Shown here: piece after piece, positions 1 to 64,000 of the stretch | How the letters are laid out: each line of letters opens with the position of its first letter | How positions within the stretch are numbered: position 1 is the first letter of the stretch | Assembly: GCF_905475395.1 (NCBI RefSeq) | Contig: NC_058338.1 | Span: forward strand, 8,942,935-9,006,934 | Length of the DNA stretch: 64,000 bases | Source of the DNA: Chrysoperla carnea | Lineage: Eukaryota; Arthropoda; Insecta; Neuroptera; Chrysopidae | Direction of reading: 5' to 3' | Position numbers and translations under genes: made by a program | The notes under the pieces: generated by a model | Database searches by the model: none | Seen by the model: the letters and a program-made list of their open reading frames with translations, nothing else | Told to the model about the DNA's origin: nothing

Positions 1-604
1 CCTCCTATTTTTACTTTTTTACTTTTGGTGCATCATAAAATATAATATGCAATCACAGAAAATATTTTGTCAATAAATTTTAATCAAACAATAAAATACA
101 AGCATATTGACGTCAATACCTAATGATACATTTATCATCAGTGAATTGACATTAGTGGTTGCGTGGGTGCCTCTGAACGTCTACACTATTATATATATAA
201 AAGGTATAATGTACAATAATGCAATGATTCAATGGTTATTTCGAGTAGTCAACTTAAAAATTATGAATAATTATCCGCATATTAACCGCACTATTGTGGT
301 TTTACCGGATGGCGCCACATGTAAGTAATAAGAAGACTGCCTTTTAAATTCTTGCGACACCGCAATTGTAAAGGATATAATCTTATATGTTATTTCTCTA
401 GCCTGGTTTTCTGTCACATTTCGAGATTTTCGTTATTCTTTTATCAATTTCCATGATTTATCCCTCATTTTAAAGCTTATCGTGTTGGCTAATGAAAAGT
501 ATAAGAAGATGATGTATTGGTCAGTTCTCTGTGATTAAAATATTATGCTAAAGAGCCAAGTAAGCCAATACAATCATAAAAATTTGTAAACTTAATTATT
601 ACAC
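1..604. other. AT-rich intergenic, nothing recognised
   Basis: No exon, tRNA or bounded repeat can be supported here. The short open frame at 107-328 has no recognisable domain and is read as chance. Confidence 0.5.
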
Positions 605-780
605 ACAAGTGAAATTTACAAAATTTAAAAAAAAACCCGGTAAATGCGATTTATTCCTCGTAAACCGATTTTTGGAAACTTAGCTATAAAATATTCTCAA
701 TCGAGTCGGTTCGATCGTTTAGGGGCTACGATGCCACTGAGAAACACACAGACGCACAGATAAACACTTTAAACTTATAA
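605..780 (-). repeat. Interspersed repeat fragment, same family as 38,640-39,130
   Basis: Read on the minus strand it contains GTGGCATCGTAG, then CCTAAACGATCGAACCGA, an AT-rich middle and a tail like AAATTTTGTAAATTTCACTTGT. The longer copy at 38.6 kb has the same order of blocks. A shorter piece of the same head lies near 1,195-1,240. The class of the parent element is unknown to me. Confidence 0.55.
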
Positions 781-1889
781 CACTCCTTCTTAAATCATTA
801 TCAAAGTGATGGTCAAGGACATCAGATAAGATGAAAAGGATACTTAGAGAGCTATCATTTTTTGGGACAAATTTTTGGAAATATTTTAATTGAAATTCTA
901 ATTTTTGAGTTGAGTTTGTTCTTTTGAATTATTGTTTTGAATTACCTAATTATTTTACCATTAAACTTTTTAAAATGAATTGAGCCAGGTTTATTTGACC
1001 ATTCATTTCCATAGTAATTACTTATATGTTAAAATTATACGTCATGCCTTTTCCAAATTGAATCGATTTTGAAAATCATCGCCAATTTTTTAGTTTTTTC
1101 GAGAAGAGAACTCTAAGCTCGCTTTTGAATCATAGATAAGAATACTCTCCGTTAAATTGCCTTTCAATTGAAACCAAAAAAATTAAAATAGGTTCATCCG
1201 CTTAGGCGCTACGATGCCACAGACAGATAAAAGATAGTTGTCCGATATAACCATAACTGCCTTAGGTATTTTTACTATCTGAATCTGCAATTTGGACAGC
1301 ATTGTCTAGCTTTACTTACGACATTAAAAATTACGATAAAACCGTTTTATAAAACACTTTTATAAAATGTTGTTATTTCAAACACAATAATACACGAATC
1401 AGATAAAAAGATATATTCATATTATAATCAAATGATTCAATCTTTTCAAAATACATTTCTGTATAACCTTCAAGGTTAAATATTTTCAACTAGGTATATT
1501 TTCAATAATATTTCACCTAATAAATAATTCATTTGCATTTTTATTTTAATATTTGTATTTACACAAATATTAGCAATAAAAAAAGGTTTGACGAAAAAGT
1601 TGTATAAACAAAACTAGGTGAGTACAATTTGAACACATCATGAATCCAACTCGAAATATTATTATAGACTCCATATTAAAAACCAGATAAGTGTTTTTGT
1701 TGTATCTAATTATCATAAGTTCACTTCCGGCTTGTGTGGGTTGAGTTTTATAAAGTGCGTTGTTGTTGTTGTACTTCAAAATAATGAATAAATATTTAAT
1801 TTTATAATTTAATCATCACATTTGTTTAATTCCGGTTGGTGTTAAAATATTAATTGAAATGAAATAAATAAATCAACTGACGGCCAAAT

Positions 1890-2175
1890 GGTAAAGTCCG
1901 CAGGAGCGCAGTCTTTTTGTTAAATGATCAATCAATACACATACTTGAAACTACGAGAGTGATTTCCTTTTGGCAAGTCTATCAAACTTTCTCTGTACGA
2001 CTTTTTTCAAAAGTGCTGCGTTTTCAATGATATTACCATATTGAAGCTGGCATGTCGGTCTGGAAAAAGCAGCAGGGAGTTTGTCGGACACTATGACCAC
2101 TTGATATCATTAATAATTATTAATCAATTCAGCAAAAGTGAACTATGAATGTATCGAAAAACAAAAATACTTAAG
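1890..2175 (+). repeat. Single arm of the long foldback element seen whole at 62,891-63,656
   Basis: The arm opens with GCAGGAGCGCAG and continues with TTTTTGTTAAATGATCAATC, a GAAACTACGAGAGTG block, AAAAGTGCTGCGTTTTCAATG and TTTGTCGGACACTATGACCA. The same order is found in both arms of the element at 62.9 kb. No opposite arm is visible here, so this is a solo arm or half of a broken copy. Confidence 0.65.
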
Positions 2176-2589
2176 TACGGCATGTTCGAGGTGGTAGGCA
2201 AGCTCACGAGTTTTACGGTTAATAACAAATTTGGCTAAACTGAACTTATATCATTGATTAGATGTTTATTCAGTTTTGAATGTGGAACATTTAATGTCAA
2301 ATAAATTATAACAACCCGCGCAATTCTTATGTTGATGCCTGATGCCAAACATCTTAATTAAACTAAAACTTTTAATTAAGCAACTTTTAATTAACAATAG
2401 ACTAGTCATTTCATTATTTTTATTTAGACTAATATTTATGTTAGAGGTAAAATATATCATGAACTAATTCATATGTCAGACTTTTTATATTTGACTAGAT
2501 TACTCGGTGGAGTTCGTTTCATTTTCAATTTATTTGATTATAACTTTTGATTATATAAATATTATTTTCTATATTCCTTTGGAGGGCAT

Positions 2590-2790
2590 AGAGCTACAAC
2601 AAATGTCTTCCACCTTCTTCTTCTATCTCTTTCTCGGCTGAATTCTTACAGGTTATCTTGGGTCTTCCACGTTTTCGGCTTCCTTGGAAGTTCCAGTCTA
2701 GGGCTTGTATGCTGATCATACTATGTGGCCTTCTTAAGGCGTGACCTGTTCAGCCAAACTTTCTTTTTTTTATTATTTCGTTGATAAGGC
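2590..2790 (-). mobile_element. LINE 3'-end fragment (C-terminal reverse-transcriptase tail)
   Basis: On the minus strand a short frame reads SIQALDWNFQGSRKRGRPK followed by an acidic lysine-rich stretch (AEKEIEEEGG). The pattern ALxWxPQGxRKRGRPxxTW is typical of the tail downstream of the RT domain in RTE/CR1-like non-LTR retrotransposons. A second fragment of the same type lies at 35,575-35,796 on the plus strand. This copy is short, frame-broken outside the motif and surely inactive. The clade is inferred from memory. Confidence 0.6.
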
Positions 2791-3869
2791 TTTAGCTTGC
2801 TTTTCTCGTCAATTATTCGGTTGTAACTTTAGTTAGCACTCCAAACCTGCCTAAAAGTTTTAATTAGTGATAATTAATCTTAATTATACAGCCTTCGGTC
2901 CCGAAGATCGATACGCTTGGTCCTGCTTGACTCGCCCGCTAAACACAATCTTTGCTTCCAACTCCTTCGACCTGACTGTTTTTTTGTTTTTAAAGTATTT
3001 GTTGTCCTAATAATTACTAACTAATACAACAACAAAAAATAGGCGATATTGGTGCAGCCTCTTTGAAGTGATTCGCGCATAAACATTTTTTGGCAATTGT
3101 TTTTTATTTATATAGATAGTCAAATAGTCAAAAGAAGTATTTTTATTTTTTCTGTTCTAACTCTTCTAATTTTTGTATTATCTTTTTAAGCGGAATTCAA
3201 CATCTATTACATTCATTGCAATAATATATTAATACTATAAAACGTAATTTCTACTTTGCTTGAAAGTCATTACTACTGAAGAAAGCTCTAAGTACAAAAT
3301 GTAAAAATGTTCCAACTCATATTCCTGTATAAGAGTTTGTCACATGTACATCCTGAAGAAATAAGAGACTTACAAACGCACCAAGGCTGAATATCAAATT
3401 TTATATAAATTGCATTCGTTGGATCTGCATTGTACAAAACTCAGGAAATTCTATTATTATTTCATTTATTATTATGTGACATTGAAAATTTTTTGATGAT
3501 GTTTTTATTAAATATGCGTACGTTTTAAACTTAGTAAGCAGAAAAATTTAATGCTTACAATAACAAAACATAGAAAGGCGGCGCTCTCATGTGAATATAA
3601 TTCTATTCTATCTGCATTTAATATAATGAATTAATAAAAACGCAAAATTTCATTAGCTTATTTGTTGAACTGTCAAAGAAAATAGAGTAAGGTAAAAGTT
3701 TAATAAATTGGCATTCAAAATGGATTCTTAAGACCATCATTTTAGCTTCTTTATATTTTTCTCATGTAATGATCTATGTGTATTTTAATAATTTTGATCC
3801 ATGAAAAAGTCCTAATTCTCTGTGTCTTACATAGGGAAATTGTGCCCATTGTCTAAAATATCACTCAAA

Positions 3870-4379
3870 TTAAGGTATTTCCAGCATGGTATTTGTAGTT
3901 CCTATTTTAAAACTATGGTATAACCCACTATAGAAATAAACGAGTTTTGACTAAGAATAAGGTTTACTTTTAAATGCCAAAATTATAGAAATTTTTGATT
4001 GTTTAAAACCCGAGATAATTATTGAAGTTCCCAATTTGACAATTTAAGTCAAAAATAATATTTCGAAAACAAAACGACGAGGTGCTATTTATTTTTTCTA
4101 AAATTATTCCTTTCAACTCTCCTACTTTGTTTTTTAAAATTTTATCGAGAGAATTTTTTAATATCGTAAAAAATAGTTGGGAGGACAGAGACTTTTACAT
4201 GTTTTGATCCTCGAAATTGCGAAATTAGCCACTGATTATCTCACGATCTAAATGACCAACAATTCTGCAACTTCGGGATCTCACAGTTAACATTATTCTG
4301 AGTCTGTGAAAAAAAAATAGATCAAATCTGTCGACAAGTGGGAAAGGTATTTCCAGTGTTCAAGCTGGAAATACCTTAA
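3870..4379. mobile_element. TTAA-flanked MITE with GGTATTTCCAGC terminal repeats
   Basis: The left end is TTAA-GGTATTTCCAGC and the right end is GCTGGAAATACC-TTAA, perfect 12-bp inverted repeats 510 bp apart. A second copy of the left motif lies just inside the right end and makes a 13-bp hairpin with it (4,345-4,378). TTAA target sites are the hallmark of piggyBac-type transposition. No transposase frame is present, so it is non-autonomous. Confidence 0.65.
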
Positions 4380-5611
4380 AGTGAATTAGTTAGTATATTC
4401 TTAGCCTGATTGTGGGGGGAACTTTTTTCGGTAAGGGCGGATAAAATCACTGAGGCGGGGGTGAATGGTGAAAATCTGCTCGTGATAAGTAATATATCCG
4501 CCCTTTTTCCAATATAATATACGTCACCTAAGAAGTGAAAATTGAAGGGAGTAGGTGACTAGGTGAGTTCAATAAGCAACTTTTAAAATTATATTTTTTG
4601 TTTTGACATTCATAAAATTGAATTTCATCAACCAGAGTGAAGGAGATACAATTTATGGACTTATTTAACACTATAAAATTTTATACAGTTGAACGCCATT
4701 TAATATATTCCTGTTTTTTTTTTTTTTTTGTGTTGTTTTAAAGTGACAAAAAGCAAGCTATTAATAAAAGTATCATGTAAACACAATTTAAATATTATTT
4801 ACATTATTTATTAATTTAAAAGATTCACTCATGTCCATCACCAATGTCATTGAATCAATAATTGTCATAAATAATATAAAAATAAAAATTAAAAATATTC
4901 TTTTAAAAATTTGTCAAATATAAACATTTTTATGCATACAAAGAAAAGCAGATTCCAAATAGAGGATGTTTTTATGTTATATTTTAGTTTTAAATTTAAT
5001 AATTAAGTTTTTTTTTTGTACAATATTGTAAAGTATACACGATTTACACTAAGCACAGCGGTGGATTTAACGGGTGAGCAAAGGAGTATTTGCCTACTGG
5101 GAACCTCCCAGAGGATTAGGAAAAATTCGAATATACTTGCTATTATACGCGCCTTAATTTCTTCAATTTTACTTATTACTTTCGTTAAAAACTAGAGTGT
5201 AGAGCATAAAATTCAAAGGGAGGGGACAATCAATAATAAAAACAAAAATTCGTTTTGTCCGACACTTAATAAAATGGGATATCTATAGTGGGACAACTTT
5301 AAAATGGTAAAATGCTTAAAAAAGGAGACAATCGAATAACATATGCAACTCAGTTGTTCATCAATTTTATGTTTGTGCTGCAATTAATAATTTGTAAGCT
5401 CTGAAAAAGTGCACCTTTGTAAAGAGCACACTTGTATCATTATTAGATTACTTACTATGCCCACATCAATATTTGATTGGTTACAAATAATTCAAAACAA
5501 GGTACGCTGGCTTTATACCTGATAGTATTAAAACAAAATTATATTAATCTCCTAAGTGAAAGTATATTCTTACTTAAATCAAATTTTATATATTACTCGT
5601 GATATACCATC
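4380..5611. other. AT-rich intergenic, nothing recognised
   Basis: Homopolymer runs (for example T at 4,717-4,728) and low-complexity AT sequence. I see no exon or bounded element before the tRNA. Confidence 0.45.
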
Positions 5612-5683
5612 GGCTCAATGGTCTAGGGGTATGATTCTCGCTTTGGGTGCGAGAGGTCCCGGGTTCAAATCCCGGTTGAGCCC
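5612..5683 (+). tRNA. tRNA-Pro (anticodon TGG)
   Basis: A 72-nt sequence folds as a standard cloverleaf. The acceptor stem is GGCTCAA/TTGAGCC with discriminator C. The anticodon stem is CTCGC/GCGAG closing loop TTTGGGT, so the anticodon is TGG. The T-arm is CCGGG-TTCAAAT-CCCGG with an intact B box GGTTCAAATCC. No intron. Downstream runs of T (TTTTTG at 5,687-5,692) could end Pol III transcription. Nine related sequences are in this window; this is one of two isolated plus-strand copies. Confidence 0.96.
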
Positions 5684-7366
5684 AAGTTTTTGTTTACAGT
5701 TTCATTACGTGAATTTTTTACGAATACTGATCCGGAACTCGAAGAACGAGTTACCTCAACATTATTTTAATTTTCTTGAAAAACTTTGTTATGCTGTATA
5801 GTTTAGGCCTTTCTGATCGACTTTTAAAATTATATCAAGTCTAGTTAAGTACCTAAACAAAGAGGAAGATACTTTAAAAGTGATCATTATTGAGTATCGC
5901 CATTACATATAAATCCCTGTTTAAACTTTCAAATTTTGTTATGGTATCAAGAATACTTTTATATTTTTATGGATTAATGTGGCAAATTCGATATCAGTCA
6001 TCTACCCAATTGTTAAAGTAATGTTAATATTAAAAAAACATTCTATATATTTCGATTGATAAAAAATAACTTTTGAATAAAGGATGAATTTAAATAATAG
6101 TGATTTAATTACATCGATGACAACATACCTATATAATCTTTTTATTTTTTTTTAAGTACAGTATTATAATGTGAATACATACATAAGTAATTAGCCAAAA
6201 TTATTCTAAAATGCTACTAGTGTGGCTAGGCTATGAGTAGAATATTTATTTACTTAAAAAAACTATATAAATAAAGACATGACGGACACTCGTAAAAACG
6301 CTGAATGTCTACAATTAACTGTGTGATAAGAATTATTGAGTTATTGTTCTTACAGCTCGAAAACAGAAATATAAAATTTTATGCAAATTTAACTTTACGA
6401 AAATCAGCCAATTAAGAGTTTCTGGTATTCTGACCGTTAACGCAATGAGATATAGATGGAAGCAAGGCACTAACTGTCAAATATGTAATTAAAATTAAAC
6501 CAGAAACACTGAAACACCTCCTATTCAAATGCCCGATCCATAAACCTTATACAAGACCCTAGACAAGCCTCGGTCAAAAATATATAAATAATGATGATCC
6601 TACGGCCCAACTGAAACACATTTTAAGCAAAAAAATTTTTGTAAGCTAATTTAAGCAGAGTTGTATTAAGTATTTTACTAAAACAACAAGGGACACAATA
6701 ATTTGCTCGAGTCAGAAAGCTATGAGTCCGACGTCCAAAAATCATATTCACCATGACTTGTTTATTGTTATTGTAAAAATAGGAATTACATATTATTAAA
6801 CACTTTGAAGTAATAAAACTTGTTCTTCGGGTGTTGTATTCTAACAAAGCTTCAAATATAAGCGTGAGCCAATAATAAAGCGAAATTTCTATTTTTATTT
6901 GAAATTTCGAAGATTAAGATAAGATAAGTGTAGTAATGGCATTACTAAAGGCATTATTTATGTTTTAAAGTTGAAGAAAATAGTTAAAGTGAACATCTTA
7001 AACAAGTGAATCTTTTAATAGTTTTTCAATAGTTTCTTACTTGGTAAAACGTTGATAACATATTGGTGTAGCTGAGGTTCTGGAAGTGGATGGTGATGTA
7101 GTTAATGTAGATGCCATCAACATTACTGTTTTCCATATTGCTGACTGATATCCATTTTAGAAAATTCACAATAATTCATTTTGAAAACTGTCCGCCCTTC
7201 ATTTAAACTAGCCAGTTTTTAACCAAATCTGAAATACACAAAAAAATTTCATTTAATCGAGTTTTTGGCTTAATTTTATTAAATATAGTTTTCGAAATTT
7301 CTTCAAATATTTCCACTGATTTTTCATTTATGTGATTCAATTTTATAGATCAACAGTATACATATA
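5684..7366. other. AT-rich intergenic, nothing recognised
   Basis: The minus-strand frame at 6,623-6,847 has no recognisable domain. No tRNA, exon or clear terminal repeats are visible. Confidence 0.45.
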
Positions 7367-7969
7367 CAGTGTGTTCTCGTAACCTGATGTGATTATTGTT
7401 TTTAAAGGAAAATGCGTTGATTTGGATATCGAGGGGGAAGTTAAAAAATGGTACCTAGAGAATTTTAGGCCTTTGAATCTAGCCTCCCCCCACTCTAGAG
7501 CTTCAAATGGCACCCACAACCTTGTTATACATCATTTGGGCATAAAATTATCTCTATAACCGTGAAACATAGAATAAAATCGATCAGTGGGCTCTTAAGA
7601 TAGACAACACAGAAGATGAAATATATGAATTTCATCTTCTATGTAATCTATCTACTCATAGACTACACAGAAGGTGGAATTCATACCTTCCATCTTCTGT
7701 GGAGTCTATCTTAAGAACCCATCGATCGATTATATTTTATTTTTCACGGTTAAAGAGATAAATTTATTCCCTTTCAAACGAGGTATCACAAGGTAGAGGA
7801 TTTCATTTGAAATTTCAAAGTTGGGGTGGGAGGAGATGAAGGAATGAAGCTCTAGGTACCATTTCTAAACTTCCTTTTCGATATCTAAATCGACGTGTTT
7901 TCACAAAAAACAATAATAACATCAGGTCAAGAGTTATTAAGGGTGGATTATTTTGAAATGAAAGCACTG
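7367..7969. mobile_element. Foldback MITE, TA target site, CAGTG ends (Tc1/mariner-like)
   Basis: The element starts TA-CAGTGTGTTCTCG and ends GAAAGCACTG-TA. The arms are long: AACCTGATGTGATTATTGTT near the left end pairs with AACAATAATAACATCAGGT near the right end, and GATATCGAGGGGGAAGTT with AACTTCCTTTTCGATATC. An inner pair of copies of TTCATCTTCTGTG-like sequence (7,610-7,710) adds a second hairpin. TA target sites and CAGT ends suggest mobilisation by a Tc1/mariner transposase. No frame encodes one. Confidence 0.7.
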
Positions 7970-8799
7970 TATATGAATTTGTCTGAAAAATTAATTAAAA
8001 ATTTCATCATGAATAATTATAATAATCTTATCAGCAAAACCAATCAATTGATAATAGGAATTTTTAAATAAAATAAAAAACTTATTGAACAACTAAATTT
8101 CCATTTCCAATACTCATTTAAACCGTCAGCACTCTCATCAACCGTTCGGTAATCTTTAGTCCCGTGATGAGAGATTGGCTAACGAGTTCTGCACATGCAT
8201 CAAATAATTCACGCGTTAAATATTCTTTAATTTACTGAGTACGAATTTGAATAATCATATTCATTAATTATACTGTAAATATTTATTGAAATAATTCTTT
8301 GCATACAACAATGACAACTTAATATAGAAAATACATATAATTGTAGACTATGTACGTAAGAATGCTTTCAATAAAAATTGTAATATAAATAAATTTAAAA
8401 AAAAAGTGACGTTCAACAACGTCGCCAACTTTAAAATGGATAAAATTATACGATAATTGAAACAAAAGGCTTAAGCAAAATGCTCGTAACAGGAGGGCTG
8501 ACGGGTAAATACGTGTCTGTGTGTGTAAAAGTTAGCATAGAATTCACACACATACAAAAATACACATTGAAAATATTAGATAAAATATTGAATGATGTAA
8601 TTGCTTAAAATAGCTTATGTCGTGAGCGCCTACTCTTTATACATACATGCATAAAATATACATATACTACACATATGTTACTCAAATACAACGGATGTTT
8701 CATATAAGTTAGACACAACTTATGCCTTTCGAATATTTATTTCACAGAAATGTTAAAAGACTGTAAAAGTAAGATATAGTTGCTGGAATCCCACAAGGC

Positions 8800-9446
8800 T
8801 TAAGGATGTATGAGCATGAAAACGATGTTTGATTTAAAGGCTCAAAATTTGTTTGTAGGTAGTCTTTTACTCAAAGAATATGTGGTTTAAATTTCAGCTT
8901 AAGTATCCGTGCAAATTTTTAAGAAAAAAGCCATTAAAAATCGATATAAAATACATTGGCTCTTATGGAGGAATCTCAAAAAACGACATATTTTGGAAGT
9001 TTTTGATAATTTTCATTTGGAATGAATGAAAACAAATTTTAAAAAAACTTTTTAATAGAAAGTAAACATATTGGCAATGAATTAGAAAAGAAAAAAACTA
9101 AGTGTCACCGTCCATATAAGGGATGTAAGAGCAGGGTAGATTAAGGGTTGAAATTATTTTTATCTTATTTTCAACTTTGATGATGAATTTTGTTATAACT
9201 TCATGAATGTAGACGAAAAATAGGAATAAAATTTTTCGATATGTGTCTTGGTTTTCGAAATATCGAAAGCTAAATAATTAAACAAAATTTTCAATTTTCG
9301 ATATTTTGAAAATTAAGCCAGATATCGAAAAATTGTATTCTTACTTTTCGTCTTATATCTTCAAGTAATAATATAAATTTATCATCAAAATTGAAAATAT
9401 CTATTTTTAAATTTGTGCTCCCACTACCATGCTCATACATCCTTAA
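8800..9446. mobile_element. TTAA-flanked MITE, copy 1 (GGATGTATGAGCATG ends)
   Basis: Left end TTAA-GGATGTATGAGCATG, right end CATGCTCATACATCC-TTAA, a perfect 15-bp inverted repeat. The element spans 647 bp, exactly the same as the copy at 44,305-44,951, and the two are nearly identical by eye. Inner blocks such as CGATATTTTGAAAATTAAGC face TTTCGAAATATCGAAAGC. No coding frame. TTAA duplication points to a piggyBac-type transposase; TA with AAGG ends is the alternative. Confidence 0.8.
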
Positions 9447-10320
9447 TACTAGAGCCTGTTTATTCCTTAATTATATCAATTAGCAGTTATTCAACCGCTT
9501 CGGTGGGCAATTTCAACTTTAATAATAAAGACTATCTCATTATAGCCTTGACTTATTCCTTGTCAATTTATCTTCACTTTAGTTCACAATTTCATGGGAC
9601 GATTTTCGGAATACTTCCTAGATAACAGTTTGTAAATACTTAGTTTTCCGTTTTTGTGCCAGAAGTGATGTGATTTTGGGTCAAAAATTGCATTATTTTT
9701 ATATAAACCAAAATAAGCATTTCAAAAAAACTACTCCCGTCGGAGCTCTATACCTACCACTTTCTAACTAAATTGGCTGGATGTTCCTTGGGGTCTTGTA
9801 AAAACGTTACAAAAAGTTTCTTTAAAATCTGTGCTAGTTTCCACAGTTTTCTATTATTTAAATGAGTTTAAACTTACATTCAACACTCTGTATATTTATT
9901 TTATATGAGATAAGTTAGTATATTGAATAAATAGTCTTTATAAGTGTGTGCCTCATATCGGTGAGTAAGTTAGTGCGCCTTTCAATATCGTTGCACACCT
10001 GTTTACAAAATAATTTTTTGTGTAAATTATCAAGAATATCATTTTATTGAAATGCAATTATTAATACTTATTATACCTATATTGTTTATAGAAAGAAGGT
10101 CTGTCACGATATTTTAAGGTATATTGCATTAGAAAATAAATGGAATCACTTTTTCAACACATTGTAAAGAATGATATATTCAAACCCTGTGTTTATGTAA
10201 TATATGTATATAGCAGGGTAATATATATAGCAAAATTATTGTTAGTATGATACTAATTCTAATCAAAAGTTAAAACGCTTAGAGAAATTGATGATACGAA
10301 TAAAAGTTTGGTAGAGCTGC
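9447..10320. other. AT-rich intergenic, nothing recognised
   Basis: The short frame at 9,413-9,625 starts inside the MITE and has no recognisable domain. Confidence 0.45.
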
Positions 10321-11625
10321 GATCAAATTTGCCTATGTTATCAAAAAAAATCGCATTTTTTAACTTTGTAACGTCACCAGAATCCAAAAAATTTAATTTT
10401 GCTCAATCACATTCAAATTTTATCCAATTTTGATAAATTAAGTATGTAATCCTACTTAATTTGGGTGATACTTTTCAAAATTATAACCTAGCTACAATAT
10501 GTTTCAAGAATGTGGACTCCTGTTACCGGAATTAAGCACATAAGGAATAGCTAGCGAAAAATTGACATCACAGCTGAAAAGAATGACCCAAAATTAGTGG
10601 GTTTCAAAAAAAATTCCAATAAGATCGGATCAAATTTGCCTGTGTTATCAAAAAAAAATCAAATTTTTTAACTTTATGACGTCATCAGAATCCAAAAAAT
10701 TTGATTTTGCTTTATCAAATCCAAATTTTATCCAATTTTGATAAATCAAGTATGTAATCCTACTTATTTTGGGTCATACTTTTCAAATTTGTGGTCAAAA
10801 TTAACCTAGCTACAATATGTTTCAAGAATATGGAGTCCTGGTCCCGGAATTAAGCACATAAGTGATAGCTATATAAAAATTGACATCACAGCTGAAAAGA
10901 ATGACCCAAAATTAGTGGGTTTCAAAAAAAATTTCAAAAGATCGGATTAAATTTGCCTATGTTATCAAAAAAAATGAATTTTTTAACTTTGTGACGTCAT
11001 CAGAATCCAAAAAATTTAATTTTGCTCTATCACATCCAAATTTTATCCAATTTTGATAAACCAAGTATGTAATCCTACTAAATTTGGGTCATACTCTTCA
11101 AATCTTTGATTAAAATTAATCTTTCTCTAGTAGATTTCAAGAATGTGGAGTCCTGGTATCGGAATTAAGGACATACCTGATAGCTAGCAAAAAATTGACA
11201 CCACAGCTGAAAAGAGTGACCCAAAATTAGTGGGTTTCAAAAAAAATTCCAATAAGATCGGATCAAATTAACCTATGTTATCAAAAAAATCAAATTTTTT
11301 AACTTTATGACGTCATCAGAATCCAAAAAATTTTATTTTGCTCTATCACATCCAATTTTTATCCAATTTTGACAAATCAAGTATGTAATCCTACTAAATT
11401 TGGGTCATACTTTTCAAATTTTTGATTAAAATTAACCTTTCTCTAGTAGATTTCAAGAATGTGGAGTCCTGGTATCGGAATTAAGGACATACCTGATAGT
11501 TAGCAAAAAATTGACACCACAGCTGAAAAGAGTGACCCAAAATCAATTCAAAGAAAATTCCAATTAGATTGGATCAAATTTTCCATTATTATCAAAAAAC
11601 TCGAATTTATTAACTTTATGACTTA
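10321..11625 (+). repeat. Tandem satellite-like array, unit about 310 bp, four units plus a partial one
   Basis: The landmark GATCAAATTT (or GATTAAATTT) recurs at 10,321, 10,628, 10,945, 11,261 and 11,572, giving spacings of 307, 317, 316 and 311 bp. Each unit carries the palindrome-like TGACGTCATCAGAATCC, then ATCCAATTTTGATAAA, GGGTCATACTTTTCAAAT, AAGAATGTGGAGTCCTGGT and GACCCAAAATTAGTGGGTTT. Units differ by scattered substitutions. Related pieces occur at 21.8, 27.3 and 52.4 kb. Confidence 0.9.
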
Positions 11626-12441
11626 ATGTAAATTAATGAGCGCCTTTAACATTATTCTTTACTAACTTTTTGTTTTATATACACGCGCCATTCCTAATTC
11701 TAAAAATAAACAATAAAAATAATATTATATAACTTAATTAATGTATTTGACCTGTTTTTCATTCATGATTAAAATGATATTACCTTCATATTTTCAAGAT
11801 CAAATGTCATCATCATTGCTATGAATTTTCCATTATTTTTCATTTTATTTTATTTGAATTTTAATACATTTATTTAGTTTTTTTTCTCTGGTGGTAGTAT
11901 GTAATAGTTAAAATTAGCGTTGACTTCATTTAAGTATAGAAGGAAAACGTCGTTATAATATAAATTATGATTGATTAGTAGTAATCAATCAAAATGTTAA
12001 ACGATTAATTTTGGTTTTTTTGTTTAGCTAAATATGTAAAAAAAAGTTACTTATAGGTAAGCCAATATATATAATCAATTTCGCAAGCTTCAATATTTTC
12101 AAGGTTGGTGGATAAAATTTTAAAAAAAATTAATTTTTCCTAACTAAAGACTACCATCGTTTACTTTGTCAACTTTTTCAACGCTGTGGTACTTTTAAAT
12201 AATATTTTTTCTTCGTAAATGTTAAGTTTTCATTAAAATTTCATTATTTATATTTATAAGAATGTAATATTTCAATTTTCACGGTTTATTGAATATGGCC
12301 TTTCTTTAGAATGGACTGAAGATGCTTATAGTTGCTGGTATATGGTGTTACTCATTACACGAAGTCAATGAACTTATAATCAAAATAGTGAAAGTTTATT
12401 TGCTTTAGTTAAAATTTGATTTATAATTACAATTATACATC
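11626..12441. other. AT-rich intergenic, nothing recognised
   Basis: Low-complexity AT sequence between the satellite array and the tRNA; no supported element. Confidence 0.45.
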
Positions 12442-12513
12442 GGCTCAATGGTCTAGGGGTATGATTCTCGCTTTGGGTGCGAGAGGTCCCGGGTTCATAT
12501 CCCGGTTGAGCCC
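12442..12513 (+). tRNA. tRNA-Pro (anticodon TGG)
   Basis: A 72-nt cloverleaf identical to the copy at 5.6 kb except in the T-loop, where TTCATAT replaces TTCAAAT; this also changes one B-box base. Stems, anticodon TGG and discriminator C are intact. Downstream TTTTTTC (12,518-12,524) supplies a Pol III stop. Likely functional; the T-loop change is at a position that tolerates variation better than C56 or A58. Confidence 0.92.
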
Positions 12514-13454
12514 TTAATTTTTTCTTTTATAAATATTCCTTAACCAATCGGGTTTTTTAATTTTTTAAATCAGAATTTTTTTTGAATGTTGTTTACGTTT
12601 TAACCTCTTTTATTTATCGATACATCGACACAATGTTAACTTGAGATTAGACGTACTGACCCTTAATAAATCAAAAACTAGTCGTTAGGTTTTTAATGCC
12701 CCGTGAATTTTTAAGGTTGTTCGTAACCACAACGTTTGGCGCAGTAAGCAAAAACATAAAAAAAAATATATTATTATTATGAAATATGGAATGACCTTAC
12801 AAAGACGTTTATTTGATTTTGTGCTGTGTCTTTTCAAACACAGTTAAAATAATTGAGTTATTCGTTGTCACAAGACACAAGACTATTAATTTTTTTTTTA
12901 AATCTCTGACCTTACTCAACAACTAACTATTGCAGACAACAAATAACACAGTTAGATTAGTCGAGGTAGTTCAATAGTCACCATTATTTGTAATTTTTAT
13001 AACACGAGTATAAATAAATTTATTTTAAGTTGATGGGGCTTTGTGTGACATATTTTATTAGAAGTAGTTTTTTTTTTTTAAATATAATTTTCACTTTTAT
13101 ATGCAGTAAAATAAGAACTCGTGAATACCAGAACTGTATCGCTAAGGTCATATTTCTCCTCTTTATTAGATGTTTCTTATTAGTAGATGCTTTTCATCGA
13201 AATAGATTTTCTTATTCTATTTCGTGTTTCGACTTTACGGTGATTTACCGAGAACGATTTGGAATAAGCGAATAATTTTAGAAAAATTAATTCTTGATAC
13301 ATTAAAAATTTTATTTAGAAAATGAACTAACTTATATAGGTTTGGTACCAGTGAGAATGCTTTCAATAAAAATTATAATATAAATAAATCATTTTAGTTT
13401 TATTAAACTAAATAAAACTAAATCACAATGAAATATCATCACATTGCAATACCG
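12514..13454. other. AT-rich intergenic, nothing recognised
   Basis: The open frame at 13,030-13,275 is rich in F, Y and I with no domain I recognise and is treated as chance. Confidence 0.45.
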
Positions 13455-13728
13455 TTATGTTAGGTTAGGTTATATTGGCTGTCCACGAAGAACACACTTA
13501 GGCTATAGAGCCCATTGTGATACCATATATGTGTTTTACCACCTTTCCGCTGATAATTTCATTTATCAGTTCCTCAATTTCAGAGGCTGAGTGCACCTCC
13601 TTCATGCATATACCATACACTAAACCAGCCCATCACAACTATTAATTAAATTAATTTCGTTGCGACGGCGGGAATCGAGCCCGCTACCGTAAGCATACCA
13701 CGGACGGAATTGAGCTAATAGGGCGACA
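13455..13728 (-). mobile_element. tRNA-headed SINE with a LINE-derived tail
   Basis: On the minus strand the head starts GTCGCCCTATTAGCTCAATT and has an A-box-like TAGCTCAATTCCG (13,705-13,717) and B box GGCTCGATTCC (13,671-13,681), the spacing of a Pol III promoter. The body runs to a tail ending AACCTAACCTAACAT. On the plus strand the tail reads GGTTAGGTTATATTGGCTGT, then ACACACTTAG and CCATTGTGATACC. It matches the 3' end of the LINE at 37.77 kb, which has GGTTAGGTTAGAGTGGCTGT, ACACACTTAG and CGTTGTGACACC. A SINE borrowing its tail from a partner LINE is a well-known arrangement. Confidence 0.75.
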
Positions 13729-15089
13729 TTTATAACTGTACAAAGCCGAAAATTCGTATAGTTACTAACGAAAGTGCACTAACTGGTACGAAAGTAAGTT
13801 TCCGAAGGTAATGTTTTTTTGCTTACATCTTTAGTCACGTGATGATAGAAATTCTCACAATTTCTAAAAGGCTTAAAAAATATAGTATTTTTTAAAACTG
13901 TAGATTTGTTGAGGGGAGTGCTGGTGTGTTAAGGCAGAAATCGAACGATTTTTCACATGAGACGGTTGTTTGTAGATGTAGGTAAATTAATTAAATGAAT
14001 TTTGTATGACCAATAATAAATTATTAATTTGTTTGTACATGACATTGGCCATCAGTTAAATAATGTTTGTTGTTGTATGGTTTAATAGTTACATAATAAT
14101 TTAGTTCCGGCATAGCATGACACTATAATAAAATTGTCCAAAGGTTATGGCTCTTCACTACACATCACAACACTCTCTTCAAAAGGTTAAAAATTAGTAA
14201 GCATTAAAAGAGAGAAATAAATAGTAATATTTATTAATTTGTATAAAATTAAAAGTTTTGAGTTTTTTACTTGCAAATTATGTAATTTTTTTTTATTTTG
14301 CTAAATAATGATCTCATATATTATTATCATAAATTATAAAATATTATATGTTCAATATTGAATATCCAATTTTCTGCATTAGTAACCGGGGATATAGGAA
14401 CGTCCCATCTACAAGATCACTTGCCAGAAAGATTTTGACCTGTTCACAAAAAGCCATATACATCTTGGCTTGTTTATTTATAACTTGTGATTTCTATCGA
14501 TACTTATAGAATAATAGTCGATTCTTCCCTTATTTACGGTCGCCATATGCATTTCTGATGTCTCAAAAAACAAACCATATCCAGGTTCTGGCCATTTCTG
14601 GGATTATTTACGATCGTCACATCAATTTCAAAGTTTTCTGTCATTGGCTTAGCTAGAGAATTGGTCTAAAGTGAATAATCATGCTAATGCATCAAAAATA
14701 ATAGAAATTGCCAATGCTTTTTACATAAATGAATGGGAGCATCTGATTTATACAATATTTACTTTAAAAATGAAATTGGACATTAAAACTTTGGAATGGT
14801 GAGATCATAAAAAAATAACTATTCATTAAATGAGGTCATTTTTTTAGTATTCTTCGAAAGGTCAAAGTGTCTCTTAAAAAATGTTCCCAAAAATTGCTAT
14901 TAAATATAACTGTAGCCATTAATATACTCTACTGATTAATTAAGTACATCTATAAGAAATTAATGAACCACTAGAAAAAAAAGTCGTTGAACTTGTGCAC
15001 GGATCCTTGTTCCGTGAATTCCCCTTCATAAAATTGATTATCATTTTAAACACTTAAATCCAACAAAAAAACCGTTATCACACACCATT
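13729..15089. other. AT-rich intergenic, nothing recognised
   Basis: A short CTTTAGTCACGTGATGA motif at 13,830 recurs elsewhere (see findings). No exon seen. Confidence 0.45.
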
Positions 15090-15250
15090 ATCATGGATAA
15101 TGGTGAAAAATAGACTCACGGTCTAAAAATGTACCGCTAAAGAAAAAACCGACTAGAGGAATAGGTAATATTGAGATTTAATTTTGTTCATTATATAATT
15201 TGTATATCATATCTGTAATTAAATTGCCTATAAATAAAAAGAAAGTAATT
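15090..15250 (+). repeat. Interspersed repeat, same family as 37,278-37,400
   Basis: The copies share ACTCACGGTCTAAAAATGTACCG, an ATTTTGTTCATTAT block, ATTTGTATA-CATATCTGTAAT and AATTGCCTATAAATAAAAA in the same order. Boundaries and class are unclear. Confidence 0.55.
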
Positions 15251-16139
15251 TTCTACTTCATTGTCACTATTTTCAGATTAGTAAATTACTACAACATTAA
15301 TGCGTATTTTTATAGAAAATGATAAAATTTAAATTTTACTATGTAAATAAAACTAAATCTAATAATAATTCTAATTAATTAATAACTAAAAATATCAACT
15401 AAAATAATTTATGGTTTATAATAATAATAATAATAAGTAATATTTAATAATATAATACAAAAAAAAGGTCAAATTCATTTAGTATAAATATTTGAAATAA
15501 AATAATATAATTCTTAATTTTATATATTAAATCAAATTTAATTATTATTTATTAAACAATATCAAAGATATTAATAAAACCTGTAATAATATTTATGACT
15601 TTATCTAAAATATCTTAACAGATATTTATTATTATCTGTGCTATTATAAAACTAGGCTATCTATCTGTTTGGGTGTTTGTTCGTCGTTGCACAAAAATTA
15701 ACAAATCGATATTGGTGGAATAACATTTCTTTAATAACATTCATTCTTTACTTTTTCTAGGATAATTCAAGGTTAATTTATAGTTTTTCTCGCTACGATA
15801 ACGTGTATAGTTTATATTTCGTGTAGAGTTGCTTAAATCGTACCACTGATTAAAACAAACAAGGTAATAATCGTATAATTATGGTTTCCATAGATGACCC
15901 GCTGAATCTAGTTTCACGTACGTATTGATCAGCAATTTCTAATATTAATTAACCTGCAGTTCCAATTCATTTAAGGCTATACTATGCTTAGTCCTCTCGA
16001 CAAGTCCATTCAGCCCACCGCCTGCTTAGCCTTTCTGAAGCCTCTGCCAGGTCTGATAAATATCTATTCACAATACATGAATAATCATAAATACTACCAA
16101 AATACTGTTTAAATTATTGTTCACAATTGTAGAGAAATA
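15251..16139. other. AT-rich intergenic with ATA microsatellite
   Basis: ATA repeats at about 15,418-15,436 and long AT stretches. Nothing else supported. Confidence 0.5.
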
Positions 16140-16212
16140 TGGTGGAAGCGCAAATAAGTACATAAGTATATCGTAAAGTAATATAATACACTAATTATAT
16201 GCGCTTCCACCA
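16140..16212. mobile_element. Tiny palindromic element with TGGTGGAAGCGCA ends
   Basis: TGGTGGAAGCGCA at 16,140 faces TGCGCTTCCACCA at 16,200, a perfect 13-bp inverted repeat over 73 bp. One such end also occurs alone at about 24,384-24,395. It looks like a very short MITE or a solo pair of ends. Confidence 0.5.
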
Positions 16213-17119
16213 ATTATTGCATTTAATATTTTGTCGTTAATTTTCTAATGTTTCGATCAACTCTCCTACTTTTATAAAAACCTTTTCCTGGCAATAATTA
16301 AATAATTACGCACCAAAATAAAAATGTTTCTATAATCTCTCTAGCGATCGCAATTTAAGTCCGATTTCAATAAAATTTGGTATCTAGATGGATTTTGATA
16401 TTTGAAAGATCAAGTTCGTTAAAGAGAAAAATTAAAGGGTTAAAAGTTCGCTCAAAACTTTATTTTTTCATTCTGTATTTAGCAAAAAAAAAAACATGTA
16501 TATTCTTTTTGAGTCACATTATCAACTTCACACTTTATTTCTGTTTTATATTTTTTTCTGTTTCAAATATTTCCTGTTAGTGAAAAAAAATGAAGAAGAA
16601 ATAAAAATTTCGAAATGTTTTTCTAAATATTGGCTAAATAGTTTAATTATTTATCCCAATCAGCTTGTGTTAAATTATAGTCTTTAATATTATCATAAAA
16701 TTTTTACATTTTCATATAAAAAAAGTTACTCTTTTAAAATACGATTATTAAAAATAATATTGATTATATAATAATTATTAATTAATTATGAAATAAATTT
16801 TATATAAGTTAATACTTAGACAGTGTCGTAAATAATTTAATGATTATATATTTATTAATAAAACTTTAAACTACAAAGATGATGCTATATATGCTAATTG
16901 TATGCTAATTAGTAACAGAATAATTTATATGATATTCATATGTATATAAATCTAATGCAATAATAACATTATCAACACTCTAATAGTCTAAAGTAGACTA
17001 CAAGGGTGCTAACTTAAAAAATATAACTTGTGTAATATAATTAATCATAATAATACAAATACAGGGTCTTTAGAAAAGAAAGATTGCAATTAAGCTAACT
17101 ATAACAGGACATATAATAA
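16213..17119. other. AT-rich intergenic, nothing recognised
   Basis: Short hydrophobic frames at 16,377-16,687 are attributed to base composition. Confidence 0.45.
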
Positions 17120-17700
17120 AAACAAGTGAAAACAAACAATTGACTGAGTTAATTGTTGAAATACCATGCATAAATAGTGTTGATTTCTTTATCACATTAC
17201 ACATACAAACATGTGACACATACATAACTGATAATCAAGTATAGTACATATTATAAAATTTCCGCCTAATTGGCGTCCTCACAGGTAAACAGTGATGTTT
17301 ACGAAAAAATGTTTCAAACAAAAGTTGTTTACTTTTTGATAAGGAACATTTTTTACATTTAAACTTTTGTTCTATCTTTAACGGTTTACAAGATGGGTCC
17401 TACGGACCCAAGACCCAATTGACCTATGATGCTCATTTACGAACTTGACCTCACTTTTTACGTCCTGAGTACGCTGTAAATTTCAGCTCGATATCTTTTT
17501 TCGTTTTTGAGTTATCGTGTCCACAGACGGACGGACGGACGGACGGACGGTCGGACGGACAACCGAAAATGGGCTAATTAGGTGATTTTATGAACACCTA
17601 TGACAAAATTTTTTTCCTAGCATCATTATTTTTAAGCGTTACAAAATTGGGACTAAACTTAATATACTATGTATATTTCATATATACATGGTATAATTAT
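17120..17700 (+). repeat. Interspersed repeat family with GGAC microsatellite core, copy 1
   Basis: Blocks in order are AACAATTGACTGAGTTAATT-GTTGAAATACC, ATCACATTACACAT, GTAAACAGTGATGTTTACG, ACAAGATGGGTCCTACGGAC, a GAGTTATCGTGTCCACAGAC block running into (GGAC)n at 17,526-17,560, TAATTAGGTGATTTTATGAA and a final imperfect palindrome ATATTTCATATATACATGGTATA. The same order recurs at 19.9, 31.6 and 60.5 kb and begins again at the right edge. No coding frame; a non-autonomous element of unknown class. Confidence 0.75.
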
Positions 17701-17790
17701 AAATTGAATTTTACAAATAAACTTATAATTTACCCTTAAAATTAATTGTGAATGCTAAACCAGCGGAAAAGGAAATTAAGCCATAGTCAT

Positions 17791-18055
17791 CACTACATAG
17801 TGTTAAACAAAGTCGCTTCCCGCTGTCTATCTTTATGTATGCTTTGATCTTTAAAACTACGCAACGGATTTTGATGAGGTTTTATTTAATAGATAGAGTT
17901 ATTTAAGAGGTTTATATGTATAGTACATGCATAATATAGTAGAGAAATACTGATAATTTAAGAGGTTTTTAATGTGGTGTCGTAAATAAACACATTTTTG
18001 TATATAAAGATATTCTGTATAGTATATTTAGTATTAGCATCGCACTCGTGCGAAG
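17791..18055 (+). mobile_element. Helitron-like element, 5' part only
   Basis: Starts TCACTACATAGTGTTAAACA and continues AAAGTCGCTTCCCGCTG, ACTACGCAACGGATTTTGAT and AATAGATAGAGTTATTTAAG, as in the complete copies at 23.75 and 36.5 kb. It then diverges to a different 3' part ending near GCACTCGTGCGAAGCCC, so it is either truncated or another subfamily. Confidence 0.6.
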
Positions 18056-18060
18056 CCCAT

Positions 18061-19869
18061 TTTTAAATAAAAATCAAAAATGTGCTTCTTAAGGCCGAAT
18101 CTTTTCCATTAAGTTATTGAAAACGTTTGTAAATGTTTCAGTTTTGTAAATATTTCTGATATATCGAAACAAAGAGAACAAATTAATGGGAGTCAATTGT
18201 GCAGCTCTTTTTTATATCGAAGTATTTTATTCTTGCGGTTTTTATGGCTTTGAACATCTGTATAACTTCTCGAAATTGAGCTGAAAGATTGAAAATCGAT
18301 ATCTAAGTTAGGTTAGTATAATGGAAGTGTCTTCAGTTAAAAGAGGTGCTTTTTATACCAAATGATTAACGCATATACTCTGTCATACTCGTGATATTTA
18401 TATGCCTAGATGTAAATCGAACATTCTGTATATAATAGATAATCATTATTTCAAGATACTGTACCATTTGATTCTGAAGTTATGCTGTTGGAGCATCCTG
18501 TACATAGTAACAATGTATAATAATAATATATATTGTTTATATTGGTAACAATAATAAAGTCATTAAATTTAATTATTCAACAACTAAATAAAACTTTTAA
18601 ACGTAATATTAATGTCATGTCAAACAGTATGTGCTATGGCCATACGGATATGGTGCAACTGAGGATTCTATACAACGTTTATAATACTAGATGTTACTCG
18701 TCCGCTGCGCTGAGCATAATCTTTTAGGATGTTGAATGTTAGTTCTTGTTATAAATTTATATTTATTGCGTATAATATATGGTGAGAAAGAGTTGAGGAG
18801 CGTGGCTTTCTGAGAATCCAGAGATTTAACACCCTGCGTATATACATTTATATGTTATATGACTTTCTATATAAACTTTCACCCGATATGTTACCCCCTA
18901 AATTATCCTTTCCCAAGGTTCAATCTAATTCTGAACAGTATAGGTCATCAAAATTGTTTCAGGAATCAAAGCGTGAAAACGTTACAGACAGGTAAAGTTA
19001 CTTTCGCATTTATAATATTAGTTAAGATAATATGAGTAATAAAATCATCATGTAATATGCAAAATATATTCTGGGAAAGTGTTAGGTCAATGAAAAGAGT
19101 CTAAAATATACTATGGTTATTAGATCGTTTATAAGGAACTGAAAAAGCTTTTGGGAAACACTTCTTTGGTGGCTATTAAACCAACTTTATACAATTTTTG
19201 AATTAAAAGGTCGTAGAAAAGAAAATAACACTTTGTACCGTCATAACCTGCAATTTCCATAGAGACTGCATATCAAAAGTTTTTGTTTTGATTTCAGATT
19301 TTGTCAGATCTATTCTCGAACATTTTCAAATTTTAACGAAGGGTACATTGAAATCGACATTAGTACAAAGATCTGTTGCCATTTCATAGAAAAGAACATC
19401 TTTCTAGAAAGTGAAAGGAGTTCTTTGGTACAACACAATCTTTCTATGATTAATATTATTATGATTGCTCAGTCTGTGCAGACACATGTATATTTAAATG
19501 TATTACATATCATTATTAATAAGTATAATATCAATGTTAGTTACAAGTTACAATGTTATTACATGTGTTTGTTATCGTGGGCAATCTTTTAAATTATCTT
19601 TAAAATAAATCTTCATTCCAATTATAGATGACGCTTTCATTATTATTTAATTATTATTATTCATATATCTTTTGTTTTGTTTTGTTTTGCTAAGCATCTT
19701 ATTGTAATGCATACATACCTAGGGCATTATTACTATTATAATAATAGAATCAGTATAAATGCAGAAACGGAATTGGATGTCTGATATTTGTCGGATAAAT
19801 CTAAATTTTCAACAGTATAAGAACTTTTTCAATACAATTAGAAAGTAATCCTATAGGTAGAGAGCATAG
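18061..19869. other. AT-rich intergenic, nothing recognised
   Basis: A GCATATACTCTGTCATACTC segment near 18,371 resembles the arms of the foldback at 24.6 kb. Otherwise nothing supported. Confidence 0.45.
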
Positions 19870-19871
19870 TA

Positions 19872-20495
19872 GGTAGAGTTAATTGTCGAAATTCCATTCA
19901 TAGACAGTGTTGATTACTCTATCACATTACACATAAATACATGTCACACATATACTTAATTCCAAAAAAACTGCCACAGTTAAAACATTCTAAGCGTACT
20001 CATCATATGTTATGTTATAATAGTAACACTTAGAATATTTTAAAACGAGCAATTATTTTGACATAGAGTACACATAACTGATATTCCCATATAATACATA
20101 CTTTATACAATTTACGATTAATTTGCGGTCTCACGGATAAACAGTGATGTTTACAAAAAAATGTTTCAAACAAAAGTTGTTTATTTTTTGATAAAGAACA
20201 TTTTTACATTTAAACTTTTGTTCTATCTGTAACGGTTTACAAGATGGGTCCTACGACTCTGACTTACTACGTTCTGAGAACGCTGTAAAAATTTCAGCTT
20301 GATATCTTTTTTCGTTTTTGAGTTATCGTGTCCACAGGCGGGCGGACGGACGGAGAGCCGGAAATGGACTAATAAGGTGATTTTATGAACACCTATACAA
20401 AAATTTTCTTGGTACCATCAATAATTTTAACCGTTACAAACTTGGGACTAAACTTAGTATACCTTGCATATTATATAATATATGCATGATATAAA
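19872..20495 (+). repeat. GGAC-core repeat family, copy 2, with an internal insertion
   Basis: Same block order as the copy at 17.1 kb, but after the ATGTCACACATAT block about 130 bp (roughly 19,957-20,085) intervene that the first copy lacks. The GGAC run is shorter (GGCGGACGGACGG). It ends in a TATATGCATGATATA palindrome. Confidence 0.7.
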
Positions 20496-20794
20496 AAGTT
20501 TCGATTTTCAAATTTCAATAGAAATATCCACCTATTCCTGGATTCATTCGGACTAGTTTAGAGGTTTACGACGATATATCATGTGATCTCCATATGTGTT
20601 TAATATAAAGTAATAATCTATTCCTGTTAAATAATTATAATATGAAGGCGGTATAGATCTATAATTTTTTTATCATATTGGGAAATACAATTAGTGGTCA
20701 AACTTAAATTCTGAGTAAACTTAGTAATGTAACCGCATTAATTATAATCACATGCTTCTATTAAACAATACAGAATAAAACTATAAAATTTATT

Positions 20795-21240
20795 TTAACG
20801 ATGTATGAGCATGATAAAAATATTTGATTTAAAGACTCAAAATTTTTGAAAAGGAAGACTTCTAACGAAATTTAAAAAAAAATATTAAAAATCGATATAA
20901 AATACTTATGGATGATAACTCACTCATAAAACCACAAATTTTGATTTCAATTCAAACTGAATGACAAGAAACGTATTAGTAAAAGTAAACATATAAGCAA
21001 TGAAATTTGGGGTTCATTTGGGGCAGAGTTCATTTGGGGTTGAAATTATTTTTATCTTATTTTTAATTTTGATAATGTATTTTTATTAACGAGTAAAGTT
21101 TTTCGATATCTGTCTTGGTTTTTGAAATATCGAATGTTGAATAATTAAACAAAAGTTTCAACTTTAAAATAATTTTGAAAATTACTCCAGATATCGAAAA
21201 TTTTATTCTTACTTTTAGTCTTATATCGTCATGACGAATA
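20795..21240 (+). mobile_element. TTAA MITE family (as 8.8 kb), right end missing
   Basis: Starts TTAA-CGATGTATGAGCATG and shares TTTGATTTAAAGACTCAAAA, AAAATCGATATAAAATAC and the AAATATCGAA-type inner block. The match stops near CTTATATCGTCATGAC, about 190 bp before the expected right end. More diverged than the two full copies, hence older. Confidence 0.6.
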
Positions 21241-21789
21241 CAGAATATATAAAATTTAAATTTTTCTATAAAATCATGAACTCGTTGTTTTTTTTTTTGT
21301 TTATAATTAAATTAATTTTACAGAATTATTAAAATAGATTTATGGTTCATGCTGCTGTCTCTATCAATACTAGAACGAACTTGACACAATTTTTAAATAA
21401 AATTTATAATTTTAAATTGATATATTTAGCATGGCCATTTTAAAATTAAAAATCTAGTGTGAACGCTATGCAACTTCCATGTACATAGTACTATAGGCTA
21501 CCTCAACTATATATTCACAGGTTAGGTGAGATTAAAGTGGCTTTTGTGTTTCTTGAAAATTTCTGATTTTCTGACTCTATATCTATAGCGAAACAACAAT
21601 CATAAATAACAGAGTTTAATTAACCATCATAAATAAATGTATGAATTTCGTTTTTTTGTTCCAATTATAAAATTGCAAATTTTCTGTTGAACTATTTTCC
21701 GAAAAACCCCAAAAAACGAAGATTTTCTGTTCTATACATGCTCGAAAGTTGGAATTTTCACCACTCGTCTCGATATAAAATCAACTCAG

Positions 21790-22420
21790 TAGGATAAAAT
21801 ACATGGTTTATCAAAATTTTATAAAATTTTAATGTGATAGAGCAAAATTAAATTTTTTGGATTCTGATGACGTCATAAAGTTCAAAAATTCGATTTTTTT
21901 GATAACACCGGCAAATTTGATCGGATCTTATTGGAATTTTTTTTGAAACCCACTTATTTTGGGTCATTCTTTTCAGCTGTGATGTCAGTTTTTCCCTAGC
22001 TATAATTTATGGACTTGATTCCGGGACCAGGACTCCACATTCTTGAAACCTATTAGGGCAAGGTTAATTTTGATCACAAATTTGAAAAATATGACTCAAA
22101 TTTAGTAGGATTACATACTTGGTTTATCAAAATTGGATAATATTTGGATGTGATAGAGGAAAATAAAATTTTTTTAATTCTGATGACGTCATAAAGTTCA
22201 AAAATTTGATTTTTTTGATAACAACGGCAAATTTGATCCGATCTTATTGGAATTTTTTTTGAAACCCACTAATTTTGGGTCATTTTTTTCAACTGTGATG
22301 TCAATTTTTCGCCAGTTATCACTTATATGCTTCATTCCGGAACCAGAACCCCACATTCTTGAAATCGATTAGAGCTAGGTTAATTTTGATTTTGAAAAAT
22401 ATGACTCAAATGTAGTAAGA
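21790..22420 (-). repeat. Satellite-like array of about 310 bp, inverted, two units
   Basis: The reverse complement of the 10.3-kb unit: on the plus strand GATTCTGATGACGTCATAAAG occurs twice (about 21,859 and 22,177), each followed by GATCGGATCTTATTGGAATT or GATCCGATCTTATTGGAATT. Confidence 0.85.
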
Positions 22421-23751
22421 TAAAAATAGTTAATTCTATATAATATATAGAAGTAACAATGTATAATAAACCTTGTATATTTATCTTAAGGCATCATAGA
22501 TATTTTTATTTATTTCTAATACAATAATAAATGTTTTTGTTATGGTAGTTCGCAGATTCATCCTCATATTTTGTAACAGATATTGCTAATAAATTATTAC
22601 AAAAAAAAAACTAGTTGTGTATTGTCAAAAAAAAAAATATTTCGTAACTAAATTAACATTTAAAATATTCAGAGGGCATATTTATGATCTCAATTTTGCA
22701 AATTTTATGTCGTAAGTTGTGGGTTGATTGTTTTGGGTGTAAATTGGAAAAAATATGCGTATAATTTAAAATTTTGCAAACTTTTTTTGGTAGTTCCCAC
22801 GGCTATAAAGTTTAAGTTTTTAATAAACACCTATGCAATAATGTTGGTTTTTCTATTTTTAATTCAGAACAAATATATCAACAATCAGTTATAGCGAAGG
22901 AGATGGTATAAGGTCGAACTTCACCCATCTGGTAACAAGATGCGACATATTTTTTATGAAATTTTATTGAACTCGCCTATTAAAGTTTTTCTATCAAAAA
23001 GTGTTCAAGGCTATTTTTAATTTAATTAATTTTAATCAATTTTTTCCATCAACAGTTTTTACCAGCAAGCCTATTTTCGTCATTAAATTATCTTTCTTCT
23101 GATACCAATTTGGATTGGTTAGCAGATCGGTGTAGATCTGTCCACACCATATGACCTCGTGAGCAAATCTCTCATTACGCGACTAAAGAATCTTTTAATC
23201 TTTAAAAATCTTTAATAAAAGTTATCAAACAGTTGATGCGTATTCTACATAAATTTAAGAGTAGAGTAAAAATTTTCCATAACGCTAAATTATTTGCATA
23301 TAAAAATTTATTGTTTATTTACTATAAAAATTAATATCAAATTTGCGTAACTTATTTTTATTAAATATTAATTTTACCAATCTGGAACAGAAATAAATGA
23401 TATTCGTTGATTTAACATAAATAAATATTAAATTTATATAAATATTTTGACTAGATATTTTTCAAGATTGCGTTAAAAAATTAAATATAAAATATAAATG
23501 CAATAAAATAGTAAGAAAATATATCTAAAGACTCAAAATATAGAACAACTTATATCAAGGTTGCTTGTCAAGCAAGCGCCATAAATTTTTAATATGTTCT
23601 TGGTATCGAAAGTTTTTCGATACCAAGTTTATTTTTTTCGATACTTTAGATACAAGTTTATATGACATCCCTATATATTATCACAGTTTAGGAACAGTTT
23701 TAAATGTTTAGGGGTTTTGAAATGGTTTCCGTGTAATTACTGAATATGTAA
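22421..23751. other. AT-rich intergenic
   Basis: A GGTCGAACTTCACCCATCTG segment near 22,911 matches one arm of the foldback at 26.2 kb. Otherwise no supported feature. Confidence 0.45.
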
Positions 23752-24247
23752 TCACTACATAGTATAAAACAAAGTCGCTTTTTCTGTCCCTATGTCCCTA
23801 TGTCCCTATGTCCCTTTGTACGCTTAAATCTTTGAAACTACGCAACGGATTTTGATGCGGTTTTTTTAATATATAGAGTGATTCAAGAGGAAGGTTTTTA
23901 TGTATAATACATCCATATTACAGTAGAGTAAAGGGTTGAAATAGGGGTTGAAAGGGGTATGCTTCAAAAACTAAAAAAGTTGTGCATCGATTAAGCTCAA
24001 ATATTGACACGATATACAACCAGCTTCAAAGATCTATTGTTTTTATCTACTTTTAACCTTTGGAGGGTAGAAAGGTGTAGCGAGAAAGTGGGAAGGAATT
24101 ATCGAATATTTACAAATATAACTAAGTGGGGTATCAAATAAAAGAGCATGACGTGTACATTACAAAACTGTTATCCCACGCAAGGAAATGTGGAGGTAGG
24201 GGTGCAAGTGGGGATGTTGCCCAGCAAAGCGGGTAGTTCACAGCTAG
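23752..24247 (+). mobile_element. Non-autonomous Helitron-like element, complete copy
   Basis: The element lies between host A and T: A-TCACTACATAGTATAAAAC at the left and CAGCTAG-T at the right. Helitrons insert between A and T, start with TC and end with CTRR behind a hairpin. Here the hairpin is formed by CCCAGCAAAGCGGG just before the end. There is no target duplication and no terminal inverted repeat. It contains a run of CCCTATGT repeats near 23,793-23,815. No Rep or helicase frame. Confidence 0.75.
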
Positions 24248-24597
24248 TTTTAAATAAATAAGACCAATTTTTCGTATATAATGACATTTTTTAAATATTT
24301 ACAAAACAGGTTTTCGAATAAACAACACTAATATTTGGATTTTTATGTTCTTAATAATGGCTTTATAAGTACGTTATGATAATGGTGGAAGCGCATTTAA
24401 AACAACTACCCACTAAAATTACATCAACACTGTTTTTTTTTTTTTTTTTAAATATTATTCGCCAACTTCTGTGGTCGTTGCGAACTATCAAAAACATCAG
24501 TAATTTTAACTGATTTAATTTTTAACTTTGATTCATATTTTTGAAAAATGAAATCGAGCTAAAATTGTTCGTCACCAGTGGAGGTATACTTTCATAT

Positions 24598-24926
24598 ATC
24601 ATGTGTGTTTGTACCATCTAGGCATATACATATCTGTAGTATGACAGAATACATCCGTTTAGTAGTGCATCTAAGCGAGAGATATTATATACATGTATTG
24701 AACATTAGTTGGAAGACGCTTGGAGAGTGGGAGTTTTTTACTTACAGATAACTAGTAAGTATGCAACAAAACTCCCACTCTCTACATGCATATAACAGAA
24801 CATCTGTCGTATCGTGTCTTACAACACATGTATATAATACCTCTCGCTTAGATGCATTACTAAACGGATGTATTCTGTCATACTACAGATATGTATATGC
24901 CTAGATTGTACAAACACACATGGTAT
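24598..24926. mobile_element. Perfect-looking long foldback, about 330 bp
   Basis: CATGTGTGTTTGTACCATCT at the left faces AGATTGTACAAACACACATG at the right. The arms continue with CTGTAGTATGACAGAATACA, ACGGATGTATT and TCTAAGCGAGAG blocks. A second nested pair, GAGAGTGGGAGTTTT and AAAACTCCCACTCTC, surrounds the centre. Almost the whole segment could fold into one hairpin. Read as a foldback MITE, TA-flanked. Confidence 0.7.
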
Positions 24927-25159
24927 AACAAATGCACCCAATTTTTGGGTCAAAATTACCTTATATATTGAGTTTTATCGAAATTGGAGATACTATTCAA
25001 ATTTTTGTTTTGGAATTTGATGAAACCCCTATAGAAAGTTACAATGTCAGCGAGTATCATGGACAATACTTTATTTTCAAAAGAGTTTCCCAACCAAAAA
25101 TTAAAATCCATAAAATTGTGAACAAAAGTGAGGATAAGTGAGGGCTATAACGTGATAGT

Positions 25160-25205
25160 CTCTGTTTTAAAAAGGAGAAATTGCCCAGCAAAGCGGGCGG
25201 AAATC
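25160..25205 (+). mobile_element. Helitron-like 3' end remnant
   Basis: TTGCCCAGCAAAGCGGGCGG repeats the terminal hairpin of the complete copies; the CTAG end is not intact. The upstream 5' part is not recognisable. Confidence 0.5.
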
Positions 25206-25783
25206 TGCTACTATTCCTATAATTTTTGACTGTATTGTTAGAAAAGAACTACCTTAACGAATTGAGTTTTGTTTTCTAACAAAAACGTTAAAATTTTTTT
25301 AATGAATTATTTTTGTACATATTGTCAACATTGCTTGGTTTTGCGTAGGTTGTGTATGTTTGTAAATTCACGTTGTAATGTTTTCAAACATAAAATATTT
25401 AGTTTTGTTTTTCTGGAGTTGTTATTCACCTTTTTCTCATTTCTGACTAACATAAGTACAAGTGTTTTGCATAGTACATTTAAACTAAACAAACAATTTG
25501 ATTCTTTTGGAAATGTTCTTGAAATTGTTTATAAATAATATTTTCTGTTCAAATTGTTGGCTTAAACGATCATCATTTTAAAAATATACTTTCTTCTTGT
25601 ATTTTGATTCTTTAATTTTTCATGGAGAATAGTCCGTTGAAATTATTAACGACTTTCATTGAAGGTCTTATTGCAAAATGTTCACAAATTTAAAATATGT
25701 GTATTAAAAACTTCTAGTTTAGTTTAAACAAGTGAAATTTGTGAAATTTAAACAAAATTTAAAAAAACCCCCCACAAATACCG

Positions 25784-25863
25784 AAATCTCTAATTTATGG
25801 TTCAAAATAATGATCACAGATGGAGCAGATTGATCATCATTTTGAACCATAAATTAAAGATTT
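25784..25863. repeat. Hairpin with 33-bp arms
   Basis: CTAATTTATGGTTCAAAATA and TATTTTGAACC-type arms: the segment 25,784-25,816 pairs with 25,831-25,863 around a 14-base loop (CAGATGGAGCAGAT), with only two or three mismatches. Function unknown. Confidence 0.65.
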
Positions 25864-26039
25864 CTGTAAAAATTTAAAACAGTTAAATGTCAAACGAAAC
25901 ATGGCCACCTTTTCTGATATACTCAATGTATTATGACTATTTTACAATTAAAAAAATTGAAAACTGTGCATATCTTTTAGCTACGTAAAACAATCCCTTC
26001 AAGTGTTATAGAAGGATAATAAGTGAGATCAAGAGGGGT

Positions 26040-26102
26040 GGAGGGTATAAAGCGGTGGTTTTTTACTTTTAAGCCCAGTGAAGCAGGCGGGTATCAAGCT
26101 AG
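26040..26102 (+). mobile_element. Helitron-like 3' end remnant with intact CTAG
   Basis: AAGCCCAGTGAAGCAGGCGG-GTATCAAGCTAG precedes T. It has the hairpin and the CTRR end but only a short body (GGGTGGAGGGTATAAAGCGG). Confidence 0.5.
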
Positions 26103-26225
26103 TATAAAATAAAAATGTATGAGCTAAATAAGTATTGAAATATGTATTACATGTGTATTAAAGTATTAAAGTCCGTAAGATAAGTGAATAGTAATAAATA
26201 TGTAAGGAAAAACCATTTATAGTAC

Positions 26226-26785
26226 AAGATCCGAATTAAGGTCGACCTTCACCCATCTGTTTACCGAATGAAAGTTATTTTTTATGAAATGTAAAATATT
26301 TACAAATATCCCTGTTGTGGGTTGCCCTAAAAAATATGGTCCAGGCAACTTTTAATAAAATTATCAAAACTTAGAAAGCTTGTAAACTTTATTTTTTGAC
26401 TGATATTTTGTGGACAATCATATAGCACCGTATTTGCAATAAAATTATCTTTATTTATATATGTGAGGCAATGAATTAACAGATGAACGTAATTACTATT
26501 CACAACTTGTATAAATGCGAAAATAGTGAACGAAAAGAGGCAGACAGCATAGCTGCTGCATATTCTTTATGGCTTTTACTTTCGAGTAGATCAATATTCG
26601 TTAGATATGTAAGTCAGTGAAAAATTTCAAAAAATTTTACTCTTGATATTTTCACTAAAAGTAGTCTTGACCACATTTTTTTAGGCAACCCATTGCAGGG
26701 ATATTTGTTAACATTTTATATTTCATAAAAAATAACTTTCATTCGGTAAACAGGTGGGTGAAGATCGATCCTAATTGGGATCTTA
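26226..26785. mobile_element. Foldback element with arms of about 110 bp
   Basis: The left arm reads AAGATCCGAATTAAGGTCGA then CTTCACCCATCTGTTTACCG. The right arm, reversed, reads AAGATCCCAATTAGGATCGA then CTTCACCCACCTGTTTACCG. Both continue with AATGAAAGTTATTTTTTATG and ATATCCCTG. No coding frame. Confidence 0.7.
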
Positions 26786-27287
26786 GACTATTATATTTGC
26801 CTAATTTAAGAGAGACTGATATCTGAGTGATACTTTTCACTTCGTACGTAGCTCTCAGTGATCCTGTATCTCCTCGCACTTAGCCAAGTTTTTATTTAAT
26901 TTCATTGATTTATTAATTATTATTATTATTATATTTTATTAAGATTATATCATCAATTAAAATAGTAATGACATTTCGTTAGATATTTATTTAAGTATTC
27001 GTACCTTTGTTTATTAATATAATTATATATTCATATTACTAGTAATTGTATTTTGTAATTAAAATTTCCTTTTATGAATTTTTTAACTATAATTACTATA
27101 ATTATAGTCCAGTCATTTTGCTGAGACTGCCTATCACAATTATGGAAGAGAAATTTTTATAAAATTTTACAGGAGAGTTAGTATAAATCAATAAGAAGCT
27201 AGTAGGTTTTGATAGTAATTTGGAAAATTTGATTGGTAAAAAATGAGTGCAAATGCGGTAATGAACTATTTTTCGCACTCAATGATC

Positions 27288-27425
27288 CAAAATTAGTGGG
27301 TTTCAGTAAAAATTCCAATAAGATCGGATCAAATTTGCCTATGTTATAAAAAAAATCGAATTTTTGAACTTCATGACGTCATCAGAATCCAAAAAATTGT
27401 ATGTTGCGCTAACACATCCAATCGT
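27288..27425 (+). repeat. Fragment of the 310-bp satellite-like unit
   Basis: CCAAAATTAGTGGGTTTCAG through GATCGGATCAAATTTGCC to ATGACGTCATCAGAATCC, less than half a unit. Confidence 0.75.
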
Positions 27426-28714
27426 TTTCGTTTTCACATCCAAAACTCCAAAACGATTGAGAAAGTTCTTATCTCACGAACTTAGATAAAATATATTTTT
27501 TTATTTGCTCAAAAAGTTTAAAATCAAGCTTTTGGAGTGACACAAAGGAGTAAAAGAATAGGTACAAAAGAAATAAAAAATTTTTTAAATACAAATAAAT
27601 AAATTTAAATAATAAATAACGTCCAATGACCTGTTTATAACTAAATTGCGTATATAAAACACAATTTTTTTTTTTTTTGCAAATTTCCATAATTACGTCA
27701 TCTCATAATATAAAACACTTAAATTATTTTGATGGAGGGTAGGCGTTTTGTGCGCGGTAGTATCGTATTGATTTAATGAAAGGTGTAAGTCTACTTAAAT
27801 TAAAGTAGAATATTTCACTATAGATTATTAAATAGACGCAAAAATTTTAATATTGCAAAAATAAATTTTACCGGGATACATGAGGACAGTTTTTAAAGTC
27901 AGGGCAGATTTCACCGTAGTGACTTGATTTGGCATTAGACTAGTATGATTAATACGATGATAGGAGGCATTAGACTAGTATAATTAATTCATTTAATCTC
28001 ATGATTGAAAAATCTGATGTAAGACAAGTTTTTACAGTTAAAAATGATGAACAATTAAAAATGACGTACTCCGAACTTCATGAGTTTGTTCCAGTTTGGA
28101 CAAATATATTAAACTTTCTCTCTAAAACTCTTTGGAAGTATGCTCCTTATCGCACGATAATTGTTTGCTGATTGGGAGTTAAAACCAAAAAAAAAAAAAA
28201 TGCAACAGTCAACAAAAACCGACATCTAAGCTATACGCTTATATTTTTTGTATAGTAGTCCTTTTTTATTCTTGCAAATCTACTAAATAGTTAATACTCT
28301 ATGAACAAAATATAAACGACCCCATGAAATAATAAATATATCCATGGATGGAACGTGTGTATAGTCTCCATCATCGCGTTCCTACTCTCAGAAAGGATAC
28401 AAACAGCAAAATAAAATATACATCCAGCAACAATCATATCATGTTGATGAAGGTGGTGCAATCAAATGTTAAAACGAATTTATTAGAATAGTTGGGGTGG
28501 GCGATTATTTTTGCACACATTAAAATAACACTTACATATTCATATATATTTTATACGGTATCCCAAACCACCTGTAACGTACAAATTACTTTGTTCTATT
28601 TCAAAGCCACTTCCAACAGGATCACAAAGACATCCCCAGCTTTGTTAAAGACTATCTCGACCCGTGAGAAATTCCTAAGTGCGGTACCCGTGACTAAAAC
28701 ATGCTTAAGAAATC
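27426..28714. other. AT-rich intergenic, nothing recognised
   Basis: A frame at 28,492-28,749 lacks any known domain. A near-duplicate GAGGCATTAGACTAGTAT occurs twice about 30 bp apart near 27,933 and 27,966. Confidence 0.4.
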
Positions 28715-29177
28715 TATCTATCTATAAATATATAGGAGACTTTCTATAGATATAGATAGTCACTCATCACGATATCTCTGGAACTATAAGACCTAGAGAC
28801 TTGAAATTTGGCAGGAATATTCCTTTTGCCAAGTAGAGGTCAGCTAAGAACGGATTTTACGAAATTCCACCCACAAGGGGGGTTGCGGGGGTGTTCATGA
28901 ATAAAAAATTCATATTTTTCAATTATGGCTTTTAATAGTTCAAAACTTGGTCAGAATGTTTTAAATTACATTTAGAAATTTTTTTAACCTTCGGAGGGTA
29001 GAAAGGTGTAGCGAGAAAGTGGGAAGGAAATATCGAATATTTACAAATATACCTAAGTGGGGTATCAAATAAAAGAGCATGACGTGTACATTACAAAACT
29101 GTTATCCAACGCAAGGAAATATGGAGGGAGGGTGCAAGTGGGGATGTTGCCCAGCAAAGCGGGTAGTTCCCAGCTAG
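28715..29177 (+). mobile_element. Chimeric Helitron-like element (B-type front, A-type end)
   Basis: The front half (TATAGATATAGATAGTCACT, CATCACGATATCTCTGGAAC, GAGACTTGAAATTTGGCAGG) matches 29,715-29,990. The back half (CTTCGGAGGGTAGAAAGGTG, AAATAAAAGAGCATGACGTG, TTGCCCAGCAAAGCGGGTAG) matches the 3' half of the copies at 23.75 and 36.5 kb and ends CAGCTAG before T. The change occurs near 28,985. Confidence 0.65.
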
Positions 29178-29444
29178 TAATATATAAACGTGTAATTTAC
29201 GTTTTTTTCATTTTATGCAATTTTATTACATATATGATATACAAATTACATAATGACCAAAACATGTTTTTTGCAATAGACAGTGAATCTATTTTTCGTC
29301 ATTAGTTAGGACGATAAGCTTTGATAAAAAAAATAGGGAAGATATCACGTGGAAAGTTCTCCTTTTTCCAACTTTGTAATGGATGGTAGGTGATCTGAGA
29401 TACTATATACACAAAACTCAACTAAATTGTGTGGGTTTTTTTTA

Positions 29445-29452
<8 letters not shown>

Positions 29453-29489
<37 letters not shown>

Positions 29490-29490
29490 T
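29453..29490. repeat. AAAT/AAT microsatellite
   Basis: AAATA repeats grade into AAT repeats. Confidence 0.85.
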
Positions 29491-29691
29491 ATGTATAATG
29501 AAAGAATAAATAAATTGGCATAAACACTACACATTTTTACGCATATGGTGTGATTAGTAAGATAATAGTAAACATTTTCAAATTGTTTGTTTATAAACAT
29601 AACATTCAAGTCAATATAAAGGTTAATTTACTAGGTTTTTGACTTATTCAAAGGATTTTATAAAAAACATTTTATTTATTATGACGTCAGC

Positions 29692-29712
29692 CATATATAT
29701 ATATATATATAT
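29692..29712. repeat. TA microsatellite
   Basis: A run of about ten TA dinucleotides directly before the B-type Helitron-like copy. Confidence 0.8.
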
Positions 29713-29714
29713 CT

Positions 29715-29990
29715 TAAATATATAGGAGACTTTCTATAGATATAGATAGTCACTCATCACGATATCTCTGGAACTATAAGACCTAGAGACTTGAAATTTG
29801 GCAGGAATATTCCTTTTGCCAAGTAGAGGTCAGCTAAGAACGGATTTTACGAAATTCCACCCACAAGGGGGGGGGGGGTTGCGGGGGTGTTCATGAATAA
29901 AAAATTCATATTTTTCAATTATGGCTTTGGCAATTATATTATAGCAATCTTTACTTTTAAACCCAGCGAAGCGGGTGGGTATCACTCTTG
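29715..29990 (+). mobile_element. Helitron-like element, B type
   Basis: Shares about 215 bp with 28,720-28,935, nearly identical except that the G run after CACCCACAAG is longer. It ends with hairpin AACCCAGCGAAGCGGGTGGG and a CTCTTGT terminus rather than CTAG. The very high identity of two copies 1 kb apart suggests recent activity or local duplication. Confidence 0.6.
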
Positions 29991-30191
29991 TATATATATA
30001 TATACAAAACGATATCATAGTCTTGAAGCCAGTATAAGTATACTTTTATACACTGTTTAAAAACTTTGGCTGTATTGAAGATTCGCTGAAGAAAGTAGCA
30101 ATCAAATAATACCATTTAAAGCAAATAGTAAGACAACAATCGTAAACCAACGGGCTCGACCAGGACTTTAGAAATTAGATCAAAAGAAAAT

Positions 30192-30263
30192 GGGCTCAAC
30201 CGGGATTTCAACCCGGGACCTCTCGCACCCAAAGCTAGAATCATACCCCTAGACCATTGAGCC
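30192..30263 (-). tRNA. tRNA-Pro (TGG), degraded copy, array 1
   Basis: First member (lowest coordinate) of a three-copy minus-strand array. It keeps the anticodon TGG and acceptor stem but has two damaging changes. The T-loop reads TTGAAAT instead of TTCAAAT, losing C56, which pairs with G19 and is also a core B-box base. The 5' side of the anticodon stem reads CTAGC instead of CTCGC, leaving an A-G mismatch. It is probably poorly transcribed and unstable; a pseudogene is likely. Confidence 0.75.
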
Positions 30264-30367
30264 GTTATTAATGTTTCACAATAGATCAAACATCCAACAT
30301 ATGGTTAGAACACTTTTACATAAAAATATGTATACTCATACTCTGATCTATATTCAAAAAAAATTAT

Positions 30368-30439
30368 GGGCTCAACCGGGATTTGAACCCGGGACCTCTC
30401 GCACCCAAAGCGAGAATCATACCCCTAGACCATTGAGCC
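30368..30439 (-). tRNA. tRNA-Pro (TGG), array 1
   Basis: A complete 72-nt cloverleaf identical to the 5.6-kb gene, with intact A and B boxes and discriminator C. It begins 176 bp from its neighbour. The minus-strand 3' flank (ATAATTTTTTTTG) gives a strong Pol III T-run terminator. Confidence 0.96.
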
Positions 30440-30542
30440 GTTGTTAATCATTAACAATAGATCAAAATTCAAAGAAATGGTTAGAACACTTTAACTATAA
30501 AAATATGTATACCCATACTCTGATCAATATTCAAAAAAATTT

Positions 30543-30614
30543 GGGCTCAACCGGGATTTGAACCCGGGACCTCTCGCACCCAAAGCGAGAATCATACCCC
30601 TAGACCATTGAGCC
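30543..30614 (-). tRNA. tRNA-Pro (TGG), array 1
   Basis: A complete 72-nt cloverleaf identical to the 5.6-kb gene, 175 bp from the next copy. The 3' flank AAATTTTTTTG terminates Pol III. The spacer (GTTAATAATTTACAACAG, GATCAAAATTCC, GGTTATAACATG) is homologous to the other spacers. Confidence 0.96.
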
Positions 30615-30690
30615 GTTGTTAATAATTTACAACAGATCAAAATTCCAACATTTGGTTATAACATGTTACCATTAAAAATTTTGTGTTCGT

Positions 30691-31559
30691 TTAAGTATAT
30701 TTAAAAATAATAAAATATTAAAAATTATGATCTGTATACATTAAACCATAAACCCAACGCTTTTGAGGGAAAAAAATCATGTTGTACATAGAAAATAATT
30801 GTTACAACTAAGAACAAAATTAAAATAAGTAGTACGCATGCATTAATAATTTGAACTAGACACAAGAATGAGAATTAAATTTACTTAAAAATAATTTTTA
30901 CTTATCTCATTCTAAAAACATTTCAAATAAAGTGGGATGTTGAATATTGTAAGCACTTTTTTTTATGGCTGCGTGTCTAGTCCTACATATATGGTTAATG
31001 TATATAGGTAATACTATTAAAATTGAAAAAATTCTAAATAGTGCCAAACTTGTAGGTATAGGCTGGCTCTCTATTGTAAAATAGGAGGAAGGTTATACTT
31101 GAATGGGTCACACTGTATACCTATTTATGTGGAAATTATAAGAAAAGTAAGGTGTACATTTGTATGGGTTTAAGTTCAAAAATAGTACCTCGAGAATATT
31201 AGGTTTCAACTCTTCACCCCCAACCATCCCGACTACACAGAATATGGAGGGTATGAATTCGATCTTCTATGTAGTATATCTCAAAAACCAATCAATTGAT
31301 TTGATTTTATGCCCTTTCAAATGAGGTATCACCAAGTAGGGTAATACTTCAAATGATATCAAAATATTTTCGATTTCTTTTTTCGGGATGAAAAGAATAA
31401 GTTTCGATCAGAAAGTTAATATGTTTATTGATTGGAATGACATGACAGTTGACATTCAAACAGACATCTGTCTATTGTTAAACATTTTTACATACATATA
31501 TCATTAAGATTGATTTTTCCTTTAAAAAACATTAATGTTTAATTATTAACGTGTTTATA
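30691..31559. other. AT-rich intergenic with old MITE remnant
   Basis: About 31,190-31,340 resembles the middle of the 7.37-kb foldback (TACACAGAA-ATGGAGGGTATGAATTC, TTGATTTTATGCCCTTTCAA). Otherwise nothing supported. Confidence 0.45.
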
Positions 31560-32180
31560 TCATACCCTGTATATATGAAATATATAACAAGGTATACTAA
31601 TTTTAGTTCCAAGTTTATAACGCTTAAATATATTGATGCTACAAAAAATATTTTAGTATATGTGCCATAAAATCACTTAATTAGTCCATTTCCGGTTGTC
31701 TGCCACTCTGTCCGACTGTCTATCCGTTTATCTGTCCATCTGTGAAAAGTGAGGTAAAGTTCGTAAATGATCAACATAGGTCAATTGGGTCTTGGATCCG
31801 TAGGACCCATTTTGTAAACCGTTAGAGATAAAATAAAAATTTAATGAAATGTTCCTTATCAAAAAATAAAAAACTTTTCTTTGAAACACGGTTTCGTAAA
31901 CATCACTATTTACCCGTGAGAGCGCAAATTATAAAGTATGTTATATAAAGTATATGTGTGGCTATCTAAGAGTGGCTACCTTTCTTTACTTACATGGCGT
32001 AAAAAGACAAACGATTGCGAATTTAATATTGTCTCTAGATGGTATTTCAACAATTAACTCAATTTCGCAATCAAATTCTTGTTTTTACTTGTTTAAAAAT
32101 AATTCAAACACTGATCACTAATAATGTCTAAGTGTATAGGTTTTTCAACAATTATCTCAGTCAATTGTTTTCAAAAAAGA
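31560..32180 (-). repeat. GGAC-core repeat family, copy 3
   Basis: Reverse orientation: the TATATATGAAATATATAACAAGG end at 31,570, ATTAGTCCATTTCCGGTTGTC, GTAGGACCCATTTTGTAAAC, GGTTTCGTAAACATCACTAT and at the far end GGTATTTCAACAATTAACTC. The GGAC run is degraded. Confidence 0.65.
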
Positions 32181-32899
32181 TTTTCATATCATACATATTT
32201 ACAATGACTATAATATAACAATTATAAAAATGTAACATGAATATATTATTATAGGCAAAATTCATTTATTAAGAATAGAGGGTGTTACAAGAAACAATAT
32301 GTTTATGTAAAAAATAATACATAATTGGAAAACAACAGACTTTAAAATCATTCGATATATATTGATGCTAAATAAATAAGTAATTTATTCACGTTTGAAA
32401 AACGACAAGCACGTATATGCAAACGTGTTTTGGCTGTAAAATATGACTTCATCACTGTAATAAATGTATAGTGATTATTATTTATATTTCAAATATTATT
32501 ATTAAACTTAAAAAATCCTTATATTAATAAATCAATTTTTTTTAAATTAAATTTCACTATTGATAAAGAGCCAGCGGCGGGTTTATGACATTGATTGACT
32601 ACGCACGGATCTATGACAATTCAGCAATGGAAAACCAAAAAATAAATAAAGTAAACAACGGTTTTCCATCATTCACTTATAACTTCGACACTTACATCAA
32701 AAAAGAAATTCCTTCAATATAATCGAAGAAATTCAAGAAATTATTCACTGCTGCTTTTGGTTCAATAAAATAATGTTTCACATTTAATAATTTTACACAT
32801 GAGTCTCTCTATCAATGTCCTATTTTTCATGACCCACCTTCCTGTGACGTTACTCCCGATAATAATTCCTTTAAAACTATATTTCAACAGGTTCATATA
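32181..32899. other. AT-rich intergenic, nothing recognised
   Basis: No supported exon or bounded element. Confidence 0.45.
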
Positions 32900-33179
32900 C
32901 AGGATGTTCTATTATTGACTGTAGAACTTTCGCTTTCTGAATAAGCTGAGAAAAAAAAGAAGAAAATGTTCTTTACCAAATTTTGATCTGAGGCCTAATT
33001 TACGAGATAATTATCCTACTCTTATTATAATCAATTAATAAAAAATACATTCCCCAAAATGGAATTCATCCAATAAAACACTACTTAAATAGAGGATGTG
33101 TTATAACATAGTGGAAGCAGTGTCTAAATGCAAAAATACTACGAAGCGAAAGTTTTGCAGTCAATAATTAAACATCCTA
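32900..33179. mobile_element. Foldback MITE, TA-flanked
   Basis: TA-CAGGATGTTCTATTATTGAC at the left faces CAGTCAATAATTAAACATCC at the right. The inner ACTTTCGCTTTCTGAATAAG arm and the GTTCTTTACCAAATTTTGAT block are shared with the foldback at 54.04 kb, so the two are members of one family. Confidence 0.65.
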
Positions 33180-35574
33180 TGTATGTGTAACAGAAAAAGT
33201 CGATTGTATGTAAGATTTGGCTCTTCCTAAGAGGCAGAGTAGACTAAAAATATTATTTTCCTAAGCCCAGAACATATTCCTTTCAACTAATGCTTTTTTT
33301 ACAGTGTAGAATACAATACAACGGCTATCAAACTTTACAAACGATACGACGCAGCATGCAATTTTGAATGATATCATTATTAATATATTTGAATATAAAT
33401 AACGTTTTTTTTTTCATAGAATGATCGGAAAATAGATTTTAATTCTTCGAAAAGATATAAAATATTTTCACACAAAAAAACACACCAAATAGTAATAAAC
33501 TTGGCAAACATATGACAATGAATAATTATGACTTTGACCCCAAAATAAAATATATAAAATGATTAATAACAAATTTGTATTGTGTTTTTCTATGTTTCGC
33601 ATATGTAACTCAAGTGTGACAAAATTTCAAGAAAATTTGGTAATGTCACAGAAATGATACATTCTTGGAGCTAGATTAAAAAAAAAAAGAAGTTTACGAT
33701 GGAGAATATATAATTTTTAATCATAGCAACCCAAACTTTTTCCACTAATATAAATTCCAATTTTTCTATGAAATCTCCTAAATTCTAATTACTACAGCCC
33801 CATTAGTCTAATAAAAATGAGCAGATTGGACTAATAAAAACTGACAAATTGGGCTACAAGCTCATGCTAAAATTTTCCAGTAAAATAACTCATCAGGAAT
33901 TCATATTGAAAAAAAGATGCTCCTATATGTAAAAGTAAGTTTAAGCACCATGGCGTTAGTTTTGCGCGGTACAGGTGAGAATATGAATGCAACACTCCTT
34001 GGTGTCTCATCCCTGCACCAGCAAATATATAAGGCAATGCTGGATACTAACTCTGCACAAACGTTCGAAGCGAATAACATAAATTCCTTACAGAAATACT
34101 AAAGTTTCATACAATCTCTGATTAATTCTGAAAATGTCTTCTAGGAGAATATTTCTTCCGAAAGAGTCTCAATCTCTTGCCATTTTCTGTCATTAAATAA
34201 TTGACTTTTTCTGATTGTTTCAGTGATAGTTTTACTTCACATATTCTTTTTCTGAATTTCAAACTAAGTATTTCATAGTTCCAGAATAGATTTATTTCCA
34301 CAAGAGACCCACCAAAATTACTCAAAAAGAATTGTAGTTCTTTTAAATAAATCATTTCAAATCAAATTTGTTTTAAATTCAAATAAATAAAATAAACTAA
34401 TTTTTATTTAAGTTCTATAAATCATTATTTTGCCAAATTTTTTTTAAAATGTACATCCAGAACACAATATTAAATAAATCATCCTCATATGTTGCCTCCG
34501 TGTACGCCTAATAATACGCAGAATTAATTTGTCCACCATAAAAGAACTATCAAAATGTCAGTAAAAAAAGAATTCAAGTATTTTCAGTGGGGATTTGATA
34601 CTGTTGATAGTTAAAAGATTCAAGTTACAAGTTCGGGTTGAACTCCAGAGTTTATATTTATGCCTATTTTTACATAACTGAATGTAGGATAATCCTGATG
34701 TCGAACTGGCCCTACTACCCATAAAAATGTAAAACTAGACTTGATACCATGACAAAATTTGAATGTGAAATTAAAATTGATTAAGAAACGAAGAAGTTAT
34801 AAGTCAGTCAAAGATTGCATTCAAAGCCATTGACCATCTTCTTTTAGTAAAAAAATTTTGTAATTTAACTTTTTTATTTTATTCGAAATATGGTTTGTAA
34901 ATGAAAACAGGAAAGCCTAAACGATATGCCTACGTGTATATAGAGGTTGTGTGATGCACATCATATTTTTTATTTTTTATTTTATTTGATATTGATGATT
35001 TGCCAAAATTTGGATTATTTACGTTTTCTCACCATAAAGAAAAAATTTGTTAAATAATTAATACATACTTAAAATTGAATTTTTTTTATTAACATTAAAA
35101 CGTAAGGCATCGATGGAATATAAATTGTTCTTTTAGGCCAGTGTTTCCCAAAGTGAGCAATTAAAAATAAACATACGGTTAGCGTTTTTTGCTTTAATGT
35201 ACGTATACTTTTATGGGTGATGAAAAGCAATAAAATTTCTTATACAAAATTCTTATAAGAAAGTCTGACAGCACTTAGAGCACTTCCACGTCTGAAGTAC
35301 GATCACAATTTATTAGAAAATTTTCTGATTGTGTGCGCAACATTGGTCCCAAGATTTTTCGTATAAGAAAACGTAAACTCTTAACTTACTTAATTCAAGA
35401 AATAGAATGAATGACCAGCATATTGTGATATTGTTGATGATATTTTATTATTAATATTTATTGCAACTTTCTCTATTCAAGATCAAAGGACACATAAAAC
35501 ACATTCAACACTCTTAAGGTTGTTGTCTCGCTATAATATTTTGTTAGGCAACTAGCAGATACCCGAACGCAGAT
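33180..35574. other. Intergenic; two unassigned frames at 33.9-34.4 kb
   Basis: Around 33,900-34,360 base composition is a little less AT-rich, and frames of 60-77 codons run on both strands (plus 33,917-34,102; minus 34,122-34,355). I recognise no domain in either. It may be decayed transposon or gene sequence. Confidence 0.35.
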
Positions 35575-35796
35575 ATGAACTTTGGCTGGACCGGACTTAC
35601 GCTAAGAAAACCTCTTGAAGACATCAGCCAGGCACTCGATTGGAATCCACGAGGCAGGAGACTTCACATCACCTGGTTAAGAACCGTAAAAAAAGAGGCA
35701 GAACTGGAAGGCAAAACCTGGAGTGAAGTCAAGAGTCTGGCCAGCATTGTTCGGTGGAGATCCTTTGTTGAGGCCTTGTGTCCCCCTAGGGATTAA
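35575..35796 (+). mobile_element. LINE 3'-end fragment (C-terminal tail of ORF2)
   Basis: A 73-codon frame reads GWTGLTLRKPLEDISQALDW, then NPRGRRLHITWLRTVKKEAE, and closes GKTWSEVKSLASIVRWRSFV-EALCPPRD. This is the classical end of RTE/CR1-like LINE ORF2: GHxLR, AL-W-P-G-R--TW-R-V-KE, GKTW-E, WR-VEALC. The upstream RT and endonuclease domains are absent, as expected from 5' truncation. It is the plus-strand relative of the fragment at 2.6 kb. Confidence 0.8.
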
Positions 35797-36258
35797 TGGA
35801 ATTAAATCAAGTAAGTCTACCGTGGATATAAACCAAAACTTTTTTTACAATACTGTAAAGAGGTAAACACCTTAACTGACTGGTATAGATGAATAAATGC
35901 AGTAGTTACAAAATAATACAATGCAAATAAATGGATCAAAGTAATAACTTTATTATAAATGACCTTTTGATTCAATCAACCACTTTAAATAATGTTCCTT
36001 TTATCATTCATATTATTCATATTTATAAGCGATTTTCTTATTACCGAAAATGTAGCTCTTGATTTCACTAGTTTACAAAGTAAAATAAAGATCATGTCAT
36101 TCTAATGAATTTCATATTGTTTTATTTAGTGGCAATAACTAAATGCAAAGATTTCAGGGTTTGTACCACTTAGTACTAATAGACGTAAAATTACCAGTTT
36201 TAGTACTCCACACCCGAAGCGGGTTGTATCGCATAAACTACAACAGCTAGATCCCATA

Positions 36259-36440
36259 ATGCCGGTTTTCCACTAAACGAACTAAAGCTCAAACTGCAAC
36301 AAAAACAAAACTGAAACTGAAATAGACATTGACTAATACATGCTAGTCTCCAAAAAGTTTGTAAAAAGTTGCAGTTTTGTTTTTTGTCGACTCGAGTTTT
36401 AGTTTTGGTTTTGTTTGTCCGCTTAGTGGAAAATCGACAT
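36259..36440. mobile_element. MITE with ATGCCGGTTTTCCACTAA ends
   Basis: ATGCCGGTTTTCCACTAAACG at the left faces CGCTTAGTGGAAAATCGACAT at the right, 182 bp apart. Inner arms AACAAAAACAAAACTGAAAC and GTTTTAGTTTTGGTTTTGTT extend the fold. The left half recurs at 41,845. Confidence 0.65.
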
Positions 36441-36515
36441 ACGAAATCACATACTCCGATAAGAAAATGAATTCCTTTTGAACTCTGGTACTAAACTCTC
36501 CCCTATTAATAAAAA

Positions 36516-36983
36516 TCACTACATATTATAAAACAAAGTCGCTTTTTCTGTCCCTATGTCCCTATGTACGCTTAAATCTTTGAAACTACGTAACGGATTT
36601 TGATGCGGTTTTTTTTAATAGATAGAGCGATTTAAGAGGAAGGTTTTTATGTATAATACATCCATATTATAGTAGAGTAAGGGGTTGAAAGGGATATGCT
36701 TCAAAAACTAAAAAAGTTGTGCATCGATTATCTCAAATATTGACACGATATACAACCAGCTTCAAAGATCTATTGTTTTTGTCTACTTTTAACCTTCGGA
36801 GGGTAGAAAGGTGTAGCGAGAAAGTGGGAAGGAATTATCGAATATTTACAAATATACCTAAGTGGGGTATCAAATAAAAGAGCATGACGTGTACATTACA
36901 AAACTGTTATCCAACGAAAGGAAATGTGGAGGGAGGGGTGCAAGTGGGGATGTTGCCCAGCAAAGCGGGTAGTTCACAGCTAG
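36516..36983 (+). mobile_element. Non-autonomous Helitron-like element, complete copy
   Basis: A-TCACTACATATTATAAAAC to CAGCTAG-T, the same ends, terminal hairpin (CCCAGCAAAGCGGG) and body as 23,752-24,247, 468 bp long. It differs by a shorter CCCTATGT repeat and one short deletion. No coding capacity. Confidence 0.75.
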
Positions 36984-37277
36984 TTAAAATATAAAAATAA
37001 TTCTTACGACAATTTATTAAATTGAACCAGTAAATAACTAGAAATAGTAAATATTCAATCAATTAGACTAGACATAAATATGTCAATAATAAAAATTGTA
37101 GTCATCAGAATTTGACGTAATGCAATTAAGAAGACATTATTGACAAGTTTAGAAATAATATTTTAAAAAAAACTTCTTATATATTCCCTAGCCTGTTTTT
37201 TCCTGTCCATGTGGTATCTTCTTTATTTCTTTAACAAATTCCCTCATTTTCAAGTTTATCGTGTTGGCTACTGAAAT

Positions 37278-37400
37278 AAAATGGACTCACGGTCTAAAAA
37301 TGTACCGTTTAGGGAAAAAAATTATTTTAATATTTTGTTCATTATGCAATTTGTATACCATATCTGTAATAAAATTGCCTATAAATAAAAATAAAGAAAA
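37278..37400 (+). repeat. Interspersed repeat, same family as 15,090-15,250
   Basis: ACTCACGGTCTAAAAATGTACCG then ATTTTGTTCATTATGCAATT and AATTGCCTATAAATAAAAA. Confidence 0.55.
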
Positions 37401-37764
37401 TTATTATTTATATTATATTATTTCTGTAGCCTGTTTTTAGCCACGGTTGCCGCACTGCGGACTTCCTTACGGGTCAAGCTAGTTATTTTTAAACGTGTGA
37501 GCTCATTCAATTAAATTTAAAATAAATGTTTATTATTAATATAAGATCATAACACCATATAATACTATAATATAGATGTGAATCAAAAGGGTCCATTGCA
37601 TTGCATCACTATTGACTGAGTGACGGTGTATTCCAGACGCGACGTTATCAAATAATTAAATTGATTAAATACAATATTATATTGAAAGGATGTATACAGT
37701 CAAACTACTTTAATATCTACTATACTATAGAATAAAACTATATTATACTATATAGAATCTTTTA

Positions 37765-38067
37765 CTATAGGTTAGGTTAGAGTGGCTGTCCTGGGGTGGG
37801 ACACACTTAGACCATAGGATCCGTTGTGACACCGAAAAAGAGTTGGCCCATCCCCGGCCACTACTCCATGAACCATTTGGAGCTGTTTAAGAACAGCAGG
37901 AAAGCTTTCACGTCGACGGACTTTAGGTCGGAGAGGTCGTCAAAGAGAGGACATTTCCTCATGAAAAGAGCTGGACAGTGATAGAGAAGATGAGACATTG
38001 TCTCCTCCTCCTCGCATATTCTATCTTGTGATACCTCGTTGCAAAGGACATGCAATTTTCTTTTCAA
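37765..38067 (-). mobile_element. LINE 3' end (R1/Jockey-like C-terminus and 3' UTR)
   Basis: A 68-codon minus-strand frame (37,861-38,067) has CEEEETMSHLLYHCPAL, then R, and ends SVDVKAFLLFLNSSKWF. The pattern C-x-E-x-ET-x-HLL-x-CP-AL-x-x-R with a closing F--S-W is the usual C-terminus after the RNase H region in R1/Jockey-type LINEs. About 95 bp of 3' UTR follow, ending AGCCACTCTAACCTAACCTA. This tail is shared with the SINE at 13.45 kb. The element is 5' truncated. Confidence 0.75.
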
Positions 38068-38639
38068 CCATGGTAAAAGAAATTAAATTGATCGATTGGT
38101 TCTTAAGATACCGAATAAAATAATATTCTATTAAAACTCCAAAAAAATAATTTAGAGGTTTCACTATAAATCAACTATGATCACAATAGCGAAGTTCATT
38201 TTAAAAATTTCCCATACATTCATCTCGTGGGAAAGGTTTCACTCAATTAAATCATATAAATATTAATACAGAAGTAACTTAACTGTTACAGTTGGCATTA
38301 TAATCATTGGTCAGCAAACTTAATCAATCAAATCGAGGACCTATCAGTCCGTGGCTCGCAGACTCTAGATTAATGGTCATTTTAAACAGGGACGGAGGAT
38401 TAACTAATTACTAGGCGGACTAGGAAACTGTATAAAGGCCCCAGATAAAGGTCAAAAGAGAAAAAGACAAGTCGACGGACGCAAATGAATTAAGTATTAA
38501 TTCAATATCAATTTTAAGGATATAATTGATACTAACGCCTACTTCAAAATATACCAAATTGATTTTTACAAAGAAATTATTGATAGGAATATTTACTTTA
38601 AAATTATTTATCACTTTTTTGGGCATTGGGTTATAAGTT

Positions 38640-39130
38640 TGACCACTATGTGTGAATATCTGTTTGTCTGTGGCATCATACTTCCTAAACGGGTGAACCG
38701 ATTTTGATTTGTTTAAAGTAATTTAATCGAGAATGTTCTTAGCTATGTTTTAAGAAAATCGGTTCAGTTTAGAAAGAATTACAAGGAAAAAAACCATATT
38801 TGTCGGAGGCTTTTTAAATTTTGTAAATTTTACTTGTTTTAAGGAAGTTCTGTCTGTCTGCCTGTCTGCCTGTCTCTCTGCCTGTGGCATCTTAACGCCT
38901 ATACGACAGTGTTCTTAGCTATGTTTCAAGTGCGAGTTTAGGGTCCCGTACCCGGAACAACTAAAAAATAGGCCATGATCCTCAAAATCGGTTTAGTTTG
39001 AAAGAAGCTCTAAGGAAAAAGGTAATTTAAAGGAGAGTGTTTTTAAATATATTTCAAGTGCGAGTTTAGGGTTCCATACCAGAAAAATTTGTCGAGGGTT
39101 TTTTAAATTTTATAAATTTCACTTGTAATG
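38640..39130 (+). repeat. Interspersed repeat with internal duplication and TCTG/CCTG microsatellite
   Basis: TGGCATCATACTTCCTAAAC, GGTGAACCGATTTTGATTTG and TAGCTATGTTTTAAGAAAATC form one unit. After (TGTCTGCC)n at 38,845-38,885 the unit partly repeats (TGTGGCATCTTAACGC, TTAGCTATGTTTCAAGTGCG, GTTTAGGGTCCCGTACCCGG). The tail AAATTTTATAAATTTCACTTGT repeats after each block. Family also at 605-780. Confidence 0.6.
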
Positions 39131-40876
39131 ACCAAAGTCACCTAATAATAAATTTAAAATTGCAACCAAAAATTTTTCGTCTAGCTGACGATACGATACA
39201 TTTACACTAATATTATTTATAATGTATTAACATGAGAAAATGCAACCAACAATACTTCCAATTCCGATAAATTCCGATTGAACATTGAAGTGCAAGTCAC
39301 ACATATTTATCCACGTATACAAATCTAAACGTACAAATAATAGTATGTGTGGAATTGCCTTTAAGTTGTTTTAGAATCAATTGAACAAATTAAATGATTG
39401 AATAAAGTTTTATATACCAAATTATTAGATTTAAAATGCGATGTGAACATCAAATATAATTGTATTTAATTGAACATTATTAAATTACTAAAATATTGAT
39501 ACTAAAACCAATGTTAAAGTTATTAGTAAGTTTAACTTAAATGCAAATTATATTATTTAAGTGTTAAATTTTGATTTAATTTAATCTATAGCACTGAATG
39601 TACTGATATTTATGTATGTCATGAATAAAAGACGAATTAATTTATAAAAGACGAACTCGATTCAACTATAAATATAAAGAATAAGAAGATTAAGAAATCT
39701 ATTAAATTTATTTCAGGAAATGAATTAATATTTGTATTTTTTATAGTTATTAAATTACGGATATTTAAATTACAATTATAAAGAAACTATATAACTTTAT
39801 ACAAGCAGCACTGTTGTCAAGGCCGGAACTACAATAGGACAACCGGAGAAATGCTTCAAGGCCTCCGGGTTCGGAGGGCCCCCTGAACGAAAGACAAAAA
39901 TAGTTTAATATAAGGTATTTGTTTCCCTACAGTATTGTAAAAAAGTTTTGGTTTATTGCACGGCGCATACATATAAACCAAATACATGCTTTGTAGTCAA
40001 GTAATGAGTTATTTTTAGCTTTACAATACCACGTAACTACAAAAATATATAATATATTGTGTGCAAGTGATTCTTATAAAGATAATAAAGATTTCTGCTC
40101 TTTAATCATCAATACTCTAACTATGGACGTCTCTATTCATCAAATGATGGATCTTCGATGAACTCATAATTAAATTAAAATTTTGTTTTTATATCATCGG
40201 TAACTATCATCAAAAACTACAAGATTGTCTAAATATTTTAGATAGTTTTTTATCACACTCTCTAGATTTTTTGATATAAAAATATACAATTAAAAAGGAT
40301 AACCTATATGATGCATCATTTTTTTAGCCAACTTTGAACGATAAAATAATAATAAAAAACCTGATGATCCAGGAATTTTTTGTGATTTTTGGAAACTTTG
40401 TTAATCAAAAAATGTATTTATAAATGTTTATTGAAATCCTTAATATTATTCAATCCTTGCATATCTCCTTAAGAGATTTTTTGATTGCATTATTAATTTT
40501 TCAACGGATTTCAACAAATGTGAAAAATAAAGCCATATTATTACAATGTTGTGAAGAAGAATGAGGTAGTATGACAACTATGCAAGAAATGAGGCGCCAA
40601 TATTATACACACATTTGTATAAATTATGAAAATACAATCAATTTTACGCGTTGTTTTTTTTTTAAAGATGAGTTTGTAATATTAATATATGATAAACTAC
40701 TCATTTAATATTATAATTAAAAACTTTTTTTTTTATTACAGTCTATGAAAGACAGTCAGGATCGGATTTATACAGTTTAAGAAAACATTTCTTCCGGTTT
40801 AAATATCATATTTTAGAAAACAGTTATGATCTTCACGATATTCGCAAAAAGTAAAATTTAATTTAATATCGTCAGG
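39131..40876. other. AT-rich intergenic with a GC-rich island at 39,821-39,900
   Basis: The island (CAAGGCCGGAACTAC, CCTCCGGGTTCGGAGGGCC) resembles hAT-element ends like the one at 40.88 kb. No coding frame beside it. Confidence 0.4.
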
Positions 40877-41436
40877 TCCGGCCTTAGCCATCTTCGCCCC
40901 CCGGGCGAGTCATGCATTTGGCGCTCTTTTAGGTATAACATATTTGATTATATTTCGAATTTGTACCACATTTTTATTGAATTAATAGAAAATTATCTTT
41001 AAAAATAACATATTTAACCCATTCATTCTCTAAACAATCCACTAATCTATATTGTCTGTCAGCCACTTGATGAAACACACTTTGATAGGACTGGCAAACT
41101 CTAGTTTTTCTGCATTTTGATTTTTAATAGACAGCGCGGTCAAACTAGTTAATCTTGTTTGAGACTTTGTAGACCACAAGTATACGTTTTTATCCATTTT
41201 AGTTTAGACTATTTCTACCTTCGCCATTTGCAATGGTATTGTTAAGAGAATACGCAGTGATATCCAAATGTTGCGATATAACTCTTGAAGATTGTGCTCT
41301 TTGAAAAAGTTTAATGTTTCGATAAGTGTCGCCTGAATGCCTTCGAGATAGAGTTGTAAACCTAAAACTTTATCACACAACAAATCTGCATCAATATCAG
41401 ATTTAAAATTAATCGTTAACTTTTCTTCCAGTATAT
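40877..41436 (-). mobile_element. Decayed hAT transposon: transposase C-terminus and probable 3' end
   Basis: On the minus strand a frame from about 41,436 to the stop at 41,204 reads ADLLCDKVLGLQLYLEGIQ, then NFFKEHNLQELYRNIWISL and RILLTIPLQMAKVEI. The L-Y-NI-x-x-x-LRILLTIP-x-x-A-x-x-E core marks the hAT C-terminal dimerisation domain as found in zf-MYM/DUF4371-type hAT transposases. Beyond the stop the expected continuation (LTALSIKNQNAEKLEFA) is still visible in a shifted frame at about 41,060-41,160. Some 150 bp on, CAGGTCCGGCCTTAGCC at 40,877 looks like a terminal sequence. The N-terminal half is missing. Confidence 0.65.
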
Positions 41437-41844
41437 TTTACTGTGTATTTCAAAGTTTGTAACATGTTATGCTCAAATTTTGAACGATGTGGCAAAATTG
41501 AGTATCCACATGAGTTAAATAAATCTTGCAAGGGCCAATCCTGTACACAAGACCAAATTTAATTACAAGATTCATTTAAAATTCGTGGTAATTACGAAAA
41601 ATTTTTTCTAGAGAAAAATTAATGTATCATTTTATTTATTATACAAATGTATGTATCTGTTTACAATAAATCTTTTTTCATATTTAAATTCTTTGAAATA
41701 TAATAAATTTTTAAATAAATATTTTAAATTTTAATTTGATACTTTGAGTAATTCTTTAACACAGCATGCGACTATTTATGCGGTAATTTATGAATTTATG
41801 AGCCATCATAGGCTAATTTTATATAAAGTTTTATTATCATTTTT

Positions 41845-41937
41845 ATGCCGATTTTCCACTAAACGGACAAACAAAAACAAAACTGAAACTGTAATAGCCA
41901 TTGGCTAATATTTTGCCAGTCTCAAAACAGGGCTGAG
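41845..41937 (+). mobile_element. Left half of the 36.26-kb MITE
   Basis: ATGCCGATTTTCCACTAAACG, AACAAAAACAAAACTGAAAC and CATTGGCTAAT match the left 100 bp of the MITE at 36.26 kb. The match stops where a GC-rich segment (CAGGGCTGAGACCACAAAAGG) begins. Confidence 0.6.
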
Positions 41938-42000
41938 ACCACAAAAGGGCAATTGGGGAAGTGTCTTAGAGGCTCAAATTCAAAGAGGAGGTGGGGTGCT
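41938..42000 (+). mobile_element. Possible hAT-like terminal fragment
   Basis: CAGGGCTGAGACCACAAAAGG followed by a G-rich stretch is unlike the AT-rich surroundings and resembles hAT ends. It interrupts the MITE half to its left. Confidence 0.3.
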
Positions 42001-42969
42001 TTATAAAAAAAATGTATTTTGGCATACAAAATTATTTGCTGTCGATACTGTAGATTAAATTTAAATTTAGCGCTCCTTACTTCAAACTTTACTTCAATTG
42101 ATATACGTCAAATATGTATATAAATCTAAGCACGCAAGTAAATTGTTATAAAGTTTCGTCTAATACAATGTACAATATTAGCAATCTCTGAGAGTGGTTT
42201 TGTAGTATCAAGAAGGAAATTTATTATCTACAATAAAAGTTATACCATTTTTGCCTAATGTATACTACTACCAACCAATTTAGCGCATTATGGACAAGAG
42301 TAACCAGCTTCTCTATTACCTGTATAAATATTTATGTGATTCGCAAGAAAACCTAATCTTAAAAGCTCGCAGCCTATACATTTTTTAATACTTTATACTC
42401 CAGTCAAGTTTTCCACTTGTTTTTTGTTTTCAATTTTCTATAAATATTGATGTTATTATAAAAATATTTGTATTAAAACTAGGTGTGGTCACATTCATTT
42501 ATATATGAGATCAATTATCGATTTATAATTATTAGGTAAAAAAAAAAATATGATAAATTTAATGAATAGTTTTGATTGAATATAGTTAAACAATTCGTAT
42601 ATAATTAGCTGATTAATACCCACATACATAATTTAAATATAATTAATTAGATTCACCTAATAATTATAACACTAAAAACAATATATTATCAGATCCTTAG
42701 ATCTCTTAATAATCTGAACATATCTTAATAGTACTGTTATTAAATTCATTTACATATAAATCTAATTGCTATTATATATGATAATTGTAATGCAAAAAGA
42801 AACTTTATCATTTTTTTATAATTATTGATTGACTTTGTATAATAGAGATGATTTTTTTAAATATATCACAAAAACATTTTTTCTCGAATTTTAAAGCTGA
42901 ATATTATCAGACTGTGGAAGATTTGGCATGATTATGAAGTTCGAATAATAACTACAAATATAAAAATAT
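42001..42969. other. AT-rich intergenic, nothing recognised
   Basis: No supported feature before tRNA array 2. Confidence 0.45.
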
Positions 42970-43041
42970 GGGCTCAACCGGGATTTGAACCCGGGACCTC
43001 TCGCATCCAAAGCGAGAATCATACCCCTAGACCATTGAGCC
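42970..43041 (-). tRNA. tRNA-Pro (TGG), array 2, base 37 changed
   Basis: A 72-nt cloverleaf with all stems intact. The anticodon loop reads TTTGGAT instead of TTTGGGT, so position 37, next to the anticodon, is A rather than G. G37 is normally methylated to m1G in tRNA-Pro and guards against +1 slippage, so the product may be impaired. Otherwise identical to the full copies. Confidence 0.88.
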
Positions 43042-43146
43042 GTTGTTACTCATCTACAATAGATCAAAATTCCAGCATATGGTTAGAACACTTTAACTAT
43101 AAAAATATGTGTACTCATATTCTGATCAACATTCAAAAAAATATAT

Positions 43147-43218
43147 GGGCTCAACCGGGATTTGAACCCGGGACCTCTCGCACCCAAAGCGAGAATCATA
43201 CCCCTAGACCATTGAGCC
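43147..43218 (-). tRNA. tRNA-Pro (TGG), array 2
   Basis: Complete, identical to the 5.6-kb gene; 177 bp from the previous copy. Minus-strand 3' flank ATATATTTTTTTG is a Pol III terminator. Confidence 0.96.
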
Positions 43219-43322
43219 GTTGTTACTCATCCACAATAGATCAAAATTCCAGCATATGGTTAGAACACTTTAACTATAAAAATTTGTATATACATACTAT
43301 GATCAATATTCAAAAAAAATAT

Positions 43323-43394
43323 GGGCTCAACCGGAATTTGAACCCGGGAACTCTCGCACCCAAAGCGAGAATCATACCCCTAGACCATTGAGCC
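43323..43394 (-). tRNA. tRNA-Pro (TGG), array 2, T-arm altered
   Basis: The T-stem's last loop-side pair is changed: TTCAAATTCCGG replaces TTCAAATCCCGG, so C61 becomes T, weakening the invariant 53-61 pair and altering the B box. The variable loop reads AGTTC instead of AGGTC. Anticodon and acceptor stem are intact. Probably weak or a pseudogene. Confidence 0.8.
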
Positions 43395-43496
43395 GTTGGA
43401 AATCATCCACAATAGATCAAACTGCAGCATATGGTTAGAACACTTAAACTTTAAAAATTTGTATACCCATTCACTGATCAATAATCAAAAAAATAT

Positions 43497-43568
43497 GGGC
43501 TCAACCGGGATTTGAACCCGGGACCTCTCGCACCCAAAGCGAGAATCATACCCCTAGACCATTGAGCC
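43497..43568 (-). tRNA. tRNA-Pro (TGG), array 2
   Basis: Complete, identical to the 5.6-kb gene; 174 bp from the previous copy, T-run terminator in the 3' flank (CATATTTTTTTG). Confidence 0.96.
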
Positions 43569-43671
43569 GTTGTTAAACAAATATAATAAACCAAAATTCC
43601 AACATATGGTTAGAATACTTAAACTTTAAAAATTTGTATACCCATTCACTGATCAATAATCAAAAAAATAT

Positions 43672-43743
43672 GGGCTCAACCGGGATTTGAACCCGGGACC
43701 TCTCGCACCCAAAGCGAGAATCATACCCCTAGACCATTGAGCC
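43672..43743 (-). tRNA. tRNA-Pro (TGG), array 2
   Basis: Complete, identical to the 5.6-kb gene; 175 bp from the previous copy. It is the most upstream (minus strand) member. Its 5' flank (TATATACAACAACGGCTC) differs from the spacer consensus, marking the array border. Confidence 0.96.
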
Positions 43744-43750
43744 GTTGTTG

Positions 43751-44304
43751 TATATAAAAGAGAGTAAATTTCAAAGAATAATTTATTGCAAATAAAATCT
43801 ACCATCCTCAATTTGACTTCACAACATTAATAATTTTATAAAAATATAATCCAATATCAAGTAAAGTGGGTAAGTTTATTGAAAGCAGCATTAAAAGTTT
43901 AATAACAGATTCAATATCATGTGTACCAAAAATAAAGTCTATCGCGAAAAGCGTGTTTTTCCCAGGACTTCTATCTAACTGAAAATTAAAATATGTAAAG
44001 TTTGAAGATTTGAAAAGTATAAAATCACATTTTCTAGATACAAAAATCACCTATAGGTATATTTAAAATTTAAAAAAAAAAGTTGATAATTTAATAAATA
44101 ACGCATACATATATAAATAAGTACATGCAAATTTACAAAATAAACGTAAGGAAATGTTACACAAATGATGTCATTTCCCAAAATAAGTCTACTCAGAGAA
44201 TAATAAATGGTAGGTATCAATCCACTTATTAATATTATACAAATTTGTAATAGTTGTCCAATATTTATTTACACAAAATCAGTGGCGTGATCACTACTGC
44301 ATTG
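43751..44304. other. AT-rich intergenic, unassigned frame on the minus strand
   Basis: The 80-codon frame at 43,808-44,050 (DRSPGKNTLFAIDFIFGTHD inside) looks somewhat protein-like, but I recognise no family. Confidence 0.35.
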
Positions 44305-44951
44305 TTAAGGATGTATGAGCATGACAACAATGTTTGATTTAAAGGCTCAAAATTTGTTTGTAGGTAGTCTTTTACCCAAAGAATATGTGGTTAAAATTTC
44401 TGCTTAGGTAACCGGGCAAATTTTTAAGAAAAAAGTCATTAAAAATCGATATAAAATACATTGGCTCTTATGGAAGAATCTCAAAAAACGACATATTTTG
44501 GAAGTTTTTGATAATTTTCATTTGGAATGAATGAAAACAAATTTTAAAAAAACTTTTTAATAGAAAGTAAACATATTAGCAATGAATTAGAAAAGAAAAA
44601 AACTAAGTGTCACCGTCCATATAAGGGATGTAAGAGCAGGGTAGATTAAGGGTTGAAATTATTTTTATCTTATTTTCAACTTTGATGATGAATTTTGTTA
44701 TAACTTCATGAATGTAGACGAAAAATAAGAATAAAATTTTTCGATATGTGTCTTGGTTTTCGAAATATCGAAAGCTAAAATAATTAAACAAAATTTTCAA
44801 TTTTCGATATTTTGAAAATTAAGCCAGATATCGAAAATTTTATGCTTACTTTTCGTTTTATATCGTCAAGTAATAATATAAATTTAACATCAAAATTGAA
44901 AATATTTATTTTTAAATTTTTACCCCCACGCCCTCGCTCATACATCCTTAA
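44305..44951. mobile_element. TTAA-flanked MITE, copy 2
   Basis: TTAA-GGATGTATGAGCATG to GCTCATACATCC-TTAA, 647 bp, same length as 8,800-9,446 with only scattered differences. Ends and interior match throughout, including AAAACGACATATTTTGGAAG and GTCACCGTCCATATAAGGGA. Apparently recent. Confidence 0.8.
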
Positions 44952-47008
44952 TAGAATTTTATTATTTAAATTCTAGCAGGTATTCACAAGAGATAGAAGA
45001 AGCTTTAACAAAGAGGGGTGGTTTATTTGGGGGAAAATTTTTTGACTTTGGCTAATAATATACAGTGCACAACCTGATTCATGTCGCGACAGGTTCCGAC
45101 ACATTTTTTTCGTAAAACAATCATTGCTATTTTATGGAAAGTAATGTAAACACTGATACTCGTCACTATTGTTAAAGATTCAAGTTGCAATGGCTGAGTA
45201 ACGTAAAAGGTGTTACTTATCAGTCACAGATAACCGAAACATCATTAATTACCTCTTTATAACAAATTTTAGACCAACCTAGCCTCAGCTTAACGAATTT
45301 CTTGATAAAACGAATATTTACTCGTTCCCTTCCGATTAGTTATATCGAGGTTGCTCTGTATTGTACTTAACTGGGTTTTCCACCTGAGAGACACTCTATG
45401 TAGCTTTTTTTTATTATAGTCCAAGGGCTGGTAACGCAAGCTTCATACATCATGAAATTTTGTGTTATAGTATCAATCTACTGGAAACTGAGCAGGAAGG
45501 AATACCTGTGTGGGATAGACACACCTGGGTACACCAGGTAGTGCACATAATAGAAAGGTGCAAAAAATAGCTTGAATAGTTTAATTCAAGACTGATCAAT
45601 ATTTCTAAAGATCCGCCAATGAAGAATGGTTCTATAAGAATGGTCCTATTTGGGGAGAGAAGGTGGTCTAAAAACTATAGTACAAAGACCTCTATGAAGA
45701 TTTTGTTCACTGAAACTTTTTCCTTAAATCCGCCACTGCCTGTAGTGTAGCCTATAATTACCTAGTCTTCATCAATCCCCATTCCAGCCACAGCATAAAA
45801 GAAATGGAAGTTAATTAATTTTAAAATAATGATATGGGTGGTCTTTGTCATAGACATTATCATAGATAATTATTATTGTATTTTCAGAACTGAATCGATG
45901 TGTTACAATTTTCTACATGTTTCATTCATCTTAGAAGGAGCTTGAAACTGACTTTTCCCCATAATTCAAAAATAGATTTCATTCCACTCTTATCTAAACG
46001 ATTGGCATAACATTATGTATCTAATAATATTACAAAATTATATAATTTATTAACAAAAATTACGTATGAATTATACTTATCAAAAATGTATAATGCAAAT
46101 CAATAATAACTATAAAATTGACCTACTTTCTTTTCAACTTAATTGAATTTACAATAACTAATCAATTATTTAAATTCATCTCTCTAAATGCACACAAAAT
46201 TTCTTTTTATAATAACATATCCACTAATTTATTAAAATAATATTATAAAGTATAAAAATAATTGCATGACTCACTCTCACATGTCGAAAATTATTGTAGA
46301 AAATAGAAAAACTATTTTTGAATAGTGAAAAGCGTACAAATAATTTTCAATTTAACACAGAGTTGTAATAAAATTTAATCGAAACACAAATAACAGTTTT
46401 TTGTTTATTTATAACAATTCACTTTTTTTGTTAACATAACCTAAATGAAAAGTCCTATTGTTAGTGAAAGTTAATTTAACGACATCTTGAAGAAAACTCT
46501 TGAACTGAAGAGCTTTTATTTCAAGCTTTTAAATATTACAGATATAAATTTTACTATTTTCAATTATTTTCATTGAATTGAGTAAGATCCCCAAGAAAAT
46601 TTTGAAGAGGATCGAAAATTACATCCTTTCTTTTTCGTGTAATGTTCTTAAATCGTTAATTTCTACGAAGCATTTTAAGATCTCGTTGTGGGTTGTATTC
46701 GTTAAAAGAATTTGAAATATACTTAAAAATTTGAAATTAGTGCAAAAAACATATCAGTTGTGTATAGATTTTGCATAAGCTCAATTAAAAATAAATAAGT
46801 TTTTTTTTTTTAATTCACAATAAAATAAAAACCATCCCTTGTATCGGAATAAAAATAATATTGTCAAACAGATGTTAGACTAAAATTCGTAGATCTTGAG
46901 ACGGAAAAAACGTTGAAGATCATTTGGAGGTGAAGCGTAGAAGAAGCGAGATTGGGTGTAAAGTTTGAATGGCCGGATCATAGATTGACACTTCGACCAA
47001 ATTTGATG
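44952..47008. other. AT-rich intergenic, nothing recognised
   Basis: A less AT-rich stretch at about 45,420-45,560 (GGTAACGCAAGCTTC, ACACCTGGGTACACCAGGTA) holds no frame I recognise. Confidence 0.4.
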
Positions 47009-47555
47009 ATGTCTTATGCTACGGAATAAAGGATTTATTACTATTATTATGGAGATATTATTATTTTAATAACAAGTATAACTTATTTACGATTCCGAAA
47101 ATGAAAATTTTCGTAGCCATGGCAGTCTATTTTATAAAATGGTTTTATACTATCTACATCCTCGGATTGTTATTTTTTTAACGATTTATAGTTGAAGATA
47201 GGCAATACACATTACATAAATGACATAAGATTGCAGAAAACCATATTTTTTAACTTTAAATGGCATATAATAGTACGGCCGATTACCTTCAAAATGTCTT
47301 ATGCTACGGAATAAACGATTCATTACTATTATTATGGAGATATTATTATTTTAATAACAAGTATAACTTATTTACGATTCCGAAAATGGAAATTTTCGTA
47401 GCCATGGCAGTCTATTTTATAAAATGGTATTATACTATCTACATCGTCGGATTGTTATTTTTTTAACGATTTATAGTTGAAGATAGGCAATACACATTAC
47501 ATAAATGACATAAGATTGCAGAAAACCATATTTTTTAACTTTAAATGGCATACTG
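47009..47555 (+). repeat. Tandem duplication, unit 285 bp
   Basis: ATGTCTTATGCTACGGAATA begins at 47,009 and again at 47,294. The units are almost identical through CGATTCCGAAAATG, GTAGCCATGGCAGTCTATTT and ATAGTTGAAGATAGGCAATA to TAACTTTAAATGGCATA. The linker GTACGGCCGATTACCTTCAAA recurs once more at about 47,630. Only a few substitutions separate the units. Confidence 0.85.
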
Positions 47556-48304
47556 AGAGACAATATAACATATTTTTGATGTATTAAAAATTTAAAAGGC
47601 CTGTCATTAATTTAGACCAATGATAATAGTGCGGCCGATTACCTTCAAAATAGTCTTATATAGCTCTTTGTCGATATTAGAAAGTAAAGTTGTCATTTCT
47701 CCGGTTCTAAGTCGGAGTCTCTTCGAGGTGTGTAACTTTTGGGAAAACTCCATTAAAGGTATATTTAACTGTAATTATTTATGAATTGCAAATAGAATCC
47801 TTTTACATGGAAATATTCTTTGAGGAAGGGGAGGGGGGTAGTGAGTTCATTTTGCTCTTGTATTTTTTAGTTTTACCTACCATTTTACCTTCAGTTTTGC
47901 CGTGGGCTTCGTTTTTTAACGTGGGTTGCACCCGCGATAGCATTCCAACCTCTTTTGTGACTGTAATTATGTGTCATTTATATTTTCTTAGGCAAAACTA
48001 AAAAGCAAAGTAAAACGAAGCCCTTCAGTTTAACTAAGCATGATTAGCAGGAAAACATGTTTGAATGGGGCAATCCTCGGCCTATTTTAGGAGATCTGGA
48101 ATCGAAATCAAACTATTTTTTCCAAGTAAATGTCATTTGCATTCAATGACCTGTTTTTTTAATCACTAGAATACTCTTAGATGCAATCTAAAACAATTTC
48201 ATTATCATTACCTTCTCAATCAATATATCATCATCAAGTTCTGGGATGTGGGTGGGGATATTTTTAAAAACAAATACAAATATATAAATTTTTTTTTGTT
48301 TTTC

Positions 48305-48310
48305 TTTATT
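48305..48310 (-). promoter_or_regulatory. RpL7A polyadenylation signal AATAAA
   Basis: On the minus strand GGAAATAAAGAAAAAC lies about 49 bp after the stop codon, a normal distance for a short ribosomal-protein 3' UTR. Confidence 0.7.
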
Positions 48311-48358
48311 TCCTGACAATACAAAACAACCAGGTTATAATTATATTATACATTTAAT

Positions 48359-51300
48359 TTAACCTTGCTTTTGTGCAAGTTCACGAGCTTTTGCCTTCTC
48401 TAATTTCGCAATACGTGCAGCTGATTTAGAACCTAACAAACCACCGCCCCAGTGACGACGGATTTCATCACCACGATCATTAAAGTTAGTTTTAATAGCT
48501 TCAACTATTTTGTTGAAGTTAGCTCGGTCACCAGAATCAACCTAAAAAATAAAATATCAAAAATTAATCATTTGCATGTTTAATATTTCTGTTAAAAATA
48601 GAATTTTTAAATTTTTTATTATCAGTGTTAAAAAGCTCGATTTGTTTACAATATCTTCATATTGAATCAGATTTAATTTTCATCATAAAAATTCTAAAAT
48701 TATTCAAAATTTATCACTTTCAAATTATAGTAACATTTTCGATGGCGAAAACAGAGACTTCCGTCAATATTCGAAATAAGTTGTAGAGTGCACCTGTGAC
48801 GACCACATCAGATCTTGACATATTAAAATTTAAACTTCTTGACATATTAAAATTAAATTTTTGCACTTGTTATTACATCAAATTTTGATACAGGATGTTT
48901 TAAAATAAACGATCAATAATCAAAGTAAAGTATACGCAGAAACAAACATATTTATAAAAGAAACAAAACAAATGTCCCAAAAAGTTAGCGGTCATCATAG
49001 ATGCTTCATTTTCTCAATTCTTTACCATCTTACTTCATTCATTTCTTCGTGATATCTTAAGATGGCTAAAACACGTTCGAGCAAACTTTATCAATCTTTT
49101 TTGTACAAGTATGCTAAAATTTCCGTCGGTACCACACGATACAAGTATGTTTGCACAAGAGACAGGATTATAATGATCTCTGATGATCTTACGCTGACTT
49201 TAACGGCTTTTTGCCTTGTCCACGGGAACAAGAAAGAAGGCAGCGTGATTTGTCGCATAAAAAACGGTTAAAAATAGGAAAAACTAAATTTCCATGAACG
49301 TGTACTTTACGTCAACGAAAATGTTACTATTACTTTATCTGGAAGTGTGTTAGGTTATCTTGAAATAAACAAATTTTCCAGAAATGTATTTACCTGTGTC
49401 AAAGCAATAGATGAGCATGTTTTGCGTCTCACTAAAAGACCTAATCTTGCTTTTCCTTTTACAATACAATATGGAACACCCATTTTACGGCAAAGGGCAG
49501 GTAAGAATAATACAAGCTGTAACAAAAATAAATATATATTAGTTTAACAAAATTAAAAAATTTTGTAATTGATTTTCTGACATGAAAGTTTTCTCAGGGT
49601 CAATTCTCTTCATTACAAAATAAAAATATTTTATTTTTATTTCTTCAGGTGAAGAAATTCAAAATACATCATTGAAAACATTTAAAAAATTATAAACTGA
49701 TGAACTTTAAAAGAAAATAAATTGAAATTCATATAAGTTCTTCTTTTAGCCACGATTAAACTAACACGTGGTAATAAATGATGAATTTCTTACCTCAAGT
49801 GGATCAACATCATGAGCAATTACTACAAGTTGTGCTTTTTTCTGTTCAACAAGTTTTGTAACTGTGTTGGTACCAGCTCTGATTGTGTTTGGTCGTTTTG
49901 TAGGTGTATCAACTTTCTTTGCAACTTTTGCTTCAGCACGTGCCTTTAGTCTGTTTTTCTTTTGTAATGGAGTTTCTGGACGATATTTTTCCAATAATTT
50001 AAATAATTGCACAGCTAAATAACAACAAAAAAATACTATTAAAAACTCGTTCAAATTACAATCATAAATTTAGGAAAAAAATAAGTCATCAGAAATGCAA
50101 TTTGGTGGTAGCTGAGTTATCCGCAAACACTTTAGGATAGCAAATACTAAAAATCATCATACAAGTTTTTTGGAACGAACATAAATTGAATATTTGAACC
50201 ATGGATATAGGAATATTTTAAAAGGGGTGGAGTATAACGGAGTGGGGTGTGTCTCACTCAGGGGGAAGAGGCAGGGTATCATTGTGTCTACTTTCTATTG
50301 GCTGTTTAACTAGACGCATGCTGAAAGTAAGTTCAAAGCCTTCTTTAAGTGTTTTTGATTCGTTTGTAAGCATGGAAACATGTTTGACATATGGTTGACG
50401 TTTGTGGACAACATAAATAAATAATCTTATATTCAAAAGAAAAGTAAATTTTGTAAAGAAAAATAAATACGTGAAGTATTTATGCTTGTTTTAAAACAAT
50501 TTTTCCAACGATATAAGTAACCTAAACGCAACAGTTTTCAATCCTTAGTGTTACAACTATTGTAAGTTAAGTAATGAAATTCAAAAGAAGGTTTAAGAAT
50601 ATCTCAAAAATACGTCGATTAATTTTCAATACTAAATTTCAACGTATTATAGAATTTTTAAAATATGAAATGTAAAAAATTTATTTGGGGAAATTATTAC
50701 TTATTTATGGATTGAATTATGTACCCGTGTACCCATATATTCTTTAGGTAATTAGTCGGTCATAGGAATATTAAAGATATATTCCTTCATCCAAGGGTAA
50801 TTAATTAAAAATATTATATTTGTAATTAATTTCCAAATTGTACTTTAAATAGATTTTTTGCTCAGACCAATCTACAACACACGCAGAATTCGTTACCCAT
50901 TTAAATTTTCCCACAATTGAAAGTGCGAATAGCCGCAGCCAATCAAAAACAGGCATATTTCTTGAGACAATCTTAAACCATGGATATAGAAATATTAAAA
51001 TCTAAAACACACGAAATATTATCGTTCTATTTGAATTTCCCGCAAATGAGAGCCGCAGCCAATCAAAAGTAGACACATTACTTCCCCCCTGAGTGATACA
51101 CCCCCCTCGTCACTACTTTAGACCTATAATTACTAGATCCGTGATTTGAACAAAAAACCTTACCTGTTTGTTTGTCAAGTGTTTGGGTGAACTGATTGAT
51201 TGGTGGAGGAACTTTCAATCGTCGTTGTAAAACAGCTTTCTGTCTTTGAATACGAATGTATTTTGGCCATCTTACAAATCTTGATAAATCTCTAACAGGT

Positions 51301-52045
51301 TGAATATCTTGACCTAAACACCAGAAACATGTCACATTAATTTCAAAACCGTAAAATAAAAGCACAACAAATTTTAGAAATCGATTTTCATCAGTGTTAA
51401 AAAGCTCGATTTAAAATAATCGTCATTCTTATTTCAGAATTTAAAAGATCATCATTGAAAACTTCGAAAACTTAAAATGAATTAAATCAAAAACTTACCA
51501 ATTCCAAAATTTCTTGGTCGTTTCTCAAACAATGGATTTACAACTTTCTTAACTTCTACTTTTTTTACAGCTAAGGGAGCAGCTGCTACTTTTTTTCCTC
51601 CCTTCTTCTTGGGCTGTAATTAAAAACCAATATTAAGCAAAAATATTCATACAATTTATAATACATTTTTTGGAATAAAATAAAACATCAGTAAAGCAAT
51701 TTTGGTGGTAGCATTTATATCTGCAAAACCTTTAAGATAGCAAATACGGTCATCATTAACCTAAAAACTTAACCTCAATAAAAAACACATTTTTAAGATT
51801 TAACTATTCACAACAAACTTAACTAATTATCCATAACTAATAAACTTTTCGAATAAAATTCGAATTTATTTTATTAAAATCCAATTCAAGAATAACAAGT
51901 TATTTACATGATTTCCGTATTAATGTGAGCACCATGTAGTTGACGGATAAAAACAAATAATGATTTTGAGTCGAAAGTATATAAAATTAGAAAGAAATAT
52001 GTATTAAATTACATAAATAAATGAACGAACCTTCTTTTGAACCAT
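48359..52045 (-). CDS. RpL7A: Ribosomal protein L7A (eL8), complete, six coding exons
   Basis: Structural protein of the 60S subunit. Coding exons on the minus strand are 52,045-52,031, 51,613-51,499, 51,313-51,164, 50,014-49,794, 49,516-49,394 and 48,541-48,359. Joined they give 807 nt, or 268 residues, the usual eL8 length, with phases agreeing at every junction. Landmarks are MVQKK, a lysine-rich KKKGGKK segment, [38 protein letters not shown], the L7Ae-fold region [36 protein letters not shown] and the end [19 protein letters not shown]. Introns 2-5 have strong GTAAG-type or GTATA/GTAAA donors; intron 1 has an unusual donor, AAG-GTTCGT. Every intron holds a box C/D snoRNA-like sequence. 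It is transcribed toward lower coordinates, with a satellite array about 220 bp behind its likely start. Confidence 0.97.
48617..48691 (-). ncRNA. Box C/D snoRNA, U36-like (18S guide), intron 5 of RpL7A
   Basis: On the minus strand, box C ATGATGA, a D' box CTGA, a C'-like ATGAAGA and box D CTGA occur in order over 75 nt. The 13 nt CGAGCTTTTTAAC next to the D box are the exact complement of the conserved 18S rRNA stretch GTTAAAAAGCTCG. The box-D-plus-five rule targets the first A after GTT, which I equate with human 18S Am668, guided by U36. The terminal stem is weak. It resembles the intron 2 copy. Confidence 0.82.
49588..49679 (-). ncRNA. Box C/D snoRNA, U36-like (28S guide), intron 4 of RpL7A
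   Basis: A 92-nt sequence closed by a perfect 6-bp stem GTTTTC/GAAAAC. Box C is ATGATGT, D' is CTGA, C'-like is ATGAAGA and D is CTGA. The 14 nt upstream of D', TTGAATTTCTTCAC, complement GTGAAGAAATTCAA, a stretch I recall as strictly conserved in 25S/28S rRNA. The plus-five rule points to the second A of GTGAA, which I equate with human 28S Am3703, also a U36-family target. The guide at box D has no target I know. Confidence 0.82.
50087..50163 (-). ncRNA. Box C/D snoRNA, U24-like, second copy, intron 3 of RpL7A
   Basis: On the minus strand: box C ATGATGA, TAGTATTTGCTATCC, then GCTACCACCAAATTGC, and box D CTGA. TATTTGCTA complements 28S TAGCAAATA, and CTACCACCAA complements TTGGTGGTAG just upstream of it in 28S, the two elements that define U24. 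The D' box after GCTAT is degenerate (CCTA), and the ACCACCAA element sits about ten nt from box D rather than adjacent. The terminal stem is weak. Confidence 0.78.
50243..51112. mobile_element. Inverted-repeat element inside RpL7A intron 3
   Basis: GGGTGTGTCTCACTCAGGGG and TGTGTCTACTTTCTATTGGC at the left face CCCCTGAGTGATACACCC and AATCAAAAGTAGACACATTA at the right. Inside, AGCCGCAGCCAATCAAAA and ACCATGGATATAG-AATATT each occur twice. No coding frame. It accounts for most of the unusual length of this intron and leaves the snoRNA and splice sites untouched. Confidence 0.6.
51385..51461 (-). ncRNA. Box C/D snoRNA, U36-like (18S guide), intron 2 of RpL7A
   Basis: A textbook 77-nt C/D RNA: terminal stem TTTTCA/TGAAAA, box C ATGATGA, D' CTGA, C'-like ATGACGA and D CTGA. 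The D guide CGAGCTTTTTAAC complements 18S GTTAAAAAGCTCG over 13 nt; plus-five gives the first A after GTT (human Am668 equivalent). The same 22-nt D-box end is repeated in the intron 5 copy. The D' guide (CTTTTAAATT) matches no rRNA site I know. Confidence 0.9.
51683..51762 (-). ncRNA. Box C/D snoRNA, U24-like, intron 1 of RpL7A
   Basis: On the minus strand: box C ATGATGA, GTATTTGCTATCTTAAAG, GCTACCACCAAAATTGC and box D CTGA. The TATTTGCTA guide, followed by a degenerate D' (CTTA), complements 28S TAGCAAATA, with the fifth base placing the mark on its C, as vertebrate U24 does. The second element (CTACCACCAA) complements the neighbouring TTGGTGGTAG. Vertebrate U24 is likewise intronic in RPL7A. 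Confidence 0.84.
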
Positions 52046-52149
52046 TTTAACCGAGTTAATACACCCTGATGTAAAAACTCAAATTGGATTGAAAATAGTC
52101 TCCCTCAATAAGAGACTTAACACACGCCGTTGTTTAACGTCAAAGGAAC

Positions 52150-52162
52150 TAAAAAAGATCTG
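52150..52162 (-). promoter_or_regulatory. Candidate TCT initiator / 5'TOP start of RpL7A
   Basis: Minus-strand GATCTTTTTTAG fits the pyrimidine-rich TCT initiator used by insect ribosomal-protein genes. Starting at C52,157 would give a 112-nt leader. Other pyrimidine starts nearby (TTCCTTTG, TCTCTTATTG) compete, so the exact site is uncertain. Confidence 0.3.
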
Positions 52163-52374
52163 TTTCCTTGTAAACATAAAATGGCGTTGTTGTATTATTG
52201 TATAGTAGCGCCACCATTTTTTAGAGGCAAATTTAAAAATTATCTACACTCTACAGAATTTAAAGTATTTAATTTGTTTAGTAATTATAACTTTCTTGGA
52301 TCACAACAACAAAAAATAATTACTATTCATATGACAACTTTTTTTATATACGAATCTTTTCTAAAATCTATTGT

Positions 52375-53110
52375 ATCCTACAAAATTTGGGTCATACTTT
52401 TCACATTTGTGATCAAAATTAACCTAGCTCTAATGGGTTTCAAGAATGTGGAGTCCTATTACCGGAATTATGCACATAAGTGGTAGCTAGCGAAAAATTG
52501 ACATCACAGCTGAAAAGAATGACCCAAAATTAGTGGGTTTCAAAAAAAATTCCAATAAGATCCGATCAAATTTGCCTGTGTTATCAAAAAAGTCGATTTT
52601 TTTTACTTTATAACGTCATCAGAATCCAAAAAATTTAATTTTGCTCTATCACATCCAAATTTTATCCAATTGTGCTAAATCAAGTATGTAATCCTACTAA
52701 ATTTGGGTCATATTTTTCAAATTTATTATCATAATTAACCCAGCTCTTATAGGTTTCCAGAATGTGGAATCCTGGTTCCGGAATTCAGCACATAAGTGAT
52801 AGCTAGCAAAAAACTAGCATTACAGCTGAGAAAAATGACCCAAAATTAGTGGGTTTGAAAAAAAATTCCTATAAGATCGGATCAAATTTGCCCGTGTTAT
52901 CAAAAAAGTCGAATTATTTTACTTTATGACGTCATCAGAATCCAAAAAATTTAATGTTTCACTATCGCATCCAAATTTTATCCAATTTTGATAAACCAAG
53001 TATATAATCCTACTAAATTTGGGTCATACTTTTCAAATTTGTGATGAAAATTAACCTAGCTCTAATATGTTTCAAGAATGTGGAGTCTTGGTCCCGGAAT
53101 GCAGCACGAA
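52375..53110 (+). repeat. Satellite-like array of about 310 bp, more than two units, upstream of RpL7A
   Basis: GACGTCATCAGAATCCAAAA or the variant AACGTCATCAGAATCCAAAA recurs at about 52,613 and 52,928, with GGGTCATACTTTTCA near 52,389 and 53,023. Same orientation as the 10.3-kb array. Confidence 0.85.
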
Positions 53111-54037
53111 TTTTCTGACCTTATATGCTCATATCGAGACAGCAACCTTAAAGAACATATCTTTTAATTTTCATAATTACATTTACAAAAATTTAATTTG
53201 GGAGTTGTCTGCCAGTCTAAATGCAGATTAAGTCTCGGAACAGTTTTATATACATATAGATTCGAATTCGTTAAATTTTGTACTTACCGAATTTATCTAT
53301 TCTATTGTAAATTCTTACTGGGTGTCACAAAATTTCAAATAAGGTATAAAAAAAGAAATAAAAACAAACGAACTGGTTTTAAGAAATCAGCCACTTATTT
53401 ATTTCCCTAAATTTGATTAATTTATTCATTATAAAGATAATACTTATAAAAAAAAAACGTAATCTAATAAAATTATGAATACCAATCCTCACGATGCATT
53501 GTGGAAAAATACATTTCATGAGGAAAACAAAATCGATTTTATTTTAGTTTTAAATTTAATTTTTTTTTACAAACTTAAATTTCTGCTTGAATTATTTTTA
53601 TTTCAACAAAAACAGTGAACACATATATACTCCTTTAAAAATATTTTATTCCTTAAATTTTATAAAAGCATGGTATGGATTCAATTTGTCTTTTTGCAGT
53701 TTGGAGAAGGAAACGTTTGGACATTGTACTTTTAATTATTTACATATATATCACTGGAATTATTTGACTGAATCTTTTTTACTTGATTTACTCCGTCTAA
53801 AAATAAATATTCGTAAGAATCACTAAAATAGTAGTTACTCAAATTGAGGACACTCAAACTCCTAATTTTTCGGACCCCAAACTGCTAAAAAATATGTTCA
53901 AAATGAAATCTTCCTAACATCCAATAAAAAATATTATCCTGATCGATTACTTGTATTACCAAATTTTATTTAATTGTTAAAACCAGTTAAAACATGAAAT
54001 TCAAAAATCATTTTCGATAGGAGCTGATATGTATATA
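53111..54037. other. AT-rich intergenic, nothing recognised
   Basis: Frames at 53,198-53,410 and 53,587-53,826 show no domain I know. Confidence 0.4.
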
Positions 54038-54438
54038 CAGGCGGTCTATAATTGACTGCAGAACTCTTCACTTCCTGAATAAGTTTATAAAGACGAACGA
54101 AAAAGCTCTTTACCAAATTTCGATCTGAGGCATAAATTTGTATTAAACCCCACCCTGTAATTACTATAATATGGAATAATACACATAGGTTACTGGGTGG
54201 AGTTTAATAAAAATTAAAAAAAGTGAGATAGATAATATAATAATTAAACGCAACGATAAAGACATCCTTTTATTTTTAAGTGCTCTGTCATTGGATAAAT
54301 TTATTGATTTTTTATTAATTTATTTGGTTAATTATCTCGGAAACGGAAATTAGACTTCAGATCGTTTGTTAAAGAGCTTTTTCGTTCATCTTTATAAGCT
54401 TATTCAAGAAGTTCTGGAGTCAATTATAGAACACTTTG
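54038..54438. mobile_element. Foldback MITE, family of 32.9 kb
   Basis: TA-CAGGCGGTCTATAATTGACT and inner AAGAC-GAACGAAAAAGCTCTTT at the left face AAAGAGCTTTTTCGTTCATC and AGTCAATTATAGAAC at the right. The left arm continues CCAAATTTCGATCTGAGG, as in the 32.9-kb copy. Confidence 0.65.
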
Positions 54439-57400
54439 TATAGTACAGGCAGAGGAGTTTAAAATTAAAAAAATTTAACCTGCCCGTCTTTTCAACGGGA
54501 TAATTAGGAGAAAAATAGTTTTTAAGAAAAGTTTTTACTTAAAATTTTTTTTTAAATACATAAGTTGTTGTTGTTTTTTTTTTAATATTTATTATAATAT
54601 ATTTACACAATGCTACATAAAAATATATTTCAGTGGCTCGCCAATCAATAAATCCAAGTCGTAGTTTTCCTTCATGTCCAATGAAAATTCTATCTATAAA
54701 TATTATGAGCTACTACTTATCATAAAAAATATATGAAAACTTTATGTGGCGAATAAAATCACTCACTCCAAAGTACAACAATTTTTTTTGCACACTTTTT
54801 TTTTCTTCGTTCCTCTATGTATACAGACTAAACAGGGTCTCTTTTTTAACTTGACATATTCTATTTTCATGAAATTATATATAATTTACGGAAGTTTTGG
54901 AGGCAGCAATGTCAAGTTTTAGCTTTTTACCTGTACAATAAAAAATGGTTTTAAGCATTTGTCTCGATAAAACTTATTGGAGCCAACGTCAAATTAAAAA
55001 ACATCCTGTATAATGTAGTATGTATTATAGAGACATTATTTTGTAATAGGATTTGTTATACAATGCCATATTTTTGGCTACAAATATACACTAAGCCCCC
55101 AAAAACAAAAAAATTGCACTAATCAAATATTCCTTCAGTATGTTTTTTTTGGACCTCATTTCTATGATTTTTCATTGTTTTTAAATTTTAATCGTTATTC
55201 TTAATACTTTTTATTCATGAAATCGTTTATTATCAATCTCAAAAATGTTGAAAATTATAGCAAATACACTCACCGACACAAGTTTTAGTCCAAACAGAAG
55301 GCTTAAAATTTGTCGCTTTTGAGTTCTATACACGACGCCAAAAGCATACCATTTATACTTGAGTCAAAAGCTGTGCCGATTAGTGCGCTCACTGGTGACC
55401 ATTTTTTTTTACGGTTTCCGTTCATTCGGACTGCTGAACTATCGTACGTAGGTACTATCCACATAATTATCAGTTAATTCGACGGTAGTTAACGACACAT
55501 ATAACAAAAATTTTTCTTTTTGGCAGTTTTTGTCTTTTAATGTCACCATTTATACATAAATTAATTTTCTTGTTATAGTCATTCAATGGTGACAGATTTA
55601 TGAAAAATTTATAAAAATGAGGTATAATTCGTTATTTTAAAAAAGCAACTACCTTGTTTTTGACTTCACAATGAAAAAGTTACACAATTTTTGAATAATT
55701 TACAATATATTTTTCTTTTTGTAATATTAATTAGAAATGAAAACATACACACTCAAAACAAACGTAAATGCCAGAGATTTTTTACCAAAAGCACTGTATA
55801 TACTTGTCGATTTTTCTTGTAGCAGCTTTTCTAGTCTAATTTGTGTTTTTTTTTTAACTCACTAAACAAAATTTAACATCCATACAATTACTATTTATCG
55901 AATATTATAAAGCATCACTCAAATCTCATTCGTTTGTAAAAACAAGAAGAAAAACAGCTTTAGTTTTGGTCAGTTTTGACCTCTGTACAGTAAAATGTCA
56001 TACATTGCGTGTATAGAAAAGGTCGATCAAATCTTTTTACTGTAGAAAGATTAAAAAGAAAGATCTAGGAAATTGGGGCAAAAATCGAAATTTAGATCGA
56101 TAGAGTACCACTTATATTCGTAGTATTTGAGTTGAATTATCAAGAAAAGATATTACAGATTGTATAAATAACTAAAAACTAATAAATTAGTCCATTTAAA
56201 AATAAAATCTGGTACCACTTACCCTGAAAAAGAAAAACTGTTTTCCACTTATTAAAGCACACTGATTCACACAAAATTTTCCACATATAAAATTTTAATA
56301 CACATAGATTAATTTTAACTGTTACAAAAAACGCATGTATTTCAGAAAAAAAAAACAAACAAGTATGTACAGCCCTTACTCCTTTATAAAACTCAAAAAT
56401 TGTTGATTATCTTTGAAAAATTTAAATATGTTCCCCTTACTGTTTTAAATTACATTTATATTAATTAATTTAATAATTATTATAATATAATACAATAAAA
56501 TTAATTGAAATACGGCCCGTAATTAGGAAAAAATTACTGTCTTCTTAAAATTGAGCATAGTTTTTTATTCGACTATAACAGCAACTTTGTAAAAGAAAAC
56601 ATCCTTTAAATGCGTGAAAACGTCTCCTTTTTGAAGGGGTTAAATATAGAAAAATCATATAAAGATGAATTTTCCTTGACTTCGAGTTGAGACATAGTTA
56701 TTATTTCGATCAATTAATTCGATTAATAGAGGATTCAAAGGTTCTTAAACTAATTTCATCGTCGCTTTCAAGTATCGTTTATTTTTGACCACTCCCCTCT
56801 CCCTAAAGAGTTATATCAGTCTTATCCTTTTACGTTAATTATCCAATACAAATTAGCGTTGTAGTTTTCATAGTTGCTAATAAACTAGTTGAGTAAAAAA
56901 AAAACTATTAAACTCGTTCAAGGTAATCCCCGCTTAAATAGCCAAATGTGCAGCATTATTTCATCTACACCATTTGTTTCAAATTTTTTTTTGCTTGGTG
57001 CATAGTTTTTAAATAATTTGTCAAAAATTGATATCTTTTATTTTCAAACCTTCAATAAAGAAAAAATCGTAACACTTTTAAGCGATGAACTTTTACAAAA
57101 GAAAATCATTATAGTCTCAAACATCCCTTGCCGAGTTTCAAGAACACAGTAATTATTTTCCTACAGATATTTAATTTTACTGTAGTAATTCGCACATACA
57201 GAATTATAATTATTTCCTGAAAATTACTAAAATAAAAAAACAAACAAAAAATTTTTAAAACAAAAGAAAATTTATTACTCTTTTTCAGGAAATAAAAGCA
57301 TTTTAAAGAATTTGTTTCATTTAAATTCTAAATTCTAATTACAATATAGTTTTTTATAATTTTTTTTTTCATCCATTGTATAAATCGCTTTTATACTTTG

Positions 57401-59058
57401 GTTAAATTTTCTTGTTAAAATTCTGTTCCTTAAAATGTATATAAAAAATTCTAAATCTTACCTATTTTTTAATAGTGGCCCTAATACATGTATTTAGGTA
57501 TATCTTAAAAGATTTCACAGTGTGCGCAAGCTAATCTATGCTTTGAATTGTGGAGGAAAAAAGTAGCATTAAGTTAGTGGTTGTTTATGGGAACGATTTA
57601 TTTATGAATGCATTGTCGAATAGTTTTGTGGACAAATTATTTATTCTAGACGAAATCTTAAGATAAACCTAAATACGTTTATGGTCCTTAATAGTTATCC
57701 CATTTTTCTTAACTTAAGGAAAACCTTTAGAACAATTTTCATAGTTCTAGAATTTTTTAAACTATCAAATCCTTACTATTTTCTGAGATAGGTATTTATT
57801 TTTTAATTGGAGAAAGTTTTTAAGTCACTTTCACTATTACGTTTTTAAATATTTGAAAATTCTCAAGTGTTAAAGAATTATTGAGAAAAATTTATGGTCT
57901 TTTTTTTAATAAAAACGAAATAATTCAATAAAAATTTCCACTTTCAAGTATACAAGATGTTAGATAAAATCAAACTTGAAAAAAATAAGTGTTCAGTAAA
58001 TTCTTTGCAAATTTCAACAATTTAGCTATTTAGATGTATATCAGACGCATTCCTGTGGGTCCAAAAAACCAAAAGTATTTAGACCAGAGTTTCAAAGACG
58101 TTTCAGGTCTTAAGATACTAAACTATAATGTTCAGGCTATGTTTTTGTCAGAGTGGTATACTTTAATTTCGAAACTCAAATAAGTACGGAAAGTTTCACA
58201 TTGTTTATATACGTAAAATAAATGAAATTTTAATGTTGTTAGCGCCACGAGTAAAAAAATGCAGACCATATCTGTCAGAATCAGTTGATTTTTTCATTGA
58301 ATGAAAAGACAAAAGAAGCACTTACTTCATTTTACATTTTAATATGCCGTGCCGTATTTGCTTCCTTAGTCTATTATAATTGCTATAGTTTTCTTACTTG
58401 TTTTTTATTCGACAATCCTCCTTTCATCCAGAATTTTTACCGGTCGGATATTTTATCGTTTTAACTTTCTCATAAAAATTTACTGAACATTTTTAAAATA
58501 ATTCCTTCAATTAAAATTACAGATTGCAAATTTGACATTTGAACTTGAATGTGAAAAATATTGAGCTTTTGAATTTGTCGTGGGGTGATGGAGAGCTATG
58601 TGACGAGGGGGGAAAGACATTTTGACGAATAACAATAAACAAAGCTTATGAATTATATTTAAACAAAAATAAAAAATAAATACAAATTAATTGAAGACCC
58701 ATTTTTTAATCGTTATTTCTTCGGTAAAAAAAAAATTGTTAAAAAAAAAAAAAAATTTTAAATACCCTAAATAAACTTTTTTGTTTTTAATATGCGCAAT
58801 CGGTTGGTAAGTTGTAACTATTCGATCTATGGATCTTTGCAAAGGAATAGAAATAGATCTTTAGTGTATATTTTAAATAAAAAAGGATAAATATAGCTTG
58901 ATTTTTTGTTTGAAAATGTAAACACATATTTTAAATATTAAATGTTTTTTTATGTACGATTATTAAATATAACATATTATTTTTAAATAATACGATACTG
59001 GATTTTTTTATTATGAAGAAGGAATCAAGATCACATAAATGATTATTTAAGAACTTAC
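54439..59058. other. Long AT-rich stretch, no exon proved
   Basis: Mostly low-complexity AT sequence without bounded repeats, unlike the rest of the window. Two points stand out: a more balanced block at 55,272-55,470 ending in a strong minus-strand donor, and a splice-like motif at 56,217-56,240. Both would suit the unidentified minus-strand gene that begins at 59.1 kb (see findings). Confidence 0.4.
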
Positions 59059-59148
59059 GTATACGCACGATGCGTCATTACTGTCTGCCCATCGCTCTTT
59101 TAATTCATTTATGTTTTCGTTTATAGTTTCTGAGTTCATATCCCCCAT
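59059..59148 (-). CDS. Unidentified gene, first coding exon (30 codons)
   Basis: A minus-strand ATG is followed by 30 codons reading MGDMNSETINENINELKERW, then ADSNDASCVY, ending exactly at a consensus donor GTAAGTTC (59,058 downward). An in-frame TAG lies four codons upstream, so this is a genuine start; a second in-frame ATG is codon 4. Acidic and charged composition with N, E and D contrasts with the F/I/Y/K composition of chance frames here. I do not recognise the family. Later exons would lie at lower coordinates, beyond a long intron; the leader may lie near 59.5-59.7 kb. Only this exon is supported. Confidence 0.5.
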
Positions 59149-59896
59149 ATTTTTATCCTAGGCCAATTTCTGGTTCATCAATTATAACAAATTACTATCA
59201 AAGCATATCAAAAACTCAAAAAATGTTTAGCTTTATTTCTTCGATACGTAAAAATCCAAAATATTCATTTATGTAGCTTTTGCCATAAAAAAATACAGCT
59301 TTTTTTTTTAAAGTTTTTGTTTTGATTTTTAATAATTAACTAAATAAAAAAAGAAACAAACACAAGAGACTCCAATATAATTATTTAAATAATTAAATTA
59401 AACTAAAAATTGGGACAAAACAAAAACATTATTTATTCCAAGAGAATGATTAATTATTTGTTTTCCTTTTAGAAATATTTATGTAATCACGAGATTTGTG
59501 TGATTATATTTATCACATAATTAAAAAATAAAAATATACAGGAAGAGAGGAAGTAAGAAGAGCAGAGAAGATGGTGTTTCTGGTGATTGGAACATATGCG
59601 CATAATCTTGCTTTGTATTTAATTGGTTGATGTAATTTGTTTGTTACTGGCATTTAAATATTTTGCTTTCTTCCGGTTGTTCGGTGGTCCGGAGTCTTTC
59701 TGCAAAGGTAAACAACGATGTTTTTTTATTTTTCTCAATTTTTTTTTTAATTTTTTAATTTTTTTTGGTTTTTTTTATTCCTATTATTAATTAATGGGAT
59801 TAATTAATAATATAAACACGACTTTTAAATAGAATTGTTAGAGATTTTGATTTTTTTTTTTAGATTTGTATTACTATTTTTATGTAAATTGTATCT

Positions 59897-59902
59897 TTTA
59901 TT
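59897..59902 (-). promoter_or_regulatory. Candidate polyadenylation signal for CK2 beta
   Basis: AATAAA on the minus strand about 50 bp after the stop codon. In sequence this AT-rich the hexamer is weak evidence. Confidence 0.4.
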
Positions 59903-59953
59903 ATTTTAATATTTGAATTATTTTTAATCTCTATTTACTGTAGAAGTAGTGTA

Positions 59954-62818
59954 TTAGCGCTTGCCGTTGTTGTAGGTGAGCGGCCTAACGGGGCCCTTGA
60001 ATGTTGCAGCCGCTTGCTGTTGAATCTGATATGCCAATGGATGGATCTTAAAACCATATAATCTGTGAATAAAAAAGTCCAAAATTTAGCTTTTATTGAG
60101 AACTAGTTAGCCCGACGAACTTCGTACCGCCTAACAGTCAATGAATTTCGTGTTCGTTTGGAAATTTCAACTTTAAAAACGAATACTACCACGCTATAAC
60201 CTTCACTTCCGTTGCCTTTCCTTGTCTCCCCTTTTATTCGCAATTTCATGGGTTTTGTTTGTATGAAACCCTAATTTTTTTAGAAATTAAATATAGCCCA
60301 TGTTGTTTTCTGACAGTATAGCATTCTATAGCTAAGTAGTAGATTAAAAAATGATGGATTTTCATACAAATTTTTATCTTCCGCCCCCTTAATGATTATT
60401 TTGCTCTTCGGGGCGGTGACGAATACAACAATTCAGAATTAATACAAATAGGCCCAGCCTTTCTTGAGTTATAAAAGTTCTAACTAATCCCACTTTTTAT
60501 ACCATGCATATATGAAATATACATAGTATATTAAGTTTAGTCCCAAGTTTTATACCATGCATATATGAAATATACATAGTATATTAAGTTTAGTCCCAAG
60601 TTTGTAACGCTTAAAAATAATGATGCTAGGAAAAAAATTTTGTCATAGCTGTTCATAAAAACACCTAATTAGTCCATTTCCGGTTGTCCGTCCGTCCGTC
60701 CGGCCGTCCGTCTGTGGTCACGATAACTCAAAAACGAAAAAAGATACCGAGCTGAAATTTTTACAGCGTACTCAGGACGTAAAAAGTGAGGTCAAGTTCG
60801 TAAATGAGCATCATAGGCCAATTGGGTCTTGGGTCCGTAGGACCCATCTTGTAAACCGTTAGAGATAGAACAAAAGTTAAAATGTAAAAAATGTTCCTTA
60901 TAAAGAAATAAAAAACTTTTGTTTGAAACATTTTTTTGTAAACATCACTGTTTACCCACGAGGGCGTTAATTAGATGCAAATTTTATAGTATTTGTATGT
61001 TGTATGTTTGTTATTTAAGGTAGTACCTACACGAAAGTGATATTCCAAGAATTTCTCAAAACTCAGAATATAAAATATTTAATTCATAATACACTTGCTG
61101 TTAAAATTAGAAGATGATTTACCATGCCATACATGAGATATTAGCAATTAAAAGTGACGCAATTTGTACGTGTACATGGGAGAAGTGTATAAAAATACAC
61201 AAATTTACAAATATTATATTTATTTACCAATGAATGACGTCCACCATCTCTATGAAAAACTAATATAATGTAGAATACTATATTTAGAAAATATATAAAT
61301 AAAAATAAAAATTATTTACCATATAGTTTCGATAAAAAACTTAAATAAATAACTCGTTTTAGCGATGATTTTTGTGGAAAAGATATGAAGACTAATGTTA
61401 AAGGCATATGTCATAGTGTGTGTGTTTATATGTATACTAGAATCAGTAGTGAGGAACTACAGTCTTTTGAAAATAATATATGGTATATGTATAATAGTCA
61501 TAACACAGTTAATGCACTGAATGATAGTATTAGTCCAAAACTTTTTGACTGGACGGTCGCGGAGGAACTACCTTAAAAGTGAATATCTTTTGTTATTTAC
61601 GTGACGTCAAAAAACAAATGATTGCGCATCAACACTGTCTATACATTTTATACATACTGTCTATACATGTGTTATGTGATAAAGAAATCAACACTGACTA
61701 TGCATGGTATTTCAACAATTAACTCAGTCAATTGTTTGTTTTCACTTGTTTTTTTATATATTAAAAGATTCCATCAAGGACTCTACGTGATGATGATGAC
61801 AACCATTTTAATTGTAAAAATATTCGTCAGCACAAGAGCTCGATCTATTAAAAAACCCGAAGAACTAGGTCCAATATGATGTTAAACATGGATTTTTTTT
61901 CCAAGTTATTTTTTGATAGTTTAGCTACAAAACGAGGCCATTATAGACTAAAATGAACTTAGGAGTCTCCACCTGTATCCATTGGTACAGTGAATAAATG
62001 CAAAAATGATTCTATTCTATTCTCGATTATAACAATCTTTAAAAGGGTGCCTAGAAATAGTTTGGTAAAAATTTGTTTATTGTTATTTATATTTTAATTT
62101 TAGGCAAGCATAAAAAATAATTATTGCAAATGCCAGAACTTACAAATGATGCATATCATCCCGAAACACCCTTTGATCTCCCAGACTATCTTTTAATCCT
62201 ACAACTTTTGTATAAACTTTTTTTTTCAATGAATGTTATTCGAGTTTTTCCGCTACCTCGGCACAAATTGATTTTCTGTAGTACGATTATACAGAATTAT
62301 GCACAGACGCTTCGACTAATTATAAAATATAATACAAAAAGTAAAAGAACTATACCTTGGAATGAATTGATTAACAGAACGTTTTGGTCGATATTCAGGA
62401 TGCACCATAAAAAGCATATGTGGAAATCCAGTACCAAAATATGCTCCATCTGTATGGTGATGTCTAGAAGATTTAGGTGTATATACATCCATACATTTTG
62501 GACAGTATAATTTGACCATAGCTTCACCAGGTACATCAGATAATCCTACAAATAAAAACAAATAAAATTAGTTTTAAATTTAAGATGGAGTTGTCTTCTG
62601 ATGTTCAAAGTTCTGTATTATCTTACCTAGTGGTAACATTGGCTGTGATTCACAATATACACGTGGACAGTGACCAAAATCACCAGCTTGATATTTTTCA
62701 ACCATCTGAGCAATTCCTCTATTTGTTAGAATATAACGAGCATGAATTAATCCGTAGAGCATTTCTGAAGCTTGTTCAATTAAATCTGATTGATGTGCAT
62801 TATCATCTAATTCGTCAT
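59954..62818 (-). CDS. CkIIbeta: Casein kinase II regulatory subunit beta, C-terminal three exons (partial)
   Basis: Regulatory subunit that dimerises and holds two catalytic alpha subunits of protein kinase CK2. Minus-strand exons are 62,818-62,627, 62,545-62,356 and 60,062-59,954, with matching phases and canonical AG acceptors and GT donors. The product reads [38 protein letters not shown], then the zinc-ribbon cysteines CPRVYC and [35 protein letters not shown], and a tail [20 protein letters not shown] ending TYNNGKR. The first two exons join at [11 protein letters not shown]. About 163 residues are present; the N-terminal 55-60 (with the autophosphorylation and acidic regions) must lie right of the window. 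The last intron is about 2.3 kb and repeat-filled. Confidence 0.96.
60498..61030 (-). repeat. GGAC-core repeat family, copy 4, in the last CK2 beta intron
   Basis: Reverse orientation: TATACCATGCATATATGAAA, TAAGTTTAGTCCCAAGTTT, a GTCCGTCC run at 60,684-60,713, ACGATAACTCAAAAACGAAA, GTAGGACCCATCTTGTAAAC and GTAAACATCACTGTTTACCC. The first 53 bp are tandemly duplicated (60,498 and 60,551). The far end of the family (GGTATTTCAACAATTAACTC) appears at 61,690-61,760. Confidence 0.75.
61600..61760 (-). repeat. Distal end of the GGAC-core repeat
   Basis: TATGCATGGTATTTCAACAA, TTAACTCAGTCAATTGTTTG and TTTTCACTTG complement the start of the copy at 17.1 kb. It is separated from 60,498-61,030 by about 570 bp of unrelated AT-rich sequence, so the copy is interrupted. 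Confidence 0.6.
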
Positions 62819-62890
62819 CTGTTACAAACAATGAATTCATTTTATAAAGATATCTTTTTATTGCTAATTAAAATATTAATTAAAATGAAT

Positions 62891-63656
62891 AGTTCGCGGG
62901 ACAGCACCCTTTTTGTTAAATGATAATACATATTTGAAACTTCGTGAGTTCTTTTTGATGAGTCTACCAAACTTCCTCTCTACAATTTTTTTTCGAAAGT
63001 GCTGCGTTTTAAATCAGCATGATAACGTCATATTTAAACTATCGATCGCAGCAGGAAATTTCACGCTATGACCACTTCATAACATTAACAATCATGATTA
63101 AACAATTACTTACAATTACTTAAGTATTTTTGTTTTCCAACACATACATAGTTCACTCTTGCTGAATTTTATAATAACACAAGGGTTTGCCAACCAGAAC
63201 AGTAATAATATATTTTTCCTGCGCTACCCTCACTTTTCACACATCAAGCCATCGAAGTGTTGTGACAGGTGTCAGTTTTATTTAATGTTTCATAATTTCG
63301 CTAGAATTACCCTCAAAATATTACGAACCAACAAGTCTTTTTGTGTTATTATATCAAGTCAAATTAAACAGTCGTTCACTTTCAGTTTCTAGTTATATCA
63401 AGAAATTGTAATTCAAAGCAAGAAAATGTTTGTCAGTTGTATAAAAAAAGTTTAAAAGTTCCCTTGTTTATTAATATTATCAAGTGGTTATAGTGTCCGA
63501 CAAATTCCCTGCTACGTTTATTCAGACCGACATCTTAAATATGATGTTACCATGCTCATTTGAAAACGCAATAAGCTCGCCAAAAGGAGACCACTCACGA
63601 AGTTTCAAATATGTATTGATCATTTAACAAAAAGGTGCTGTTCCGCAGACTGGAAC
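62891..63656. mobile_element. Long foldback element, arms of about 380 bp, upstream of the CK2 beta exon
   Basis: GCGGGACAGCACCCTTTTTG, TTAAATGATAATACATATTT and GAAACTTCGTGAG at the left face CTCACGAAGTTTCAAATATG, TATTGATCATTTAACAAAAA and GGTGCTGTTCCGC at the right. Further in, AAGTGCTGCGTTTTAAATCA and TTTGAAAACGCAATAAG, and AGCAGGAAATTTCACGCTATG and AGTGTCCGACAAATTCCCTG continue the pairing. No coding frame. One arm recurs at 1,890. It lies 73 bp intronward of the exon at 62,818. Confidence 0.75.
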
Positions 63657-63924
63657 TGTTTAATGGTTAATAATGCTAAAAAGTAAGCTGGAGACTTGAT
63701 TATGTAAGCGAAGCGTTGTAGTGATTTTATAATTTTGAGATTTCTTAATATTAATCAAATTCAAATTTTAGGGAGCAAAGATGTAGAAAAGTAAATTAAA
63801 GAGTTTCTAAATATCTTCGGAAAAAACTATTAATTTAGAGAATTGTTTAAATGAAAACTAAGATATTTTGAATTAAATTTCGAGTAATAGTAGTAATAAG
63901 AGTGTCCGAAATTAAAAAATAGTG

Positions 63925-64000
63925 AAAAACAAACAATTGAATTAGTTAATTGTTGAAATACCCTGTATAGAAAGTGTACGAAACTTTTCAAAAGTATTTT
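63925..64000 (+). repeat. Start of another GGAC-core repeat copy, cut by the window edge
   Basis: GTGAAAAACAAACAATTGAA, TTAGTTAATTGTTGAAATAC matches the first block of the 17.1-kb copy. Confidence 0.5.

Follow-up and report, generated by a model that had tools for sequence, protein, structure and literature searches.

Five candidate intron-encoded box C/D snoRNAs of the U24 and U36 kinds in RpL7A of Chrysoperla carnea

Does every intron of RpL7A in Chrysoperla carnea encode a box C/D snoRNA of the U24 or U36 family, which rRNA nucleotides would these RNAs serve, and how old is their association with this host? Such a set had been proposed by a sequence-only reading of a 64,000-nucleotide stretch of the genome (NC_058338.1, positions 8,942,935 to 9,006,934, here the window; coordinates below are counted from its first letter). 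As judged from the gene and its intron sequences, RpL7A very probably hosts five intron-encoded box C/D snoRNAs that are spliced out, trimmed and used to direct 2'-O-methylation of rRNA.

RpL7A and its intronic box C/D units

The host gene was identified by translation, which matched ribosomal eL8/L7a chains (E 1.6e-133), and one full RpL7A exon set was present among 9 matches in the assembly. Its five introns are all GT..AG, with phases 0,1,1,0,0 and lengths of 185 to 1149 nt. The gene and a repeat within it are as follows.

48359..52045, minus strand: RpL7A (eL8) gene, six coding exons, frame kept, 268 aa
52045-52031, 51613-51499, 51313-51164, 50014-49794, 49516-49394 and 48541-48359 (including stop), minus strand: RpL7A exons
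50244..51106 (limits approximate), no strand assigned: dispersed repeat with inverted ends in intron 3, upstream of and outside the snoRNA, given for context

Inverted arms of the repeat lie at 50244-50265 / 51085-51106 and 50274-50304 / 51056-51086, and 157 bp of one end gave 40 scored matches (itself included) from 143 candidates.

Both strands of the window were scanned for C/D frames, defined as [AG]TGATG[AT] followed by CTGA 45-90 nt on. Of the fifteen frames found, the RpL7A introns (2880 nt) contain 5, against an expectation of 0.23 (Poisson P(>=5) 4.4e-6), and the remaining 125120 strand-bases contain 10. Each of the 5 introns holds one unit.

51684..51761 (ends approximate), minus strand: intron 1 U24-like unit, C box 51756-51750, D box 51691-51688
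51385..51461 (ends approximate), minus strand: intron 2 U36 unit, C box 51455-51449, D' box 51437-51434, D box 51394-51391
50085..50166 (ends approximate), minus strand: intron 3 U24-like unit, C box 50160-50154, D box 50092-50089
49588..49678 (ends approximate), minus strand: intron 4 U36-like unit, C box ATGATGT 49672-49666, D box 49597-49594
48616..48692 (ends approximate), minus strand: intron 5 U36 unit, C box 48686-48680, D box 48625-48622

The ATGATGA/CTGA pairs described for the whole set are therefore complete in introns 1, 2, 3 and 5; CTGA is present in all five units, but the C box of intron 4 departs from ATGATGA in its last letter.

From the end of the D box to the 3' splice site, introns 1 to 5 measure 74, 77, 74, 77 and 80 nt, and a range of 6 nt or less arose in 0/2,000,000 trials of random placement. 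Published work describes intronic C/D units as keeping a fixed distance to the 3' splice site and branch point that follow them (PMC8162545, PMC10234308). Most expressed human C/D snoRNAs, however, are reported to lie at least 100 nt from the branch point (PMC10234308), so the near-constant spacing, measured here to the splice site, is supportive rather than diagnostic. Stems directly beside the boxes span 4, 7 and 6 bp in introns 1, 2 and 4, and 3 and 2 bp in introns 3 and 5, where stems of 6 and 8 bp form only if set off by 5-7 nt. Single-sequence folding was better than that of shuffles for intron 4 (z -2.27, with an AT-rich inner hairpin) and uninformative for the other four units (z -0.09, -0.05, 1.70 and 0.57). 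On splicing, each unit, about 75-80 nt ahead of the 3' splice site, would be bound by C/D core proteins, after which trimming of the debranched intron would leave the snoRNA.

Guides and their predicted rRNA targets

When compared with the rRNA of C. carnea itself, each unit has one antisense element upstream of D or D' that places its target nucleotide opposite position 5, the fifth nucleotide from the box.

51747-51737, minus strand: intron 1 D' guide to 28S C1915, D' box CTTA 51736-51733, second rRNA-complementary segment CTACCACCAA 51711-51702
51408-51396, minus strand: intron 2 D guide (13 bp) to 18S A645
50148-50137, minus strand: intron 3 D' guide to 28S C1915, D' box CCTA 50136-50133, segment CTACCACCAA 50111-50102
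49663-49649, minus strand: intron 4 D' guide (14 Watson-Crick pairs and 1 G-U) to 28S A3171, D' box 49648-49645
48639-48627, minus strand: intron 5 D guide (13 bp) to 18S A645

By these guide sites the order read earlier for introns 1 to 5 (U24, U36, U24, U36, U36) is correct, and the rRNA-complementary guides claimed for all five introns are present, one per unit at the site of its family. The full guide content of the families is not: intron 4 is without the 18S guide and matches U36 in its D' half only, and of the two in-register guides of U24 the U24-like pair retains one. Second guides (D' of introns 2 and 5; D of introns 1, 3 and 4) were sought against 18S, 5.8S and 28S and none was credible, the best scores of 8.3 to 10.6 being equalled by 73 to 219 of 300 shuffles. 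Comparison with the Rfam U24 and U36 models, which had been suggested as a check, divides the set: introns 2 and 5, with 48.1 and 33.9 bits, exceed the SNORD36 (RF00049) gathering score of 30, while the other three of the five units fall below the cut-offs.

Of the shuffled A645 guides, 1/300 for intron 2 and 1/300 for intron 5 reached the observed score anywhere in rRNA, and the only two sites of this guide with its D box in the 559 Mb assembly are these two in RpL7A. The snoRNPs from these introns would direct 2'-O-methylation of 18S A645 (the human A668 site). The D' score of intron 4 was reached by 0/300 shuffles, the assembly has no exact match to the A3171 guide with its D' box outside intron 4, and the product would be 2'-O-methylation of 28S A3171 (the human A3703 site). 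This unit scores 26.8 bits against the SNORD36 gathering score and is therefore called U36-like; its U36 ancestry, suggested by the D' guide, a flank common with intron 2 and the sub-threshold Rfam match, is the weaker assignment. The jobs of U36 are thus split, 18S A645 falling to introns 2 and 5 and 28S A3171 to intron 4, with no copy that has both.

In introns 1 and 3 the D' duplexes with 28S, C1915 opposite position 5, comprise 10+1 and 11+1 pairs. Their scores, reached by 21/300 and 25/300 shuffled guides, are not significant alone, and the guides are counted because the site is the family's own and both copies keep it. Both D' boxes are degenerate, and in intron 3 a register shift of 1 nt, to G1914, fits equally well. 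Against SNORD24 (RF00069), with its gathering score of 41, intron 1 scored 29.4 and intron 3 scored 19.7 bits, for which reason the units are named U24-like and not SNORD24; intron 3 scored higher with snosnR61 (25.0 bits), neither model reaching its cut-off. The 28S here reads AGCAAATAC and both guides start with GTATTTGCT, in contrast to the A at the first position of the Rfam consensus, so that guide and target are mutually consistent. With up to 2 mismatches the D' region was found at 79 places in the assembly against 104 for the reversed control, exact matches being confined to introns 1 and 3, and in 3 of the other 77 places inspected by eye (L041, L042 and L046) no C/D unit was recognised. 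The snoRNPs from introns 1 and 3 would direct 2'-O-methylation of 28S C1915 (the human C2352 site).

The C2338-type guide of U24, which is deeply conserved and is listed for Arabidopsis, human and yeast in a survey table (PMC3511168), is out of register in both copies. CCAA lies 10 nt from the D box in intron 1 and 9 nt in intron 3, C1901 is opposite position 5 in neither, and the Rfam alignment of intron 3 has a 4-nt insertion. A replacement guide for C1901 was sought in the assembly with one pattern, CACCAAGATCNCTGA at up to 1 mismatch, which is blind to G-U pairs, shorter duplexes and other C boxes; it gave 40 places against 37 for the reversed control, and 40/40 were without an exact [AG]TGATG[AT] box 20-85 nt upstream. 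Both copies carry CTACCACCAA, a 10-nt complementarity to 28S 1902-1911 that is the sole such place in the three rRNAs and adjoins the D' duplex on 28S 1911-1921. Tentatively, U24 in this lineage may have given up the C2338-type guide, and CTACCACCAA may be a second anchor that holds the snoRNP for methylation of C1915, with C1901 either unmethylated or served by an unrelated guide.

The division of the U36 guides, the out-of-register C2338 guide and the near-constant distance to the 3' splice site are observations beyond the sequence-only reading.

Origin of the set

Intron 1 resembles intron 3 (local score 79, z 15.8, 0/1000 shuffles) and intron 2 resembles intron 5 (local score 71, z 10.2, 0/1000 shuffles), and this paralogy fits the proposal that the set grew by duplication of both RNAs. 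The fit of intron 4 is weaker: it is like intron 2 (local score 52, z 5.2, 0/1000 shuffles) and shows no resemblance to intron 5 (local score 33, z 1.2, 153/1000 shuffles).

The proposal had noted that vertebrate RPL7A hosts U24 and U36, with which reports on chicken and human agree (PMC2653536, PMC3412847, PMC8629011), and had placed the linkage before the vertebrate-insect split. Chicken and human, having the same host, favour that age, and a linkage predating the split is plausible and the simplest reading of one genome plus the literature, but snoRNAs are mobile. An RPL7A already with U24 and U36 would later have undergone duplication and splitting of guide jobs. The literature also holds evidence on the other side: SNORD24 of a sponge is reported in RPL5 (PMC3412847), and a survey of 44 genomes describes intronic snoRNA locations as unstable over the eukaryote tree, with constrained drift as its proposed model (PMC3511168). 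Both observations would suit real units whose U24 and U36 entered RpL7A separately in the arthropod and vertebrate lines, as mobile snoRNAs settling in introns of strongly, broadly expressed genes. That history is unlikely, if the strongest competitor, because two unrelated families have the same host here, in chicken and in human, and their joint independent arrival would be the larger coincidence (an argument, not a computed value).

Somewhat less probable again is that some copies, above all those in introns 3 and 5, are decaying duplicates no longer processed, the working set being three snoRNAs. The stems of just 3 and 2 bp beside their boxes, the low Rfam score of intron 3 (19.7 bits) and a usable second guide in 0/5 units point that way; yet introns 3 and 5 keep their boxes, one guide and the 3' spacing while the remainder has diverged, stems of 6 and 8 bp lie farther out, intron 5 is above the SNORD36 cut-off, and intron 3 still stands at 74 nt despite insertion of the dispersed repeat. 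That AT-rich introns yielded these boxes and guides by chance could be argued from the 10 frames elsewhere in the window, one of which (29760-29687, minus strand) also scores 13.0 in a TATA-rich guide. Chance is, however, a very unlikely origin of five units that show one frame per intron, guides at their families' own sites, paralogy, common spacing and guide words rare in the assembly.

Comparison with known systems

Five snoRNAs hosted by RpL7A, the preferred reading, form a system of a known kind, in which the set of copies and the lost guides are the informative part. A review gives RPL7A as host to four snoRNAs (PMC7277114); human SNORD24 is reported in its second intron (PMC3412847), SNORD36C has RPL7A as host (PMC8629011), and chicken RPL7A is reported to hold U24 in intron 1 and the U36-like GGgCD18 isoforms in introns 3 and 4 (PMC2653536). 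Among the matches listed by a literature search that did not extend to Huang 2005 (the principal survey of Drosophila snoRNAs), Hoeppner 2009 or the paper on U24, no description of U24 or U36 in an insect RpL7A was found. There is debate on whether snoRNAs remain in one host gene across deep time or move between highly expressed genes (PMC3511168), a question for which the two-family cluster common to vertebrate RPL7A and RpL7A here offers a good test. In addition, the two jobs of the dual-guide U36 are divided here among single-guide copies, and a methylation guide common to Arabidopsis, human and yeast (PMC3511168) has apparently been lost.

Intron 4, in phase 0 after codon 167, corresponds to yeast residue 160 or 161, as mapped from aligned ranges (11-257 to 4-251) and not a printed alignment; Russell et al. 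2005 (PMC1201135) report the ancient Rpl7a intron of human, Drosophila, Giardia and others in phase 0 at residue 161 of yeast L7a, in a paper with 0 occurrences of snoRNAs.

The vertebrate RPL7A cluster has the same host gene, the same two families and the same kind of guide sites, and the cluster here differs in its five units in five introns, its two U24-like copies and its order U24-U36-U24-U36-U36. The units of introns 1 and 3 resemble U24/SNORD24 (RF00069) in the ACCACCAA element and in the D' guide (UAUUUGCUA) for the human C2352 site, whereas neither copy has an intact D guide for human C2338. With U36/SNORD36 (RF00049) and yeast snR47 the set has in common the 18S guide CGAGCUUUUUAAC (introns 2 and 5) and the 28S guide GAAUUUCUUCAC (intron 4). 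The Rfam SNORD36 consensus has both guides, of which each copy here keeps one only; in chicken a single RNA is predicted for both U36 jobs, unlike the split set here, whereas human U36A and U36C have the 18S and 28S guides on separate RNAs, as in C. carnea.

RpL7A and its intronic box C/D units

The host gene of the five units is as follows:
52045-48359, minus strand: RpL7A (L7a, eL8) gene, six exons, 268-aa protein

RpL7A introns 1 to 5 measure 417, 185, 1149, 277 and 852 nt, with GT..AG ends in all five and phases of 0, 1, 1, 0 and 0. Compared with eL8 chains of solved ribosomes, the protein gave a best E value of 1.6e-133, the best-matching chain being 4v6w, from Drosophila. Nine RpL7A-like matches were found in the 559 Mb assembly, and the full exon set was present only in the window. 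A broken partial copy with stops on contig C1 (locus L082, G000:C1:91101684-91102095; pieces 51% and 60% identical) is probably an old pseudogene. An ancient phase 0 Rpl7a intron is reported for human, Drosophila and Giardia (PMC1201135), and intron 4, mapped via the aligned ranges of the eL8 chain match, very probably corresponds to it.

Both strands of the window were scanned for box C/D frames, defined as [AG]TGATG[AT] followed by CTGA 45-90 nt on. Fifteen frames were recovered. Ten lie elsewhere, and their rate predicts 0.23 frames for the RpL7A introns, where five were observed, one in each; this bears out the sequence-only reading that every RpL7A intron carries such a unit. From the end of the D box to the 3' splice site, distances in introns 1 to 5 were 74, 77, 74, 77 and 80 nt. 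When units were placed at random in introns of the same lengths, 0 of 2,000,000 trials kept the five distances within 6 nt of one another, and 14 of 2,000,000 put all five D boxes 60-90 nt from the 3' splice site. Intronic C/D snoRNAs are described as holding a conserved position 5' of the 3' splice site, the optimum lying some 50 nt ahead of the branch point (PMC8162545); spacing here was measured to the 3' splice site. A later human survey places most expressed intronic C/D snoRNAs farther than that, and describes those lying close as typical and as having a canonical rRNA target (PMC10234308). From intron 1 to intron 5, the stems adjoining the boxes have 4, 7, 3, 6 and 2 bp, and introns 3 and 5 have further stems of 6 and 8 bp, offset by 5-7 nt.

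Intron 3 keeps its 74-nt spacing despite an inserted dispersed repeat with inverted ends (window 50244-51106). One repeat end (157 bp) gave 40 scored matches from 143 candidates (itself plus 39 at 93-97% identity), which suggests recent spread. Elsewhere in the window are ten tRNA-Pro(TGG) genes (5612-5683, 12442-12513, 30192-30614 and 42970-43743), of which eight form tandem arrays, one of 3 and one of 5 genes, that repeat every 175 bp or so. A 316-bp unit is also repeated in tandem at three places flanking RpL7A on both sides (10321-11622, 21788-22425 and 52375-53107), apparently as one satellite-like family.

Predicted rRNA targets and family assignment

A single rDNA unit of contig C6 supplied the 18S (2189 nt), 5.8S and 28S (3427 nt as joined) sequences and the position numbers; the target was taken to lie opposite the guide's fifth nucleotide, counted upstream from the box. 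Introns 2 and 5 are predicted to form 13 bp with 18S at A645 (GTTAAAAAGCTCG), the D' guide of intron 4 to form 14 Watson-Crick pairs and one G-U with 28S at A3171, and introns 1 and 3 to form 10+1 and 11+1 pairs with 28S at C1915 (GTAGCAAATAC). The best score anywhere was equalled by 1, 1, 0, 21 and 25 of 300 shuffles for introns 2, 5, 4, 1 and 3, respectively; the U24-like pair is therefore weak as a blind match, though its guides land on U24's own family site. Guide score alone was insufficient, since a chance-like frame on the minus strand (29760-29687) with a TATA-rich guide to 28S 2140 also reached 13.0. Judged by guide sequences common to the Rfam consensus and by rRNA context, A645, A3171 and C1915 would correspond to human 18S A668, 28S A3703 and 28S C2352. 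These human sites are named for U36A, U36C and U24 (PMC2653536, PMC3412847).

Against the Rfam models, the proposed U24/U36 series held at gathering level only for introns 2 (48.1 bits) and 5 (33.9 bits), as SNORD36 (cut-off 30). Intron 4 fell short of it (26.8 bits, D half without a match), as did intron 1 for SNORD24 (29.4 bits, cut-off 41) and intron 3 for SNORD24 (19.7 bits) and snosnR61 (25.0 bits), each under its own cut-off. Local alignment of the units against 1000 shuffles gave paralogy z values of 15.8 for introns 1 and 3, 10.2 for 2 and 5, 5.2 for 2 and 4 and 1.2 for 4 and 5, and of 0.1 to 1.8 for the six cross-family pairs.

With up to 1 mismatch allowed, TCGAGCTTTTTAACNCTGA occurred twice across the 559 Mb, once each in introns 2 and 5, against 1 place for the reversed control. 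TTGAATTTCTTCACNTGA had 25 places at that tolerance (control, 16), of which only the one in intron 4 was exact, and GTATTTGCTATCYTAAAG had 79 with up to 2 mismatches allowed (control, 104), the two exact ones being those in introns 1 and 3. The 18S word had 162 places in the assembly and the 28S word 34. Small contigs C96 (loci L020, L021) and C115 (L022) carry 18S-bearing units about 13.76 kb apart, and neither the U24 nor the U36 target word in 28S turned up in one whole C96 unit or in 9.9 kb of C115. In C96, likeness to the complete C6 unit (L018, L019) ends close to where 28S begins; in C115 it ends about 120 nt short of the U24 site. Insertion, truncated arrays or an assembly effect may account for this.

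The second guide of the U24-like units

In the Rfam SNORD24 consensus, ACCACCAAGAUC stands one nucleotide before CUGA. Introns 1 and 3 both hold CTACCACCAA, which within the three rRNAs is complementary solely to 28S 1902-1911, at 10 nt (intron 1) and 9 nt (intron 3) from the D box, so that in neither copy does position 5 face C1901 (human C2338). Because both copies share the change, the break probably predates their duplication. None of 40 candidates, all 40 inspected, gave another place in the assembly with an intact C1901 guide word (up to 1 mismatch) and an exact [AG]TGATG[AT] 20-85 nt upstream, a search that would miss G-U pairs, shorter duplexes and other C boxes. A published table credits U24 with C2338-type methylation in Arabidopsis, human and yeast (PMC3511168). 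There is a precedent for losing one guide: of the two sites that U24 guides, a single one is reported to be conserved in all of four sponges (PMC3412847).

Comparison with known U24 and U36 systems

The five-unit RpL7A set is, on this sequence evidence, well supported as real, ordinary in kind and informative in detail. The Rfam SNORD36 consensus carries both 18S and 28S guides, whereas here the 18S guide alone is retained in introns 2 and 5 and the 28S guide alone in intron 4. Chicken U36 is described with both guides on a single RNA, in contrast to the split over units here, and human U36 with guides likewise divided, between U36A and U36C (PMC2653536). That source also lists yeast snR47 for both U36 sites and, in plants, U36Ia and U36IIa.

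RpL7A here hosts U24-like and U36 units, as does RPL7A in chicken (U24 and U36; PMC2653536) and human (SNORD24, PMC3412847; SNORD36C, PMC8629011). This shared host favours the earlier proposal that the linkage is older than the vertebrate-insect split; against it, sponge SNORD24 sits in RPL5 (PMC3412847) and a 44-genome study favours snoRNA mobility (PMC3511168). Weighing these, we regard common ancestry of the RPL7A-U24/U36 linkage as reasonably probable. Rpl7a of Anopheles gambiae is reported as intronless (PMC1201135), so the arrangement would have been lost or moved there, and that species offers a natural test of the linkage.
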